DNA from: Phycisphaerales bacterium
GTDB lineage: Bacteria > Planctomycetota > Phycisphaerae > Sedimentisphaerales > UBA12454
Reading direction: 5' to 3'
Assembly: GCA_003142595.1 (NCBI GenBank)
Contig: PLMU01000003.1
Location: forward strand, 256,501-320,500
DNA: 64,000 nt
Of the stretch, positions 1-64,000 are shown one piece after another (the first letter of the stretch is position 1; each line of letters starts with the position of its first letter). The notes below the pieces were generated by a model that saw only the letters and a program-made list of their open reading frames with translations, did not search any database and was not told the DNA's origin. Made by a program: the position numbers and the translations under genes.

Positions 1-48
1 AAGCTATTTCTATCCTTTACCCGATATTTGCCAAATCGCAGTAAGGTT

Positions 49-1779
49 TTAAGATTTGGAAATTGATTTCAGCAGATAATTTTTATCCGGGCCGCCGAGG
101 TGCTGCCAGGGCAGGGTTTCATTAACATCAAATTTTCTTGCGGCAAGTTCGCTTAAATTAAGGCCGAATTTTTCAAAGGCTTTTTGCCACAATTCGAAAT
201 TGAAACATTCATCCCATAAATCAAATTTCGCCCCGCTTCTATAAGCAAATTCAATTACATCGGCTAATCTGCTGTCCCCCCTGCCGATGGCGGATTCCAA
301 AAGGCTTCTTTGGACGTGATGAAATTTAAAGTTTACAAATCTTGCGTTAAGTCTCTTTTTCTCGGCGTAAATTATCTCTCTTGCGTTTCTAAAATATTCC
401 TCGCTTTGCTGGCCGGACCAGCCAAAAGGTGTATGAGCCTTTGGCACAAACCAGCTCACAGCGGCGTTTATGCCGGCAACTCTGTTGCAAACTTTCTTTC
501 GCAATAACGCCAGATTCATACAAAGTTTTACGATATCTCTAATATCATCCTCGGTTTCGCTTGGCAGGCCTGCCATAAAATAAAGTTTTATCGTTTCAAA
601 GCCTTGTTTGTAGGCTTCCTCGACGGCGGCAAAAAGGTTTTCATCCGTAATTGGTTTATTGATAATTCCGCGAAGTCTTTCACTTGCCGCTTCGACGGCT
701 ATTGTCAAGCCGCTTTTGCGCACACTTGACGCAAGTTTCGGCAAAAGTTTTAATTGCACATCGACTCGCAGACTCGGAAGAGAAATTCCGACTTTGCGCG
801 GCTCAAAATACTCGTTGAGCAAATTTAACGTTTCCTCAAGATACGGATAATCGGCTGTCGAAAGACTCAAAAGGCTGATTGTGTCAAAACCTGTCGCTTG
901 GTAGGCTTTTTTGGCGATTTCAAAGATTCGCTGCGGGCTTCTGAAACGCAGCGGTCTTCGGCAAAAACTCGCCTGACAGAAATTGCATCTGCCCGGGCAG
1001 CCCCGCATAACTTCAATGCTTATCCTTTCGTGGATAGCTTGTGTAAAAGGCACAATGGGTTTTTCAGGAACAACAGACTTGTCAAGGTCGTCGATAACGG
1101 CATCAGAAATTCGCGGAGGCGAGCCTTCATATAATGACGGCACATAAATGAATGGAAATTTCTCCGCGGCTTTTTTCAAAACATCTTTTCTTGCAGTATT
1201 TTTGTTCTCAATCAGGAACTTTGCCAGTTCGACGGCTGCCTCTTCGGCTTGGCCCAGCAGAAACATATCGAAAAATGGCGCGACAGGCTCGCAGCAGTTC
1301 GCCATACCCGCCCCGCCTAAAATCAGCGGGAAATTCTCGTCCCTGTCCTTGCTCCTTAAAGGAATGCCGGCAAGGTCAAGGGTATTTAAGACGGCGGTAT
1401 AACAAAGCTCATTGGTCAGGCTGAAACCCACCATATCAAAATCTTTGACGGCGGCTTTTGATTCGAGGGTGTAAAGCGGAACGTTTTTTTGCTTCATTAC
1501 TTCCTGCGCATCGACCCATGGCAGAAAAACCCTTTCTGCGGCCACGTTCGGCAGACGATTTAATGCTTCGTAGATAATCGCCATACCGGTATGGCTCATC
1601 CCGATTTCGTAAACATCTGGGAAACATAAGGCAACTTTTAAATCGCAGACGTCGAGGCTCTTTTTTATCTGGTTGAACTCGCCGCCGATATAGCGCGAAG
1701 TCGTTCTGGTAAACGGCAGAAATTGCTGCTCGATAACATCTGTTAATATTGTAATTCTCCTGTTTTTCATTGCGGGCAT
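49..1779 (-). CDS. B12-binding-type radical SAM protein (TIGR03960-like)
   Basis: The protein has 576 residues. An N-terminal cobalamin-binding-like alpha/beta region is followed by a radical SAM core. The iron-sulfur ligands are visible as CPGRCNFC at residues 261-268 (CxxxCxxC). The order and length fit the TIGR03960 family, which in many bacteria is fused or adjacent to a DUF2344 protein; no such partner is seen on this side. The substrate is unknown, but family members are often linked to RNA or ribosome modification, which is inference here. The start at 1779 has a second in-frame ATG three codons later. It is transcribed away from the sigma-54 activator gene on the same strand, with a 95-base gap. 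Confidence 0.85.
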   Translation of the reverse strand: MPAMKNRRITILTDVIEQQFLPFTRTTSRYIGGEFNQIKKSLDVCDLKVALCFPDVYEIGMSHTGMAIIYEALNRLPNVAAERVFLPWVDAQEVMKQKNVPLYTLESKAAVKDFDMVGFSLTNELCYTAVLNTLDLAGIPLRSKDRDENFPLILGGAGMANCCEPVAPFFDMFLLGQAEEAAVELAKFLIENKNTARKDVLKKAAEKFPFIYVPSLYEGSPPRISDAVIDDLDKSVVPEKPIVPFTQAIHERISIEVMRGCPGRCNFCQASFCRRPLRFRSPQRIFEIAKKAYQATGFDTISLLSLSTADYPYLEETLNLLNEYFEPRKVGISLPSLRVDVQLKLLPKLASSVRKSGLTIAVEAASERLRGIINKPITDENLFAAVEEAYKQGFETIKLYFMAGLPSETEDDIRDIVKLCMNLALLRKKVCNRVAGINAAVSWFVPKAHTPFGWSGQQSEEYFRNAREIIYAEKKRLNARFVNFKFHHVQRSLLESAIGRGDSRLADVIEFAYRSGAKFDLWDECFNFELWQKAFEKFGLNLSELAARKFDVNETLPWQHLGGPDKNYLLKSISKS

Positions 1780-1874
1780 TATAACATTATAACGGCTAAT
1801 AATGAAGAACCAGAAATTTAAATTTGTATTAGTGATTTTGGCGGCGGAGTGGGAAAATGTATTCTTAATCCCGA

Positions 1875-2903
1875 TTAACTTTCTTCCGATAGCGGGATAT
1901 TTAATTTTTCCAGAAGGCGGTTAAGCTTGCGTCTTTCAAGGCCGAGGATTTTTGCCGCGGCCAGTTTCCTGCCGCTGACGGAGTTAAGGGCCTGGATAAT
2001 TATTTTTCGCTGAGCTTCATCAAGCGTCGGCAGGCGGGCTTTGCCGTTATCTGTCGGGGCGGCAATGAGAATTTCAGTAGGAAGCGAGACAGGCGTAATG
2101 GTTTCTGTATCTGTTAAGACATAAGCTCTTTCCATAACATTGGCAAGCTCGCGGACGTTGCCGGGCCAACTATAATCGACAAGCAGTTTTTTAACCACAT
2201 CGCTTAAAACCTTGTACGGTTCATTATATAATTCAGCCTGGCGGGCGAGAAAATATTCGGCAAGGCAAATAATATCCTCCGGTCTTTCTCTTAGCGGCGG
2301 GACGTGAACGGTTACGACATTGAGGCGGTAGAATAAATCGGCGCGGAATTTGCTGTTATCGACAAGATGTTTTAAGTTGCGGTTCGTTGCGCAGAGGATG
2401 CGGATGTTTATTGGGAACGACTTGACCGAGCCGACCGGAGTAACAAGAGATTCCTGCAGGACGCGGAGAAGTTTTGCCTGGAGGTCAAGGGGTATTTCAC
2501 TGATTTCGTCGAGGAATATCGTTCCTTTATCGGCGGCCCTGAAGAAACCTATCGTGTCACTGACTGCGCCGGTAAAAGCTCCCCTGACGTGGCCGAACAA
2601 CTGGCTTTCAAATAACTGGCCTGTCAGTGTGGTGCAGTCAACAGGAACAAAAACTTCATTTGCTCTGTCAGAGCAAACGTGTATGCGGCGGGCAACCATC
2701 TCTTTGCCTGCGCCGGTTTCGCCGCTGATAATCATAGAGCACTGTCTTGAGGCGACAGTATTGATTGTTTCAAGAATGGAACCAAAGGCGGGCGATGTGC
2801 CAACGACAAATTCGCTACGGACTATCTGAGACCGCAGTGCTGCCGAAGTATCACCCTTTGCAGAGCCCTGCCCAGGCGTAAACTTTTCTTTTGCCCTTTC
2901 CAT
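1875..2903 (-). CDS. Sigma-54-dependent transcriptional activator without a sensor domain
   Basis: The protein has 342 residues. An AAA+ domain starts almost at once: Walker A GETGAGKE at 61-68, the sigma-54 contact loop GAFTGA at 108-113 and Walker B GTIFLDE at 128-134. A Fis-type helix-turn-helix lies at about 300-335. No receiver, GAF or PAS domain precedes the AAA+ module; only about 30 residues lie there. Such proteins remodel sigma-54 RNA polymerase at -24/-12 promoters. Without a sensory domain, control must come from expression level, a partner protein or constitutive activity. Its target is not known, but a sigma-54 promoter lies in front of dnaK at 34031. Confidence 0.92.
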   Translation of the reverse strand: MERAKEKFTPGQGSAKGDTSAALRSQIVRSEFVVGTSPAFGSILETINTVASRQCSMIISGETGAGKEMVARRIHVCSDRANEVFVPVDCTTLTGQLFESQLFGHVRGAFTGAVSDTIGFFRAADKGTIFLDEISEIPLDLQAKLLRVLQESLVTPVGSVKSFPINIRILCATNRNLKHLVDNSKFRADLFYRLNVVTVHVPPLRERPEDIICLAEYFLARQAELYNEPYKVLSDVVKKLLVDYSWPGNVRELANVMERAYVLTDTETITPVSLPTEILIAAPTDNGKARLPTLDEAQRKIIIQALNSVSGRKLAAAKILGLERRKLNRLLEKLNIPLSEES

Positions 2904-3438
2904 ATATGCGCAGAAAAAAACTCACGATTTTTCACAGCGTACGGAATTATCACTGTTCGGTACGCCATACAATACAAGTGGGAGTTTGGGAAGGTGTTTG
3001 GTCGTTTTCTCCGCCTTCCAAACTCATATATATAGTTTTATATATTCTACCTAGTCCCATAATGTAAATCAAGGTAAAAGTGGCACTTTGGGGTAACTAT
3101 GCTTTGCGTAAGTATTAGTTTTTACTCTGCAATATTATAGGACTACAAACCCATATTGTTATAACTATTTACCATTAAACATCTTACGAGAATACCGTTT
3201 TAGGGATACATATTTGCGAATAATACTATTTATGGGACCTTGCTGTTTACCAAATTTAACAGTTTTTTTGGGAGATGTTTATAGAAATGATATAACTTAA
3301 TCTGTCAGTTTACGGTGATCATGTCTGCGGACAGAAACCTAAACGGAGCAGTGCTTTTCGAAATGAGATTAAACCTTGTTCGACTGCCTTGAACAAAATA
3401 TATGCTATCTGGCGCAAAATGTTGCGGATATTGGCGAA
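2904..3438. other. Intergenic region with two inverted repeats upstream of the sigma-54 activator
   Basis: No coding region is supported here. Two inverted repeats lie on the start side of the activator gene: GCGTAC at 2937-2942 with GTACGC at 2960-2965, and a longer one, GAGTTTGGGAAGG at 2982-2994 with CCTTCCAAACTC at 3014-3025. Either could be an operator or an RNA hairpin in the leader. The rest, 3030-3438, is A+T-rich and shows nothing I can name. Confidence 0.5.
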
Positions 3439-4161
3439 TTATTTTAATTCTTCTGTTCCACTGCCCTGATTTGAGGCTGGAGCATTTTTTTCTTTCTCAA
3501 TCTTCTTAAGGTCTTTGGGTGCTCTTTTCGGAATTTCTACCTGAACACCGAGTTTGCCAAGCTGGCCTGCAACTTCAGGTTGATAAGGGTCGAGCTCAAA
3601 GGCTCTTCGCAGATAAACTTCGGCATTTGCCTTATCACCCTTCATTAGATAAAAGTTCCCGAGCTGTTTGTTTATGACAACGGAATTTGGCGCCAGATTA
3701 TGCGCCTGCAGATAGCTTGTAAGGGCATATTCGTCGAGACCTCTTTCCTGAAAGGCTCTGCCCAGAAGCAGTGAGTGTCTTGCGCTAACGCTGGCCTGGC
3801 TGATATACATATCCGCGATAGTTTCGCTTCTTTGCTTATCGTCTTTGTCAACGAGAAGCTTTACAATCGAGGCCTGGGCATCGTGATATACAGGGTTAAA
3901 CGCCAGGGCTTTATTGTATTCCCATTCGGCTTTATTCCACTGGCCTTCGCTGTGATAAAGCTTGCCGAGTTCATAATGCGTCTTGGCGTCCTCGTATTTT
4001 TTGTCGAGCTGCTTTAGCAGTTGAGCTTTTTTGACGTCGGACTGGCTGGTAAGTTCTTTATCGTTGACTTTTTCTCCGGTCGCGGTTTTTTGCTGCCCAC
4101 CGCAGCCGTTGATAACCATACAAACCAAAGTTATAACCAGGACCTTGAAAATCGTTTTCAT
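3439..4161 (-). CDS. TPR-repeat lipoprotein
   Basis: The protein has 240 residues. A type II signal peptide ends in the lipobox INGC, making Cys20 the likely lipidated residue. The rest reads as tandem tetratricopeptide repeats, with recurring patterns such as YELGKLYHSEGQWNKAEWEY and LGNFYLMKGDKANAEVYLRR, then a Lys/Glu-rich tail. TPR lipoproteins act as scaffolds in the envelope; the partner cannot be told from sequence. It follows gyrB on the same strand with a gap of about 90 bases, but nothing shows that the two are functionally linked. Confidence 0.85.
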   Translation of the reverse strand: MKTIFKVLVITLVCMVINGCGGQQKTATGEKVNDKELTSQSDVKKAQLLKQLDKKYEDAKTHYELGKLYHSEGQWNKAEWEYNKALAFNPVYHDAQASIVKLLVDKDDKQRSETIADMYISQASVSARHSLLLGRAFQERGLDEYALTSYLQAHNLAPNSVVINKQLGNFYLMKGDKANAEVYLRRAFELDPYQPEVAGQLGKLGVQVEIPKRAPKDLKKIEKEKNAPASNQGSGTEELK

Positions 4162-4253
4162 CTCTCAATCCTTTCTATTTATTAAATACCTGATTTAATA
4201 CCAGTATGAATACTTGTATATCAATTATCAAGCATTAATTTGATTAAAGTTCA

Positions 4254-6701
<2,448 letters not shown>

Positions 6702-6725
6702 TTAAAAAACGACCTTAATGGATCG

Positions 6726-7070
6726 TTATTTTAAGCACAAAAGTCTGATTTCTCTAATGTTTGCCGAAGGGCAGGCTTCCTGCAGCTGTTTTAAAATTTC
6801 GCCGGTTCTGTTTCGCAGGTGAAACATATATGGTCCCGGCCTGACTTTTACTTTCAGCACGCCTGCGCCGATGGAGTCTGCCTGGCAATGTGCGGTAATC
6901 TCTTCGCCCGCGAATTGTTCGAACAGACTTAAAATTTGCGTATTCTTTTTTACGTTTTTCGAGAATTTATTCAGGCAGTTATATACATCGCTGCCCATCG
7001 GTAAATCCGGCGGCAGCCTGCGCTGGACAATTTTTTTGTTTGTCTGTTCGAGAATAAATTCGCCATCCAT
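6726..7070 (-). CDS. dciA: DciA-like (DUF721) replicative helicase loader
   Basis: This 114-residue protein fits the DUF721 family. It has a basic N-terminal region with RRLPPDLPMG and a compact alpha/beta core near the C-terminus (ITAHCQADSIGAGVLKVKV, then a segment resembling NRTGEILKQL). DciA proteins help load DnaB where DnaC or DnaI is missing. It sits between dnaN and gyrB, where recF or a DUF721 gene is common. I rely on size, context and the core pattern, since the family is weakly conserved. Confidence 0.75.
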   Translation of the reverse strand: MDGEFILEQTNKKIVQRRLPPDLPMGSDVYNCLNKFSKNVKKNTQILSLFEQFAGEEITAHCQADSIGAGVLKVKVRPGPYMFHLRNRTGEILKQLQEACPSANIREIRLLCLK

Positions 7071-7091
7071 GGTTATATCTTTCTGTTACGC

Positions 7092-8198
7092 TTAGGACAA
7101 ACTTACCGGCATAACAATATAAACGTAATTTGCGCCGCTCTTTATCAGGCCCGGCCGGTCAGGCTGACCGAGCTGAAGCTCAAAAGAGTCCTCACGGATT
7201 ACCCTGAGCACATCGACAAGAAACTGCGGATTAAAACCGATTTCCATCGGTTCGCCTTTATAGTCCACTTCCATCGCGATTTCAGCGTCGCCTGTTTCAG
7301 GGGCCCTGCTTGTAAAGACGAGGGATTTTTTGCCGAGAGCAAGCTTGACGCCCTTGGAATCTTCGTTGGTTATAAGCGCCGCTCTTCTAACCGCGCTCAA
7401 TGTCGCGGCGGTATTAAGCTGCACTTTATTTTTGTAGTCGGCAGGAATAATGTCTTCATATTTCGGGAAAGTTCCCTCGACAAGATTGGAGCTTATTACC
7501 ACTTTGCCGCAGGCGATGATTGCTTTGCCATTGACAAACTTGACTGTGACTTTGTCTTTTTCGCCTGCGCCGACTTTGTCGAGAAGAGCCATCGTCTTGG
7601 CAGGCACAATAAATTTTTCGTTCTCAATTTTTTTATCGGCTTCGGCGTTAAGATTTAGTTTGTATTTCGCCAGACGCCGGCCATCAGTTCCGACAAGAGT
7701 AAGTTTTTTGCCGGACGGCTCCCAGAGAATACCGCTGAGGGCATAACGTGTGTTTTCTTTCGCGGTTGCAAATAAACAATGCTCGACCGCTTCCTGTAAT
7801 TTAACAAGGTCGGCTTCAATCTGCGGACTGCCGTCAAGGCCGGGTACCTGCGGATACTGTTCGGGCAGGTGGCCATAGATTGTAAAATTACTATCATTTC
7901 CTTTTATCCGGCAGGTCGCCTCTGCGACTTCCACTGCCAAGACCTCGTCCACGCTTTCACGGACAATCGCGGCGAGTCTTTCAGCAGGAACAACTGCCTG
8001 GCCTTCCTTTTCAACCTGCGCCTGCGGAATAAGATATGTTATTCCAATTTCAAAGTCCGTGGCGCTGATGTAGACCTTGTCTTTTTCGGCCAGGATTTTA
8101 AGTCCCTGCAAAATCGGCTTCGTAGTTCGTGCCGGTATCACGGTGGTTACAAGACCCAGTGCTTCAGCAAGAGCTGCTCGATTAAATTTAACTTTCAT
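7092..8198 (-). CDS. dnaN: DNA polymerase III beta sliding clamp
   Basis: The protein has 368 residues and three repeated clamp folds. Recognisable segments are LKILAEKDKVYISATDFEIG in the first domain, RYALSGILWE and GTDGRRLAKY in the second, and NPQFLVDVLRVI plus the C-terminal YVIMPVSL in the third. It encircles DNA as a dimer and tethers the polymerase. It is the first gene of the dnaN-dciA-gyrB group. Upstream is an A+T-rich non-coding stretch with DnaA-box matches. dnaA itself is not in the window. Confidence 0.97.
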   Translation of the reverse strand: MKVKFNRAALAEALGLVTTVIPARTTKPILQGLKILAEKDKVYISATDFEIGITYLIPQAQVEKEGQAVVPAERLAAIVRESVDEVLAVEVAEATCRIKGNDSNFTIYGHLPEQYPQVPGLDGSPQIEADLVKLQEAVEHCLFATAKENTRYALSGILWEPSGKKLTLVGTDGRRLAKYKLNLNAEADKKIENEKFIVPAKTMALLDKVGAGEKDKVTVKFVNGKAIIACGKVVISSNLVEGTFPKYEDIIPADYKNKVQLNTAATLSAVRRAALITNEDSKGVKLALGKKSLVFTSRAPETGDAEIAMEVDYKGEPMEIGFNPQFLVDVLRVIREDSFELQLGQPDRPGLIKSGANYVYIVMPVSLS

Positions 8199-8474
8199 TT
8201 TTCATCCCTCTGCCTTTATAATTTCGAATCGTTTCCATGATTTTTCAGCCCGTTAGTTTACACTAAAAAAATGATTTTAGCAAAGAAGTTTTATAATACC
8301 GAGGCATTGTTTTTAACTCTAAAAATAAGCTAAAAAGCTAATACTACTTATATATATAAATTAAAATTAGTAGTAATAGTCTTAGAGGGCAACAAATTGT
8401 TAAGCAAACCGAGCAGACAAACCGTAAGTAATTATAAATAAAGAGGTTAAAAAGAAAGAGGCCTTAATGTGGAT

Positions 8475-8483
8475 TGTGGATAA
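8475..8483 (-). promoter_or_regulatory. DnaA box
   Basis: This is an exact match to TTATCCACA on the minus strand, within the A+T-rich region upstream of dnaN. It could serve origin function or DnaA control of dnaN transcription. Confidence 0.55.
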
Positions 8484-8496
8484 CCTGTAAGGAGTT

Positions 8497-8610
8497 ATGT
8501 GCGCCACAGACAGCGGCTATCGACCCGAGGAACTCTGGTGGCGAGGGAGGCGGCAGCAGGCGAAAGACCTAACAGGGCGGAGAAGAGAACTAACAGGTTT
8601 TGCACACTAA
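8497..8610 (+). CDS. Possible 37-residue basic small protein
   Basis: An ATG at 8497 follows AAGGAG with four bases between. It opens a 37-codon frame ending in TAA. The product is rich in Arg, Glu and Gln, with a double Trp (core PEELWWRGRRQQ). The stretch is clearly more G+C-rich than the A+T-rich DNA around it. I do not recognise the peptide. It lies inside the candidate origin, beside a perfect DnaA box and opposite to dnaN. It could be a real small gene, a gene remnant, or chance. Confidence 0.35.
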   Translation: MCATDSGYRPEELWWRGRRQQAKDLTGRRRELTGFAH

Positions 8611-8626
8611 ATTTAACAGAAAAAAG

Positions 8627-9597
8627 CTATAAATTTTTATGAATTTCGACAAATTTTAGCGCTTTTTCCAGTAGCTTTTTGCGTAATTCCACCGGGGCGA
8701 GGACCTGAACCTGGTCGCCATATCCCAGTATCCACCAGGAGATTTCTCCTAGGCCGTCAATGCGAAAACTTAATATCGCCGAGCCGTCGTCCTGCCACTG
8801 CGCCTGCTGTGTGTTGTGTCACTGAACCTCGGCGACGTTACGAGCAACGAGCGGAGAAAATTTTAGTTTAATATCGTAAAGTTTTCCTTCTGGTATCAGA
8901 CACCACGCCCTGCCGAGATAATCATAGACATTAAAATTATCACCATCCACAAAACACTTATCGAGCGTTTCAATTTTCTGTATTCTGCCGAGGTTAAATG
9001 TTCTGACGGACTTATGCAGGCTGGAATAGCCAATCACATACCAAGCGCGTTTTTTATACAAGAGATGATACGGATGTAAAGTGGTTTCTATGTTGTCGTC
9101 TTCAAACAAAGATGCGTAAGAGATGGCGAGTTTAGTTTTTTTGCGGATAGCCCGCTGTATAGTGTTATAAACATCATCAAGCAATTTTATCGAGGCATGC
9201 TGGTCGGCGGCGACAGTAATTTTGGCCAGTGTGCTTTGGCAATACTGGCGGATATCGTTGGGAAGATTGTTTTCCACTTTTAGGCCCGCCAGAATAGCGG
9301 AATTTTTGTAAGGCATCGGCAGATGATTTCGCATCTTGTGTACGAGCATTAAAAGACTAAGAGCTTCCTGAAGATTAAAATCGATAGGCGGCAGAAAAAA
9401 TTTAGGGTCGATACTGTAGCCACCGGTTTTGACATCGTACCGATAAGGCACACCGATGCTCTGGAGCTCTTTTAAGTCTCTAAAACAGTGCGTCTGCTTA
9501 CACCAAGGACCTGCTCAAGGTCGGCGGGTGAATACTTCTCTCCCGACTGCAGCGTGGTCAGAATATTAACGATTCTGCTGACTCTGCTGTGTTTCAT
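8627..9597 (-). pseudogene. Broken WYL-domain transcriptional regulator
   Basis: Reading from 9597, an HTH_11-type helix-turn-helix (VSRRTV) runs to an early TAA. Restoring one base in the A-run at 9482-9485 joins it to RDLKELQSIGVPYRYD and the following 210-codon frame, which contains a WYL domain (YHLLYKKRAWYVIGYSS). That frame stops at a TGA (8819-8821) where relatives would probably have Trp. The same frame then continues for about 60 codons of clear WYL C-terminal sequence (LGEISWWILGYGDQVQVL) to TAG at 8627. Two independent lesions argue for a decayed gene; sequencing error is possible for either one. Confidence 0.8.
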
Positions 9598-9746
9598 CTT
9601 TAATCCTCAAAGAAATTTAACAAAGCTGTGAATTGTCCGATAAAATTATATCAAAAAGCAGATAGTTTTCAATGATAATATAATTGCAGTGTGCGAAATA
9701 CGCAATAAACTATAGGCATAAAGAATGACAGATGAGGGCATGAAAA

Positions 9747-10526
9747 ATGTTCTGGTTTAAAAAATGGCGGCGAAACAGGATCGCAGGTCGGCAATTTCCG
9801 CGGCAGTGGCTTGAAATGATAGAAAACAATGTTTCGCTCTATAATCATTTGCCCATAGAGGACAAGCTTGAGCTGCAGAGACATATTCTGATTTTTATCG
9901 CCGAAAAGCGGTTCGAAGGTTGCGGCGGACTTGAAATAACCGATGAAATAAAAGTTATCATTGCTGCCCAGGCCTGCATACTACTTCTCCACCGTAAGAC
10001 CGATTATTATCCAGGCCTTACTTCAATCCTTGTTTATCCGCACGCATTTATAGCGAATCGCCAGGAACATTTGGCCGGCGGAGTTGTGGCTGAAGGACCG
10101 CAAGTATTGCTGGGTGAATCGTGGCAGCATGGTGCAGTTGTTCTTTCATGGGACGATGTCAAGCATGATGCGGCAGACATTCACGACGGCCTAAATGTTG
10201 TGTTTCATGAATTCGCTCATCAAATAGATACTGCCGGCGGCAAAGGCGATGACAGCGCGGTTCTTAAAGATACTTCAAGTTATATTGCATGGGCGCGTGT
10301 GCTGCAGAAAGATTATGAAAAGCTCAGACAGGCCGCTGAAAGGAATGCTCCTGCTTTTTTAAACAAGTATGGCGCTGAAGACCCGGCCGAGTTTTTCGCG
10401 GTCGCTACGGAATTCTTTTTTGAAAAACCAAAAGAATTAAAGCAAATTCATACAGATTTATATAATGAACTGAAAAATTTTTATCATCAGGACCCCGCCG
10501 AGTTTATCCATTCGGAGGCTACTTAA
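9747..10526 (+). CDS. mtfA: MtfA-family zinc metallopeptidase
   Basis: The 259-residue protein has the gluzincin motif HEFAH at 154-158, with a likely third ligand in DPAEFFAVATE further on. This matches the MtfA (YeeI) family, which includes a peptidase that in E. coli binds the repressor Mlc. The N-terminus FWFKKWRRNRI is typical of the family. The role here is unknown, because Mlc is not expected in this lineage. It ends convergently with lpxB, the two frames overlapping by eight bases. Confidence 0.88.
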   Translation: MFWFKKWRRNRIAGRQFPRQWLEMIENNVSLYNHLPIEDKLELQRHILIFIAEKRFEGCGGLEITDEIKVIIAAQACILLLHRKTDYYPGLTSILVYPHAFIANRQEHLAGGVVAEGPQVLLGESWQHGAVVLSWDDVKHDAADIHDGLNVVFHEFAHQIDTAGGKGDDSAVLKDTSSYIAWARVLQKDYEKLRQAAERNAPAFLNKYGAEDPAEFFAVATEFFFEKPKELKQIHTDLYNELKNFYHQDPAEFIHSEAT

Positions 10527-11664
10527 GCTGTTCAATTACCATTTTGGCAACGTTTTGCGATGCGTCAGCCCCTGCCAAAGGTTTTGTCAGTTCGGCGAGT
10601 TCGATACTTAGATTGAACATTTTTTCGGGCGAGTGCAAATATTTTTCGCAGGCGGTCACAATTGGCGCGACAGAGGCAAAGTACGGCATAAATTCCGGCA
10701 CAAGCTCTTTTTGTGAAAGAATATTAACGAGTGAGAGATGTTTTGTTTTTACTAATCTTTTGCCGACCAGGTTCCAGAGAAGCTTGCTCGACTGATACAT
10801 AATAACCATCGGACAGGCCGCCGCGGCGACCTGCAGCGTGGCGCTGCCGCTTGCGACCAGAGTGAAATCAACTTTTTTTGCCGTGTCGTAAACCGCATCG
10901 ATCGCGTAATCGCAGCGAAGTGTTTTAATTTCACTTTGCCTTAATTGGTTTTCAACCTGCTGGTTAGCGGCGACAACGGTGAAACGTATATTCGAATGGC
11001 GCGCCTTTAATCTTCTTGCTATATCCTGCATAGCGGGCCAGAGAGTTTTTATCTCGGCTTGCCGCGAGCCGGGCATTAAAGCAATGTGCGCGGTGCGCGA
11101 GATGGAAAAATTTTCATACGTTTTCGGTATTATCTGCCGGGCATTAATATCTTCCAACATCGGATTGCCCACAAATTGACAAGTTAATCCGCGCTGACTG
11201 AACCAATCCGGCTCGAAAGGTAAAATCGCCGCAAGACCTCCGGTGCAAAGATTTTTGAGTTTTTTAATTCGCCATTCCGCCCAGGCCCATAACTGCGGGG
11301 CGACATAGAAAAGAGTTTTAACGCCGGCGTTTTTGGCGGCCTTAGCGATGTGAAAATTAAAACTTGGCGAATCGCAAACTATAACAATGTCGGGTTTTGC
11401 AGCAGCAAAATGTTTTTGTGATTTTTTTATGGCCTTAAAAAAGAAAAGGATATGACTAAAGGCATTGTATGTCATCGCGGCTCTTTGAGTGGTGTTGACG
11501 ATGATGGAACAACCAGCCTGGGCCATACTTTGGCCGCCAAAACCGGAAAATTCGATATTATAACCTGTTTGTTTTAAGGTAGTTATGAGTTTGGCACAGA
11601 GCCGGTCGCCGCTTGGCTCGGCGGCGCTAATAAAAATCTTATAAGTTCGGTCGGCATCCTGCAT
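10519..11664 (-). CDS. lpxB: Lipid-A-disaccharide synthase
   Basis: The protein has 381 residues. The family start is clear (ISAAEPSGDRLCAKL), followed by GFGGQSMAQAG, PQLWAWAEWRIKK and VGNPMLEDI, and in the C-terminal half the glycosyltransferase segment LMPGSRQAEIKTLWP. It joins UDP-diacylglucosamine and lipid X to make the lipid A disaccharide at the inner face of the cytoplasmic membrane. Its presence implies a lipopolysaccharide-type outer membrane. No other lpx gene is in the window. Confidence 0.95.
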   Translation of the reverse strand: MQDADRTYKIFISAAEPSGDRLCAKLITTLKQTGYNIEFSGFGGQSMAQAGCSIIVNTTQRAAMTYNAFSHILFFFKAIKKSQKHFAAAKPDIVIVCDSPSFNFHIAKAAKNAGVKTLFYVAPQLWAWAEWRIKKLKNLCTGGLAAILPFEPDWFSQRGLTCQFVGNPMLEDINARQIIPKTYENFSISRTAHIALMPGSRQAEIKTLWPAMQDIARRLKARHSNIRFTVVAANQQVENQLRQSEIKTLRCDYAIDAVYDTAKKVDFTLVASGSATLQVAAAACPMVIMYQSSKLLWNLVGKRLVKTKHLSLVNILSQKELVPEFMPYFASVAPIVTACEKYLHSPEKMFNLSIELAELTKPLAGADASQNVAKMVIEQLK

Positions 11665-11765
11665 AAGCCATTAATAAGTAGAAATGATGTAAAATTCAAG
11701 GATAAATATAACCCAAATCAGGTGATGGCAGCGGTCGAAAGGCTGAATAAACTGCGGGAAAATTT

Positions 11766-12956
11766 TTACCGCATAGCTTTGAGGTTATCATATTCGGCCT
11801 GGACACTGTTCAAAAAGCTTTGGACTTTCTGCTCGTCTACCGGTACATCATCTCCGAATTTCCTCTTAAGGCCCAGAACAAATTGAGCATCACTTATAAG
11901 GCTTTTCATAGCTTTCATAGCCTGGCCGCGCGATTGAGTAGCCTGAATCTGTTTGACGCCAAGGTCAACGGAAGCATTTATTTTTTCAAGGCTCTTTTCA
12001 ATTCTCTCGTAGAGTTTTCTGGCCTCTTCCATTGTTGTATCGGAAATTATTTTCGCCGAGACAGCGTTGAAATCTGCCAGCAGGTCCTGTCTGTTTGCGT
12101 AGAGTTTGTCGGCCATACCGCATTCCACCGCTTCATTTGCAGTCAGGGTGAGCAATCTGCCGGCTTTGGACCAGGTCTTTACGACTTTTTCATTAGGCTT
12201 TTTATTCATCGCTTCTACAAAAACTCTTTTGCCGTTCTCGTTAACTTCGACGACCTCGATATCTTTGTTCTCCATAGCTTTTGCCAGCGCGGCAGGACGA
12301 TGATGATTATCTGCAAGCGAGGCAAGATAATTTCGCCAGCCTGAGCGCATTTTTTCGCCAATAACATCGCCGAGAACCGTTTTGATTTCCACAGGGTTGC
12401 CGTTCTCATCTATAGTAATTTCTGTCGCGGCGCCAATTACAGTGCCCGGAGCCATAAAGATTTTATTACACGCCAGGGAAACGGCCACTGCACCAGAATA
12501 AGCCCCGCCGGTGGTGCCACCGGTTATATAAGCGTAGATATCGCAGTTTGTTGTTTTTTGAATAGCCGAGCACATTCTAACGGCCAGATCGACCCGGCCG
12601 CCGGTGCAGTCTATTTCGATAAGAATAAAAAGCGGGCCTTTCGACGCGGCGTCTTTTATGGCATTTTCAAAAGCTCTTGTTTCCATTCCAAGAATTATTT
12701 CGCTGGATACCGATATGACCGCAACAGTATTATTTCTGCCGGTTCTGTCACGAGTTACTTTGAATTGACTTAAGTTTAATTTGGTAAGACCTTTTTCAAC
12801 GGTATTAACATCGGACAAGCCGGCAGTTTCATTGCTGGTAGCGTAGCCGTGAAATTTTTCGCCGGTTTGAGGATTTACAAAAGTATCAGCAGTTGCTAAT
12901 TCTGCCGGCAAAAAAATGATTATCAGCAATAGATAAAAAATAATTCTCATACGCAT
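11766..12956 (-). CDS. Secreted ClpP-like (NfeD N-terminal-type) serine protease
   Basis: The protein has 396 residues. A hydrophobic signal segment covers residues 4-22. The ClpP/crotonase-like fold is visible as FILIEIDCTGGRVDLAVRM at about 109-127, the nucleophile region TTGGAYSGAVAVSLACNK (Ser154 is a candidate) and MAPGTVIGAATEI at 168-180, which resembles the NfeD protease signature. Unlike full NfeD proteins it lacks the C-terminal membrane and OB-fold parts. It ends instead in a predicted helical, charged region (about 290-396). Its substrate is unknown, but envelope quality control is plausible. Confidence 0.75.
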   Translation of the reverse strand: MRMRIIFYLLLIIIFLPAELATADTFVNPQTGEKFHGYATSNETAGLSDVNTVEKGLTKLNLSQFKVTRDRTGRNNTVAVISVSSEIILGMETRAFENAIKDAASKGPLFILIEIDCTGGRVDLAVRMCSAIQKTTNCDIYAYITGGTTGGAYSGAVAVSLACNKIFMAPGTVIGAATEITIDENGNPVEIKTVLGDVIGEKMRSGWRNYLASLADNHHRPAALAKAMENKDIEVVEVNENGKRVFVEAMNKKPNEKVVKTWSKAGRLLTLTANEAVECGMADKLYANRQDLLADFNAVSAKIISDTTMEEARKLYERIEKSLEKINASVDLGVKQIQATQSRGQAMKAMKSLISDAQFVLGLKRKFGDDVPVDEQKVQSFLNSVQAEYDNLKAMR

Positions 12957-13004
12957 CCCTCTTTGATTTACGCTCTATATTCTCCGGTGTTCAATTCTTC
13001 TGTT

Positions 13005-13418
13005 TCAGCCCGGGTACATAAATTCCGGCACACGTTTTGGTTTTCCTTTGTCGTCAACACAGGCGAGAATACTTGAACCTTCGGCAAGCAGCAGGCCTAT
13101 GCCGGGCCGAATAAGTTTATAAGAATGTTCAATCCTTGCAGCGGTAATTCTCGAACATTCGGTAGTAAGCTCAAGTTTTTCATCATAATATGCGGGCCTG
13201 CGATATTTGACTAAAAGCTCAGCGACGACCATAAAAAAACCTTCTTTTTCGAGGTCTTTGTAGGCAAGTCCGTTGACGCGGAGAAGTTCGGTTCTGCCAA
13301 GCTCAAAATAGATAGGGAAAACACTGTGGTGAACGACGCCTGCCTGGTCAGTTTCGCAATATCGCGGGATAATAATTATCGTATGTGACTGAATCGTTGT
13401 TTTTTCGGGAAATATCAT
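13005..13418 (-). CDS. YbgC/FadM-type acyl-CoA thioesterase
   Basis: The 137-residue hotdog-fold protein carries the 4-hydroxybenzoyl-CoA thioesterase signature YCETDQAGVVHHSVFPIYFE, with the catalytic Asp and the helix start in place. The length is normal for single-domain members. Such enzymes hydrolyse short- or medium-chain acyl-CoA, and in many bacteria sit with tol-pal genes; that cluster is absent here. It lies 49 bases upstream of the ClpP-like protease gene on the same strand and could share its transcript. Confidence 0.88.
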   Translation of the reverse strand: MIFPEKTTIQSHTIIIIPRYCETDQAGVVHHSVFPIYFELGRTELLRVNGLAYKDLEKEGFFMVVAELLVKYRRPAYYDEKLELTTECSRITAARIEHSYKLIRPGIGLLLAEGSSILACVDDKGKPKRVPEFMYPG

Positions 13419-13681
13419 AATTTTGCCAAAGGTAGCAAATTATTGAGAAAATTCAAGAAACAATAGATAAATTACCCGCAAAGTCAGGTAAAAACAGGTC
13501 TGTTTTTACCTCTAATAGGTTCTGGTAGGTCAAAATAACCATTTAATAAAATTTTTTGTTGAAATTTTTACCTAAATTGACATAATGATGAATATCTGTT
13601 AATATATGTATAGGTAAAGGACGATTTAAAACTGTAAGTATATAAAATCTTTGTAGTTAACTACCTTTTTCTGGAGTGATA
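13419..13681 (+). promoter_or_regulatory. Promoter region with repeated AGGTAA/TTACCT operator-like sites
   Basis: A perfect 12-bp inverted repeat (AGGTAAAAACAG, GT spacer, CTGTTTTTACCT) lies at 13486-13511. A sigma-70-type promoter follows, TTGACA at 13577-13582 and TAATAT at 13600-13605 with 17 bases between. TTTTTACCTAA (about 13566-13575) and AGGTAA (13613-13618) flank the promoter. Four copies of one hexamer around a strong promoter suggest binding of a dimeric regulator, and the first repeat could alternatively be an RNA hairpin. The downstream gene starts at 13682. Confidence 0.6.
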
Positions 13682-13969
13682 ATGAAGAAAATAGTGCTTA
13701 ATATTCTGCTTGCAGCGATATTGGCTGTTTGGACTTTAACTTTAGTCGGTTGCGCCACGGTGGCTAAAACAGCCGGTGGGACAGTTCTGGCAGTGCACAG
13801 CGCGGAAGCTTCGATAATTGGCGGCAATGGAATGGGAGAGACTGAAGCCGAGAGAACGGACGATCATACTCGTCAGTTAAGAGTGGCCGGTTATGAGATG
13901 ATTGATGATGCCGATGCTTGGTGGCAAACGGATAGAGTTAGCAGATTGACTGAATTTTCAGTAAGATAA
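13682..13969 (+). CDS. Small lipoprotein of unknown function
   Basis: The product has 95 residues from the ATG at 13682, which has GGAG six bases upstream; an in-frame GTG two codons earlier is less likely. The N-terminus is a lipoprotein signal peptide, with lipobox LVGC followed by ATVAKTAGGTVLAVHSAEAS. The mature part is short and acidic and ends in a Trp pair, WWQTDRVSRLTEF. No known domain is recognised. It has its own promoter and a repeat-rich upstream region, suggesting regulated expression of an envelope protein. Confidence 0.7.
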   Translation: MKKIVLNILLAAILAVWTLTLVGCATVAKTAGGTVLAVHSAEASIIGGNGMGETEAERTDDHTRQLRVAGYEMIDDADAWWQTDRVSRLTEFSVR

Positions 13970-14026
13970 TTACGGCATAGAAAACTGTGCTGGTCAAAAT
14001 AAGAAGGGATTTGAGGCCGGACGCAA

Positions 14027-14890
14027 TTGGAAGCGATTTTTGAATATTTCAACCGTGTAGCATCGTATAACCCACTGATAGTCTTTATCGAACTTCTACT
14101 TATAGGACTTGTCGTTTACTGGGCTATAGATTTTCTCGAAGGGACCAGAGGAGAAAAACTATTCAGAGGAATAATAATCCTGCTGCTTGCCGGTTCGATG
14201 ATACTCAAACTGCTGATAGGACATTTTGATTTTGAGAGACTTCAATATCTGTACAGCAGTTTTCTAATTTTCGTGTTGATTCTCGCGGCAGTGGCATTTC
14301 AGCCTGAAATAAGAAGAATGCTAATCAGGATAGGAGGCGCCGGCAGCTTCGGCGGCTCATCACATCAACAGCTCACTCAAACAGTTGAGGAAATTATCAT
14401 TGCGGTCAACAACCTTTCCGCAAAGAAAGTCGGGGCGATAATTGTTCTGGAAAGACAAGTGGCGCTGGGTGAATTTATCGAAACCGGAGTAAGAATCGAT
14501 TCTAAGGTCAAAGCCGCGCTGCTGGAAACAATATTTCATCCCGGTTCGGCACTGCATGACCTTGCGGTAATAATACAGGGGGACAGGATTGCCGCGGCGA
14601 GAGTTCAGCTTCCACTGGCGGAAATCGGTTATGTAAAAGGTTCGCTGGGCTCCAGACACAGGGCAGCCGTAGGTATAACCACAGGCAGCGATGCGGTTGT
14701 CATCGTTGTCAGCGAAGAAACCGGAATTATTGGCATAGCTGAAGACGGAAAGCTCGAACAGCATATAACCGAAGATGAATTACGAAAAAGACTGACTAAT
14801 ATACTTGTTGATGCCAGCACATTAGCAGCCAAACTGCGAAAAAATGTAAAAGAAAAAAAAGATTCAGACTCTGTAAATCAGGAAATATAA
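14027..14890 (+). CDS. cdaA: Diadenylate cyclase CdaA (c-di-AMP synthase)
   Basis: The protein has 287 residues from a TTG start. Three N-terminal membrane segments (about 17-35, 45-64, 77-92) precede a DisA_N/DAC domain. Visible motifs are GAIIVLERQ at 137-145, the first catalytic motif at 177-180 and SRHRAA at 209-214, the conserved RHR. It condenses two ATP into cyclic di-AMP. The first motif is HDLA where the family has HDGA (Leu179 for Gly), which is odd. The downstream gene, four bases away, encodes a YbbR-domain protein, the usual CdaA partner; glmM, often third, is absent. Confidence 0.92.
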   Translation: MEAIFEYFNRVASYNPLIVFIELLLIGLVVYWAIDFLEGTRGEKLFRGIIILLLAGSMILKLLIGHFDFERLQYLYSSFLIFVLILAAVAFQPEIRRMLIRIGGAGSFGGSSHQQLTQTVEEIIIAVNNLSAKKVGAIIVLERQVALGEFIETGVRIDSKVKAALLETIFHPGSALHDLAVIIQGDRIAAARVQLPLAEIGYVKGSLGSRHRAAVGITTGSDAVVIVVSEETGIIGIAEDGKLEQHITEDELRKRLTNILVDASTLAAKLRKNVKEKKDSDSVNQEI

Positions 14891-14894
14891 GCAC

Positions 14895-15908
14895 TTGTTT
14901 GCAAAACTGAAAAAAGCTGTTCTTGTAGTTTTTATAACCTGCCTGATATGGGTATGGGCAGATTTGTCTCTTGATAAAGACTTTAACGACCAGAATGTAA
15001 CCATAACCGTCAGTAAAGCCAATCCGCGATTGTGGGCAACAATCGAAGGTAAATCTGAAATACAAGTAAAAGTTGATTTCAGAGGACCTGCCAGAAAAAT
15101 AGGAGATCTTGTCAGCAAAATAGAAGCCGGCAAAGAAAAACTTGATATTGTATTTGATGCTGAGAAACAAAATATGGCGGCCGGAGGCGATTACAGTTTG
15201 CCGGACGTGCGAGGGTTTATTGCTGAAAGCGACAAGATTCGCGATTATGGACTGGCGGTCAAGGCGGTAAGGCCGGACAAACTGCAAAAGATAAAAGTCG
15301 TGGAGCTTAAAGAGAAAACTTTGCCAATCAAATGTGTGGATGAGACAGACACTGAAATACCGGCAGCGAAAATAACACCGGATATCATTACGGTTCTGGT
15401 GCCGGAACAGGTAACCGAGGCAAGAGTGAAGCTGGTCTCACTTGCCGAGAAAAAACAGGCCCGCGGCGGTGTAATAGACAAAAAGCCTTATGTCGAATTT
15501 GTCAAAGATGAGGTAAGATATACCGAGGGTGCAGTCAAGGTTGAGTTGCCGATGATAGGCGAGGATATGAAACAATACACGATACGCGGCACGCTCGGAT
15601 ATATATTCAGCGATAATCTTGCGGGCGGATATAAAGTAGAATTTACCAAGCGGCCTGAAATAGGCAGTATACCGATAATTGCCACAGAAGAAGCAAAAAC
15701 CGCGTATGTAGATAAAGGGTTCGAAGTGCTGCTGGAAATCCAGGACGACGATGTGGGCAAGCCGGAAATAACCCGGCAGGTAATTTATAATTTCCCCATA
15801 CAATATGTCCGCGAAGATAAAATCCGGCTCAAAGGCGAACCAGCCGAGGCGAAATTCAAACTTGTCCCGGTAGGCGACCAGAATCAGCCGCCGGCGAGTG
15901 CGAAATAA
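14895..15908 (+). CDS. cdaR: YbbR-domain CdaR-like regulator of CdaA
   Basis: The 337-residue protein starts at a TTG four bases after cdaA. One N-terminal membrane anchor (about residues 8-25, with VVFITCLIWVWADLS) is followed by repeated extracytoplasmic YbbR-type beta domains, recognisable by segments such as IQVKVDFRGPARKI and ITVLVPEQVTEARVKL. In Firmicutes CdaR binds CdaA and tunes c-di-AMP output. Gene order supports the same role, while effect and sign are inference. The C-terminal tail ends in a Pro/Ala-rich stretch. Confidence 0.82.
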   Translation: MFAKLKKAVLVVFITCLIWVWADLSLDKDFNDQNVTITVSKANPRLWATIEGKSEIQVKVDFRGPARKIGDLVSKIEAGKEKLDIVFDAEKQNMAAGGDYSLPDVRGFIAESDKIRDYGLAVKAVRPDKLQKIKVVELKEKTLPIKCVDETDTEIPAAKITPDIITVLVPEQVTEARVKLVSLAEKKQARGGVIDKKPYVEFVKDEVRYTEGAVKVELPMIGEDMKQYTIRGTLGYIFSDNLAGGYKVEFTKRPEIGSIPIIATEEAKTAYVDKGFEVLLEIQDDDVGKPEITRQVIYNFPIQYVREDKIRLKGEPAEAKFKLVPVGDQNQPPASAK

Positions 15909-15925
15909 ACCACACATTATCGCGT

Positions 15926-17266
15926 TTAATAATTTTTTTGAGGATGTATTTTTTCTCTTCTTGGGCGGATGAATAATCTTATGGGCACTTCGGAAAAGCC
16001 GAGATGGTCGCGAAGTTTGTTAATTAGAAACCGTTTGTATTTTTCGTCGAACAACTCAATTTTGTTGACGAATAAAAGAATGGTAACAGGTTTGGCGGAA
16101 ATCTGTGTGGCATAATAAATTTTCGGCAGACGAGGACTTCTGCTTTTGCCGCCGGTTCTTTCTTCGTTTATCTGTTCGACGGCCTTATTTAAATTCGCCG
16201 TGGAAACTTTTGTTGTCGCCTGCTTATAAAGCTCAGTGGCAAGGTCAAGCACCGCCTGAATGTTTTTACTTTCTGTGGCGGTCGTAAAAGCGATAGGCGC
16301 ATAACTTAAACGCGGCAGAATTTTCGTAAGATACTCGGCGTAATCATCGCTTGAAGCTTTGCCTTTTGCCAGGTCCCATTTGTTTACCACAAGGATGCAG
16401 GCTTTGTATTCCTCTGCAATCATCGCGGCGAGTTTTTTATCAACCTGCGAAATCGGTTCGGTAGCGTCGATTAAAAGGAGTATGACATCCGCCCTGCCGA
16501 TAGATCTTGCGGCTCTAACGTGGCTATAAAATTCAATACTGTTTGCGACACTGCTTTTCTTTCTCATTCCCGCGGTGTCGATGACGATAAAAGTTTTGCC
16601 GTCCTTAACAAAACGGACGTCCACCGCGTCGCGAGTCGTGCCGGGAATTTCGCTGACTATGACACGCTCGGCGCCGACGATGGCGTTTGTGAAAGTACTT
16701 TTGCCGGCGTTGCGTTTACCGACGATGGCCAGCAGCATTTCGACATCCTTGGGTTTTTCGCTAATATGGTCCTTGAGCAATTCGTTTATTTTTTCGACAA
16801 GGAGACTCTGATTGAGATTATTTGCCGCCGAGACGCAAAGGGCGTGGCCGAAACCGAGTCTTGCAAAATCCGCTGCTTCCGGAAACATTACGGCCTCGTC
16901 AGCCTTGTTTGCGACAAGGATAACATTAAGGTCGCTTTTTCGTAACATCAGAGCAATTTTTTTATCAAGCGATGTCAAACCTTCGCGGATATCAACGACA
17001 AACAATACAAGGTCGGCGGAATTCATAGCCAGGCGAATCTGGTTTTCGATGTGCTCCTTGAGCTGGTCGGAATCAACGATTCCGTAGCCGCCGGTGTCGA
17101 TAAGCTCGAAGAAACGATCATTTCTTTCGATAATTGTGCTGACACGGTCTCTTGTTACGCCTGCGGTCGGCTCGACAATGCTTATCATCTCGCCTGCGAT
17201 AGCGTTAAAAAGCGAGCTTTTGCCTACATTAGGTCTTCCAATTATTGCGACTACAGGTAATGCCAT
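15926..17266 (-). CDS. der: Ribosome-associated GTPase Der (EngA)
   Basis: Two tandem GTPase domains are present. The first has GRPNVGKS, DTGG and NKAD; the second has GKRNAGKS, DTAGM and NKWD. A C-terminal KH-like domain ends in IRLFIRPRREKIH. This layout is unique to Der, which acts in 50S subunit maturation. I place the start at the ATG encoding MALPVVAIIG (17266), because that is the family start; a TTG five codons upstream is less likely. It converges with the cdaA-cdaR operon, 17 bases from the end of cdaR. Confidence 0.96.
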   Translation of the reverse strand: MALPVVAIIGRPNVGKSSLFNAIAGEMISIVEPTAGVTRDRVSTIIERNDRFFELIDTGGYGIVDSDQLKEHIENQIRLAMNSADLVLFVVDIREGLTSLDKKIALMLRKSDLNVILVANKADEAVMFPEAADFARLGFGHALCVSAANNLNQSLLVEKINELLKDHISEKPKDVEMLLAIVGKRNAGKSTFTNAIVGAERVIVSEIPGTTRDAVDVRFVKDGKTFIVIDTAGMRKKSSVANSIEFYSHVRAARSIGRADVILLLIDATEPISQVDKKLAAMIAEEYKACILVVNKWDLAKGKASSDDYAEYLTKILPRLSYAPIAFTTATESKNIQAVLDLATELYKQATTKVSTANLNKAVEQINEERTGGKSRSPRLPKIYYATQISAKPVTILLFVNKIELFDEKYKRFLINKLRDHLGFSEVPIRLFIRPRREKIHPQKNY

Positions 17267-17380
17267 TTTGTCCCAAATCAAAATTATATTTCGAATTGAG
17301 GGGATTATAACAGAAATGCAGGTTTATTTAAACAATTAATGAGTCGGCTTACTTTTGTGGTTTTTGCGGTGTGAAAAATA

Positions 17381-17410
17381 AAGGGCAGGCGAGAAGCCTG
17401 CCCTTTTTCT
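17381..17410 (-). terminator. Bidirectional intrinsic terminator
   Basis: The 10-bp stem AAGGGCAGGC / GCCTGCCCTT with a 5-base loop is followed by T-rich tracts on both strands. It lies just beyond the stop codon of the small lipoprotein gene on the minus strand. Confidence 0.85.
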
Positions 17411-17425
17411 GTTTGCCTTTGCGGA

Positions 17426-17629
17426 TTATTTAGCGTTGGCATCCTTCACGGGTGTTTCTGTTTGCTTGATGGTCTGTTTCTTTACGGTTTCAGTGATTGT
17501 TTTGCCATCCTTTTCGGCCTGCTTAGTAGTTACAGTATTTTTGACTTTGGTATCTACATTCTTTTTTTCGCAGCCAAAAGTGACGGCCAGACCAACAACA
17601 ACAATAACTATTAGAATTTTTCGTAACAT
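17426..17629 (-). CDS. Small lysine/threonine-rich lipoprotein
   Basis: The product has 67 residues. A lipoprotein signal peptide ends at VTFGC (Cys20), followed by a charged, low-complexity mature part rich in Lys, Thr, Val and Glu (KQAEKDGKTITETVKKQ). No domain is recognised. The strong terminator directly downstream and the lipobox support a real gene. It could be a short envelope linker or spacer lipoprotein. Confidence 0.65.
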   Translation of the reverse strand: MLRKILIVIVVVGLAVTFGCEKKNVDTKVKNTVTTKQAEKDGKTITETVKKQTIKQTETPVKDANAK

Positions 17630-18040
17630 TTCAAATTCTCCTTAAAAATTGTTTTTTAGTTTTTGCATCCAGATTTATTCAGGATAATTACTTGCTATAT
17701 TGTTCACTTTAAGTGGAATATGTCAACACCTAAATTCCTCTATTAAAACGAGTAGATTACTTTGACTTTTTATTGCAAACAGCGGGCATGGTGTTAATCC
17801 AGTTTGTTTTATGCGGTAAATTAGGATTCGGGCTATTAAAATATGAACCTTTTGCGGTATTAAGTTATATATTGCACCAAAAGGAACATATTTATTTGAA
17901 ATTATTGTTCCGGACAGGCAGGAATATAATTTTTTTATCAACTTTAATATTCATCCATTGAAATATAAAACTTATTCTGCTAAACTCTGTATTCCGGTTT
18001 TGTATGTTTTGCACAGTATCTTACAGGAACAAGGGAGTAT
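17630..18040 (+). other. Intergenic region with weak promoter candidate
   Basis: There is no supported gene between the small lipoprotein and the DUF1015 gene. A sigma-70-like pair, TTGAAA at 17958 and TAAACT at 17981 with 17-base spacing, lies 55 bases before the DUF1015 start and may serve it. The rest is A+T-rich without clear structure. Confidence 0.4.
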
Positions 18041-19339
18041 ATGAAAATAAAAGCATTCAAGGCGTATCGATTTAATCCAGCTGTTGTCGGAGACAACGGC
18101 AAATGCATTGCACCGCCATACGATGTAATTAACCCGACCCAGCAAAAAAAACTCTATGAGCAGAACCCATACAATATTATCAGAGTTATCCTTGGTAAAC
18201 AGGAGCCGACTGATAACGGCCAAAACAATCAATACAGCCGGGCGGCTGAATACCTTAAAGACTGGCTCAAGAAAAACGCTCTGAAACAGGACGATAAAGC
18301 AACAATTTACGCTTATGTTCAAACTTTTCACATCGGCGGGAAGGAAATCAAACGCAGCGGATTTATCTCGCTTGGAAAATTGGCGCAGTTCGGCTCGGGC
18401 GTTCAGCCCCACGAAAAAACTCTGGATGGTCCAAAGGCAGACCGGCTTAAACTTACACAGGCGACAGCGGCGCAATTCGAACTTGTTTTTATACTCTATG
18501 ACGACCCGCAGCAGGTGGCAGATAAAATCATCGATAAGGTCGCGGCAGAAAAAAAGAGTATTATCGAATTTGCCGATGATGACGGAGTAAAGCACAGAAT
18601 ATTTCCTATCGATTTGCCGCAGGATATTAGTCTAATTGAGAAAATGATGGCTCAAAAGGAAGGCCTAATTGCCGATGGTCATCACCGCTATGAAACGGCT
18701 TTGAATTATTACAATTTGACAAAAAATCCGGCGGCACAATGGCTGATGATAGCGTTTGTTAATATGCACAACGAAGGGCTGGTTGTTCTGCCGACGCACA
18801 GGCTTGTAGGAAATTTGAAAAATTACAATACAGATGAGCTGATAAAAAAATTACAGACGAATTTTAAAGTAACCCAGTTCGAATTCAAAGAAGCGAAAGA
18901 AAAAGCACAATCCTTAATGCAGAAAAGAATAGATAAAGCTTTTGCGCAAGGTGAGAATGCTTTTGGAATTTATGACGGAAAAAGTTTTTATTTTATCTCT
19001 TTGAAAAATAAAGACGCCTTAAAGTCTTTGCCGATAAGCGATGCCTCGAAATCGCTCGATGTAGTTGTGCTGCACAAGCTGATTCTTGAAGGCCTGCTTG
19101 GAATTGGAGATGCGCAGCTTGCGGGCGAGGCCAATATCGAGTATATTAAGGATATCGGCGAAGCTGTTGATGAGGCGATTGCAAAGGTTGACAGCGGCGA
19201 AAAGCAGGTTTTGTTCTTTATGAATTCAACAAAGGTTGAGCAGGTAAAAGCCGTCGCGGCGGCAAATGAAAAAATGCCGCAAAAATCAACGTTCTTTTAT
19301 CCGAAGATATTCTCTGGATTAACAATAAATAAACTTTAA
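18041..19339 (+). CDS. DUF1015 family protein
   Basis: The 432-residue protein matches DUF1015 along its length: an N-terminal FKAYRFNPAVVGDNG and APPYDVI, PHEKTLDGPKADRL, and the strongly conserved IADGHHRYETALNY near residue 215. The biochemical role of DUF1015 is not established, but the HHRYE motif suggests an enzyme. RBS GGGAG precedes the ATG. It is 20 bases upstream of a class V aminotransferase. DUF1015 genes are often found with serine or phosphoserine metabolism genes, which points to amino acid metabolism. Confidence 0.9.
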   Translation: MKIKAFKAYRFNPAVVGDNGKCIAPPYDVINPTQQKKLYEQNPYNIIRVILGKQEPTDNGQNNQYSRAAEYLKDWLKKNALKQDDKATIYAYVQTFHIGGKEIKRSGFISLGKLAQFGSGVQPHEKTLDGPKADRLKLTQATAAQFELVFILYDDPQQVADKIIDKVAAEKKSIIEFADDDGVKHRIFPIDLPQDISLIEKMMAQKEGLIADGHHRYETALNYYNLTKNPAAQWLMIAFVNMHNEGLVVLPTHRLVGNLKNYNTDELIKKLQTNFKVTQFEFKEAKEKAQSLMQKRIDKAFAQGENAFGIYDGKSFYFISLKNKDALKSLPISDASKSLDVVVLHKLILEGLLGIGDAQLAGEANIEYIKDIGEAVDEAIAKVDSGEKQVLFFMNSTKVEQVKAVAAANEKMPQKSTFFYPKIFSGLTINKL

Positions 19340-19359
19340 TAATTTTTGGAGGCAATAAA

Positions 19360-20448
19360 ATGGTTGACTGGAAAAATCCGCCGAGGCTGTTTATACCCGG
19401 GCCAGTGCATGTCCTGCCCGATGTATTACAGCAGTTAAGCAGATATACTCTGGGCCACAGGGGCAAAGAGTATGCACAACTGCACAAAGAAACTGTGGAT
19501 ATGCTCAAGCAAATTCTGTTCACAGAGCAGAGCGTCTTTTTGAGCACATCATCCGCGTCAGGCATCTGGGAAGGCGCTATCCGCAATTGCGTTGACAACA
19601 ACGAAACAGTGCTTGCCACGATGTGCGGCGCGTTCAGCGACAAATGGGCCGATGTAGTCAAAAGCTGCGGCAAAAATGTCGAACAGCTTAAGGTCGAATG
19701 GGGCCAGGCAACAACTCCTGAACTGATTGACAAAAAGCTCTCCGAAGGCAAATACTCGGCTATCACTCTTGTTTACAATGAAACCAGCACAGGTTTGACA
19801 AATCCTGTTTACGAAATCAGCGAAATGATGAAGAAGAAATATCCGGATGTGCTGGTATTTGTCGATGCAGTAAGCGCTATGGTCGGCCTGCCTATACATT
19901 TTGATAAACTCGGCTGGGATGTTGTGTTCGCGTCGGTTCAGAAGGCATTTGCGATTCCGCCGGGACTTACGGTTTTCGCGGTAAGCAAACGCGCACTGGA
20001 AAAGAGCAAAAAGGTTCCCGGCCGCGGATATTATTTCGATTTCCAGGAATTCGCAAAGAGCGCAGAAAAAGACCAAACGCCAACCACCCCTGCTATTCCG
20101 CACATTATGGCGCTGAACTATCAATGTCATAAGATTGTTAAGGAAGGAATGGAAAATGTCTGGAAGAGACATAAAGAAATGGGCGATTTTGTAAGAGGCT
20201 GGGCAAAGCAAAAATTCGGTTTGTTCTGCGAAGAAAAATACGCCTCGAATACTTTGACGACAATCAAGAACACAAAGAACATTGTTGTCGGTGATGTTAT
20301 TAAGGCTGTTCAGGCCAAGCATAACACCGCTTTCGGCAACGGCTACGGCAAATTAAAAGACCTGACATTCAGAATCGCGCATATGGGCGATATTACATTG
20401 AAGGATGTCAAGGAAGTCTGCCAGTGGATTGACGATGAAGTAAAATAA
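19360..20448 (+). CDS. Class V aminotransferase (serine/alanine-glyoxylate type)
   Basis: The 362-residue PLP enzyme shows IPGPVHVLPDVLQ at the start, LGHRGKEY, the substrate-site segment STSSASGIWEGAIRN, VFVDAVSAM and the Schiff-base lysine in SVQKAFAIPPG. This is the fold of alanine-glyoxylate, serine-pyruvate and SerC-like transaminases. The exact substrate cannot be read from sequence. With DUF1015 upstream and glyA 3.3 kb away, a role in serine/glycine metabolism is likely. The ATG has a good RBS (GGAGG). A terminator hairpin follows. Confidence 0.88.
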   Translation: MVDWKNPPRLFIPGPVHVLPDVLQQLSRYTLGHRGKEYAQLHKETVDMLKQILFTEQSVFLSTSSASGIWEGAIRNCVDNNETVLATMCGAFSDKWADVVKSCGKNVEQLKVEWGQATTPELIDKKLSEGKYSAITLVYNETSTGLTNPVYEISEMMKKKYPDVLVFVDAVSAMVGLPIHFDKLGWDVVFASVQKAFAIPPGLTVFAVSKRALEKSKKVPGRGYYFDFQEFAKSAEKDQTPTTPAIPHIMALNYQCHKIVKEGMENVWKRHKEMGDFVRGWAKQKFGLFCEEKYASNTLTTIKNTKNIVVGDVIKAVQAKHNTAFGNGYGKLKDLTFRIAHMGDITLKDVKEVCQWIDDEVK

Positions 20449-20473
20449 ACTCCCCTACCGTTCAACACTTTAA

Positions 20474-20500
20474 AAGGCTGGCCAAAAACCGGCCTTTTTT
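20474..20500 (+). terminator. Intrinsic terminator
   Basis: The stem AAGGCTGG / CCGGCCTT, closed by an A-rich loop and followed by TTTTTT, lies 26 bases after the aminotransferase stop codon. Confidence 0.85.
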
Positions 20501-20667
20501 ATTAGACACTGTCATGCGTATGGCACTGAGAGCGGATAGTTGTAGAGAAATCCCTTATATTTGGCGATGGTTAGAGTTGGATACTTTTTGCAGTCGCTTT
20601 CGGTAGGGTTAACCCATTTGTGGGTGACGGTGCTGTGACCGAGTCCAACCTGGCCCAAGGCGACTTT

Positions 20668-20946
20668 TTATTCAAAATTGTAATGCTTCTTTACTGCCTG
20701 GGCGACCTGCCAGGTGCACTTCAGACCATTTGGAAAAATAACTAAATCGCCGGGGCCAAATGAGACTGTGCCGCTGCCGGGGCGGTCTTTTACTGTAACT
20801 TTGCCTTGAAGAATCAGGCAGGTTTCTGTTTGGGTGTAGTCCCAGTCAAATGTGCTTTTTTCGCAGTTCCAGATTGACCAGGTTTTGCATTCCTTTATTT
20901 CCGATTCGGTGGGTTTTCTGACGACAACATCTTTAGCCGTAGGCAT
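20668..20946 (-). CDS. Small cupin-domain protein (DUF861 type)
   Basis: This 92-residue single-domain cupin has the DUF861 pattern: WSIWNCEKSTFDWDY, LILQGKVTVKDRPGSGTV, and FGPGDLVIFPNGLKCTWQV. These beta-barrels bind a metal or small ligand, and relatives include ureidoglycine aminohydrolase and EutQ-like domains. The function here is unknown. RBS GGAG precedes the ATG. After the stop the same frame stays open for 51 more codons (see findings). Confidence 0.85.
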   Translation of the reverse strand: MPTAKDVVVRKPTESEIKECKTWSIWNCEKSTFDWDYTQTETCLILQGKVTVKDRPGSGTVSFGPGDLVIFPNGLKCTWQVAQAVKKHYNFE

Positions 20947-21082
20947 TTGAAACTCCTTAATTTAAAAATAAACTTGTAATAGTTTAAGCAGAATAGATCG
21001 TAAGTGCAAGATTTTTTAAGTTAGCCTATGGAGTCAAAGGCCATATTAAGGTAAATTAACGACTTTAATAAAGAAGGAAATT

Positions 21083-21877
21083 ATGACAAAACAGCAGCTT
21101 GAACAATTTGAGAAATGGTTTTACGGTTATGTTGCGGGCTTTTACGGCGATGACGAACTGGTAAATTATAACATTAAGCTCAAAGACGACCACACCCGCA
21201 GAATGAGCGGCGATACTCTGCTGATAGCCGATGAGCTTGGATTAAACCAGAAGCAAAAATTAATAGCACAGACAATAACGTTGTTTCACGATGTTGGGCG
21301 GTTTGAGCAGTTTAAAAAGTACCGAACATATAATGATGTAGGAACCGAAAATCACAGTCTTTTGGGATTGAAGGTTATTGCTGAAAACAAGATTTTCGAT
21401 TGTCTGAATAAGTGTGAAAGAGATATCATTGAAACGGCAATCAGGCTTCATGGCGAAAAAGAACTGCCCGGCGGACTGGATGAAGAAACAAAGCTTTTTG
21501 CGAAACTGATTCGCGATATTGATAAGCTCGATATTTATTATGTGATGTTAAGCAGGCTTGATGATTTCTGCAAAGACCCTGAAAAAGCCATGACGACTTT
21601 GGGCTTTTCGAAGAAAGAGGGTTATTCAAAAAATATTATTCAGGCTATCACTAAAAACCGCACAGTTGATTACGGAGACATTAAATCGCTTAATGATATG
21701 ATACTCGTAATGCTCGGCTGGGTAATAGATATAAATTTTATGCCGACCCTCAAGGAGATAAAAAAAAGAAAATTGTTTGAGCAGTTAATATTTTTTCTGC
21801 CGGACAACGAGGATATTCGTAAACTGGCGGAGCATATATACAAACAGCGTGATGAAAGGATGCTCAAAAACCAATAG
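21083..21877 (+). CDS. HD-domain phosphohydrolase
   Basis: The 264-residue protein carries the metal-binding HD pair at 69-70 in ITLFHDVGRFEQ, with an upstream candidate His37 and later ENHSLLG and IRDIDKLD, completing the HD superfamily pattern. Such enzymes hydrolyse phosphate esters or cyclic nucleotides. The protein lacks the membrane part of the PgpH c-di-AMP phosphodiesterase, so I do not assign it to that pathway. The gene ends convergently with the M14 peptidase gene, overlapping it by 14 bases. Confidence 0.85.
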   Translation: MTKQQLEQFEKWFYGYVAGFYGDDELVNYNIKLKDDHTRRMSGDTLLIADELGLNQKQKLIAQTITLFHDVGRFEQFKKYRTYNDVGTENHSLLGLKVIAENKIFDCLNKCERDIIETAIRLHGEKELPGGLDEETKLFAKLIRDIDKLDIYYVMLSRLDDFCKDPEKAMTTLGFSKKEGYSKNIIQAITKNRTVDYGDIKSLNDMILVMLGWVIDINFMPTLKEIKKRKLFEQLIFFLPDNEDIRKLAEHIYKQRDERMLKNQ

Positions 21878-22616
21878 CTTCGATAAGCATATCTTTATAG
21901 TCGTCCCACAATTTTTTTACGTTCTTTTTTGCATCTTCTTCAGAGAGTTCAATAGTAACTATCGGGATGTTAAGTGTTTGGCCGGCGTAAGAGCCAAACG
22001 AACCGGGTTTGGCGCCTAACTTTCGGACAGGCAATTTGCATTTTGTTGCCAGGCGGCCGGCGATAGCATCTGCGGGGCCGTCATAATCGATACATCCCAA
22101 TGATTCATGGAAAGTGAGAATTTTTTTCGGCTTAAATGTATTGATTATTTTATAAAGATACCAGCTTTCCGGCTCATTAAGCGCAAAACTGCCGCTGTGC
22201 TCGTCGTTGACTCTGTTGTCCGAAGGAAAGTTCCTGTTAAGGTCGATTCCATCTGCGTTATAACGTGTTTTTTTCGCAAAGCCGTCCGGATTGACAATTG
22301 GAACTATTATAACAGTGTTGTAGCAAAGCAAATTCCTGTTTTCTTTTAGATAGCCGCAGAATCGATTAAGAAGCAAAGCGCCTGCTTGTTCGTCGCCATG
22401 GATTGAGCCGATAAGCAGAGTGGTATTTGGGCCGTCGCCGAATTTTGTATATTTGATTGATTTGCCTTTGACGGATGCTCCGGCGGTGCAGGCTTTAACA
22501 GGCGCAGAACATTTGATTGCCGCCCTGCCGGCAACGGGCCTGATGACGGCACAGCCGTTGATGAAAATGGCTGCAGCAAATAAATATAAGAGGATAAATT
22601 TTGCGTTGGATTTCAT
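21864..22616 (-). CDS. M14-family zinc carboxypeptidase lipoprotein (MpaA-like)
   Basis: The protein has 250 residues and a lipobox INGC (Cys22). The zinc site HGDE (H73, E76) and the substrate region NPDGFAKKTRYNADGIDLNR are characteristic of M14 peptidases, and the length and DLNRNFP segment resemble murein peptide amidase A. A catalytic Glu is expected in IVTIELSEED near the end. It may trim peptidoglycan peptides in the periplasm. It lies five bases downstream of the Gfo/Idh/MocA gene on the same strand. Confidence 0.85.
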   Translation of the reverse strand: MKSNAKFILLYLFAAAIFINGCAVIRPVAGRAAIKCSAPVKACTAGASVKGKSIKYTKFGDGPNTTLLIGSIHGDEQAGALLLNRFCGYLKENRNLLCYNTVIIVPIVNPDGFAKKTRYNADGIDLNRNFPSDNRVNDEHSGSFALNEPESWYLYKIINTFKPKKILTFHESLGCIDYDGPADAIAGRLATKCKLPVRKLGAKPGSFGSYAGQTLNIPIVTIELSEEDAKKNVKKLWDDYKDMLIEAIGF

Positions 22617-22621
22617 AAATG

Positions 22622-23683
22622 TCAGGCGAATGGAAATTTTTCCTTTTCAGAGATTTCAAAAAATCTCGCTGGCGATTCGGGCATACCTGTTTTTGCGCTC
22701 AGATAAGCCGCTTCAATCAAGGCCATTGTCGCAAGGTCGAGGCGAGAGGTACTCCTCAATTTGTATTTGTCCGGTTCAAGCAGTGCCCTTCCGAAATCGA
22801 TGAACATTTCCGTTATGCACTTTTCGCTTTTAAGCGGGTATTTATGCTCCGCGATTAAAGAATCATTATTATCATAAACGGCAAGCCGATTTGCCGTTGC
22901 GACAATATTCTGTCCGGCTCCATATATTCTTATCGGGGCCGTCGTGCTGCTGCCCGTTTGTTTGGCGGCCAGAAATGTTCCTATCAGGCCGTCTTTGAAA
23001 ACAAGAGAGGCGGTTACTGTGTCTTCGCCGAAATATTGTTTAGCCTTTTTGTCGGGGCTTTGGTTTGTTATCAGAGCGAAGACCTGGCCGGGCAGGGAAA
23101 AATTTTCGATGATAAGACTAAGCAGCTCGAAACAATCATTGAGCAGGACCCCCCCGCCGGATAGTTTCCGGTCGGCTTGCGTGTAGGAAGCGATGGGCTG
23201 GAAAAAGTCGTTTCCAAACGATGCACAGAAATTGATAAAGTAATACTGTTTTCTGTCGATTGTTCGCAAATAATCGCCCAGACGCTCGAAACCGGGTGCG
23301 AACCGTGACGGAATTGCGGTAACATATTTTACATTATTTTTTTCTGCGAGATTTATAAGCTCCGAGGCCTGTTCGAAATTTGACGCGGTTGGAATGAGTT
23401 TAAAGATGTGGCATCTTTTATTTATCGCCGCTTTGACGAACTCTGCACATTTATACAAAGGTTCGGCAACGATAAGAACATCGGGCTGATTTTGCAGGAT
23501 AAATTGTCTGTAATCGTCGAAAGCACTACAATTATATTTTTCAGCGGCGCGGGACGCATTAACCAGATTGCTGTCGGCAACTGAAATGATTTCGAATAAT
23601 TCGGTCGAACAGGCAAGCTCCAGCAGATTGGAGGTTCTTTCATTAGTGCCGATACAAGCGGTTTTAAGTTTACCAATACCCAT
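22622..23683 (-). CDS. Gfo/Idh/MocA-family oxidoreductase
   Basis: The 353-residue protein starts with a Rossmann strand-loop in which the usual GxGxxG is replaced by IGTNERTSN. It continues with VADSNLVNASRAAEKYNC, DVLIVAEPLYKCAEFVKAA and the family segment HIFKLIPTASNFEQASELI, where the usual EKP is KLIPT. Position 100-110 therefore deviates from the catalytic Lys of typical members. It may be a non-catalytic or altered dehydrogenase. It likely shares a transcript with the downstream M14 peptidase. Confidence 0.78.
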   Translation of the reverse strand: MGIGKLKTACIGTNERTSNLLELACSTELFEIISVADSNLVNASRAAEKYNCSAFDDYRQFILQNQPDVLIVAEPLYKCAEFVKAAINKRCHIFKLIPTASNFEQASELINLAEKNNVKYVTAIPSRFAPGFERLGDYLRTIDRKQYYFINFCASFGNDFFQPIASYTQADRKLSGGGVLLNDCFELLSLIIENFSLPGQVFALITNQSPDKKAKQYFGEDTVTASLVFKDGLIGTFLAAKQTGSSTTAPIRIYGAGQNIVATANRLAVYDNNDSLIAEHKYPLKSEKCITEMFIDFGRALLEPDKYKLRSTSRLDLATMALIEAAYLSAKTGMPESPARFFEISEKEKFPFA

Positions 23684-23709
23684 TTTGCTGCTCCGTCAGC
23701 GAAGACAAA

Positions 23710-24984
23710 TTATATCAGCGAAAACTTTTTTTCAGGTATTATAAAATGTTCCGGCACAGGGAACTGCGAACACAAAAGCAGCGATTCTCTGCCGACCTGT
23801 GCGATAGCTTCTTCGTTGTCAATATTCTCGGCGACTTTGGTTATCAGCGAAGCAATAATTTTCATCTGCTCTTCTTTCATGCCCCTTGTCGTAACGGCAG
23901 GTGTGCCTATACGCAGTCCGTTGGGGTTAAAGGGCTTCGCGGGGTCGCCGGGAATTGTATTGTAATTTGTTTCGATTCTCGCCCTGTCGAGCGCCTTGGA
24001 AAGTTTCTTGCCGGGAATTCCTTTGTTGCGAAGGTCGATAAGAATTAAATGATTATCTGTTCCGCCGCTGAAAAGTTTGAAACCTTTTTCTATGAGAGAT
24101 TCGGAAAGAACCTTTGCGTTTTTGACAATCTGTTTGGCATAAGCGATAAACTCCGGCGAATCAGCTTCTTTCAATGCGACAGCAAGAGCGCTTATTGTGT
24201 GCATATGCGGACCGCCCTGCAGTCCGGGAAATACTGCCTTGTCAATCGCTTCAGCAAGAGCTGCGGTGCACATCAACATTCCGCCGCGAGGCCCGCGAAG
24301 AGTTTTGTGCGTTGTTGTTGAAACGATGTCGGCATACGGCACGGGACTTTGATGAAGACCTGCTACAACAAGGCCGCTGATGTGAGCGATATCGCTGAGG
24401 TGATAAGCGCCGACACTCTTTGCAATTTCGCCGAAAGTTTTGAAATCAATTTTTCGCGGATAAGCGCTTGCTCCGGTGATAATAATTTTCGGTTTGTTCT
24501 TTTTCGCAAGCTCTTCAATTTTATTGAAATCGAACAATCCTGTTTCAGGGTCGACTTCATAACTTACTGAATTAAAAACTTTACTGGTGAAACTGACTTT
24601 CCAGCCGTGACTTAAATGTCCGCCGAACGGAAGTGCAAGACCCATAATTGTATCGCCCACTGCGGCAACTGCGCTGTATGCTGCGAGGTTGGCAACGGCA
24701 CCGGAATGAGATTGCACGTTTACATGGTCGGCCTTGAAAAGTTTCTTCGCCCTTTCGATGGCGATTGACTCTACAAGGTCGGTTATCTGCTGGCCTTCAT
24801 AATATCGTTTGCCGGGATAACCTTCTGCATATTTGTTAGTCAGACAACTTCCGGTTGCTGCCATAACTGCTTTTGATACATAGTTTTCCGATGGAATCAG
24901 ACGAATGCAGGCACTTTGCCTGGCACCCTCTTGCCTGAGAAGTTCATACATTTGCGGGTCATATTGTTCAAGCGGCGTTATCAT
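23710..24984 (-). CDS. glyA: Serine hydroxymethyltransferase
   Basis: The 424-residue PLP enzyme has the expected landmarks: IRLIPSENYVSKAV, NKYAEGYPGKRYYEG, NVQSHSGAVANLAAY, the PLP-lysine region TTTHKTLRGPRGGM, and GLRIGTPAVTTRGM near the C-terminus. It interconverts serine and glycine with tetrahydrofolate, supplying one-carbon units. Length is normal. The gene is followed, 26 bases on, by the Gfo/Idh/MocA gene. It diverges from the parS-parB region. Confidence 0.97.
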   Translation of the reverse strand: MITPLEQYDPQMYELLRQEGARQSACIRLIPSENYVSKAVMAATGSCLTNKYAEGYPGKRYYEGQQITDLVESIAIERAKKLFKADHVNVQSHSGAVANLAAYSAVAAVGDTIMGLALPFGGHLSHGWKVSFTSKVFNSVSYEVDPETGLFDFNKIEELAKKNKPKIIITGASAYPRKIDFKTFGEIAKSVGAYHLSDIAHISGLVVAGLHQSPVPYADIVSTTTHKTLRGPRGGMLMCTAALAEAIDKAVFPGLQGGPHMHTISALAVALKEADSPEFIAYAKQIVKNAKVLSESLIEKGFKLFSGGTDNHLILIDLRNKGIPGKKLSKALDRARIETNYNTIPGDPAKPFNPNGLRIGTPAVTTRGMKEEQMKIIASLITKVAENIDNEEAIAQVGRESLLLCSQFPVPEHFIIPEKKFSLI

Positions 24985-25253
24985 AATAAAACTCCAAAAA
25001 AAGTATTACGCCGAGAAGTTTAACAGAACAGTTATCCGGGGTCTAATAATTTTTTTAAAACCCCTCTGCTATAAGTTAAAATAATCATTTTAGTTGTTTA
25101 AATAACTAAAGTAAATATATTTATTATTTTTTATCGTTTAGAATTTTTATATTTGATGTATCAAAAAGTTCCATATGAACATTCAACTGTTTTGATTGGT
25201 TATGCAAGCTACTCTTTCTTTCTACTGAACAAGAAAAAACTTTTACTAACTAA

Positions 25254-25269
25254 TGTTTCACGTGGAACA
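25254..25269. promoter_or_regulatory. parS centromere site (one mismatch)
   Basis: TGTTTCACGTGGAACA differs at one position from the bacterial parS consensus TGTTTCACGTGAAACA. It lies upstream of parB and should bind ParB. Confidence 0.88.
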
Positions 25270-25332
25270 ACTAATATAGTTTCGTCCCAAGAGATTATCT
25301 TCTCGGAGGTGTTGTTGTTTTATATTTTTAAG

Positions 25333-25348
25333 TGTTTCACGTGAAACA
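25333..25348. promoter_or_regulatory. parS centromere site (perfect consensus)
   Basis: TGTTTCACGTGAAACA is an exact match to the conserved 16-bp palindrome. It lies 64 bases after the first site and within the longest possible parB frame, which argues that parB starts further downstream. Confidence 0.95.
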
Positions 25349-25475
25349 TCTGGTTTTTTATTGCAATTTAACGTTGCATTTGTTAAAAAAGCCGTTATAT
25401 AAAAGAAAACAGGAACTTACCATCGGTGCTGCAAGTGCGGCAATGGTAAACAAGTCTTTAAAAAAAGGAATGGCT

Positions 25476-26417
25476 ATGACTACCCAAAAGAAAGAAAAAC
25501 CAAAACATCTCGGCAGGGGACTTGAATCACTTATGGGTCCTATAATCAGCACGATGGAAGAGAATATAGCAGCTTCTTCACAGCAAGAAGTTCATAACTA
25601 TATACCAGATAAGGAGTTGCAAGTAAACATTCTTGAGTTAAGCCTTGATGATATTGCACCAAATCCTTATCAGCCAAGACAGGCCTGGAACGAAGAGCAG
25701 CTTCGCGAACTTGCTGACTCTATTAAGGAAAATGGTGTCATTCAGCCAATAATTGTTAGACAAAAGGGAAATAAATACGAGATTGTGGCTGGAGAAAGGC
25801 GATTTAGGGCTTCTGAAATAGCAGGGCTTCAAAAGATTCCTGCGATGGTCAGAAAGACAGATGATTCTGAAATGCTGGCTTTGGCGCTGGTAGAAAATAT
25901 TCAACGCGCGGATTTGAACCCGATTGAAAAAGCAAAAGCGTATCAAAATTTTATGGAGACATTTGGTCTTACCCAGGAACAGGCCGCACAAAAACTCGGA
26001 CAGGATCGTTCAGTTGTTGCAAACTTTATTCGACTGCTCAACCTTCCTGCAGAAGTAAAACAGATGCTTGTTGATGGTTCGCTGGATATGGGGCACGCAA
26101 GGGCGATACTTGCGCTGCCGACAGACGATTTGAGAAAGAGATTAGCCAATCGTGCTTTGGCAGGGCGGCTCAGTGTTCGGGAAGTTGAGAGACTCGTCAG
26201 GCTTGCTCTGAGTGAAAAAGATGAGAAGAAACAAAAAATGATTTTTGAAAAACCTGCGCACATCCGCGACCTTGAAGAAAAAATCAGAAGTAGGCTCGGC
26301 ACTAAGGTAAATATTCAAGCGAGGAAGAATGGACAGCGAGGCAAAATAATAATTGAATTTTATTCGCTCGATGAATTCGACAGTATCGCACAAATGCTCG
26401 GTGTAACTAACGAATAA
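25476..26417 (+). CDS. parB: Chromosome-partitioning protein ParB
   Basis: The protein shows LGRGLESLMG, typical of the ParB N-terminus, the CTPase/N-terminal domain (LDDIAPNPYQPR, VAGERRFRASEIAGL, ALALVENIQRADLNPIE) and the HTH segment (TQEQAAQKLGQDRSVVANFIRLL). ParB loads on parS and spreads as a clamp. The frame is open from 25332, but that start would lie in parS. I choose the ATG at 25476, which has AAGGA six bases upstream; ATGs at 25443 and 25470 are possible. parA is not adjacent. Confidence 0.95.
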   Translation: MTTQKKEKPKHLGRGLESLMGPIISTMEENIAASSQQEVHNYIPDKELQVNILELSLDDIAPNPYQPRQAWNEEQLRELADSIKENGVIQPIIVRQKGNKYEIVAGERRFRASEIAGLQKIPAMVRKTDDSEMLALALVENIQRADLNPIEKAKAYQNFMETFGLTQEQAAQKLGQDRSVVANFIRLLNLPAEVKQMLVDGSLDMGHARAILALPTDDLRKRLANRALAGRLSVREVERLVRLALSEKDEKKQKMIFEKPAHIRDLEEKIRSRLGTKVNIQARKNGQRGKIIIEFYSLDEFDSIAQMLGVTNE

Positions 26418-26444
26418 TAATATTTGAATGAATAAAAGATTATT

Positions 26445-27755
26445 ATGAAAGAATTTTTTCCTAAAATTAAAAAAGTAAAATACGAAGGGTTAAAATCGAA
26501 AAACCCGCTTTCATTCAAGCATTATAATCCGCAGGAAAAAATATTCGGCAAAACGATGGAGAAGCATTTTCGTTTTGCTGTTTGCTACTGGCACACATTC
26601 AAAGGGCTTGGCGGCGACCAGTTCGGCTTAAGCACTATTTCACGAAGTTATAACCAGGGAAGCGGCCCAATGGAAATCGCTGAAATGACAATGCGGGCGG
26701 CATTTGAATTCTTCAGCAAACTCGGCGTAAAGTTCTGGTGTTTTCACGATAGAGACATTGCCCCGGAAGGAAACAGCCTTGCCGAGACAAATAAAAACCT
26801 TGATAAGATTGTTGCGTTAGCAAAGAAACTTCAAAGCGAAACGGGCATAAAACAATTATGGGGGACAGCTAATTTATTCAGCAACAAAAGATTTATGGCA
26901 GGGGCGGCGACGAATCCTTCGCCTGATGTTTTCGCTTACGCGGCAGCTCAGGTTAAAAAGGCGATGGAAGTTACAAAAGAATTAGGCGGGGCGGGTTATG
27001 TCTTCTGGGGCGGCAGAGAAGGTTACGATATGCTGCTCAATACAGATATGAAACGCGAGCTTGAACACCTGGCTAAATTTATGCATCTGGCCGTTGATTA
27101 CAAAAAGAAAATCGGACTCAAAGGTCCGTTATATATCGAGCCGAAACCGAAAGAGCCGACAAAACATCAATATGATTTTGATGCCGGAAATTGTTTCGCG
27201 TTTTTACAGAAATATGACCTTGTTAAATATTTCAAACTTAATATCGAAGCAAATCACGCGACGCTTGCCGGCCATAGTTTTCAGCATGAGCTTCAGTATT
27301 GCATTGACAATAATATTTTCGGCTCGGTCGATGCAAACAGGGGCGATTTACTTCTGGGCTGGGATACTGACCAATTCCCTATGGATATTTATGAGGCGGC
27401 TCTGGCGATGTATATCATTTTGAACGGCGGGGGGTTCACTACCGGCGGATTGAATTTCGATGCCCATGTTCGCCGACAGTCGATTGCTCCTGAAGATTTA
27501 TTCTATGCTCATATCGGTGCGATGGATACATTCGCCAGAGGTTTGAAAATCGCTGCGAAGATGATTAAAGATGGCAAAATAGACAAAATGTTAAAGGCTC
27601 GATATGCTGGCTGGGACAAAGGCATCGGCAGAAAAATCGAAAAAGGCAAGGTAGATTTCAACCAATTAGAAAAATATGCCCTTAAAAACGGCGAGCCGAA
27701 GCTGCAAAGCGGCAGACAGGAACTGCTGGAGAATCTGCTGAATGAATATATCTAA
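26445..27755 (+). CDS. xylA: Xylose isomerase
   Basis: The 436-residue protein has class II xylose isomerase features: an extended N-terminus, [24 protein letters not shown] with the active-site His, [36 protein letters not shown] with metal ligands, and [18 protein letters not shown]. It converts D-xylose to D-xylulose (also glucose to fructose) using divalent metal. No xylulokinase or xylose regulator lies nearby. It is 27 bases after parB, so it may be read through from it. A terminator follows. Confidence 0.96.
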
Positions 27756-27781
27756 AGGTATTAAAAAATAGTGACTTGTAT

Positions 27782-27808
27782 AGGCTGATTGAAAATCGGC
27801 TTTTTTTA
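27782..27808 (+). terminator. Intrinsic terminator
   Basis: A stem AGGCTGATT / AATCGGCT (one G-T pair) is followed by TTTTTTT, 26 bases after the xylA stop codon. Confidence 0.8.
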
Positions 27809-27907
27809 TTGGTTTTTGAATAAAATATAGTTTCTTTAGACTAAAATGGCTCGTTGTGTGTCTTAATAACAGCGATCGCAAGTTTCGAAACTTATAGGTA
27901 ATTACTA

Positions 27908-28444
27908 ATGTTTGAAGACAAATGGCTACTTTGGAAACTCAAAAACGGCAGCAGTGATGCTCTTTGCCGGATATATAAAAAGTACAAAAACAATATGTTG
28001 GCATTGGCCGTTGCTCTTTCAAATAATAAAACTGTCGCGGAAGATGTCGTACACGATTGTTTCGTTTCTTTTGCGCAATGCTGCAGCAGACTTGAATTAA
28101 AAAGTTCTTTGAAAAGTTGTCTGCTGACTTCGATTGCAAATCGTGTGCGAAATTCAGGCAGAGACAGAATTAAATTGGCATTAGATGTTGAAGACATGGA
28201 AATCGCAGGCCCGGCTTCAAATCAGCCCCAGAATTTGGCAATGTCGAATGAGCTAGTTAAAAAAATAAATTCTGTCATGACGCAACTGCCTTACGAACAG
28301 CGCGAGGTAATAATCCTGCATTTCCAAAGCGGCTTAACGTTTAAGGAAATAGCCGAATCGCAGAGTGTTTCGGTTAATACAATTCAGAGCCGATATCGGT
28401 ATGGGATAGACAAACTGCGGTCAATTTTAGATGGTGAGGTATAA
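27908..28444 (+). CDS. ECF-type RNA polymerase sigma factor
   Basis: The 178-residue protein has region 2 (LCRIYKKYKNNMLALAVAL and AEDVVHDCFVSF) and region 4 (LPYEQREVIILHFQSGLTFKEIAE with the HTH SVNTIQSRYRYG). There is no extra N- or C-terminal domain. It most resembles planctomycete-type ECF sigmas encoded just before a membrane protein. The downstream gene starts two bases after its stop, so the two are translationally close and likely form a regulatory pair. Target promoters are unknown. Confidence 0.92.
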   Translation: MFEDKWLLWKLKNGSSDALCRIYKKYKNNMLALAVALSNNKTVAEDVVHDCFVSFAQCCSRLELKSSLKSCLLTSIANRVRNSGRDRIKLALDVEDMEIAGPASNQPQNLAMSNELVKKINSVMTQLPYEQREVIILHFQSGLTFKEIAESQSVSVNTIQSRYRYGIDKLRSILDGEV

Positions 28445-28446
28445 AA

Positions 28447-29658
28447 ATGAAAACTGCAGAAAAAATAGAAAAATTAATCAAAGCGTTTTTTAAAACAAAA
28501 AAATCATCCGTTGCCATTTCATCTCAGATGGACGAAAAAATCCTCGGTGATGCTTTGGCGGCATTTGAGAAATCTAAAATAAACACATCGGCTCAATTAC
28601 AGCCGAGTGTATGGAGAATAATTATGAAAAGCAGAATGACAAAATTTTCAGTCGCTGCGGTAATTGTTATCGCGGTAATTATAGGAATACATCAGTCCGG
28701 CAATTTTTTCGAAAGCAGCGCTTATGCCCAGGTCGCTGAGGAGCTTCGAAACGCCCGCACGGTAGTCTTTACACTGATTACACAGATTAATCAGGGCAAT
28801 GGCGAAACGCTGAAAACGGACATGGCTTATAAGGAGCCCAATCTGCTGCGGTCGAGCACGGTGGATGGTTATGTGGCGATTTTCAATCGTTCGAGCGGCA
28901 AGGTGATGTCCATTGTACCAACAGGACGGTTCTATTCTATAAGCGAGATAAAGGGCCTGACATGGAGAGATGGGGAAAGTCCGTTCGAGAATATTGAGTC
29001 GATGAAGAATCTGCCGGCCAAAGCTGACGAGGAACTCGGTACAAAAGAGATCGACGGAGTCACCGCAGAAGGATACAGAGTGACACAGGGTGATGCCGTC
29101 AAGGATATTTGGATAGATCCGAAGACAAAGGAGCTCGTGCAGGTGGAACTGAAGTTCGCGAGCGCACCCGGGATGAACAAGATAATCAAGAACGTCAAGT
29201 TCGACGTAGAACTGGACGACTCTTTGTTTAACATGACGCCCCCTGAAGGGTACAGGCTGGCCAGCGAGATGAAGGTCGATGCTTCCGCTTCGACAGAAGA
29301 ATCGTTCATCGAATTCCTGCGGATATGGTCGAGCGGAACAGTCGACGAGACATTCCCGCCGCTGATAATTGCTACGGGTGGATCGGGCGGAGCCAAGGTC
29401 GTCATGGATATGGAACGAGAGGGCAAGCTCAAAGAGGGTAGTTGGTCCAAAGACGTATGGCAACGGATGACCTCAGGTATTCTGTTCGTGCTTCAGTTGC
29501 CGCAAAACAGCAACTGGCGATACGTAGGCGAGAATGTAAAGTTTGGAACTTCGGACAAGACGATATTCTGGTATCAGCCTAAGGGGTCACAAAATTATCG
29601 CGTCATCTACGGCGATTTGACTGTCGAAGAAGTATCGCCGGAAAATTTGCCGAAATGA
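28447..29658 (+). CDS. Membrane-anchored LolA-like protein, probable partner of the ECF sigma factor
   Basis: The protein has 403 residues. A short cytoplasmic N-terminus (about 1-58) precedes one membrane segment (MTKFSVAAVIVIAVIIGIHQ, near 60-80). A LolA/LppX-like beta domain follows, with MAYKEPNLLRSSTVDGYVAI and DIWIDPKTKELVQVELKF. The layout is that of many planctomycete genes after ECF sigmas, where the cytoplasmic part may hold the sigma factor. Anti-sigma function is inference. From about 28740 the codon use looks more G+C-rich than in the first 300 bases. Confidence 0.78.
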   Translation: MKTAEKIEKLIKAFFKTKKSSVAISSQMDEKILGDALAAFEKSKINTSAQLQPSVWRIIMKSRMTKFSVAAVIVIAVIIGIHQSGNFFESSAYAQVAEELRNARTVVFTLITQINQGNGETLKTDMAYKEPNLLRSSTVDGYVAIFNRSSGKVMSIVPTGRFYSISEIKGLTWRDGESPFENIESMKNLPAKADEELGTKEIDGVTAEGYRVTQGDAVKDIWIDPKTKELVQVELKFASAPGMNKIIKNVKFDVELDDSLFNMTPPEGYRLASEMKVDASASTEESFIEFLRIWSSGTVDETFPPLIIATGGSGGAKVVMDMEREGKLKEGSWSKDVWQRMTSGILFVLQLPQNSNWRYVGENVKFGTSDKTIFWYQPKGSQNYRVIYGDLTVEEVSPENLPK

Positions 29659-29681
29659 CAGTTAGGTTCATTTTAAGCTCA

Positions 29682-29709
29682 AAGGCCGATTGAAAAATCG
29701 GCCTTTTTT
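29682..29709 (+). terminator. Intrinsic terminator
   Basis: The stem AGGCCGAT / ATCGGCCT with a short A-rich loop and six T residues closes the ECF sigma operon. Confidence 0.88.
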
Positions 29710-29770
29710 GTTTGTTTTTGGCTCAAAAACGAGTTTTTTTCAAAATTTATTCAAAAAATTCATTTTTTTA

Positions 29771-29798
29771 TTGCATAGAGTCTTTTTGATATTATAAT
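29771..29798 (+). promoter_or_regulatory. Sigma-70-type promoter of the SPFH gene
   Basis: TTGCAT at 29771-29776 and TATAAT at 29793-29798 are separated by 16 bases. ATAATGATAT occurs twice in a row around the -10 element, a possible operator. Confidence 0.6.
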
Positions 29799-29840
29799 GA
29801 TATCATAATGATATTTATTTAAATTTAAGGAGACCAATTT

Positions 29841-30779
29841 ATGCAAGAACGTCAAGTTGAAAGAGCAAGCGGTTGGGTGGTTTTGCCAGTGACAATAATA
29901 TTATGGCTGGTTTTGCCGGCATCAATCATTTATGCAGTTACACACAACCTCAAAATCACATTTTTCTTCGTCGGGGCATTGATATGCGATTTTCTGCTGG
30001 CGTTATTTTTGTCCAACGAATTTTTTACGCTGCAGCCGAACGAGGCAAGGGTATTAATTCTTTTTGGCAAATATGTCGGCACCGTCAAGAATGACGGATT
30101 TCACTGGGCCAATCCTTTTACTGTCCTTCGCAAAGGTCGTGTTGCAACCAACAAAGGAACCTTCGAATTTGGCTCAAACAAGTATCATGTTTCGCTTCGA
30201 GCACGCAATTTTCAAACCGATATGCTCAAGGTCAACGACCAGAGAGGAAACCCTATAGAAATTGGAGCAGTAGTTGTCTGGCAAGTTGCTGATACGGTTA
30301 AAGCCCTTTTCGATGTGGACGATTACGAGCAATATATCAAAGTGCAGAGCGAAACAGCAATAAGACATCTGGCAAATATATATCCTTATGACCAGGGAGA
30401 TGATAACGAGGAAGCTGAACTGACTTTGCGGGGCAGCAGCGAAACCATCAATAACGCACTTAAAAGCGAATTGGAAAGCAGATTGGCAAAGGCCGGTGTA
30501 GTAGTCGTAGAGGCTCGGCTTACTCATCTGGCATACGCGCCTGAGATTGCAGGTGTGATGTTGCGGCGTCAGCAGGCAGAGGCGATAATCGCCGCCAGAA
30601 AGAAAATTGTCCACGGTGCAGTAAGCATGGTAGAGATGGCACTGTCCGAATTGTCTGCCAAACAAGTTGTCAAACTCGACGAAGAGCATAAAGCCACAAT
30701 GGTCGGAAATCTGCTGGTTGTTCTCTGCGGCGAATCTCAGTCAGAACCGGTAGTCAACGTAGGAACACTTTATCGTTAA
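29841..30779 (+). CDS. SPFH/Band 7 domain membrane protein
   Basis: The 312-residue protein has two adjacent membrane segments (about 14-35 and 40-60), then an SPFH domain opening with LQPNEARVLILFGKYVGTVKNDGFHWANPF-type sequence. A helical region rich in Ala, Glu and Arg follows (MLRRQQAEAIIAARKKIVHGAV). SPFH proteins oligomerise into membrane microdomain scaffolds and often control proteases. An NfeD partner is not adjacent; instead a small Arc-like gene follows by 42 bases. RBS AAGGAG precedes the ATG. Confidence 0.92.
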   Translation: MQERQVERASGWVVLPVTIILWLVLPASIIYAVTHNLKITFFFVGALICDFLLALFLSNEFFTLQPNEARVLILFGKYVGTVKNDGFHWANPFTVLRKGRVATNKGTFEFGSNKYHVSLRARNFQTDMLKVNDQRGNPIEIGAVVVWQVADTVKALFDVDDYEQYIKVQSETAIRHLANIYPYDQGDDNEEAELTLRGSSETINNALKSELESRLAKAGVVVVEARLTHLAYAPEIAGVMLRRQQAEAIIAARKKIVHGAVSMVEMALSELSAKQVVKLDEEHKATMVGNLLVVLCGESQSEPVVNVGTLYR

Positions 30780-30821
30780 GCGAACAAGATTAAATTTTTG
30801 AAAAATTTTTCGTAATATACT

Positions 30822-31004
30822 ATGGCAGAAAAAAAGGATTTTTTATTACGTATGGACCCTGCAGTTTGGAACCAACTGCAGGCCTGGGCCGCAGATGAAT
30901 TGCGGAGCGTCAACGGACAAATAGAATTTATCCTTCGCAAAGCAATTGAAGCGCGCGGCCGAAAAGTCCCGCCTGACCAGGCAAAAGACGATTCAAAACC
31001 TTAA
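30822..31004 (+). CDS. Arc-like ribbon-helix-helix small protein
   Basis: The 60-residue protein has an N-terminal beta strand (KDFLLRMDPAVWNQLQAWA) and helices (LRSVNGQIEFILRKAIEARG) that fit the Arc/MetJ ribbon-helix-helix fold. It lies directly after the SPFH gene in the same direction, a pairing I recognise from other genomes. It may bind DNA and autoregulate the pair, or bind the SPFH protein; which one is unknown. Confidence 0.82.
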   Translation: MAEKKDFLLRMDPAVWNQLQAWAADELRSVNGQIEFILRKAIEARGRKVPPDQAKDDSKP

Positions 31005-31084
31005 TACGAACTATGGATTTTTATTTTTTTTATGGTATCCTAATTAATGGAAGAATTTTTTTTAGGAGAGTTAAAATTAAAAGA

Positions 31085-32092
31085 ATGATTTCAGTTATTA
31101 TGTGCGTAGTTTTCCTGGTTGCAGTTGTTTGTCCGGCTGCGCAAGATAAAGTTGACCTGAAACTGCGGCTCAAAGCGGGCGAAAAGTACGATATGAAAAT
31201 GACCTCAACTCAAAAGATGACCCAGTTGTTTATGGGTCAGGAGCAGACGAGTAATCAGACTAATGAAATGGTTATGAGCATGAATTGTTTAAGTGTCGAT
31301 GCCAATGGCGTAATGGATATAGAGGCGACCTATAAATATATGAAAATGACTATGGATGGGCCAATGGGGCGAATAGAATATGATTCGAGAAATCCCAAAC
31401 CTACCGGCCCAAACGAACCCGATAAGCAAAATTCCAATAATATTTTATCTTCGTTCTTAAGAGGCGGAATTAATTCAGGTATAATCGGCGGCCAGTATCC
31501 CGGCATATCTTCCGGCGCATCTTTTATGTCGGGCGGTCTTGCAGGATTATGTATAGATGTACTTGCAGGGCAATTGGCTAAGACCGCAGAGAAAACAGGA
31601 GAAGAGGAAGCTACTGCCGGTCTTTCAGACATAGCGAGTAAAAAGTTTCGGATGAAGATGACTCCCACGGGCGAAACAACAACGACTAGTTTTACAACAG
31701 GTGTGATTTTTCCAACAAACCCAGTAGGGGTCGGGGATACCTGGCACACCACTTCAACGATAAACCCTAATATGCCGACAAATCTTAGCAACACTTGCGT
31801 GCTCAAAAATCGTAAAGACGGTATCGCATACATCGACACAGTGACCAAAATGGATATGGGCGATAGTTCAAAGGCAATCAAAACAGACCCGAATAATAAG
31901 GTCTCTACGCAAATGTCCGGCACGATAAATTCGGCGAATGAAATTGACGAAAAGACAGGGCTTCTCCGTAAAAGCAATATGACAACAAATATTTCAAGCG
32001 TAACGAAAATGGAAGCAAATCCGCAAATGCCTAAAGGCATGACGACGTCGATGACAATTACGGGAAATACAGTTGTGGAAATGATTAAATAA
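31085..32092 (+). CDS. Secreted DUF6263-like protein
   Basis: The product has 335 residues from the ATG at 31085, which begins a clear signal peptide (MISVIMCVVFLVAVVCPAAQ). The frame is open 24 codons further upstream, but that part is unlikely to be translated as it would precede the signal. The mature part has repeated beta-rich stretches with many Met and Thr (RLKAGEKYDMKMTSTQKMTQ, VGVGDTWHTTSTINPNMP). DUF6263 proteins are secreted and of unknown function. A strong terminator follows. Confidence 0.7.
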   Translation: MISVIMCVVFLVAVVCPAAQDKVDLKLRLKAGEKYDMKMTSTQKMTQLFMGQEQTSNQTNEMVMSMNCLSVDANGVMDIEATYKYMKMTMDGPMGRIEYDSRNPKPTGPNEPDKQNSNNILSSFLRGGINSGIIGGQYPGISSGASFMSGGLAGLCIDVLAGQLAKTAEKTGEEEATAGLSDIASKKFRMKMTPTGETTTTSFTTGVIFPTNPVGVGDTWHTTSTINPNMPTNLSNTCVLKNRKDGIAYIDTVTKMDMGDSSKAIKTDPNNKVSTQMSGTINSANEIDEKTGLLRKSNMTTNISSVTKMEANPQMPKGMTTSMTITGNTVVEMIK

Positions 32093-32112
32093 AGAGATTT
32101 AAAGCTATAAAA

Positions 32113-32153
32113 GAAAACGGCCTTTGGAATGTTCCAAGGGCCGTTTTCTTTTG
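32113..32153 (+). terminator. Bidirectional intrinsic terminator
   Basis: A long stem (GAAAACGGCC with GGGCCGTTTTC, with inner CTTTGGAA/TTCCAAGG pairing) is followed by TTTT. It separates the DUF6263 gene from the convergent small peptide gene. Confidence 0.88.
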
Positions 32154-32166
32154 CACGCTAAAATTT

Positions 32167-32253
32167 TTATTTCTTTTTGCCTTTTTTTGCTTTTTTAGCC
32201 GTTTTGGCTTTTTTCTTACCGGAACTGCATCCACATGTCGAACATGCACTCAT
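32167..32253 (-). CDS. 28-residue Cys/Lys-rich peptide
   Basis: An ATG at 32253 has GGATG-type RBS sequence about ten bases upstream. The 28-residue product has a metal-binding-like head (MSACSTCGCSSG, Cys at 4, 7 and 9) and a tail almost wholly of Lys and Ala. The tail looks able to bind nucleic acid or ribosomes; the head could hold zinc. It is too short for usual gene finders. It lies between the terminator and agmatinase, upstream of neither. I do not recognise it as a named family. Confidence 0.55.
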   Translation of the reverse strand: MSACSTCGCSSGKKKAKTAKKAKKGKKK

Positions 32254-32299
32254 AACCACATCCTTTCAAAAAATGGAATCTATTTTATAAATTTATCGG

Positions 32300-33163
32300 C
32301 TATTTCAGACAAAATCTGTAACTTAATAGTTTATAAATCAGTTTTGCCGCCAGAAAATCGGAGGCTTTATTTTTTGGATTAGGACATAGTTCAACAATAT
32401 CGAAACCAACAACGTTTTTCTTTTTCATCAGCAGTTTAAGAAAATTAATTACCTGGTACCAGCCTAATCCGCCCGGCTCAGGCGTGCCCGTCGAAGGCAA
32501 TATAGCAGGGTCGAACACGTCGAGGTCGATTGTCAGATAAACATTTTTGGTTAATTTACCCAGGCATTTGCCGAACCAGTTATTATTGTCGTCGCAGATA
32601 TCCTGAGCGAGAAAAACATTACCTTTTTTCTGTATCGAACTTCTTTCTGTAATATCCGCGCTTCTGATTCCGACCTGAACAATGGGAGCTATTTCTCTTG
32701 CGCGAGCCATTACGCAGGCGTGATTGAATTTTGTGCCGTGATATTCCTCTCTCAAATCTGCATGCGCGTCGAATTGAATCACTGAGACGTTGTCGAATGA
32801 TTCGACATGAGCTTGTATCGTTGCGGCACTGATGGAATGTTCGCCGCCGAGCGTTACGACATATTTTTTATTTTTGATATGTTTGAGAACTTTTGCCTTT
32901 AGTTCAACAACCATTTTTTCAGGAGACTTTTTTTCTTTTGTCGGTTTGTCTGTGAAGATGCCCTGTTTGAAAACTTCCGAATCTGTTTCGATATCATAAG
33001 TTTCCATATTTGCCGAGGCTTCGAGAATCGCGGCAGGGCCTTTATCTGCGCCTTTTATCCAGGTGCTTGTTGCGTCGAACGGCGCGGGCAAAATGACTAT
33101 TTTGGCTTTATCGTAAGCACAGTATCTTTGCGGCGGGTCGCAGAAATTGATTTGCTGTTTCAT
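32300..33163 (-). CDS. speB: Agmatinase
   Basis: The 287-residue ureohydrolase has the binuclear manganese site: GGEHS, DAHADLR and SIDLD-type TIDLDVFDPAI, followed by TGTPEPGGL. It splits agmatine into putrescine and urea. It lies 13 bases downstream of the arginine decarboxylase gene on the same strand, giving a two-step arginine-to-putrescine route in one operon. No spermidine synthase is seen in the window. Confidence 0.93.
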   Translation of the reverse strand: MKQQINFCDPPQRYCAYDKAKIVILPAPFDATSTWIKGADKGPAAILEASANMETYDIETDSEVFKQGIFTDKPTKEKKSPEKMVVELKAKVLKHIKNKKYVVTLGGEHSISAATIQAHVESFDNVSVIQFDAHADLREEYHGTKFNHACVMARAREIAPIVQVGIRSADITERSSIQKKGNVFLAQDICDDNNNWFGKCLGKLTKNVYLTIDLDVFDPAILPSTGTPEPGGLGWYQVINFLKLLMKKKNVVGFDIVELCPNPKNKASDFLAAKLIYKLLSYRFCLK

Positions 33164-33176
33164 TTATCCCTCTGCG

Positions 33177-33740
33177 TTAATCAAACAGAAACATTGCGAT
33201 TGCGACGGTTGTAGTCCAAAGTCCTTTTTGGCCTCTTGCGGCTTGTGTGCTGTTTGAGGTTCGGATGAAAAGCCCGCTGGATTTATAAGCCTGTTCTTTT
33301 TCGCTCCAGGCATTGTTGGGATCAACTTCAAGGCCGAGAGTTGTGCCCAGCATTTCAGCGGCAAGGTCTTCCGCTAAATCGCCGGCCTGCTGCTCATTCA
33401 TCCCGTGGCCATGAACTTCGCTCAAATATCCCCAGTTGTTCCTATCCTTTGGTAATGCCATTCCGATTGAAGTGGCGACAAGTCTGCCGTGTTCATTCGT
33501 GTCGCATCTGGCCATAACGCAGAAAGCGATTGAACCCGGCACAAGTTCTTTAAGCCCGGCCTCTTTGCTGATAATTTTGCATTTAGGCGGCAAAATGGAT
33601 GAAACCTGCACGAGGTTCTGGTTTGCTACCCCTGCGTCCCGCAGTGCCTCTTCGAAAGATTTGAGCTGGTATCTGTGTCTTCCGACACCTTTTGTTAGAA
33701 ATATTCTTTTCGCCACAAGAACATTAGAAATACTTGGCAT
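33177..33740 (-). CDS. pdaD: Pyruvoyl-dependent arginine decarboxylase
   Basis: The 187-residue protein fits the PvlArgDC family: an N-terminal strand with LTKGVGRHRYQLKSFEEALR, the self-cleavage site VSSILPP (Ser47-Ser48, the second Ser becoming the pyruvoyl group), and the core GSIAFCVMARCDTNEHGRL with GYLSEVHGHG. The proenzyme cuts itself into beta and alpha chains and decarboxylates arginine to agmatine. Agmatinase follows directly. This enzyme type is commonest in archaea and scattered in bacteria such as Chlamydiae and Planctomycetes. Confidence 0.93.
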   Translation of the reverse strand: MPSISNVLVAKRIFLTKGVGRHRYQLKSFEEALRDAGVANQNLVQVSSILPPKCKIISKEAGLKELVPGSIAFCVMARCDTNEHGRLVATSIGMALPKDRNNWGYLSEVHGHGMNEQQAGDLAEDLAAEMLGTTLGLEVDPNNAWSEKEQAYKSSGLFIRTSNSTQAARGQKGLWTTTVAIAMFLFD

Positions 33741-34093
33741 CTCTTTTAATTCCTTTCAAGTAAAAAAATCGACAAAACTAACTTTATGATTTTATATGGA
33801 AAAATGAAATATCGAAATAAAAAATCCCGATAAATAAAAAAAATTCTGAAAGAACTAAAAAATATTTTGTATCAGGGGAAGAATAGTCCGCTTAGTATAT
33901 CAAACTCGACCGTAGTTCCCTATGACAATGCAGGAATAATGAGGTTATAACTGCCAAAATGGCACATTGTTATTCAGGCTTGTAGTTTGTAAGTTGTTTT
34001 ATTATAATAAGTTAAGTTTTTTACTAACTCTGGCACATACTTTGCGATTATGATTATAAAGTGAAGATTAATGGTTAAAAGGAGATAAAAACT
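33741..34093 (+). other. Intergenic region upstream of dnaK
   Basis: This A+T-rich stretch has no gene. It contains the sigma-54 promoter at 34031-34045 and AAAGGAGA before the dnaK start. A CIRCE element (TTAGCACTC-N9-GAGTGCTAA) is not present. Confidence 0.7.
34031..34045 (+). promoter_or_regulatory. Sigma-54 (-24/-12) promoter of dnaK
   Basis: TGGCAC, five bases, TTGC: this matches the RpoN core exactly, with the GG and GC dinucleotides ten bases apart. The distance to the dnaK start (34094) leaves room for a leader of about 37 bases from a start 12 bases after the GC. Established consensus, applied by eye. Confidence 0.75.
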
Positions 34094-36034
34094 ATGGCAA
34101 AAATTATTGGAATAGATCTGGGGACGACTAATTCGGTTGTTGCGGTAATGGAAGGCACCACGCCAAAGGTGCTGGTCAACTCATCCGGCGGCAGGCTTAC
34201 GCCTTCGGTAGTGGGTTTCACAGACAAAGGCGAGCGTCTTGTCGGCCAGATTGCCAAGCATCAGCAGGTTACAAATCCCGAAAATACCGTTTTTTCCATC
34301 AAGCGGTTCATGGGCCGGCGACACGATGAGGTCGCTAGCGAGGAAAAAATGGTTCCATATAAGGTTGTGGGCGCAGCTAACGATCTTGTCAAAGTCGGCG
34401 TAAGAGGCAAGGAATTTACGCCGCCGGAGATTTCAGCGATGATTCTTCAGGATTTGAAGAAAACCGCTGAGGATTATCTTGGCGAGAAAGTGGAAAGGGC
34501 GGTTATTACCGTTCCGGCGTATTTTAACGACGCTCAGCGACAGGCTACCAAAGATGCCGGCACAATAGCGGGTCTGAAGGTTGAAAGAATTATCAACGAG
34601 CCAACTGCCGCGGCACTGGCATACGGCGTTGAAAAGAAGAGAAATGAAAAAGTAGCCGTTTTTGATTTCGGCGGCGGAACATTTGATATTTCGGTTCTCG
34701 ATATCGGCGATAATGTTTTTGAAGTACTAAGCACCAACGGCGATACTCATCTTGGCGGCGACGATATAGATGAAATTCTTATAAATTATCTCGCTGATGA
34801 ATTTAAAAAAACCGAAGGAATCGACCTGCGGAAGGACCCGATGGCGCATCAGCGGCTCAAAGAAGCTGCCGAAAAAGCCAAGTGCGAATTGTCCACACAA
34901 GTCGAAACGACTATAAATCTGCCGTTTATAACGGCCGATGCTTCAGGACCAAAACACCTGCAAATAACGCTTACGCGAAGCAAATACGAAGCTTTGGTAG
35001 AGCCGATATTTGAAAGACTTAAAAGCCCATGTATCAAGGCGATGAGCGATGCAAAATTGAATCCGTCTGAAATAGCAGAAGTTCTGCTTGTCGGCGGTTC
35101 GACGAGAATTCCAAAGGTTCAGCAGATAGTTAAGGACTTATTTAAGAAAGAGCCGAACAAGAGCCTCAATCCCGATGAAGTTGTGGCGATTGGCGCCGCT
35201 GTTCAGGGTGCTGTTCTTGCCGGCGATGCTGGCGTTAAAGATATTCTGCTGCTGGACGTTACGCCGTTGTCTCTGGGCGTAGAAACTCTCGGCGGCGTTA
35301 TGACAAAACTGATTGATCGCAACACAACTATACCGACCAGCAAGAAAGAAGTCTTCTCGACCGCTGCCGACACCCAAACGACAGTCGATATTCACGTCCT
35401 GCAGGGCGAACGGGAATTTGCGCGGGACAACAGAACGCTGGGCAGGTTCCAGCTTTCCGATATTCCGCCTGCTCCGCGCGGCACCCCGCAGATTGAAGTT
35501 GCTTTTGATATCGATGCCAACGGTATATTAAACGTCTCGGCAAAGGACCTTGGCACCAGTAAACAGCAGTCGATTCAAATTAAATCCAGCTCCGGCCTGA
35601 GTGACGAAGAAGTTAAAAAGATGCAGAGAGATGCCGAATCTCACGCGGCTGAAGATAAGAAACGCCGTGAAGTTGTTGACCTTAAGAATCAGGCCGACCA
35701 GTTGATTTACTCTACCGAGAAAACTCTCAAAGAGCACGGCGCCAAGGTTTCAGGCGATACCCGCGGCAAAATAGAGTCTGCCGTTAACAATCTTAAAGAA
35801 GCCGCCAAAGGCGAAGACGGCCAGGCTATAAAGAACGCTATGGAAAATCTCAGCACCACCGCTCAGGAACTTGGCAAGATTCTTTATGAAGAAGCGGCTA
35901 AAAAGCAGGGCGCTCAGGGAGCAGAGCCTGCCGGACAGCAGACTTCAGAACCTCCGCAAGGCGGAGAGGGCGAAGTCCACCGCAAAGGCGGCGACGATGT
36001 AATTGACGCTGAATTCGAAGCTAAAGACAAATAA
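34094..36034 (+). CDS. dnaK: Chaperone DnaK (Hsp70)
   Basis: The 646-residue protein shows [57 protein letters not shown], and the substrate-binding domain (ITPLSLG-type [14 protein letters not shown]), ending in a Gln/Gly-rich linker and [12 protein letters not shown]. It folds proteins with DnaJ and GrpE, neither of which is adjacent. RBS AAAGGAG is strong. The promoter appears to be sigma-54-type rather than CIRCE- or sigma-32-controlled. A terminator follows. Confidence 0.98.
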
Positions 36035-36058
36035 TACAATTGGTTAGATGACTCAGAT

Positions 36059-36095
36059 AGGCCATTCTTCTCGTTAAGAGGAATGGCCTGTTTTG
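36059..36095 (+). terminator. Probable terminator after dnaK
   Basis: A nine-base stem AGGCCATTC / GAATGGCCT is followed by GTTTTG, 25 bases after the dnaK stop codon. The T tract is short. Confidence 0.7.
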
Positions 36096-36167
36096 TAGGA
36101 ATAAATTTGATTTTGCCATATTGGCGCGTATCATATACGCCGAACCTTCTGCTATGCGAACGGGCTA

Positions 36168-36650
36168 ATGAAAAATTTTGAAAAATTCAACAGAGCTTTA
36201 TTGTTTTCCCTGTGTTCGGCAATAGGGATTTTTTCCTTAGCGCTGGCAATTCTTGGTCCGGAGTGGAAAAATCTTTATAAAGTAAGATCGGCCACAAAGC
36301 AGGTTGAGCAGAATAACGGCAGGATAGAGCAGATTCTGGAAGACCACGAAGTATTAATCGGACGGATAAATAAAGACCCCGAAATGCTTAAACGTCTTGC
36401 CCCCGTGACCTTAGGCGAAAAGTCCAGAGACGCCAATCAGCCGGATGTAAAAATGACCGCCGACACACTCGACCGGGCGAAGGAAGCGCTTGCCGAGTCA
36501 AGCGATGAGGAAGAGCCGAAAGGCAGCGAACAGGAAATTCCAGTCTGGCTGCAGCGGACCACTTCAGATCAGTCGCGGATGGTTCTGTTTGTCGCCGGCG
36601 GCGGACTGGTTCTGGTTTCGTTTGTCTGTTTCGGAGCGAAAAAAGATTAG
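36168..36650 (+). CDS. Hypothetical protein with two membrane segments
   Basis: The product has 160 residues. Membrane segments near 12-30 (ALLFSLCSAIGIFSLALAIL) and 138-154 (MVLFVAGGGLVLVSFVCFG) flank a soluble, charged middle with a coiled-coil-like stretch (VEQNNGRIEQILEDHEVLIGRI). No known family is recognised. A hairpin topology, with the middle part in the periplasm, is likely. It lies between dnaK and the dihydrouridine synthase, 57 bases before the latter. Confidence 0.65.
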   Translation: MKNFEKFNRALLFSLCSAIGIFSLALAILGPEWKNLYKVRSATKQVEQNNGRIEQILEDHEVLIGRINKDPEMLKRLAPVTLGEKSRDANQPDVKMTADTLDRAKEALAESSDEEEPKGSEQEIPVWLQRTTSDQSRMVLFVAGGGLVLVSFVCFGAKKD

Positions 36651-36707
36651 ATTCTCCCTTTGCAAACCCACCTGTCGCATTAGGCGCACGTTCTGCGGAT
36701 ACAAAAT

Positions 36708-37691
36708 ATGCTGAAAATCGGAAATGTAAAACTTGATACCCCTGTCCTCCAGGCATCCCTGAGCGGTTACAGCGACCGCGCGATGAGGACGATGGCCCGG
36801 CGGTTCGGATGCCAACTGACCTTCAGCGGCGTTATGCTCGACAAATCCGTATGCTATAAACCTTTTCTCCAGAAGGTTTGCAATAAAATCAGAGACGAAG
36901 AACATCCTATCGGCGGCCAGCTTCTGGGAACAGAAGTGAAAACAATGGCGCAGGCCGCTGGAAATCTTTACGAAGCAGGCTACGATATCGTCGATTTGAA
37001 TTTTGCATGTCCTGCTCCGAAAGTTCTGCGAAGAGGCAGAGGCGGCGCGATGCTCGGCAATCCCAGGCAGATAATAGAAATTTTCCGCGCCGTCAGGAAT
37101 GCCGTCAAGTGTCCTGTTATGATGAAGCTGAGAATCGGCGTCGATGATAGTGAAGGTGCCCGCGAAGATTTTTTGCGGATTTGCAGTGATGCCGCGGCCG
37201 AGGGCGTTGACGCCCTGATAGTGCACGGCAGAACTACTAATCAATATTTCAAGGGAAAAGCGGATTGGAATGTTGTTACTGAGTTAAAAAAACAATACCC
37301 TCAGCTTATTATCCTTGGCAGTGGAGATTTGTTTGAAGCGCAGGACATTGTCAGTAAACTAAAAACAAGCGGTGTGGACGGTGCGGCCATCGCAAGAGGA
37401 GCGATAGGAAAGCCATGGATTTTCAGACAGATAAAAGAGCTGCTCGAAGGCCACCTCCCAGTGGAAAAAATTTATCAGCCCGACATCAAAGAACAGGGGC
37501 AGATTATTCTTGAACATTTCAGCCTGCTTACGGAACTGTACGAACCCCGGAAATGCGTCTGGTATTTCAGAAAGTTTCTATCGCACTACGGCAGATCGCA
37601 CAGCGAGCCGGGAAAGGTCCGAAGGGAACTTGTGACGGCAAAGGATGAAGCCGCACTTATAGATGCAATCAAAAAATGGTATGGCGTTTAG
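36708..37691 (+). CDS. dus: tRNA-dihydrouridine synthase
   Basis: The 327-residue flavoprotein has LQASLSGYSDRAMRTM at the FMN site, the catalytic Cys101 in LNFACPAPKVLRRGRGG, MKLRIGVDD, VHGRTTNQYFKGKADW and GSGDLFEAQD. It reduces uridines in tRNA using NADPH and FMN. The pattern is nearest to bacterial DusB. smpB starts 25 bases after it, so this is a small translation-related operon. Confidence 0.93.
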   Translation: MLKIGNVKLDTPVLQASLSGYSDRAMRTMARRFGCQLTFSGVMLDKSVCYKPFLQKVCNKIRDEEHPIGGQLLGTEVKTMAQAAGNLYEAGYDIVDLNFACPAPKVLRRGRGGAMLGNPRQIIEIFRAVRNAVKCPVMMKLRIGVDDSEGAREDFLRICSDAAAEGVDALIVHGRTTNQYFKGKADWNVVTELKKQYPQLIILGSGDLFEAQDIVSKLKTSGVDGAAIARGAIGKPWIFRQIKELLEGHLPVEKIYQPDIKEQGQIILEHFSLLTELYEPRKCVWYFRKFLSHYGRSHSEPGKVRRELVTAKDEAALIDAIKKWYGV

Positions 37692-37715
37692 GGAGTCTGC
37701 TGGTAAAATACGGCT

Positions 37716-38195
37716 ATGTCAAAAGACGAAAAGAAAAGCAGCCATATACCGAAGATGGAGAATCGCAAGGCCTTTTTCGATTACGAAATAATCGAAAAGG
37801 TAGAGGCCGGTATGGCGCTTCTCGGCAGCGAAGTTAAATCATTAAGACAGGGCGGGGCGGATTTGAAAGGGGCTTTCGCGAGGGTAGATGGCGACGAATG
37901 CTGGCTGGTTGGTTGTAATATAGCACCATATAAACAGGCCGGGGTTCGAAACCATGAACCGTTACGAAAACGGAAATTGCTGCTGCACAAAAGACAGATA
38001 AAAAAAATATTCACAAAGCTGCAGCAGAAGGGCCTTACGCTTGTGCCGCTGCGGATATATTTTTCCGATAACGGACATGCGAAAATAGAGCTGGCGCTTG
38101 CAACCGGAAAACGTCAATACGACAAGCGGGAGAAAATTAAAAGCAGAGAACAAAAAAGAGATATGGATAAAAGCGTAAGAAAATACAAACGATAA
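37716..38195 (+). CDS. smpB: SsrA-binding protein SmpB
   Basis: The 159-residue protein has NRKAFFDYEIIEKVEAGMAL, LGSEVKSLRQGGADLKG, KRKLLLHKRQIKKI and LVPLRIYFSDNGHAKIELAL, and ends in a basic tail with KRQYDKREKIKSREQKRD. It carries tmRNA to stalled ribosomes. No tmRNA gene was recognised in the window. The downstream DUF1844 gene follows by 31 bases. Confidence 0.97.
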   Translation: MSKDEKKSSHIPKMENRKAFFDYEIIEKVEAGMALLGSEVKSLRQGGADLKGAFARVDGDECWLVGCNIAPYKQAGVRNHEPLRKRKLLLHKRQIKKIFTKLQQKGLTLVPLRIYFSDNGHAKIELALATGKRQYDKREKIKSREQKRDMDKSVRKYKR

Positions 38196-38226
38196 TAAAA
38201 ACAGAAATTTAGGAATCGGAGTTATT

Positions 38227-38607
38227 ATGGCAGAAGAAAAAAAAGAAGAAAAGAAAATCATAGTTGACGAAGACTGGAAAAACAAAGCACAGAAAGAAAA
38301 AGAAATTTCGAAAGACAAAGTTCAGGATGGACCGGCCGGTAAGCAAGGTCCTTCTCAACAGCTTCCGAAGGGCGATTTCGGCACTTTAGTCAGTTTACTG
38401 GCTGCGCAGGCGTTCTATGCGATGGGCCAGATAGGCGATGAAAACGATAAAACGCCGAAAAAGGATTTACCGCTGGCGAAGTTTCAAATCGATATGCTCG
38501 AATCGCTCGAAGAAAAAACAAAAGGAAATCTCACGGAGAATGAGAAACAATTCCTGGAAGGCGCTTTAAGCCAGCTTCGAATAAGTTTTGTTAATTCTGC
38601 GGGATAA
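38227..38607 (+). CDS. DUF1844 family protein
   Basis: The 126-residue protein has a Lys/Glu-rich disordered N-terminus (about 1-45) and a helical core, FGTLVSLLAAQAFYAMGQIG, then FQIDMLESLEEKTKGNLTENE, which is the DUF1844 pattern. Function is unknown. RBS GGAG precedes the ATG. It ends four bases before the trpC start. Confidence 0.85.
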   Translation: MAEEKKEEKKIIVDEDWKNKAQKEKEISKDKVQDGPAGKQGPSQQLPKGDFGTLVSLLAAQAFYAMGQIGDENDKTPKKDLPLAKFQIDMLESLEEKTKGNLTENEKQFLEGALSQLRISFVNSAG

Positions 38608-38611
38608 CGCT

Positions 38612-39421
38612 TTGGCAAACATACTCAAAGAAATAATAGACCATAAGCGAAAAGAAGTCGAACAGCAAAAAGCTGCTGTTTCGGTCGAACAGCTCAAAGA
38701 GCAGATAAAAGAACTGCCCAAGTGCAGAAATTTTCATCGGGCCGTAGCTAAATCAAATCCGCGAGGCATAAACGTTATCGCGGAAATAAAAAAGGCATCG
38801 CCTTCAGCGGGGATTATCCGCCAAAACTTCGACCCGGTGGAGATAGCGAAAATTTACCAGGCTTGCGGAGCGGACGCGATAAGCGTTCTAACGGACGAAA
38901 AATATTTTCAGGGCAAACTTGAATACCTGACGGCGGTTAAACAGGCGGTGTCAATGCCTGTGCTGCGGAAGGATTTTATTATCGATGAGTATCAAATCTA
39001 CCAGGCTCGTGCGGCAGGAGCCGATGCGATACTGCTCATAGCCGATGCATTCGGGCCGAATGAAGGGAAAATTCTCGACTTAATGATTCTGGCGGCAGAA
39101 CTATCTCTTTCAACTCTGCTGGAAGTACATAGTGCCGAAACTCTTTTGCATGTAAGAAGCCTGGCTGGATTTCCATTGGCGCATTACAACATAATAGGCA
39201 TTAATAATCGCGATCTTGAAACAATGCTCGTCGATTTGAATACTACCGTTCGGCTGGCCGAACTTGTTGGCGCAACAGATGGACTGGTTGCCGAAAGCGG
39301 AATAAGAACAAGAAAAGATATTGAAAAAATCAAAAAAGCCGGTGCGACGGCGGTTCTGGTCGGTGAAATTCTCTGCAAAAGTCCCGATATTGCGGAAAAA
39401 TTCAAAGAGCTTTTCGGTTAA
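38612..39421 (+). CDS. trpC: Indole-3-glycerol phosphate synthase
   Basis: The protein has about 269 residues from a TTG at 38612 (LANILKEIIDHKRKEVE), with an open frame slightly further upstream. The (beta/alpha)8 barrel shows VIAEIKKASPSAGII, DAISVLTDEKYFQG, PVLRKDFIIDEYQIYQ, ADAILLIA, IGINNRDLETM and VAESGI. It closes the indole ring in tryptophan synthesis. No other trp gene lies nearby, so the pathway genes are dispersed. Overlap with DUF1844 suggests coupled translation. Confidence 0.96.
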   Translation: MANILKEIIDHKRKEVEQQKAAVSVEQLKEQIKELPKCRNFHRAVAKSNPRGINVIAEIKKASPSAGIIRQNFDPVEIAKIYQACGADAISVLTDEKYFQGKLEYLTAVKQAVSMPVLRKDFIIDEYQIYQARAAGADAILLIADAFGPNEGKILDLMILAAELSLSTLLEVHSAETLLHVRSLAGFPLAHYNIIGINNRDLETMLVDLNTTVRLAELVGATDGLVAESGIRTRKDIEKIKKAGATAVLVGEILCKSPDIAEKFKELFG

Positions 39422-39791
39422 CCTGACTTTTTAACCATCCCATTTTTTTGTCAAAATCACACTTTTTGAATAGTTTTATAAATGTCCACTTTTTACATCG
39501 TCTTATAATATCCAATTTATCACTCTAAATTTCCTCATTTTATAGCCTAAGTCCTTGAGTGAAATAATGAATATTTGTGTTCCTAAAGCCCCTTAATTTT
39601 GTCGTATTTCTTATAAAAATTACAAATTTAACATAAATTTTGGCTTTAGTTTATTATGAAATGATATATCACGATATCGCAAATCTTTTTTATTATAGCC
39701 TTATTTGACACTGGAACAACAGGTCTTTTTCTGGTATAAATATCGCCTCTGTTAATAATTATTACTATATTTATTTAACTTGGAATACGGC
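39422..39791. other. A+T-rich intergenic region
   Basis: There is no supported gene between trpC and the phosphoesterase gene. A TTGACA at about 39706 lacks a -10 at normal spacing; GGTATAAAT follows 24 bases later. I see nothing else I can name. Confidence 0.5.
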
Positions 39792-40568
39792 ATGTTTGCG
39801 ATAATCAGTGATATACATTCGAATATCGAAGCCCTGACCACTGTGCTTGCGGATATCGAACAAAGAGGCATAAAAACCATTTACTGTCTGGGCGACATAA
39901 TCGGCTATGGTCCGGACCCCAAAGATTGCCTCGACCTGGTAATCGAAAAAACTCAGTCCTGCGTTATGGGAAATCATGACTATGCTATTTTATACGAGCC
40001 GACAAATTTTAACGTTGGAGCCGAACGCGCGAGCTTTTGGACAAGAAGCCAGATAGAGATCGAGTCGGACAGAGAGAAAAGGCACCAGCGATGGAATTAT
40101 CTGGGCACTCAGCAAATGCGATGGACCCTTTCTACTGAACTTGACGGCGAACCGGCAACGCTCGATTTTGTGCATGCTTCGCCGAGAAGACCGATTAACG
40201 AATATCTTTTTCCGGAGGATGTTTATGCAACTCCTACAAAAATAACTGCACAATTCGACCGTGTAAAACATATTTGTTTCATAGGCCATACACATCTGCC
40301 GGGTGTTTTTCTTGATGACCCGGATTTCTATACGCCGGACGAGCTTGATAATGTTTACCCGATTGTGCCTGAGGAACGGGCAATTATAAACGTCGGTTCG
40401 GTCGGCCAGCCAAGGGACAAGGATAACAGGGCAAGCTATGTCTATGTCGAAAAAAACATCGTTAATTTTGTCCGTGTCCCATACGATTATAAAACCACAC
40501 AGAAAAAAATTTATGACATTCCGGAACTCGACGACTTTGAGGCTGACAGATTAACCGAAGGACGGTAA
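39792..40568 (+). CDS. Calcineurin-like metallophosphoesterase
   Basis: The protein has about 258 residues. I choose the ATG encoding MFAIISDIHSN at 39792; a TTG four codons earlier is open. All metal motifs are present: DIHSN, GDIIGYGP, GNHD and GHTHLPG. The family is YfcE/diadenosine-tetraphosphatase-like and the substrate is unknown. It ends 18 bases before yidC and is probably co-transcribed. Confidence 0.9.
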   Translation: MFAIISDIHSNIEALTTVLADIEQRGIKTIYCLGDIIGYGPDPKDCLDLVIEKTQSCVMGNHDYAILYEPTNFNVGAERASFWTRSQIEIESDREKRHQRWNYLGTQQMRWTLSTELDGEPATLDFVHASPRRPINEYLFPEDVYATPTKITAQFDRVKHICFIGHTHLPGVFLDDPDFYTPDELDNVYPIVPEERAIINVGSVGQPRDKDNRASYVYVEKNIVNFVRVPYDYKTTQKKIYDIPELDDFEADRLTEGR

Positions 40569-40586
40569 GAAAGTTTTAAATTTATT

Positions 40587-42461
40587 ATGAATTTTAAAAA
40601 AAATATTTTTTTATTCATTAGTATTGTTCTATTTGCCTGCGGAATCGTCAATGCCGAGGCTAATAGTCTGCTGCAGATTGTTCCTTCGTCCCCCAAGCCT
40701 GCAGATACGGCCGAAATTACCGCCGTAAACGCGGAAGCAAAAACATTTACGCTCGGCTCTGTTTTAAAAACCGACCCTTATAAGCTCGAAATTGTGCTTA
40801 CGACAAAAGGCGCAGCGCTGGTTTCGGCGACACTTCGCGATTACGACAACCGAAACCGTAAAAATCTGCAGCCGCTCGAGTTGTTGAATAGCGTTAATAC
40901 GACAAACTCACTGGAATCTGCCAGGCTGCTGCTGCCGGAACTTGGCAAGGCGTTTCCGCTTGACAAGCTTAACTGGACAAGCAGCGGGATAAATAAAAAT
41001 TCTGACGGCTCTGAAACAATAAGTTTTTACGCGATTATACTGAAAAACAACAGCGAACTTATTAAGCTGACAAAAACCTATACGCTGAGGCCGGAAAATT
41101 ATCTGCTTGATTGCACCGTTACCCTGGCTAATTTAAGCAATTCAGAAATCAAGACCTCATTCAATATGCTCGGTCCTGTCGGGATAGCGAAAGAAGACCA
41201 GAGAATGGATACCAGAACGGTAACGACAGGCTTTTTGAATTCTCAGAGTCTGGTTGAGGTAACAAAATTAAATATTAAAAATATCGCCAAAGAACCTGAC
41301 GGCACTATTAAGCTGTTCCATAAAAACGTTGATAATAAATTTCTCTGGACATCGATATCGAACAAATATTTTACTTCTATCATTCGGCCTGTGCCGACAG
41401 AACCAAACCATCTTTATGACAACTGGACAGGCGCAAAATACGCGATGTGTTTTAATTTTGATGCTGTAGAAAAAAACAATGAGAACATCGGCGTTCTGAT
41501 AGAAACACAACCGGCATCGATAGCACCGCAGCAGAAACTTACTTATTATTTTCAGGTTTACATCGGTCCTAAAGACAGACATCTTTTCGAATCGATGCCG
41601 CTTTATAATAGTCTGGGCTTTATAAATGTAATAGACTTTCAGGCCTGTATGGGCGACACATTCAGATCTTTGAGTTTTTTTATCCTCACCGTAATGAACT
41701 GGACATATCAATACATCCCCAACTACGGAGTTGTCATCATAATCTTTGTTCTTGTGGTGCGGGTATTGCTGCATCCGATTACAAAGAGAAGCCAGGTTTC
41801 GATGATGAAGATGGCCAAGCTGGGGCCGAAGTCCGAGGAGATAAAGAAAAAATACGCCGACAATAAAGCGGAAATGAACAAGCAAATGATGGTGCTTTAT
41901 AAAGAGCATGGCGCATCGCCGATTTTGGGCTGTCTGCCGATGTTGCTCCAGATGCCTATCTGGATTGCGTTATACAGCGCCATTTACGCCGGCATCGAAT
42001 TTAGAGGAGCAGCCTTTCTGCCGTTTTGGATAACAGACCTTTCAGGCGTTGACGCATTGTTTTATTTTCCTGCCGCTGCCGAGAAAATTCCATTTATCGG
42101 TGCATTTATAGGCACAAGTTTTAACCTGCTGCCGATTCTGCTCGGCATCGCGATGTTTTTACAGCAAAAACTTATGCCTTCAACCGCTGCTCAGTCAACA
42201 AATCCGCAGGCGGCCCAGCAGCAAAAAATGATGCTATGGATGATGCCTGTAATGATGCTTCTGTTCCTCTACAGGGCTCCGTCAGGTCTGAACCTTTACA
42301 TTATGGCCAGCACTACCGCAGGCGTTGTCGAACAATATGTCATCAAAAAGCACATCCAGGAAAGAGAAGCCGCTGAAGAAATCGGTATGGTGCCGACAAC
42401 AAGCAAGCTCGGCGGAAAATTAAAAAAGAAAAAACCAAAACCGCCGTATAAATTTTCATAA
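40587..42461 (+). CDS. yidC: Membrane protein insertase YidC
   Basis: The 624-residue protein has an N-terminal membrane segment (about 5-25) followed by a long periplasmic beta domain (about 60-345). The conserved insertase core has FFILTVMNWTYQYIPNYGVVII, VRVLLHPITKRSQVSMMKMA, GASPILGCLPMLLQMPIWIAL and APSGLNLY. The periplasmic domain is typical of Gram-negative YidC. In many bacteria yidC is near mnmE; here the kdp operon lies between them. rpmH and rnpA are not upstream. Confidence 0.96.
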   Translation: MNFKKNIFLFISIVLFACGIVNAEANSLLQIVPSSPKPADTAEITAVNAEAKTFTLGSVLKTDPYKLEIVLTTKGAALVSATLRDYDNRNRKNLQPLELLNSVNTTNSLESARLLLPELGKAFPLDKLNWTSSGINKNSDGSETISFYAIILKNNSELIKLTKTYTLRPENYLLDCTVTLANLSNSEIKTSFNMLGPVGIAKEDQRMDTRTVTTGFLNSQSLVEVTKLNIKNIAKEPDGTIKLFHKNVDNKFLWTSISNKYFTSIIRPVPTEPNHLYDNWTGAKYAMCFNFDAVEKNNENIGVLIETQPASIAPQQKLTYYFQVYIGPKDRHLFESMPLYNSLGFINVIDFQACMGDTFRSLSFFILTVMNWTYQYIPNYGVVIIIFVLVVRVLLHPITKRSQVSMMKMAKLGPKSEEIKKKYADNKAEMNKQMMVLYKEHGASPILGCLPMLLQMPIWIALYSAIYAGIEFRGAAFLPFWITDLSGVDALFYFPAAAEKIPFIGAFIGTSFNLLPILLGIAMFLQQKLMPSTAAQSTNPQAAQQQKMMLWMMPVMMLLFLYRAPSGLNLYIMASTTAGVVEQYVIKKHIQEREAAEEIGMVPTTSKLGGKLKKKKPKPPYKFS

Positions 42462-42470
42462 AAAATTTAT

Positions 42471-42499
42471 TTGACAGCATAAAATCTGCTTGAGATAAT
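42471..42499 (+). promoter_or_regulatory. Sigma-70-type promoter of the kdp leader
   Basis: TTGACA (42471-42476) and GATAAT (42494-42499) with 17-base spacing lie just after yidC. The predicted start near 42506 is 20 bases before the riboswitch. Confidence 0.75.
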
Positions 42500-42525
42500 T
42501 ACAGTAGATAATAAATATAGTTATT

Positions 42526-42660
42526 GTAGCCGAGATTTGTGCGTAATTGCACAAATACGGGGGACCCAAATTTTGGGGCTAATTTCCCGTTAGTGGAAAA
42601 GGGCACTTTCAAGCCCTCGCCCGTCAGCTAACCTCGTAGGCTTTTGAAAGGGCAATGGCA
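42526..42660 (+). ncRNA. Cyclic di-AMP (ydaO/yuaA) riboswitch
   Basis: The leader carries the signature sequences of the ydaO class in the right order: GGGGGACCCA at 42559-42568, TTGGGGCTAAT from 42573, and CCCGTCAGCTAACC at 42620-42633, followed by CTCGTAGGC that pairs back to GCCGAG near 42528. A hairpin ATTTGTGC/GCACAAAT lies at 42535-42556. Established members bind c-di-AMP and switch off downstream genes. A terminator hairpin follows at 42670, so the expected effect is premature termination of kdp when c-di-AMP is high. Confidence 0.92.
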
Positions 42661-42669
42661 CCAGTATGG

Positions 42670-42692
42670 AACTGCCGCCCGGCAGTTTTTTA
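42670..42692 (+). terminator. Intrinsic terminator of the riboswitch
   Basis: The stem ACTGCC / GGCAGT with loop GCCC is followed by TTTTTT. It lies directly after the aptamer, so ligand binding can decide read-through into the kdp operon. Confidence 0.88.
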
Positions 42693-42830
42693 TTGCGCCC
42701 CTCTATGCCCGCCATTAAGGAAAAACCTTATTGAACTTTTGATAAAGAAGCTCGATATTTCTTTATTCGCAAATGTTGTTTTATAAATAGTCTGGTGGTA
42801 GAATTTAAACTTTGTATATGGAAAATAAAA

Positions 42831-42911
42831 ATGGATAGCCTGTTTGTATTGATAATCATTTTACTGTCTGTAGTTTCCTTTGCGTTTATCGCGTTATGCG
42901 AAAAGGTTTAG
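42831..42911 (+). CDS. 26-residue single-pass membrane peptide before kdpF
   Basis: The frame runs from an ATG to TAG and encodes 26 residues: a hydrophobic segment (LFVLIIILLSVVSFAFIAL) closed by CEKV. It starts 12 bases before the next gene's RBS region and lies after the riboswitch and before kdpF in the same transcript. The pattern, a short helix ending in a Cys-Glu-Lys/Arg motif, resembles unnamed small ORFs I recall next to other kdp operons. It could be an extra subunit or regulator of KdpABC. Confidence 0.6.
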   Translation: MDSLFVLIIILLSVVSFAFIALCEKV

Positions 42912-42923
42912 GGAGATAATTTT

Positions 42924-43016
42924 ATGCCGATAATTTACTGGATAGGCGGAATCGTTTCACTGTTGCTGTTTATATATCTGCTGGTTGCCCTTTTAAAGCC
43001 GGAGATATTCTCGTGA
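42924..43016 (+). CDS. kdpF: K+-transporting ATPase small subunit KdpF
   Basis: The 30-residue peptide has one membrane helix (IGGIVSLLLFIYLLVALLKPE), the KdpF pattern of a helix ending in LLKPE. GGGAG lies upstream of the ATG. KdpF stabilises the KdpABC complex. The stop codon overlaps the GTG start of kdpA by four bases. Confidence 0.9.
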   Translation: MPIIYWIGGIVSLLLFIYLLVALLKPEIFS

Positions 43017-44764
43017 CCTTGAATAATATTATACAAAGCGTTATTTTCCTGGCGACGCTGCTTTTGCTGGTCAAGCCGCTTGGAATTTATATGGCTCGCA
43101 TATACGAGGGAAAGCCTGCCGGCCTGAATGTATGGTTTGCTCCGGTGGAAAGATGGATTTATCGCCTCTCGGCAATCAGGCCCGAAATAAGTATGTCCTG
43201 GAAAACTTATGCTTTTGCGATGATGCTGTTTAATGTCCTGGGCATTATAGTTGTATATGCTCTTCAGCGTTTGCAGGCTCATCTATTATTAAATCCTATG
43301 TTGATGCCTGCCGTCCCTGCGGATTTGGCGTTCAATACAGCGGTTAGTTTTGCTACCAATACCAATTGGCAAAGTTACGGCGGTGAGACAACCTTGAGTT
43401 ATCTAACACAGATGCTCGGATTGACTGTGCAGAACTTTGTCTCCGCTGCGACAGGAATGGCAATCCTCGTCGCCTTAATCAGAGGCTTTGTTCAAAAGCA
43501 AATAGACACAATCGGCAACTTCTGGGTCGATTTGGTCAGGTCAACTCTTTATATCTTATTGCCTCTTGCGATTATACTGTCGCTGGTTTTGGTATCGCAG
43601 GGTGTTGTCCAGACCTTTGAGCCTTCTGCGAAGGTTTCATTGCTTCAGCCGACGAAAGGCGCTGATGGAAATGAAATCACAGAGCAGGTAATTACCCTCG
43701 GCCCGGCCGCTTCGCAGGTTGCTATCAAACAATTAGGCACAAATGGCGGAGGATTTTTTAATGTTAACTCCGCTCATCCGCTTGAGAACCCCACGCCATT
43801 ATCTAATTTTCTCGAAGTTCTCTCGATACTTATTATATCAGCCGCTTTATGTTATACCTTCGGGTTTATGGTAAGAGATACTCGTCAGGGCTGGGCGATT
43901 CTGGCTGCTATGGTGATTATTTTTGTTCCCTGTCTCTATTGCTGCATATACTTCGAACAAAAAGGCAATCCTCTATTAGCTGATGCAGGTGTTAACCAGA
44001 AAGCCACTGCATTTCAGCCAGGCGGAAATATGGAAGGAAAAGAATCGCGTTTTGGAATAGTCGATTCCGCCATCTGGGCAACTGCCACAACAGCAGCTTC
44101 CAACGGCTCGGTAAATTCGATGCATGATTCTTTTATGCCTCTTAGCGGTATGATTCCGATGTGGCTTATGCAATTAGGAGAAGTGATTTTCGGCGGTGTA
44201 GGCTCAGGCCTTTACGGTATGATTGCATTTGTGATTATCGCCGTTTTTATTTCCGGCCTTATGATTGGTCGCACGCCGGAATATCTCGGCAAAAAAATCG
44301 AATCTTATGAAATGAAAATGGCTGCTATTGTAATTTTAATCCCGCCCATTGTTGTTCTTGCCGGAACTGCTGTTTCAGTCATATTGCCTCAGGCAAAAGC
44401 CGCAATTTTAAATCCAGGCCCTCACGGTTTTAGTGAAGTGCTTTACGCTTTTTCCTCTGCCGGCAACAATAATGGCAGCGCGTTCGCCGGTTTATCGACA
44501 AATAATCTTTACTACAATATAGCGCTGGGGCTGGCGATGTTCTTCGCTCGCTACCTGCTTGCGATTCCGATGCTTGCAGTTGCCGGTTCGCTTTCGAAGA
44601 AAAAGATTGTGCCCCCAGGCCAGGGTACTTTACCGACGCATACGCCGTTGTTTATTTTATTTTTAGTTATGATTGTTTTGATTGTCGGTGCGCTGACGTT
44701 TTTCCCGGCTCTTGCGCTTGGCCCGATTGTCGAGCATCTAACGATGACCGGAGGTTTACGATGA
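43013..44764 (+). CDS. kdpA: K+-transporting ATPase subunit KdpA
   Basis: The 583-residue multi-pass protein starts at a GTG overlapping kdpF. Selectivity-filter-like loops are visible as [30 protein letters not shown] and [14 protein letters not shown]. It belongs to the superfamily of K+ transporters and selects potassium from the outside. Overlap with kdpB (four bases) indicates coupled translation. Confidence 0.98.
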
Positions 44765-46839
44765 GTAAATCTCATAAATCTAAATCTTTGTTTGACCTTT
44801 CCATCATAGGCCCGGCAATCATTGATTCGTTCAAAAAATTAGACCCGCGCCATCAAATCAAAAATCCTGTGATGTTTGTGGTCTTAATTGGCAGCATAAT
44901 GACTACCGGCTTATGGCTCCAGGCGATTCTTTCGCAGCACGGCGAAGCACCTGCCATGTTTATTTTAGCTATTTCAATATGGCTGTGGTTTACGCTGATT
45001 TTCGCCAATTTTTCTGAATCTATGGCCGAAGGCCGCGGAAAGGCACAGGCCGCAAGTCTCAGGCGTGCCAGAAGAGACACTCCCGCTAAAAAACTTTCAA
45101 AGCCCAAATTCGGTTCTCCTTATCAGGCAGTTTCCGCGACAATCCTTCGAAAAGGAGATATCGTTCTTGTCGAGGCCGGCGATTTTATTCCTATGGATGG
45201 TGAAGTTGTCGATGGCGTAGCTTCTGTCGATGAAAGTGCCATTACCGGCGAAAGCGCGCCTGTCATACGCGAAAGCGGTGGCGACCGCAGCGCCGTCACC
45301 GGAGGAACACGCGTTCTTTCAGACTGGCTTGTGGTTCGCATTAGTTCCAATCCAGGCGAAACTTTCCTTGACCATATGATTGCGATGGTCGAAGGCGCAA
45401 AGAGACAAAAAACTCCAAACGAAATCGCCCTCAGCATTTTGCTTGCGGTTTTCACTCTCATTTTTCTTTTAGTCACAGTAACACTTCTGCCGTTTTCTAT
45501 TTACAGCGTAAACTCAACGGGTTTCGGCAGCCCTGTAACAATAACAGTCTTGGTTGCTCTGCTCGTATGCCTTATCCCGACTACTATCGGCGGCCTGCTT
45601 CCAGCCATCGGCATTGCCGGTATGGACAGGATGATTCAGGCAAACGTCATCGCCACTTCAGGCCGCGCCGTCGAAGCCGCTGGCGATGTGGACGTTTTGC
45701 TTCTTGATAAAACAGGAACAATTACACTTGGCAACCGCCAGGCCACGGCTTTCATACCCGCTGGCGGAATGTCCGTCGAAGCATTGGCCGACGCGGCTCA
45801 GATTGCTTCTTTGTCCGATGAAACTCCCGAAGGCCGAAGCATCGTCGTATTGGCAAAAGAAAAATATGGTATCAGGGAACGCAATATTCACGACCTCCAG
45901 GCAAAATTCATTCCATTCACAGCCCAGACTCGAATGAGTGGTGTTGATTTGGGCGACGGCAGGCAAATTCGAAAAGGCGCCGTTGATGCCATCGAGGAAT
46001 ATGTAGCAAAACTCGACGGCTCATTCCCCGATGATTTAAAATCTGCTATCGATTCCATTTCCAGAAGCGGCGGAACTCCTCTGGTTGTCGCGGAACATAA
46101 AAAGGTGCTCGGCGTTGTGCACCTCAAGGACATTGTTAAAGGCGGCATTAAGGAACGTTTTGCTCAGCTTCGCAGTATGGGAATTAAAACCGTAATGATT
46201 ACAGGCGACAATCCCCTCACCGCCGCGGCAATTGCCGCCGAGGCCGGTATGGATAATTTTCTCGCGCAGGCCACGCCGGAAACAAAGTTAAAACTCATTC
46301 GCGAAATGCAGGCCGGCGGAAGGCTCGTTGCTATGACCGGTGATGGAACAAATGATGCCCCGGCTCTTGCGCAGGCCGATGTCGCCGTCGCTATGAATAC
46401 CGGAACTCAGGCCGCAAAAGAAGCCGGCAATATGGTTGACCTTGATTCCAATCCGACCAAGCTTATCGAAATCGTTGAAATCGGAAAGCAGCTTCTTATG
46501 ACTCGCGGCTCGCTCACAACATTCAGCATCGCCAACGACGTGTCGAAATATTTTGCGATTATTCCCGCTGCGTTCGCGGGCACTTATCCCGCCCTTAAAG
46601 CGCTTAACATTATGCACCTTGCCACGCCTGACAGCGCAATTTTGTCAGCGGTTATTTTTAATGCTATTATAATCGTATTTCTTATTCCGCTGGCCTTGCG
46701 CGGTGTCGCTTACAAGCCGATGCCCGCATCCCGTCTTTTGCGAGATAATTTGCTGATTTACGGCTTGGGCGGAATTATTGCTCCGTTCATAGGAATTAAA
46801 TTAATTGATATGATTCTCGTTGCTATGCATTTGGTCTGA
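44761..46839 (+). CDS. kdpB: K+-transporting P-type ATPase subunit KdpB
   Basis: The 692-residue P-type ATPase has the phosphorylation site DKTGTITLG, the actuator loop ITGESAPV and the hinge [15 protein letters not shown]. It provides energy for K+ uptake by KdpA. The order kdpF-A-B-C is complete here. Confidence 0.98.
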
Positions 46840-46850
46840 CAGGCGAAAAA

Positions 46851-47426
46851 ATGTTTAAAGAACTTAAAACTGCGATTTTAACTTTCCTGATTTTAACAAT
46901 CATCACAGGAATTTTTTACCCGCTCTTTATTACCGGCGTATCTAAGGTATTCTTCCGCAGTCAAGCCAACGGCAGCCTGATTTATCGAAACGGAAAACCA
47001 ATTGGCTCATCGCTTATCGGCCAATCGTTTGACGATCCGAAGTATTTTTGGCCCCGTCCTTCGGCGACATCTCCGTCTTCGTTTAACGCCGCCTCTTCGT
47101 CAGGTTCAAATCTTGGTCCCTCGAATCCGGCGCTGGCCGAAACAATAAAAAATCGCGTCAAGGTATACAAAGCCGCCGACCCGAACAATAACAATCCTGT
47201 TCCTATTGACCTTGTTACTTCTTCGGCAAGCGGTCTGGACCCGCACATAAGTTTGGCCGGTGCATATTATCAAGCCCCTCGCGTCGCGCGTCTGCGGAAT
47301 TTACCATTGGACATAGTCAGAACTATTATCCTTCAGCATACTAATAAACGTTTCCTCTCGGTCTTAGGCGAACCGGTTGTAAACGTATTGGAACTTAATC
47401 TTGCGTTAGATGAATATAAAAAATAG
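46851..47426 (+). CDS. kdpC: K+-transporting ATPase subunit KdpC
   Basis: The 191-residue protein has one N-terminal membrane helix (FLILTIITGIFYPLFITGV) and the KdpC motifs GSSLIGQSFDDPKYFWPRPSA-type, SASGLDPHISLAGA and RNLPLDIVRTII. It supports ATP binding by KdpB and complex assembly. It starts 11 bases after kdpB. Confidence 0.97.
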   Translation: MFKELKTAILTFLILTIITGIFYPLFITGVSKVFFRSQANGSLIYRNGKPIGSSLIGQSFDDPKYFWPRPSATSPSSFNAASSSGSNLGPSNPALAETIKNRVKVYKAADPNNNNPVPIDLVTSSASGLDPHISLAGAYYQAPRVARLRNLPLDIVRTIILQHTNKRFLSVLGEPVVNVLELNLALDEYKK

Positions 47427-47462
47427 TTGGCACAAAAACCGGATTAAAGGTATTTAATAGGT

Positions 47463-49640
47463 ATGGACAGGCCTAATCCCGACGAAATTTTGGCAAAGGT
47501 AAAAGCCGAAGATACACATCGAGGCAGACTCAAAATCTTTTTCGGTGCCGTCGCAGGCGTAGGAAAAACCTACAAAATGCTCGAATCCGCCAGGCGCCTG
47601 AAAAAAGAAGGCGTTGATATTGTCGTCGGCTACGTCGAAACTCACAAACGCTCCGAGACTGAAGCGCTTCTCGATGGTCTCGAGATTCTCCCGCCCAAAA
47701 TAATCGACTATAAAAATGTCAATCTTCGCGAGTTTGACATTGACGCCGCCTTAAAGAGAAAACCAGCTGTTATTCTCGTTGACGAATTGGCTCACTCTAA
47801 CGCCCCTGGCTCGCGCCACCTCAAACGCCTGCAGGACGTTGAAGATCTTCTCGATGCCGGCATCGACGTTTACACAACCTTAAATGTCCAGCATTGCGAA
47901 AGCGCAAATGACATCGTCGCACAGGTTACGGGCGTAACGGTTCGCGAAACAGTTCCCGATACATTCATCGAAAAAGCTGACGAAATAGAGCTTGTAGATA
48001 TTCCCACCGAAGAGTTGCTCAAGCGTCTCAAAGAAGGAAAAGTCTATCTTGGCCAGCAGGCCGAAAGGGCCGCCAAGCATTTCTTCCAGCCGGGAAATTT
48101 AATCGCGCTTCGTCAGCTTGCCCTCCGCTACACAGAGCGAAGCGTAGATTCAAAGTTGCTTTTATACAAACAGAGCCATTCAATTTCAAAAGTCTGGGGT
48201 GTGCGGGACCGCTTTCTGGTTTGCGTAAGTTCAAATCCCGGCGCTGCGCAGCTCGTCAGGGCAGGTAAACGAATCGCCGCCGATTTGGGCGTCGAATGGA
48301 TTGTCGCGCATGTCGAAATGCCTTCTCATATGTCCGCCGAAGATAGAAATAAAATATCTGAAATGCTCCGTCTGGCCGAAAGTTTAGGCGCTCAGACGGC
48401 AACGCTTATCGGCCAGGAAGTTGCCGAGACTTTGATTTCTTACGCCCGCTCCAAAAACGTTACAAAAATAATTATCGGCAAACCAGGCAAACCCCGCTGG
48501 CAGGAGCTTATTTTCGGCTCCATCATCGATAAAATGGCTCGAAACTGCGGCGAAATTGACCTCTATTTCCTTAGCGGCGAAGTTTCAAAAAAGCATCTCG
48601 TCAAATCCAAACCGCCCGCTGCTCGCGCTTTCCCATGGCCAAGTTTCGTTTGGACTATCTGCGTAATTGCTCTTTGCACTTTTGTTAATTCTCTTATATT
48701 CAGATTTATTGCTCCGGTTAATTTGGTAATGATTTATCTGCTCGGCGTTACATGGATTGCATATCGCTATGGCCGAAGGATGTCGATAATCGCCTCGTTT
48801 CTTAGCGTCTTGTTTTTTGATTTCTTTTTTGTCCCGCCGTATTTTACCTTTGCCGTTTCGAGTGCTGAGTATTTTATAACATTTATAATTATGCTTTCTG
48901 TGGGCTTTACAATTGCTCAACTCACCGGCCGTCTTCGCCGCCAGACTATGGCTATGCGTATTCGCGAAGACCGCACGCAAGCCTTATATGCCTTAACACG
49001 TGACTTGTCAAAAAGTTCATATCCAGATGAGCTTTTTAAAATCGCTATCAGGCACATTCAGGATTTCTTCCAGTGCCAGGCGATTATTTTAACGCCCGCT
49101 GCAAATAAACTTGAGATTCGTTTTGAGCTGTCCTCAAAATCGGATTTAAACCCTACTGAATATGCCGTTGCTCAATGGTCGTATGAGCACAAAAAAATCG
49201 CCGGCAAAAATACCGATACCTTGCCCGGCTCGACGGGCGTTTATTTGCCTTTTGTTGGTTTGGAAAAAACTGTTGGCGTTGTCGGCGTTTTCCCAACTGA
49301 TGATACTCAGTTCACAGGCCCAGACCAGTTTCATCTGCTCGAGGTATTTGTCAGCCAGACCGCCCTGGCCGTTGAAGGCGCTCAGCTCGCCGCCGCCGCT
49401 CTCGAGGCCGAATCCAAAGTTAAAAATGAGCGAATAAGGGATTTGCTTTTGACCACTTTCTCTTACGAGCTTCCCGAGCCGTTAAAATCTATTTCACACA
49501 CCGCCTCCGAATTATTGAAGCCCGAAAATATTAATGACCCCTTAAAACGCGCCACTTTAATTCAAACAATGCGTGATGAGGTGGACCGCATAAACAATCT
49601 CGTCGCCGAACTGCCGAAATTAATCAACTGGGACAGTTAA
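47463..49640 (+). CDS. kdpD: KdpD-like sensor lacking the histidine kinase catalytic domain
   Basis: The 725-residue protein has the KdpD N-terminal ATP-binding domain (GRLKIFFGAVAGVGKTYKML, VDELAHSN), a USP-type domain at about 240-365, four membrane helices (about 395-490, DUF4118) and a GAF domain at about 500-640. The DHp-like segment reads LTTFSYELPEPLKSISH, with Tyr where KdpD has the phospho-accepting His, and the protein ends about 55 residues later without an ATPase domain. Kinase activity is therefore unlikely. It starts 37 bases after kdpC; kdpE is absent. Confidence 0.93.
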   Translation: MDRPNPDEILAKVKAEDTHRGRLKIFFGAVAGVGKTYKMLESARRLKKEGVDIVVGYVETHKRSETEALLDGLEILPPKIIDYKNVNLREFDIDAALKRKPAVILVDELAHSNAPGSRHLKRLQDVEDLLDAGIDVYTTLNVQHCESANDIVAQVTGVTVRETVPDTFIEKADEIELVDIPTEELLKRLKEGKVYLGQQAERAAKHFFQPGNLIALRQLALRYTERSVDSKLLLYKQSHSISKVWGVRDRFLVCVSSNPGAAQLVRAGKRIAADLGVEWIVAHVEMPSHMSAEDRNKISEMLRLAESLGAQTATLIGQEVAETLISYARSKNVTKIIIGKPGKPRWQELIFGSIIDKMARNCGEIDLYFLSGEVSKKHLVKSKPPAARAFPWPSFVWTICVIALCTFVNSLIFRFIAPVNLVMIYLLGVTWIAYRYGRRMSIIASFLSVLFFDFFFVPPYFTFAVSSAEYFITFIIMLSVGFTIAQLTGRLRRQTMAMRIREDRTQALYALTRDLSKSSYPDELFKIAIRHIQDFFQCQAIILTPAANKLEIRFELSSKSDLNPTEYAVAQWSYEHKKIAGKNTDTLPGSTGVYLPFVGLEKTVGVVGVFPTDDTQFTGPDQFHLLEVFVSQTALAVEGAQLAAAALEAESKVKNERIRDLLLTTFSYELPEPLKSISHTASELLKPENINDPLKRATLIQTMRDEVDRINNLVAELPKLINWDS

Positions 49641-49662
49641 AACCATAACTATCAGAAAAAAT

Positions 49663-51057
49663 ATGCTGTCGGCAAATACAAAATACAACATAAACGACAC
49701 AATAGTTGCAGTGTCCAGCGGACTGGCGCCCTCGGTAAAAAAAATCATACGAATCAGCGGAGATAAGACCTTTGATGTTTTAAAATCATTCGCTTTGCTG
49801 AATTTTAAAAACCAAAGAGCAATAATTCCTGTACTGATTGACATCAATGGATTTGAACTTAACTGCTGTATTTACCTGTTTTGTTCTCCGAATTCATATA
49901 CTGGCGAAGACCTTGCCGAGATTCATCTTTTGGCCTGTGGCGAAGCTTTCGAAGCGGTTTTTTCAAAATTGCTTTCGCTTGGCTGCCGAAACGCCGAGCC
50001 GGGCGAATTCACATACAGGGCTTATATTAACGGCAAGATGGACCTGTCTTGTGCCGAGGCGGTTGCCCAGGTAATTCAGAGTTCGAATCAATATCAGCTT
50101 TCCGCTGCGCAAAGACTTTTTGGCGGTTCGATTGAAAAGAAAATCAGCCAAATCTGCAGTGAAATACTGAACCTTTTGAGTTTAATCGAAGCAGGACTTG
50201 ATTTCGGCGCAGATGATATAGAAATAATCTCCTCGAAAAAAGCGAGCCAAGCAGCGGAAAAAATCAAAGATAGTCTTAAAGAGCTTCTTGATGGTTCGAT
50301 AACGTTTGAGCAAATCACTCAGGCGCCGTCGGTTGTAATCGCAGGCGCCGCAAACGCCGGCAAAAGCAGTCTTGTAAACGCGATTGTCGGAGCTGGCAGG
50401 AGCATCGTATCCGACCAAAGCGGCACAACCCGCGATGTGCTTGAGCATTGGCTGAAACTTGAAAAATGCGATTGCGTTCTGTTTGACTGCGCAGGCCTTG
50501 TAGCCAAGCCTGCCGATATACTTCAAACTCTTGCTAATGAAGCCGCGTTAAAGGCTATTAATGAGGCTACTGTAATAATTTTTTGCGTTGATATAACAAA
50601 AAATAATTATTTGGTTGATTTGCAAATTTTAAAGCAGCTAAAAAAGAAACCGGCTATCTACGTAATGACAAAATGTGATTTGCTATCTGCTGCAGGAACA
50701 GCAGAAAAACTTAAAATATTAAAAAATAATTTCGGGTTTGATTTTATTGCCACAAGCTCAAAAACTTCTGCCGGTCTTGAAAAACTTAAAGAGCTTATCC
50801 AACAGAATGTAATTATACAGACTTCGGGAATAGCGGAAGCCGCTGAAAAAACTGCCCTTACCGAAAGACACAGAAAAGTTGTAATCGAAGCGATTAGAAA
50901 TATTGAAAATGCCTCTGACGAACTTAAAAAGGGCAATGAAGAAATAGCCGCTTTTACTTTACGCTCGGCTTTGCAGAATTTATCAGGTTTTGAGCCGCAG
51001 CATCTCGATGAAAAAATTCTTGAAACAATTTTCTCAAGATTTTGCATAGGAAAATAA
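49663..51057 (+). CDS. mnmE: tRNA modification GTPase MnmE
   Basis: The 464-residue protein begins NDTIVAVSSGL, has AEPGEFTYRAYINGKMDL, a GTPase domain (GAANAGKSSL, DCAG, TKCD) and the C-terminal signature FSRFCIGK with the essential Cys. With MnmG it makes the 5-carboxymethylaminomethyl group on wobble U34. It starts 22 bases after kdpD in the same direction, so transcripts from the riboswitch-controlled kdp promoter may include it. No mnmG is nearby. Confidence 0.97.
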   Translation: MLSANTKYNINDTIVAVSSGLAPSVKKIIRISGDKTFDVLKSFALLNFKNQRAIIPVLIDINGFELNCCIYLFCSPNSYTGEDLAEIHLLACGEAFEAVFSKLLSLGCRNAEPGEFTYRAYINGKMDLSCAEAVAQVIQSSNQYQLSAAQRLFGGSIEKKISQICSEILNLLSLIEAGLDFGADDIEIISSKKASQAAEKIKDSLKELLDGSITFEQITQAPSVVIAGAANAGKSSLVNAIVGAGRSIVSDQSGTTRDVLEHWLKLEKCDCVLFDCAGLVAKPADILQTLANEAALKAINEATVIIFCVDITKNNYLVDLQILKQLKKKPAIYVMTKCDLLSAAGTAEKLKILKNNFGFDFIATSSKTSAGLEKLKELIQQNVIIQTSGIAEAAEKTALTERHRKVVIEAIRNIENASDELKKGNEEIAAFTLRSALQNLSGFEPQHLDEKILETIFSRFCIGK

Positions 51058-51436
51058 TACGATTCCTAAGAACAACTATATTGACAAGGCCTTTTGAACG
51101 GATAAGTCAAATATCTTTCAATAATAGATCTTAAATAACAAGACAATAGCAATCCTCATTATCTTGTTGTATTGAATAGTCCTATAATTTCTATTTTAGG
51201 CTAAAAATATGGTAATATTTATAAAAACTTGATATTTGCATTTTTTGGATATCGGTGATACCTATTTTGAGGCCTTTAAAAGGGCGAATTATATTGACAA
51301 TCTTGCCTATCTTGTTAAAATTAACATTATATCTATATATTGATATTTACAGATTTTATCGCATTTTTCGTTTTTTCCAGGGAAGAATGCCCCCTATAGG
51401 CAGTTGGTTCACGGAGGAAGTATTCAAAGTAGCAAT
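51058..51436 (+). other. Intergenic region with promoter candidate
   Basis: No gene is supported. A promoter-like pair, TTGACA at 51294-51299 and TAAAAT at 51316-51321 (16-base spacing), precedes the secreted-protein gene. GTTAAAATTAAC next to the -10 is a near palindrome. Confidence 0.5.
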
Positions 51437-52693
51437 ATGAAAAACAGAGCGGCTACAAAAGATTTAGTCTTTTTACAGCCTGATTTCTGGCTGCGTTTTC
51501 TGCTTGCGGTTATCGTTAGCTTTCCGGCAGGGCAGATAGTTCATGCGCAGCAGATACAGCAAATTCAGAATGCTCGGCAAAATATTGACTATTTTCATCT
51601 CATATCCACCGTTGAATACACCGCTAAACAGGACAATGAAAAAAGGCAATATCGCCATCAGATGGAATCATGCTTTGCGGTAACAAGTTGGCCGACCTCC
51701 GCTAGGCAAAAACATTATCGCGTTTCAACCGACCAGTTGAAGATGAAAAACGGTTATGTTTATAAGGAATATAAGGACATTTCCCAAATTAATTACGATT
51801 TGACAGACCAGAGGTGTATGACCGCAGTTGACGCCGACCTGCAGCATCTGAAAAAAATGAATAATCAATGCATTGATACCCTCAACAATAAAGATATTAA
51901 AGGGACAGGCAAAACATGGACGTGCAGATTTAATCTTGGTATTTTTAATCATTATTCGCTGCCGGACGAATTGAAGTTCACTGTCTCCTCAATAAAAGTG
52001 CCGACAAAAAAACTCGGCGACCTCGTGGCCGTCCGTGCCATTTCCGACCCCTTTATGGTTAAAGTCGTTGGACAAGTCGAAAACTATGGCTATGTGAAAT
52101 GTCAGGTTGCCTCGGTCTATCTTTTTAATCCGTATGTTCTTGACCGTAACGGAGAAGACCTTTACGTCAGCACGACTTCCTTTGTAGCCTCCACAAAAAT
52201 GGATGATATGACACAAGAGTACCGTTATGAGTTCGGCACATACAAAACCGATGTCAATGGAACGCCGGTCGACATTAACGGCCTGGATTATGTTTTCGAA
52301 GGCTTTGTGAAAAAAATCAAATTAACGCCGCAGCCAATTGAAGTTAACAAGCCGACAGGAATGCCTTTCTGGGCAAAATCCGAAATTGTCAATGCCGCTC
52401 AACTTGCCAGTGTTTGTTCGGCAGTTGCCTGCGAGCAAACCATAGTCAACCCTGTAGCAAGTATATACTTGGCAGCGGCAAGGATCTATCAACTCCAGGA
52501 TGATCACTTATTGATTCCTGCTTCCATTGAGCGAACTGTCTGCCAGGCTTCACGGGCTGACGTCAAAGCCATTTACCCGATGAATATATGTGGAGCGCCC
52601 CTTGGAGCTGGAGCGTTATGGATCGCGGCAGTTGTGATACCTGTGGCCACTTATCATCACGACCACCACGACAAAAGTCCTTCCAGTCCTTAA
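51437..52693 (+). CDS. Secreted protein of unknown function
   Basis: The product has 418 residues from the ATG at 51437; the GGAGG upstream is about 18 bases away, so the start is uncertain and the frame is open back to 51404. A signal-like segment (FLLAVIVSFPAGQIVHAQQ, near 20-40) precedes a long soluble part with many Tyr, Asp and Lys. A late hydrophobic stretch (GAPLGAGALWIAAVVIPVATYH) may anchor or fold. Cys residues occur in pairs late on (VCSAVACEQ). I recognise no family. The C-terminus is His/Asp-rich (HHDHHD), suggestive of metal binding. Confidence 0.6.
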   Translation: MKNRAATKDLVFLQPDFWLRFLLAVIVSFPAGQIVHAQQIQQIQNARQNIDYFHLISTVEYTAKQDNEKRQYRHQMESCFAVTSWPTSARQKHYRVSTDQLKMKNGYVYKEYKDISQINYDLTDQRCMTAVDADLQHLKKMNNQCIDTLNNKDIKGTGKTWTCRFNLGIFNHYSLPDELKFTVSSIKVPTKKLGDLVAVRAISDPFMVKVVGQVENYGYVKCQVASVYLFNPYVLDRNGEDLYVSTTSFVASTKMDDMTQEYRYEFGTYKTDVNGTPVDINGLDYVFEGFVKKIKLTPQPIEVNKPTGMPFWAKSEIVNAAQLASVCSAVACEQTIVNPVASIYLAAARIYQLQDDHLLIPASIERTVCQASRADVKAIYPMNICGAPLGAGALWIAAVVIPVATYHHDHHDKSPSSP

Positions 52694-52802
52694 AAGCTAT
52701 AATTGCGTAATACAATTCTATTCTCACAGCAAAAAAATCATTGCCCAAAACGTCTAAAAACTATACCCTTATATCCTGAACCTTATACATAAAGGAGTCG
52801 AT

Positions 52803-53165
52803 ATGGCTAATATTTTTCTCTGTTTGCTTGTAGGAGTTGTCGCCGGCATATTGAGCGGAATTCTGGGCATAGGCGGCGGTGTCATAATAATCCCCGCTCT
52901 GATTTTTTTATTTGGTATGACCCAGCATATGGCACAGGGCACGACTCTTGCACTGATGATTCCGCCGATAGGCATACTGGCCGCTATGGAATATTACAAA
53001 AAAGGTTTCGTAGATATTAAAATAGCTGCCTTTATCTGTATCGGTTTTGTCCTCGGCGGTTTTCTGGGCGCAAAATTTGCCATGGGTATCGATGAACAAA
53101 TATTAAAGAAAATATTCGGAATATTCTTTCTGATAATTTCCCTAAGAATGATTTTCTTCAAATAA
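52803..53165 (+). CDS. Half-size TSUP (TauE/SafE) family membrane protein
   Basis: The 120-residue protein is one TSUP repeat: VGVVAGILSGILGIGGGVIIIPAL, the motif ending in GTTLALMIPPIG, and a second pair of helices (FICIGFVLGGFLGAKFA). Full TSUP exporters have two such halves and about 250 residues. It may act as a dimer, which is how half-size members are usually explained. RBS AAAGGAG is good. The amt gene converges from the other side, 13 bases away. Confidence 0.85.
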   Translation: MANIFLCLLVGVVAGILSGILGIGGGVIIIPALIFLFGMTQHMAQGTTLALMIPPIGILAAMEYYKKGFVDIKIAAFICIGFVLGGFLGAKFAMGIDEQILKKIFGIFFLIISLRMIFFK

Positions 53166-53178
53166 AGAAAATTTTCAT

Positions 53179-54402
53179 CTATACTTCTGCATCGGCGAAT
53201 TCTTCAGAGTCAATATAAGACCTGCTTCTTCTGCCGAAAGCCGATAGTATTTTCCCTGTTACATAACCTGTCATTATTGCTATTAGCATCGATATTCCGA
53301 TACCTTTTAACTGTGAGAACTTATTAATCCCGTCAACGACGAATATCGCTGCGATGCCGCCCATCAATCCAGGCCAGCCGTGCAGATTAAGGACTCCGCA
53401 CGTATCAACACATTTTAATTTCTTCTGGAGCCTGCTCTGAATAACAGCAAAACCAAATACCGAAAGCACGCCGCTTAATATTCCGATAATAAACGCAGTC
53501 GGATGACCGGCATGGTCGCAGGTAGAGCCGATTGCAACGCCGCCGGCCAATGTTGCGTTGGCCATATCTGCGATAGATATTTTGCCTCCCCGAAAAATAA
53601 TCGAAGCGAAATAAGTAGCGATTGTCGCGCCGCAAAGAGCCAGAACGACATTGACTGCCGTATGCGGAATTTGAGCAGGTTCTACAAGTGCCGCACAGAA
53701 GCTCGGCCAGAACAGCCATAAAACCATACTTCCAATCATTGAAAAACGGTCGCTGACAGCATCGGATTCTATCGGTTCCTCGAGTTCTTTTTTGGTTGTC
53801 ATTGCCTTGATGATGCCCAGTCCGAAAATTGCGCCGAAAGCATGAATTACTATCGAGCCGCCCGTATCGACAAAGCCGCCGGCAAGCAAACCGAACCCGC
53901 CGCCCAAAACTATCCATTCATTCAGCATGTAGCACAATGTAAAAAATACGCCCAGGAGAATATACTGACCCATCTTTAATCTTCCCAGCACCGCGCCGGC
54001 GCATATCAACAGGCTCGCTGCCGCGAATTCCGCCAGAATAAGTTTTTCTATATCTACTGTTTTAGCGGCTCCGAATATGCCCAGACTGCTGAGCATAAAA
54101 TAAACGGGTATTGCTACGCTCACCAGAAGGTATGTTGCTGTTATAGCGGATCGGCCGTATTTTTTTACAAATACCATCAAAAATCCAAATCCAACCAGCA
54201 GCATAGCCATAATATGAATACTGCGGTTATACTTCTGAACATCCAGCATTGAAGACAGCTCGCTTAGTTGGCTTTGAATGCTGCTTTCGCTGGTTACTGA
54301 TGTTATGCTTTGTTCGCCTGAAGCCCAAACTTTCCCCGGGTAGAGCTGAATAATTATTAGAACGCAAATAAGAAACGCCAGAACTGATTTCCATCCCTTC
54401 AT
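53179..54402 (-). CDS. Rh-type ammonium transporter
   Basis: The product has 407 residues from the ATG at 54402, beginning with a signal peptide (MKGWKSVLAFLICVLIIIQL) and a short loop. The transport core has DTGGSIVIHAFGAIFGLG, MIGSMVLWLFWPSFCAAL and CVDTCGVLNLHGWPGLMGG, which match Rh proteins more than bacterial Amt (the FWPSF and D-CG-NLHG features). Both central histidines are kept. It conducts ammonia/ammonium across the membrane. No GlnK gene is adjacent. The 13 upstream codons are open but would precede the signal. Confidence 0.88.
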   Translation of the reverse strand: MKGWKSVLAFLICVLIIIQLYPGKVWASGEQSITSVTSESSIQSQLSELSSMLDVQKYNRSIHIMAMLLVGFGFLMVFVKKYGRSAITATYLLVSVAIPVYFMLSSLGIFGAAKTVDIEKLILAEFAAASLLICAGAVLGRLKMGQYILLGVFFTLCYMLNEWIVLGGGFGLLAGGFVDTGGSIVIHAFGAIFGLGIIKAMTTKKELEEPIESDAVSDRFSMIGSMVLWLFWPSFCAALVEPAQIPHTAVNVVLALCGATIATYFASIIFRGGKISIADMANATLAGGVAIGSTCDHAGHPTAFIIGILSGVLSVFGFAVIQSRLQKKLKCVDTCGVLNLHGWPGLMGGIAAIFVVDGINKFSQLKGIGISMLIAIMTGYVTGKILSAFGRRSRSYIDSEEFADAEV

Positions 54403-54620
54403 CTTTATGACTCCTTTTGCAAAAGTGATAATTGTCTTCAAAAAAACATTTCGAGACTATGATAAAACCAGGAAGGGAAATTGGATTGAAACCAAATATA
54501 GATTATGCCCGGAGCGGTTCAGCTTCAGTGCTTACAGAAGAATCCTAATAAATAGCGATACTTCTCACCAGACCTTAAAAAATATATTCAGTAAAACGAT
54601 CACCACTTCCAATAGTCCGT

Positions 54621-56315
54621 TTACTTACTTTGATTTTGCTGGATTTTCGCCCACTCGTCGCGAAGAGTCGCCGTGCGATTGAAAACCAATTTGCCGTCCT
54701 TGCTATCCGAATCAACGCAGAAATAACCAAGTCTTTCAAACTGCCATCTGCTCAAAGCCTTTGCGTCTTTTAAATATGGCTCGATTTTGCAATTTGAAAG
54801 CACCTTGAGCGAATCGGGATTAAGAAAAGCGGTAAAATCCTGACCTTCTTCTGTTTCATCAGGATTTTCTTTAGTGAATAGATGTTCGTAAATCCTCACC
54901 TCGGCGTCAATCGCGTTTTTCGCGCAGACCCAGTGCAGCGTGGATTTTACTTTTCGCTCGTCTGGAGCATCTCCGCCGCGGGTCGCCTGGTCGTAAGTGC
55001 ATCGGAGCTCGGTTATATTGCCCGCTGAATCTTTTATTACGTTTGTGCAGGTAATAAAATAAGCGTATCGCAGGCGAACTTCTCTGCCGGGAGCGAGCCG
55101 GAAGAACTTTTTCGGCGCATCTTCCATAAAATCGTCGCGCTCGATATAAATTTCTCTCGAGAATGGAATCTGTCTGCTGCCTGCCGCCGGGTCTTCCGGA
55201 TTATTTATCGCGTCGAGATACTCAACCTTGTCCTGCGGATAATTTTCAATTACAACTTTCAAAGGATTAAGCACCACCATTACTCGCGGGCTTGATTTAT
55301 TTAATTCTTCTCGCAGACAATGCTGCAAAAGTGCAAAGTCGATTGTGCTGTTGAATTTGTTTACGCTTATTTTTTCGCAGAAATTTCTTATCGCTGCCGG
55401 AGAAAAACCTCTCCGTCTCATTCCGCATATCGTCGGCATTCTCGGGTCGTCCCAGCCGGCAACCAATTTATCCTGAACAAGTTTCAGTAATTTTCGTTTG
55501 CTCATAACGGTATATGTCAGATTCAGCCGGGCAAATTCTATTTGCTGCGGATGATAAATGCCAAGCTCATTGATGAACCAGTCATACAAAGGCCTGTGAT
55601 TTTCAAATTCAAGCGTGCATATTGAGTGCGTGATTTTTTCAATGGAATCTTCAAGCCCGTGCGCCCAGTCATACATCGGGTATATGCACCATTTATCGCC
55701 TGTCCGGTGATGAGTGGCGTGAACAATTCGATACATCACAGGGTCGCGCAAATTAAAATTCGGATGCGACATATCAATCTTCGCGCGGAGCGTTCTTGAA
55801 CCGTCTGGAAATTCGCCTTTTCGCATTCGCGCGAACAGGTCGAGATTTTCCTCGACGCTGCGATTGCGATAAGGGCTGTCATTGCCGGCTCCCGTCAATG
55901 TTCCACGGCTTTGGCGAACCTGCTCAGCGGTAAGGTCGCAGACATAAGCCTTGCTTTTTTTTATCAGCTCGATTGCCCAGTCGTGCATCTGCTGAAAATA
56001 ATCCGAGCCGAAGAAAAGATTTTTGCCCCAGTCCCAGCCCAGCCATTTTACATCTTCGATGATTGAATCGACGTATTCCTGCTCTTCCTTTTCGGGATTT
56101 GTATCGTCGAATCGCAGATGGCATTTTCCCCCGAACTCTGCTGCGATTCCGAAATTAAGACAAATGCTCTTTGCGTGTCCGATATGCAGATAGCCGTTTG
56201 GTTCGGGCGGGAATCGCGTAGCGACTCTGCCGTCCCATTTGCCGCTTTTGCAGTCTTCAGCGACAATTTGCCGGACAAAATCAAGTTTCTGCTGATTTTC
56301 ATTTACAGATGACAT
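54621..56315 (-). CDS. glnS: Glutaminyl-tRNA synthetase
   Basis: The 564-residue class I synthetase has the HIGH motif in [45 protein letters not shown] and the KMSKS-type [11 protein letters not shown], followed by the C-terminal anticodon-binding beta barrels. It charges tRNA-Gln directly, so the indirect GatCAB route is not required for glutamine. It stands alone, with 218 bases to amt. Confidence 0.97.
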
Positions 56316-56407
56316 TTTTGTAGACCTAACTCTTTATTTTTTAAAGTTTTACGAACAAGCCGAATATTATAATCACACTGCTTTTCCAGTCAAGATTATA
56401 AACAGCT

Positions 56408-57535
56408 TTAGATGAGTACCGACAACGTTTTTTGAAATTCCTGTTTGTCCAGTCCATTGCTTGTATTCAGCCACAATCCCGAAGGTTTGCTGCGATAAAG
56501 GAAATATGATGCGATTGAAAACCGCTCGATTGTTTCATCAGTAATTTTTTCCTGGGAATTACGAAAGTTTTCAAAACTGGCGCAAATTTTCTCATAAATT
56601 GAATCAGGATTATCTAAAGTAAAATCACCAAGGTCGATTATATTGAAAAAGTTTATTACGAATACCGCGTAAGTTTGTACCTTCTTCTTGCTGCCTTCCG
56701 GCTTGATTTTAACAGACTTGTCTATATGAACAATTTTTAAGTTTTTTAAATCGCCTGTCCATTTATAGTTTTGTTTTTTCAGGACTGAGAGTTTGTCTGT
56801 TTTTTTCTTTAGGCCGGCCGCCTTCTCGAATTTTAATTCCTTTGAAGCGATTTGCATCTGCTGCTGCAATTGCTCGATTGCATTTGTTGGATTAACACCT
56901 GCTTCAAAAGCCTCTTGAATAATATTTTTATATTCTTCGGCTGGAATTTTACCTGCGCAAACGCCGACACAGGCGTCCATTTGCAGATATGGACAACTTG
57001 CCGCCAGGGTCGGATTATTTACCAGATCGCTTTTCCGGCAAAGCCCCAAAGCGTCTTCGAGTGTTTTCAAAAATGTGATTGCGGATTTTTGGCCGGGAAA
57101 TGGCCCTAATGTTTTTTCATTATTTTTGAATCCCGGTTTTTTTGTAACCGAGAAGAATGGAATTTTTTCGCTCAAATCTATTTTAATAAACCAGGGCATG
57201 ACCAGCGTTATATGGTCTTTGTAGTTTTGACCGAAAACTTTTTTAACTGCGTCGAAGTGTTTTACTGCCAGCCGGAATTTGCACCGACAAGGGGAATAAT
57301 AAATTTTTGCGGTAATGCTTTTCAGGTCAGCGCGTTTATTGGGCCTGCCCTGAGCAGAATCGAGTGGGTCGATTTTTTCGGCGAGTTTGGTTTTCGCGAC
57401 TCTTTTTATATTGGCTGCCGTCAGAAGTGCTATCGGCCTATCCAGGCTGTCTGCGAAAAGAACAAGACCTGCCGCATTTGGCAGGTCTATTGGTTTATCG
57501 TTAAGAGAAAGGCAGTTTTCAAAAATTTCCTTCAT
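56408..57535 (-). CDS. UvrC-like protein without nuclease and HhH domains
   Basis: The 375-residue protein resembles the middle of UvrC. It has LGPFPGQKSAITFLKTLEDAL and the four-Cys-like CPYLQMDACVGVCAGKI, which matches the UvrC Cys motif, and a UVR-type helix pair (IEQLQQQMQIASKELKFEKAA) that binds UvrB. The N-terminal GIY-YIG catalytic residues are not evident, and the C-terminal nuclease and HhH domains are absent. Residues about 57-66 (DPLDSAQGRP) look like an inserted repeat. Its ATG overlaps the FabZ-like stop (TGATG). Confidence 0.72.
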   Translation of the reverse strand: MKEIFENCLSLNDKPIDLPNAAGLVLFADSLDRPIALLTAANIKRVAKTKLAEKIDPLDSAQGRPNKRADLKSITAKIYYSPCRCKFRLAVKHFDAVKKVFGQNYKDHITLVMPWFIKIDLSEKIPFFSVTKKPGFKNNEKTLGPFPGQKSAITFLKTLEDALGLCRKSDLVNNPTLAASCPYLQMDACVGVCAGKIPAEEYKNIIQEAFEAGVNPTNAIEQLQQQMQIASKELKFEKAAGLKKKTDKLSVLKKQNYKWTGDLKNLKIVHIDKSVKIKPEGSKKKVQTYAVFVINFFNIIDLGDFTLDNPDSIYEKICASFENFRNSQEKITDETIERFSIASYFLYRSKPSGLWLNTSNGLDKQEFQKTLSVLI

Positions 57536-58008
57536 CAGACTCTAAGGCCGGAGATAACGGCATCAAAAACCATCGTTCCGTTTACGATACCCTGTGCTTT
57601 ACAGGTATATTTTTTTCTTTCGTAGCCTATGATATGGCCGAGCAGATAAAGTCGTGAGCCCGGCTCGACCGGCTTTCTGAAGTTAGAGTCTTCGATGCCT
57701 GCAAAGCCGATGAAGCCGACTTTTTCGTAAACCCTTTTTATAAAAACGCTGGAAAGTTGCGCCGCTGCCTCAATCATTACTACTGCAGGCATAAGCGGTC
57801 TGCCGGGAATATGGCCGCGAACCCAGAATTCTTTTTCAGTTATGTCTTTATAGCCGAGGATGAGGAATTTTTCCTTGTCATACCAGATGATTCCGTCAAG
57901 CTGCTGCATTTCATATCGTTGAGGATTTACCTCTTCTATAGCTTTTTTATCGAAGATAATATGGTTTAAGTCGATTTTCGACAAATCGAATAATTGTACC
58001 GGAGGCAT
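57535..58008 (-). CDS. FabZ-like 3-hydroxyacyl-ACP dehydratase
   Basis: The 157-residue hotdog protein has the dehydratase signature region VRGHIPGRPLMPAVVMIEAAAQ, with the catalytic His, in the right place relative to the central helix. It is longer at the N-terminus than FabZ, with an unusual Pro/Asp/Asn-rich start. It probably acts in fatty acid or polyketide-type chain synthesis. Its stop overlaps the start of the UvrC-like gene, so the two are translated together. Confidence 0.82.
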   Translation of the reverse strand: MPPVQLFDLSKIDLNHIIFDKKAIEEVNPQRYEMQQLDGIIWYDKEKFLILGYKDITEKEFWVRGHIPGRPLMPAVVMIEAAAQLSSVFIKRVYEKVGFIGFAGIEDSNFRKPVEPGSRLYLLGHIIGYERKKYTCKAQGIVNGTMVFDAVISGLRV

Positions 58009-58133
58009 TAAGGTCCTTTCAAACTTCAGAAAACAACATTACAGGTGTGCGACCTGTGTTAAGTCAACGACTCCCGTCTTTCATCCGGAACGGGATGCAA
58101 GCTAAAAAAATGAAACTGTTACGGCCGGATGAT

Positions 58134-58307
58134 TTACTCTACGACTCTCATCTCAAGAACTTTGTTTCTGACAGTTTGAGCGGCCGCTTTAATCTGCTGC
58201 ATCTGTTTGCGAACCCTTGTTCCCGCAGCCTTATTGCCGCCTTCGGCCTTTTTTATGTCGCTCTCAGCTTCATCTAACAATCTTTTGAGTTCTTCGTATT
58301 CCTGCAT
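58134..58307 (-). CDS. Histone H1-like (Hc1-type) small protein
   Basis: The product has 57 residues from the ATG at 58307, which has GGAGA upstream; an in-frame start 11 codons earlier is unlikely. The sequence YEELKRLLDEAESDIKKAEG followed by GNKAAGTRVRKQMQQIKAAA matches the conserved N-terminal domain of chlamydial Hc1, without its Lys-rich DNA-binding tail. Such tail-less homologues occur in planctomycetes. A nucleoid role is inference. Confidence 0.78.
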   Translation of the reverse strand: MQEYEELKRLLDEAESDIKKAEGGNKAAGTRVRKQMQQIKAAAQTVRNKVLEMRVVE

Positions 58308-58401
58308 ATTTGTCTCCATACAAAAAATATCGATAAGCAATTTAACCTGTTAATCAACGATTGTCAAAAAAAAACAGGTTTTTTAACGCAAAAATAAGGT
58401 T

Positions 58402-58878
58402 TTATTTAAAGAGCTTTTTTGTCAATTCCGCAATTTTTTGGCCGAGCCTTTTACACTGCGCAATAACTCTATCGTCAGGCGAATTTATAGAAACCGGGCC
58501 GTAATGATCGCCCTGAGGGTCGCCTTGTAAGATCATTCCGTGTATCAACATAGCTTCCAATATGCCTAAAATGGTCGTTTCATTGCCGCCACCAATGTTC
58601 GCTGAACTGCTGAACGCTGCGCCAATTTTGCCGGCTAACCGGCCGTGCTTAACTACCGTGTCAGTAAATAGTTGCATAATAGGTGCGGCCATCTGGCCGT
58701 AATACGTCGGTGAACCTATTACTATAGCATCGGCAGCTAATAAATCGTCCACTTTTACCTTATCTACCGATTTGCAATCTGTTGGCAAGCCACTGTCATT
58801 CATTGAGTTAGAGATTAGCTCGGCCATTGTTTTAGTGTTGCCGCTTTTCGAATAATAAACCACAAGACCCTTTGCCAT
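58402..58878 (-). CDS. Flavodoxin/WrbA-like flavoprotein
   Basis: The 158-residue flavodoxin-fold protein has the FMN phosphate loop VVYYSKSGNTKTMAELI, SPTYYGQMAAPIMQLF and FSSSANIGGGNETTI, features of the flavodoxin/NAD(P)H:quinone oxidoreductase group. I choose the ATG at 58878, with AAGGG upstream. It may transfer electrons to an unknown partner or reduce quinones. It is not part of an evident operon. Confidence 0.85.
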   Translation of the reverse strand: MAKGLVVYYSKSGNTKTMAELISNSMNDSGLPTDCKSVDKVKVDDLLAADAIVIGSPTYYGQMAAPIMQLFTDTVVKHGRLAGKIGAAFSSSANIGGGNETTILGILEAMLIHGMILQGDPQGDHYGPVSINSPDDRVIAQCKRLGQKIAELTKKLFK

Positions 58879-58884
58879 AATCAA

Positions 58885-59666
58885 TCCCTTTCAATGAAAC
58901 TGGCGTTATTCTAATTAAAAGTCCAATAAATACACTAAAATTATGGAAAAAATGAGATATTTTGCGTTTTTTTGATAATAATAAGGCTCAGTAAAGTCGT
59001 TAAAGTTTGCGCAAATCAACAAGAGTAGCTATCCCGATGCGTCGGGACTTTCGCCGGGCTTCAGCTAAGACACAAAGGCACAAAATTTAATTTAGATAAT
59101 TGTCATAACTCTTGTGTTTACGTGGGATAAAATGCTATAACTCGTTATTTTTAAAAATAAATAAAGGGTTTAGGACTATTTCTTCAACAAAAAACGTCAT
59201 TTTTTTTAACAAACGTGTATGTTTTTTTTAAAAAAGGCAAAAAAGTGAATATTTTTAGAAGAAAATTACGCTGATTTCACTGAAAAGTGAAGAGAAATAA
59301 CACTAAAAACATCGAAAAGATCAGGTTTTGAACGGGTTTTTGGAGAGAAAATTGGTTAATCCGGAATGTCGGTAATTACCCCCGCAATTTCCATTTCTGC
59401 CCCCTTGCGGGGGTCTGCGCTGTGGCTCCGACGGAAAAGAAAATTAAATCTAAGAAGTTCAGTGGGGCGGGGTTTCCGCTGCGCTTCGAGGGGGGAATCT
59501 GTCGTCGTCCCTAAGGGACTTTGGCGGACAAGTTTTTTAAGCGGACAAGTCGGTGCCGATTGCCGTAAGGCATACTGCGTAGGCATGGCAAATAGCCATG
59601 AGAAGCGGGGATATAATTTTATGTAGAATATTAGAACCCAGAACATAGGAGACAGAAAAGAAATCC
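58885..59666. other. Gene-poor region with several short hairpins
   Basis: No gene is supported in nearly 800 bases. There are hairpins such as TCCCGA/TCGGGA at 59032-59047 and CCCCC/GGGGG near 59403, and GTCCCT/AGGGAC at about 59506. The part 59150-59340 is A-rich. It marks the start of the accessory end of the window. Confidence 0.6.
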
Positions 59667-60181
59667 ATGAACGAAATACCAAATGCTGCAAGCGACCAAG
59701 CCACTCCCGCGCCATTGCCACCCGAGGCACAGGTTGAGTCGCAATACAAAGGTGTGGGCGGTTGGCTACTATTTTTTGTATTGCACTGACCATCTTAAGC
59801 CCACTGCTTACCTTCGGCTCGCTCGCATCGTTATATAGCAAGACTTCTCCTTACTTTGACCGGTTTCCCGGCTTGCTAGTCATCGCAGTTATCGACACGT
59901 TTCTGAGCACGGGTCTGATGGCTTTCAGTATTTACGCAGGCGTTGGTCTTTGGCTTATTCGCCCAGGCGCAGTGCAGACAGCCAAGAAATACCTCTTGTG
60001 TATTTTGGCGTATTATGCCGTCGCTGCGGTTCTGCCGTTCATGGCAGGGCTTCCCTCTACAGCAAACGAAACGATGATTGCAGGGGCTGTCACAAACATA
60101 CTCAGAGGCATTATCTATGTTGCCGTTTGGTATTCGTATCTCAACAAGTCAAAGAGAGTCCGAGCTACATATGAGTTGTGA
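59667..60181 (+). pseudogene. Frameshifted DUF2569-like membrane protein
   Basis: From the ATG at 59667 a 41-codon frame reads a Pro-rich start and then YKGVGGWLLFF before it stops at TGA. Adding one base in the six-T run at 59772-59777 joins YKGVGGWLLFF to the next frame, which continues with CIALTILSPLLTFG and three more hydrophobic segments. This is the DUF2569 layout (YxGVGGWL, four helices). A single indel in a homopolymer can be a real phase-variable switch, recent decay, or a sequencing error. Confidence 0.75.
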
Positions 60182-60348
60182 GAGTTGAGGAACCGCCGGA
60201 GGCGGATAAAATTGGTACCTATGGTATGGCATAATAGCCATTGAGTTTGAAAAGAAAAAGAGTAGAATTTTGGCAGACAACGAGGATTGGAAGCAGGAGA
60301 AGCAGGCTTTAAATGATTAGCGCCGAATAAAGTTGCGAAGGTAAAAAA

Positions 60349-61560
60349 ATGGCCGAAGATAAAGTCATCAAGGTGTTTATTGGAGATGCTTCAACTTTAA
60401 GCGATATTATTCCAAAGTTGAAAATTGATGGATTAAGAAAACTAAAAGAACATAAAGATGAGAAAATAAAACAATTAGTAACAGTTGAATTAGCAAAAAG
60501 TGGAGAATTAAACGATAATGAACTTAATGTTCTTATAAATGACAGCAATGATGATGTTAGATACTGGGGATACAGGTCCCTGATAAACAGAGGAAAAAAG
60601 TTTAATATAGAAGAAGTTATAAAAAATTGGCCGTTAAAAACACCAAGATATCCAAGTATTTTAACATGGTATTCATATAAATCAAATAGGCTTGAAGAAC
60701 TTAAAATAGAAATATTAAAAACTTACTCCATTGAGGACTTGACAAAAGCTCTAACTTGGTTAGCTATAGAAAGAGAACTTATTTATTTGGCGATAGGATT
60801 GTGCAAGGGTCATGAGTTTTTAGGACAAGTACGCAACGATTTAGATAATAAATTCGCTAGAATTAAAGATGTTTATGGGGCAAAATTAAATGAGTTAAAG
60901 ATTCAACTTGAAAAAACAGATGATAAAACAAATTTGAATGTAGTCCTAACCCTTATAGATGATTTTAACAAAGACACAATATATGGAGAAAATGTGTTTA
61001 CTAAATCAGCCTTGAAAATACTGATAGAGTATGGCAAAAAAGAAGATATACGATTTGCAAAACAATTTATGACAAGTGAAGAGCCTACCATCAAAGCATT
61101 GGCGACCAAACTGTTTGTTAATCTGGCCAGTAAAGACGATATTTCTATGTTGGTCGATATAGCAATAAATAATGCAGGGGATATTAGTAACAAGGCATCT
61201 CAAAAGGCATTATCTCTGTGTGATGACAGCTCTGTGTTAGAAACGTTCTTGAAGTCTGATAATCGGGAATTAATAAAACTATGTCTCAAAGAAAAATTGA
61301 ACAAGGGCCAATTTTTAGAAAAAGAAAAAGTAGAGAAATTAATTCTGAACACAAATGAGGACATACGAGTAATAACCGTTGCCTACCTGATGAAAGCATT
61401 GGGACACAGGCGAGTAAAATTAGAACAAATATTGGACAAATATTTGGAAAATCAAACTTATTATTATAATGTAATTTGTTGGCTCGATCGAATTCTATAT
61501 GCGCCTCGTAAATTCAATGAATTGTATAGAAAACAATTATCTGCCAAATTGGATGGATAA
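60349..61560 (+). CDS. HEAT-like repeat protein, A+T-rich
   Basis: The 403-residue protein is helical with HEAT/armadillo-like repeats: LNDNELNVLINDSNDDVRYWGYRSL, EPTIKALATKLFVNLASKDD and NTNEDIRVITVAYLMKALG. No catalytic domain is seen. Codon use is clearly more A+T-rich than most neighbours (many AAA, ATA, TTA codons), which fits acquisition by transfer. HEAT proteins mediate protein contacts. The first ATG follows GAAGGT and the start is uncertain by a few codons. Confidence 0.7.
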   Translation: MAEDKVIKVFIGDASTLSDIIPKLKIDGLRKLKEHKDEKIKQLVTVELAKSGELNDNELNVLINDSNDDVRYWGYRSLINRGKKFNIEEVIKNWPLKTPRYPSILTWYSYKSNRLEELKIEILKTYSIEDLTKALTWLAIERELIYLAIGLCKGHEFLGQVRNDLDNKFARIKDVYGAKLNELKIQLEKTDDKTNLNVVLTLIDDFNKDTIYGENVFTKSALKILIEYGKKEDIRFAKQFMTSEEPTIKALATKLFVNLASKDDISMLVDIAINNAGDISNKASQKALSLCDDSSVLETFLKSDNRELIKLCLKEKLNKGQFLEKEKVEKLILNTNEDIRVITVAYLMKALGHRRVKLEQILDKYLENQTYYYNVICWLDRILYAPRKFNELYRKQLSAKLDG

Positions 61561-61812
61561 AGAAACAGGAATAGTTGAAAAATGTCTGACAGAGATGCCC
61601 CGATGGGATAATGCCGAAGAAACGACGACCCTGCCAAAGTGTTGGCAGGGCTAACCACGAAGAAGCAACCCCACGACATGATATACGACGAACCCCTTAG
61701 CATCTGCCTTCGCCGAATGGCTTCGGCAAGACAGGGGCAAAGGGGCTAAATAACGAACGACAAACCCCCGAATAAATTCGGGGGCTAAATAGGTGTAGGA
61801 TATGACCCCGCG
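61561..61812. repeat. Cluster of three hairpin elements
   Basis: The stretch consists of three hairpins: CCCTGCCAA/TTGGCAGGG at 61629-61650, one with CCCCTT and AGGGG ends at 61693-61746 enclosing a nested hairpin, and CCCCCGAAT/ATTCGGGGG at 61765-61784. Each is followed by CTAA. A weaker GC palindrome, ACCCCGCG..., lies near 61806. The linkers repeat ACGAA. No gene is seen. Confidence 0.75.
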
Positions 61813-62712
61813 CTAACGCTTGGGGTTCTGTTGCGATTCGGGTTGAGTCCAGCCGTTGGGGAATCTTTTGTTAAACTCTATGCCATTGATAATTTCGCGG
61901 GTGTAGAGGCGGTGGTGGATTCTTTGTTCGTATAGTTCGAAGCCGCCTTCATGGTTTGGCATTTTTTTTGCTTTTTCGAGGGCGTCGAGAGCCTGCTGTT
62001 TAAACTGCGAGTCGCCGGTGACGGCGAATTTGCAGGCGTAGCCGGCAGCGACGCGTTCGGCGGCAATAGTATTTTCAGGATTTTCTTTAAAGCTATCAAT
62101 GGCTACGGCTAAAAATTTGTCGTAATCTTTGTTGTTGAAGGCTACTCCTGCGACGGCTACTGATGTGAGATATTTAAGCAGGATATCATCCTTTGCCATC
62201 GCGGGCGATAAATTTTTGCAGGAATTAAAGGCATCGAGGGCCTGGGCGTATTTTTCCTGATTAAGGAAGCTGATTCCCTGCTGAAAGTCGGGCATATCGT
62301 GAATCCCTTTGCTTTCGAAGTTTTGCCGGGCGAAAGTTTTGATTGAAGATTGTATTTGGGAACAGGCCAGCATAAAACACATATTCCAGAAAGTGGCGAA
62401 AATAATGAGGATAATAATTGCGATGAAAGCAATCTTGGCCCAATTTGGGAATGGGAGGCGTTTGAGAAAATCCCGGCACTGAGGGCAGACGGGCAGGCCG
62501 GACATCGAGGGCAATGGCATTGAGCCGTAGTCTTTCCGGCAGTTGACGCAAATGGTGGGGTCGGCTTGTCGCTGGAATGAGCCGGCGGGGAGCTGTTTCT
62601 GTTCGGAGGCGATTTTGTTTGCGCAGTCGATGCAGAAGACGGCGTCCCTGGACTTGAAGGTATCATTTATTGGGAATTGTCGGCCGCACTGGTTACAATT
62701 AACAGTTTGCAT
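61813..62712 (-). CDS. Zinc-ribbon, membrane-anchored TPR-like protein
   Basis: The product has 299 residues from the ATG at 62712, with AGGAG eight bases upstream. Two zinc-ribbon-like Cys pairs precede the membrane: CNQC/CIDC near 5-34 and CVNC/CPQC near 53-77. One membrane helix (IAFIAIIILIIFATFWNMC) follows, then a helical TPR-like region (LNQEKYAQALDAFNSCKNL). The Cys head would be cytoplasmic. Function is not known. Hairpin elements lie on both sides of the gene. Confidence 0.7.
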   Translation of the reverse strand: MQTVNCNQCGRQFPINDTFKSRDAVFCIDCANKIASEQKQLPAGSFQRQADPTICVNCRKDYGSMPLPSMSGLPVCPQCRDFLKRLPFPNWAKIAFIAIIILIIFATFWNMCFMLACSQIQSSIKTFARQNFESKGIHDMPDFQQGISFLNQEKYAQALDAFNSCKNLSPAMAKDDILLKYLTSVAVAGVAFNNKDYDKFLAVAIDSFKENPENTIAAERVAAGYACKFAVTGDSQFKQQALDALEKAKKMPNHEGGFELYEQRIHHRLYTREIINGIEFNKRFPNGWTQPESQQNPKR

Positions 62713-63028
62713 CAATCATCTCCTTTGACTAAAAACCCTGTTCGTGATTTTGCACGCCTCTGAGTATTGTTTACCACAAATAGGGCGGATTGTCATTATT
62801 TTTTTGACGACGAATAACGAACCCTGCCAAGGTATTGGCAGGGCTAACCACGAACCAATTTAACGAACCCCGCCCACGGGTGGCGGGGCTAAACCGAAAA
62901 TTGTTGCGTTGTAGGGCGGGCGGATTTTATTTTGTGTTTACAAGGAAGCAGAGATATAATATCACCTCGCGGCAGAATGTGTAGTCCTGCCGGCAGGGAA
63001 GTTTAAAAACTGGATAAGGAAAAATACA
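62713..63028. repeat. Two hairpin elements between small genes
   Basis: Hairpins CCCTGCCAA/TTGGCAGGG (62822-62843) and CCCCGCC/GGCGGGG (62868-62888) share the outer motif ACGAACCC...GGGCTAA with the others. The second is followed by AAACCGAAAATTGTTGCG, which recurs after 63455. A palindrome CCTGCCGGCAGG lies near 62987. Confidence 0.75.
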
Positions 63029-63370
63029 ATGGTAAAGAAACTAATGAAGGTCGCAGGAATATTCGTAATGGTATGCTTGCTGATGAACTCAACGGCGTTT
63101 GGTAAGGCAAAAGCGACAAAAGCTACTGAAATCAAAGTGAAAGGGACGGTAAACGTTGTAAAAGAGGCCAAAAAGATTACTTCAGTAACGCTCACGACGA
63201 AAGATGCAACTTATAACGTCGTACTCGATGCCACAGGCATGAAAATCGGAAAAACTGAAGCAGATAAAAAAATCAAGGCCACTGGAGTAGTAAGCCAAAA
63301 AGACGACCAAAAATGGATAGAGGTCAAGACGTTTGAGGCTGTTAAAGAAAAACATAAAAAAGGCAAATAA
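63029..63370 (+). CDS. Small secreted protein with OB-like domain
   Basis: The 113-residue product has a signal peptide (MVKKLMKVAGIFVMVCLLMN, ending TAFGKA) and a Lys/Thr-rich beta domain (VKGTVNVVKEAKKITSVTLT, ATYNVVLDATGMKIG). The pattern is close to small secreted OB-like (DUF5666-type) proteins, which is a guess from the beta pattern. The tail is Lys-rich. It is flanked by hairpin elements. Confidence 0.6.
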   Translation: MVKKLMKVAGIFVMVCLLMNSTAFGKAKATKATEIKVKGTVNVVKEAKKITSVTLTTKDATYNVVLDATGMKIGKTEADKKIKATGVVSQKDDQKWIEVKTFEAVKEKHKKGK

Positions 63371-63606
63371 AGAAGAATTTCAAATTTGAAATCTCAGATT
63401 TTAGAAACGAACCCCGTCATCATCTCCGCCTGCGGCGGACATAAGATGACGGGGCTAAACCAAGAATTGTTGTGTTGTGAATGATTGGGGCGCAAACCCC
63501 GCACCAATTTATTATACCGTAGGGATAATAGAAGAAATTGAATATCAAATTAGTGCGGGACAAGCGGACGAACCCCCTGGCAGGCAAGGGGGCTAAGGGA
63601 CGGAGA
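63371..63606. repeat. Two hairpin elements and a longer palindromic segment
   Basis: CCCCGTCATC/GATGACGGGG at 63412-63454 encloses TCCGCC/GGCGGA and is followed by CTAAACC and AATTGTTGTG. CCCCCT/AGGGGG at 63573-63592 also has ACGAA before and CTAA after. Between them, CCCGCACCAATT near 63498 and AATTAGTGCGGG near 63550 form a further imperfect inverted repeat. No gene is seen. Confidence 0.75.
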
Positions 63607-64000
63607 CTATAATTGCCAGCCGTTGGGATAGTTGATATTGGTTCGCTCGATATGGAATTTTCTGGAGAGTGAATTTATCAATTCCTCAGTTCGGCTTACC
63701 TGATAATCCGAAGCGGGGGTTTTTCTTTCGCCTATCACGCAGATGCGGATAGTTTTGCTGCTGCCATACCAGGTTGTGCCGGGCAGGGCCGACCATTGAT
63801 TGAGCCATTTTTCAGTGGTTTGTATCTGGCCGTCAAGTGCGCCGAGGCTGTTGCAGATGAGGAAATGGAAATTAAGGTCTTCGGAACTTGAAAGGCCGGC
63901 CAAAGATGCGAGCTGAGCAAGGTCGCCGCCTTTTGTATTGCTGTAGAAAACTTCAATCCTGTTCCACCTGTCGGTCGATACGGCCTGGCGGGTCTCGGTA
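63607..64000 (-). CDS. Partial peptidoglycan-amidase-like (Amidase_2/PGRP) protein
   Basis: The frame is open to the window edge, so the N-terminus is missing. About 131 residues are seen, with WNRIEVFYSNTKGGDLAQLA and LNFHFLICNSLGALDGQIQT, then WLNQWSAL and IRICVIGER. This matches the amidase_2/PGRP fold, in which HH-ST, YHFVI and DG-I are typical. The usual first zinc His before the ST is replaced (FYSNT), so activity is doubtful. It may be a binding protein rather than an enzyme. Confidence 0.55.
   Translation of the reverse strand, partial: TETRQAVSTDRWNRIEVFYSNTKGGDLAQLASLAGLSSSEDLNFHFLICNSLGALDGQIQTTEKWLNQWSALPGTTWYGSSKTIRICVIGERKTPASDYQVSRTEELINSLSRKFHIERTNINYPNGWQL

Follow-up and report, generated by a model that had tools for sequence, protein, structure and literature searches.

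A c-di-AMP riboswitch with an intrinsic terminator precedes a kdp operon encoding a kinase-less KdpD in a planctomycete

The closest described system is that of Bacillus thuringiensis, in which reporter and mutant data revealed a riboswitch-controlled kdp operon in a species whose KdpD is truncated and which lacks KdpE; kdp was shown experimentally to be switched off at high c-di-AMP (PMC6488665). In the accompanying survey, riboswitch-kdp arrangements were limited to Bacillales, and all 12 of the 12 riboswitch-kdp species encoded a KdpD consisting of its N-terminal part only (PMC6488665). The pairing of such a riboswitch with a defective KdpD, which the original prediction for the present locus had considered less expected, is thus what the survey had found throughout. 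Related work established that E. coli KdpD is a Ser kinase that inactivates KdpB, with the ITGES/TGES motif of KdpB as its substrate site, and that versions with a truncated DHpCA region occur in species without KdpE; the combination with a riboswitch was named there for Bacillota only (PMC11018627).

Here we describe a comparable arrangement in a 64,000-nucleotide stretch of a planctomycete genome (the window). The DnaK encoded in the window shares 72% identity with its counterpart in a Phycisphaeraceae metagenome-assembled genome (MAG) and 71% and 68% with those of two other Planctomycetota, and it scores lower against other phyla. The product of kdp is an emergency potassium pump. Our results make it highly probable that the level of the kdpF-A-B-C-D transcript, which probably includes mnmE, is controlled by a c-di-AMP riboswitch acting through transcription termination.

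The riboswitch and the operon behind it

Scanning the whole window with cmscan revealed a match to the c-di-AMP (ydaO/yuaA) family RF00379 with a score of 87.9 bits (E 3.7e-19), compared to a gathering score of 38 bits. The match spans positions 1-134 of the 134-position model, i.e., its full length, and is the only RNA-family match in the window above any gathering score. In a search of the 2.28-Mb genome, this was the single copy. The original prediction had recognized the aptamer by three motifs and proposed an Rfam scan as its check: the motifs are present, it was right about both motifs and coordinates, and the scan bears it out in full.

The loop and 3′ tail of the aptamer are complementary and form a pseudoknot, an element already known in ydaO (PMC5393176). 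In our RNA, the pseudoknot is an 8-bp helix that includes one G-U extension pair. This pairing covaries, as the mean helix among 60 distinct riboswitches from the phylum and others was 7.58 bp with their own partners and 5.68 ± 0.15 bp when partners were re-dealt. We predict that the leader RNA binds c-di-AMP.

Table 1. Features of the riboswitch, the kdp operon and the ligand-synthesis genes (window coordinates)
Feature	Position	Strand	Remarks
cdaA, diadenylate cyclase	14027-14890	+	TIGR00159 above cut-off
337-aa gene, presumably YbbR/CdaR-type	14895-15908	+	3′ of cdaA
Sigma-70-type promoter TTGACA-17-(TG)GATAAT	42471-42499	+	11/12 matches; TTGACA at 42471, 17-nt gap, GATAAT ending at 42499, TG ahead of second hexamer; directly 3′ of yidC stop
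RF00379 aptamer	42518-42657	+	87.9 bits
Aptamer pseudoknot	CUUUCAA 42606-42612 with UUGAAAG 42644-42650	+	loop/tail complementarity
Candidate antiterminator	42650-42680	+	GGGC 42650-42653/GCCC 42677-42680; GGCA 42657-42660/UGCC 42673-42676; weak
Intrinsic terminator AACUGCC-GCCC-GGCAGUU-UUUU	42670-42691	+	arms 42670-42676 and 42681-42687, loop GCCC, U through 42691; -11.7 kcal/mol, z -3.1
Spacer, trkH leader/5′-end-like, probable fossil	42692-42790	+	Smith-Waterman-type score (SW) 47
26-aa membrane-type small ORF, MDSLFVLIIILLSVVSFAFIALCEKV	42831-42911	+	conserved in kdp leaders
kdpF, 30 aa	42924-43016	+	overlaps kdpA start; conserved in related kdp operons
kdpA	43013-44764	+	TIGR00680
kdpB	44761-46839	+	TIGR01497; ITGES
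kdpC	46851-47426	+	
kdpD, 725 aa	47463-49640	+	KdpD-Usp-DUF4118(TM)-GAF-degenerate DHp
mnmE	49663-51057	+	22 bp 3′ of kdpD

The terminator predicted at 42670 was borne out by folding and by comparison, since the hairpin occurs at the same place in relatives with altered bases that retain the pairing. A simple pattern scan detected no terminator in the region, a result that folding and comparison override; the scan apparently fails to see this hairpin because its stem extends into the U tract. For the promoter proposed at 42471, the pair of hexamers is present as claimed, but the match is not significant alone, as shuffles of the region yielded 1.7 ± 1.5 such sites. A TTGAC-like -35 element lies at the same position upstream of the aptamer in most related leaders. 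An additional kdp promoter, or readthrough from yidC, may also contribute.

A candidate antiterminator is formed by pairing of the aptamer tail GGGCAAUGGCA (42650-42660) with UGCCGCCC (42673-42680). Its energy is -11.6 kcal/mol when the terminator lacks its 3′ arm, with a z of only -0.64, i.e., similar to shuffles. In a weak covariation test across leaders, tails paired better with the arm of the same leader than with re-dealt partners (fraction 0.02-0.04). As the candidate antiterminator and the pseudoknot share only one nucleotide, G42650, their mutual exclusion is not sharply defined.

In other bacteria, c-di-AMP is high when K+ is plentiful. Under these conditions, the aptamer would close through its P1 helix and the loop-tail pseudoknot, the terminator would form, and kdp would be off. 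A drop in K+ and c-di-AMP would instead let the tail pair with the 5′ arm and loop of the terminator, allowing polymerase to read through into kdp. Termination at high c-di-AMP is well supported as a prediction from these elements. Switch-off of kdp, the natural reading of an aptamer followed by a terminator, is likewise supported by the analogy with B. thuringiensis.

The means to make the ligand are encoded in the same window, as cdaA is present. The gene following it is presumably of the YbbR/CdaR type, a name we take from its position. A PgpH-type 7TM-HD phosphodiesterase-like domain is encoded elsewhere in the genome.

Downstream of the riboswitch, the 26-aa ORF, kdpF, kdpA, kdpB, kdpC, kdpD, and mnmE form a run on the same strand. 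The 26-aa ORF between terminator and kdpF has counterparts in G003 (81%) and G076 (69%) and a similar one in G125; it matches no family in Pfam or NCBIfam, and similar short ORFs occur upstream of kdpF in 2 of 11 named loci. Given the shared strand and the 22-bp gap, mnmE is probably on the kdp transcript and, if it has no internal promoter, would also be under riboswitch control. The mnmE product is a GTPase activated by K+. Directly 3′ of K+ transporter cassettes is also where mnmE lies in G009 and G002. Some related operons carry additional genes: in G079 (L061:5535-6359) and G045 (L014), kdpA and kdpB are separated by a gene whose product is probably exported, and in G079 kdpC and kdpD flank a gene for a short, sensor-like membrane protein (L061:9129-9908).

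KdpD and the loss of its histidine-kinase half

The original prediction described this KdpD as defective, which is correct for its histidine-kinase half only. The DHp remnant reads TFSYELPEPL, compared to SHELRTPL in the full-length KdpD of G075, such that the phospho-acceptor His is replaced by Tyr (the position is Leu in G076), and the HATPase domain is missing. The motifs of the Ser kinase are kept: Walker A is GAVAGVGKT (G-X5-GKT), Walker B is VDE, containing the DE pair, and KdpB retains the TGES site. The position of Trp39, which contacts adenine in the E. coli protein, is Tyr in our KdpD, making this contact uncertain.

We found no candidate for KdpE in the genome, in which the sole OmpR-type regulator is PhoB-like. 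This protein scores 243.5 bits with the PhoB model and 128.6 with the KdpE model (cut-off 325), and its gene adjoins that of a PhoR-like kinase. Thus the phospho-acceptor His, the HATPase domain, and KdpE, which define the KdpD/KdpE two-component system, are all lacking. Since the histidine-kinase output is lost and KdpE is absent, KdpD probably acts on the pump protein alone and would only inactivate KdpB as a Ser kinase.

We also compared the Usp domain with the c-di-AMP motif of S. aureus, (A/G/C)XSXSX2N...(Y/F) (PMC8214093). By eye, the sequence CVSSNPGA agrees with the first two of five positions and does not satisfy the motif, making c-di-AMP binding by KdpD less likely, yet possible. 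The Ser kinase may instead sense K+ through its retained TM and GAF domains.

Loss of the kinase accompanies the riboswitch in the kdp operons of the order. KdpE is missing from all seven riboswitch-kdp operons, and their KdpD proteins, 659-726 aa long, lack the kinase domain. The order has just one further complete kdp operon, that of G075; the region upstream of it contains no riboswitch, and it encodes both KdpE and a KdpD of 895 aa. Among complete KdpD proteins from named relatives and G075, a hand count revealed the kinase domain in 51 of 55, although these counts are not independent, as the switch occurs in only two kdp lineages. The sister of the window kdp, from a member of Candidatus Omnitrophota (L096), also encodes a kinase-less KdpD of 725 aa and no KdpE, and no riboswitch was found in its upstream region. 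Kinase loss may therefore predate the switch in this lineage.

Distribution of the riboswitch and probable recruitment of kdp

We examined 161 genomes of the order, of which 23 contain the riboswitch. It precedes trkH, kimA-like, EIIA-P-type ATPase, and histidine-kinase genes, and seven of the genomes have it before kdp. Across the phylum, 46 of 392 sampled genomes contained the riboswitch. Of 29 phylum loci outside the order, most had it before trkH or kimA-like genes, and none had kdp within 1.5 kb. In both the order and the phylum, most riboswitches are thus followed by K+ transporter genes (trkH, kimA-like, kdp). Beyond these samples, the kdp upstream regions of 80 named KdpA relatives showed no riboswitch by a sequence pattern, and Rfam searches of 30 whole genomes of named relatives found five with a riboswitch and no kdp at those loci. 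A Nitrospirota MAG (L121, about 8500-8700, minus strand) has a riboswitch before a kimA-like gene that is divergent from and beside kdp. In the kdp comparison, a KdpA match in G034 proved to be a TrkH protein and was rejected, and G123, a contig-end fragment, was left out.

Several loci of the order have unusual genes behind the riboswitch. In G009 (L010:4330-7548), a cation P-type ATPase of 1073 aa begins with a fused PTS EIIA domain; in G098 (L064), a broken trkH start lies between the riboswitch and the EIIA-P-type ATPase gene. In G093 (L058:3938-11811), the riboswitch is followed by genes for a histidine kinase, a response regulator-TPR protein, two TrkA-type proteins, two TrkH proteins, and TrkA, and G094 (L059) has a similar riboswitch-led run; in both, the riboswitch apparently controls a sensor kinase jointly with K+ transport. 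For G007 (L008/L017) and G142 (L037), no K+ transport gene was recognized in the next same-strand stretch, and in G142 a NuoA-like reading frame lies at a distance 3′ of the riboswitch.

In a tree of KdpA and KdpB, the riboswitch operons fall into two groups, one with L096 and the other with Planctomycetaceae and Gemmataceae, and the starred branches force two changes. An AU test, run after an earlier FastTree had shown the split, gave p 0.0106 against a single riboswitch-kdp clade, with the caveat that this is a quick tree. Joint movement of riboswitch and kdp as a single unit in every lineage was therefore rejected, also because the riboswitch in our window is closer to a trkH switch than to that of its sister kdp operon (G076). 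It is 94% identical to the kdp riboswitch of G003 and 91% identical to the trkH riboswitch of G009. Its eight nearest riboswitches, which extend down to 76%, do not include that of G076.

The locus itself points to an exchange. In most relatives yidC lies closely before mnmE. The yidC-mnmE interval holds the riboswitch and trkH in G009 and G002, and the riboswitch and kdp in our genome. Aligned to the G098 leader that contains the trkH relic, the post-terminator spacer gave SW scores of 47 for our copy and 69 for G003, with 0 of 500 shuffles as high. With the coding part alone, G003 was exceeded by 0 of 1000 shuffles (four references) and our copy by 30 of 1000, which is marginal. A trkH fossil is thus probable, with the case made largely by the G003 copy and the G098 leader, and the direction from trkH to kdp is likely, not proven. 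In this lineage, kdp would apparently have been swapped in behind a resident riboswitch that formerly controlled trkH.

A broader model, to which we would give an even chance, is that the c-di-AMP riboswitch serves as a conserved socket in the order, behind whose kept aptamer and terminator trkH, the EIIA-P-type ATPase fusion, and kdpFABCD interchange. In this model kdp was recruited from different sources on at least two occasions, and each recruitment ended with histidine-kinase control gone and only the Ser-kinase role of KdpD left.

Other explanations of the locus were weighed against riboswitch control. The RNA could bind c-di-AMP while the hairpin at 42670 serves chiefly to terminate transcription of yidC, with kdp transcribed from elsewhere and little affected. 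The hairpin does lie ~210 nt 3′ of the yidC stop, and the promoter match carries no significance of its own. However, the same aptamer-tail-terminator unit precedes kdp in G003, whose yidC sits elsewhere, directly before mnmE, and other loci have it in front of trkH, kdp, and histidine-kinase genes. Moreover, mnmE closely follows yidC in most relatives without the cassette, and most leaders have the TTGAC-like elements upstream of the aptamer. We consider this explanation very unlikely. Slightly less probable still is a passenger riboswitch, either recent or in decay, that was carried with neighboring sequence and is now unresponsive. Although the spacer resembles leftover trkH, the high score across the full model, the close identity to the G003 copy, terminators that are intact in both copies, an intact pseudoknot, and the presence of CdaA all argue against decay.

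We think it equally improbable, as for the yidC explanation, that kdp remains under a two-component system, with KdpD signaling via a different kinase or regulator and riboswitch control being secondary. KdpD retains membrane and GAF sensor domains, and its conserved though degenerate DHp hairpin could dimerize with another kinase. Against this stand the replacement of the His by Tyr or Leu, the missing ATPase domain, and a genome with no KdpE and only a PhoB-like OmpR-type regulator; in the other riboswitch-kdp lineage, the DHp remnant is missing altogether. Control of the kdp transcript by the c-di-AMP riboswitch therefore remains our preferred reading.

Relation to known systems

Our results extend the riboswitch-kdp arrangement to a second phylum, where it occurs in at least two kdp lineages of one order and only with a kinase-less KdpD and no KdpE. 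This repetition suggests a rule worth testing: where c-di-AMP is in charge of transcription, the histidine-kinase half of KdpD becomes dispensable and the Ser-kinase half is kept. The trkH-like leader remains offer a concrete case of gene exchange under a retained riboswitch. We found no earlier account of a planctomycete kdp riboswitch in the open-licence literature. What is new is the phylum, the recruitment of kdp at least twice, a KdpD that still has its sensor domains, and evidence that transporters were exchanged behind a kept riboswitch.

As a member of the ydaO/yuaA class (RF00379), the riboswitch resembles known examples in its full-length match, pseudoknot, terminator platform, and association with a K+ transport gene. 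The aptamer shows no difference; only the regulated operon and the lineage differ. Compared to atypical Ser-kinase KdpD proteins (PMC11018627), ours is alike in its Walker A and B motifs, the TGES site of KdpB, the lost histidine-kinase half, and the lack of KdpE, and differs in having Tyr for Trp39 and in being combined with a riboswitch.

The closest likeness is to the kdpFABC riboswitch of B. thuringiensis BMB171 (PMC6488665), with which our locus shares an RF00379 aptamer and terminator in a leader before kdpFABC, a KdpD with no kinase domain, and the absence of KdpE. Thus, the features that define the B. thuringiensis type are all found here. The published restriction to Bacillales, which is a claim about distribution and not a mechanistic criterion, does not hold for our planctomycete. 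The two systems differ in that the BMB171 KdpD is an N-terminal-only protein of 365 aa, while ours has 725 aa and includes TM, GAF, and degenerate DHp regions. In our system, which belongs to the Planctomycetota, mnmE lies directly 3′ of kdpD, and kdp occupies a yidC-mnmE interval that relatives use for trkH.
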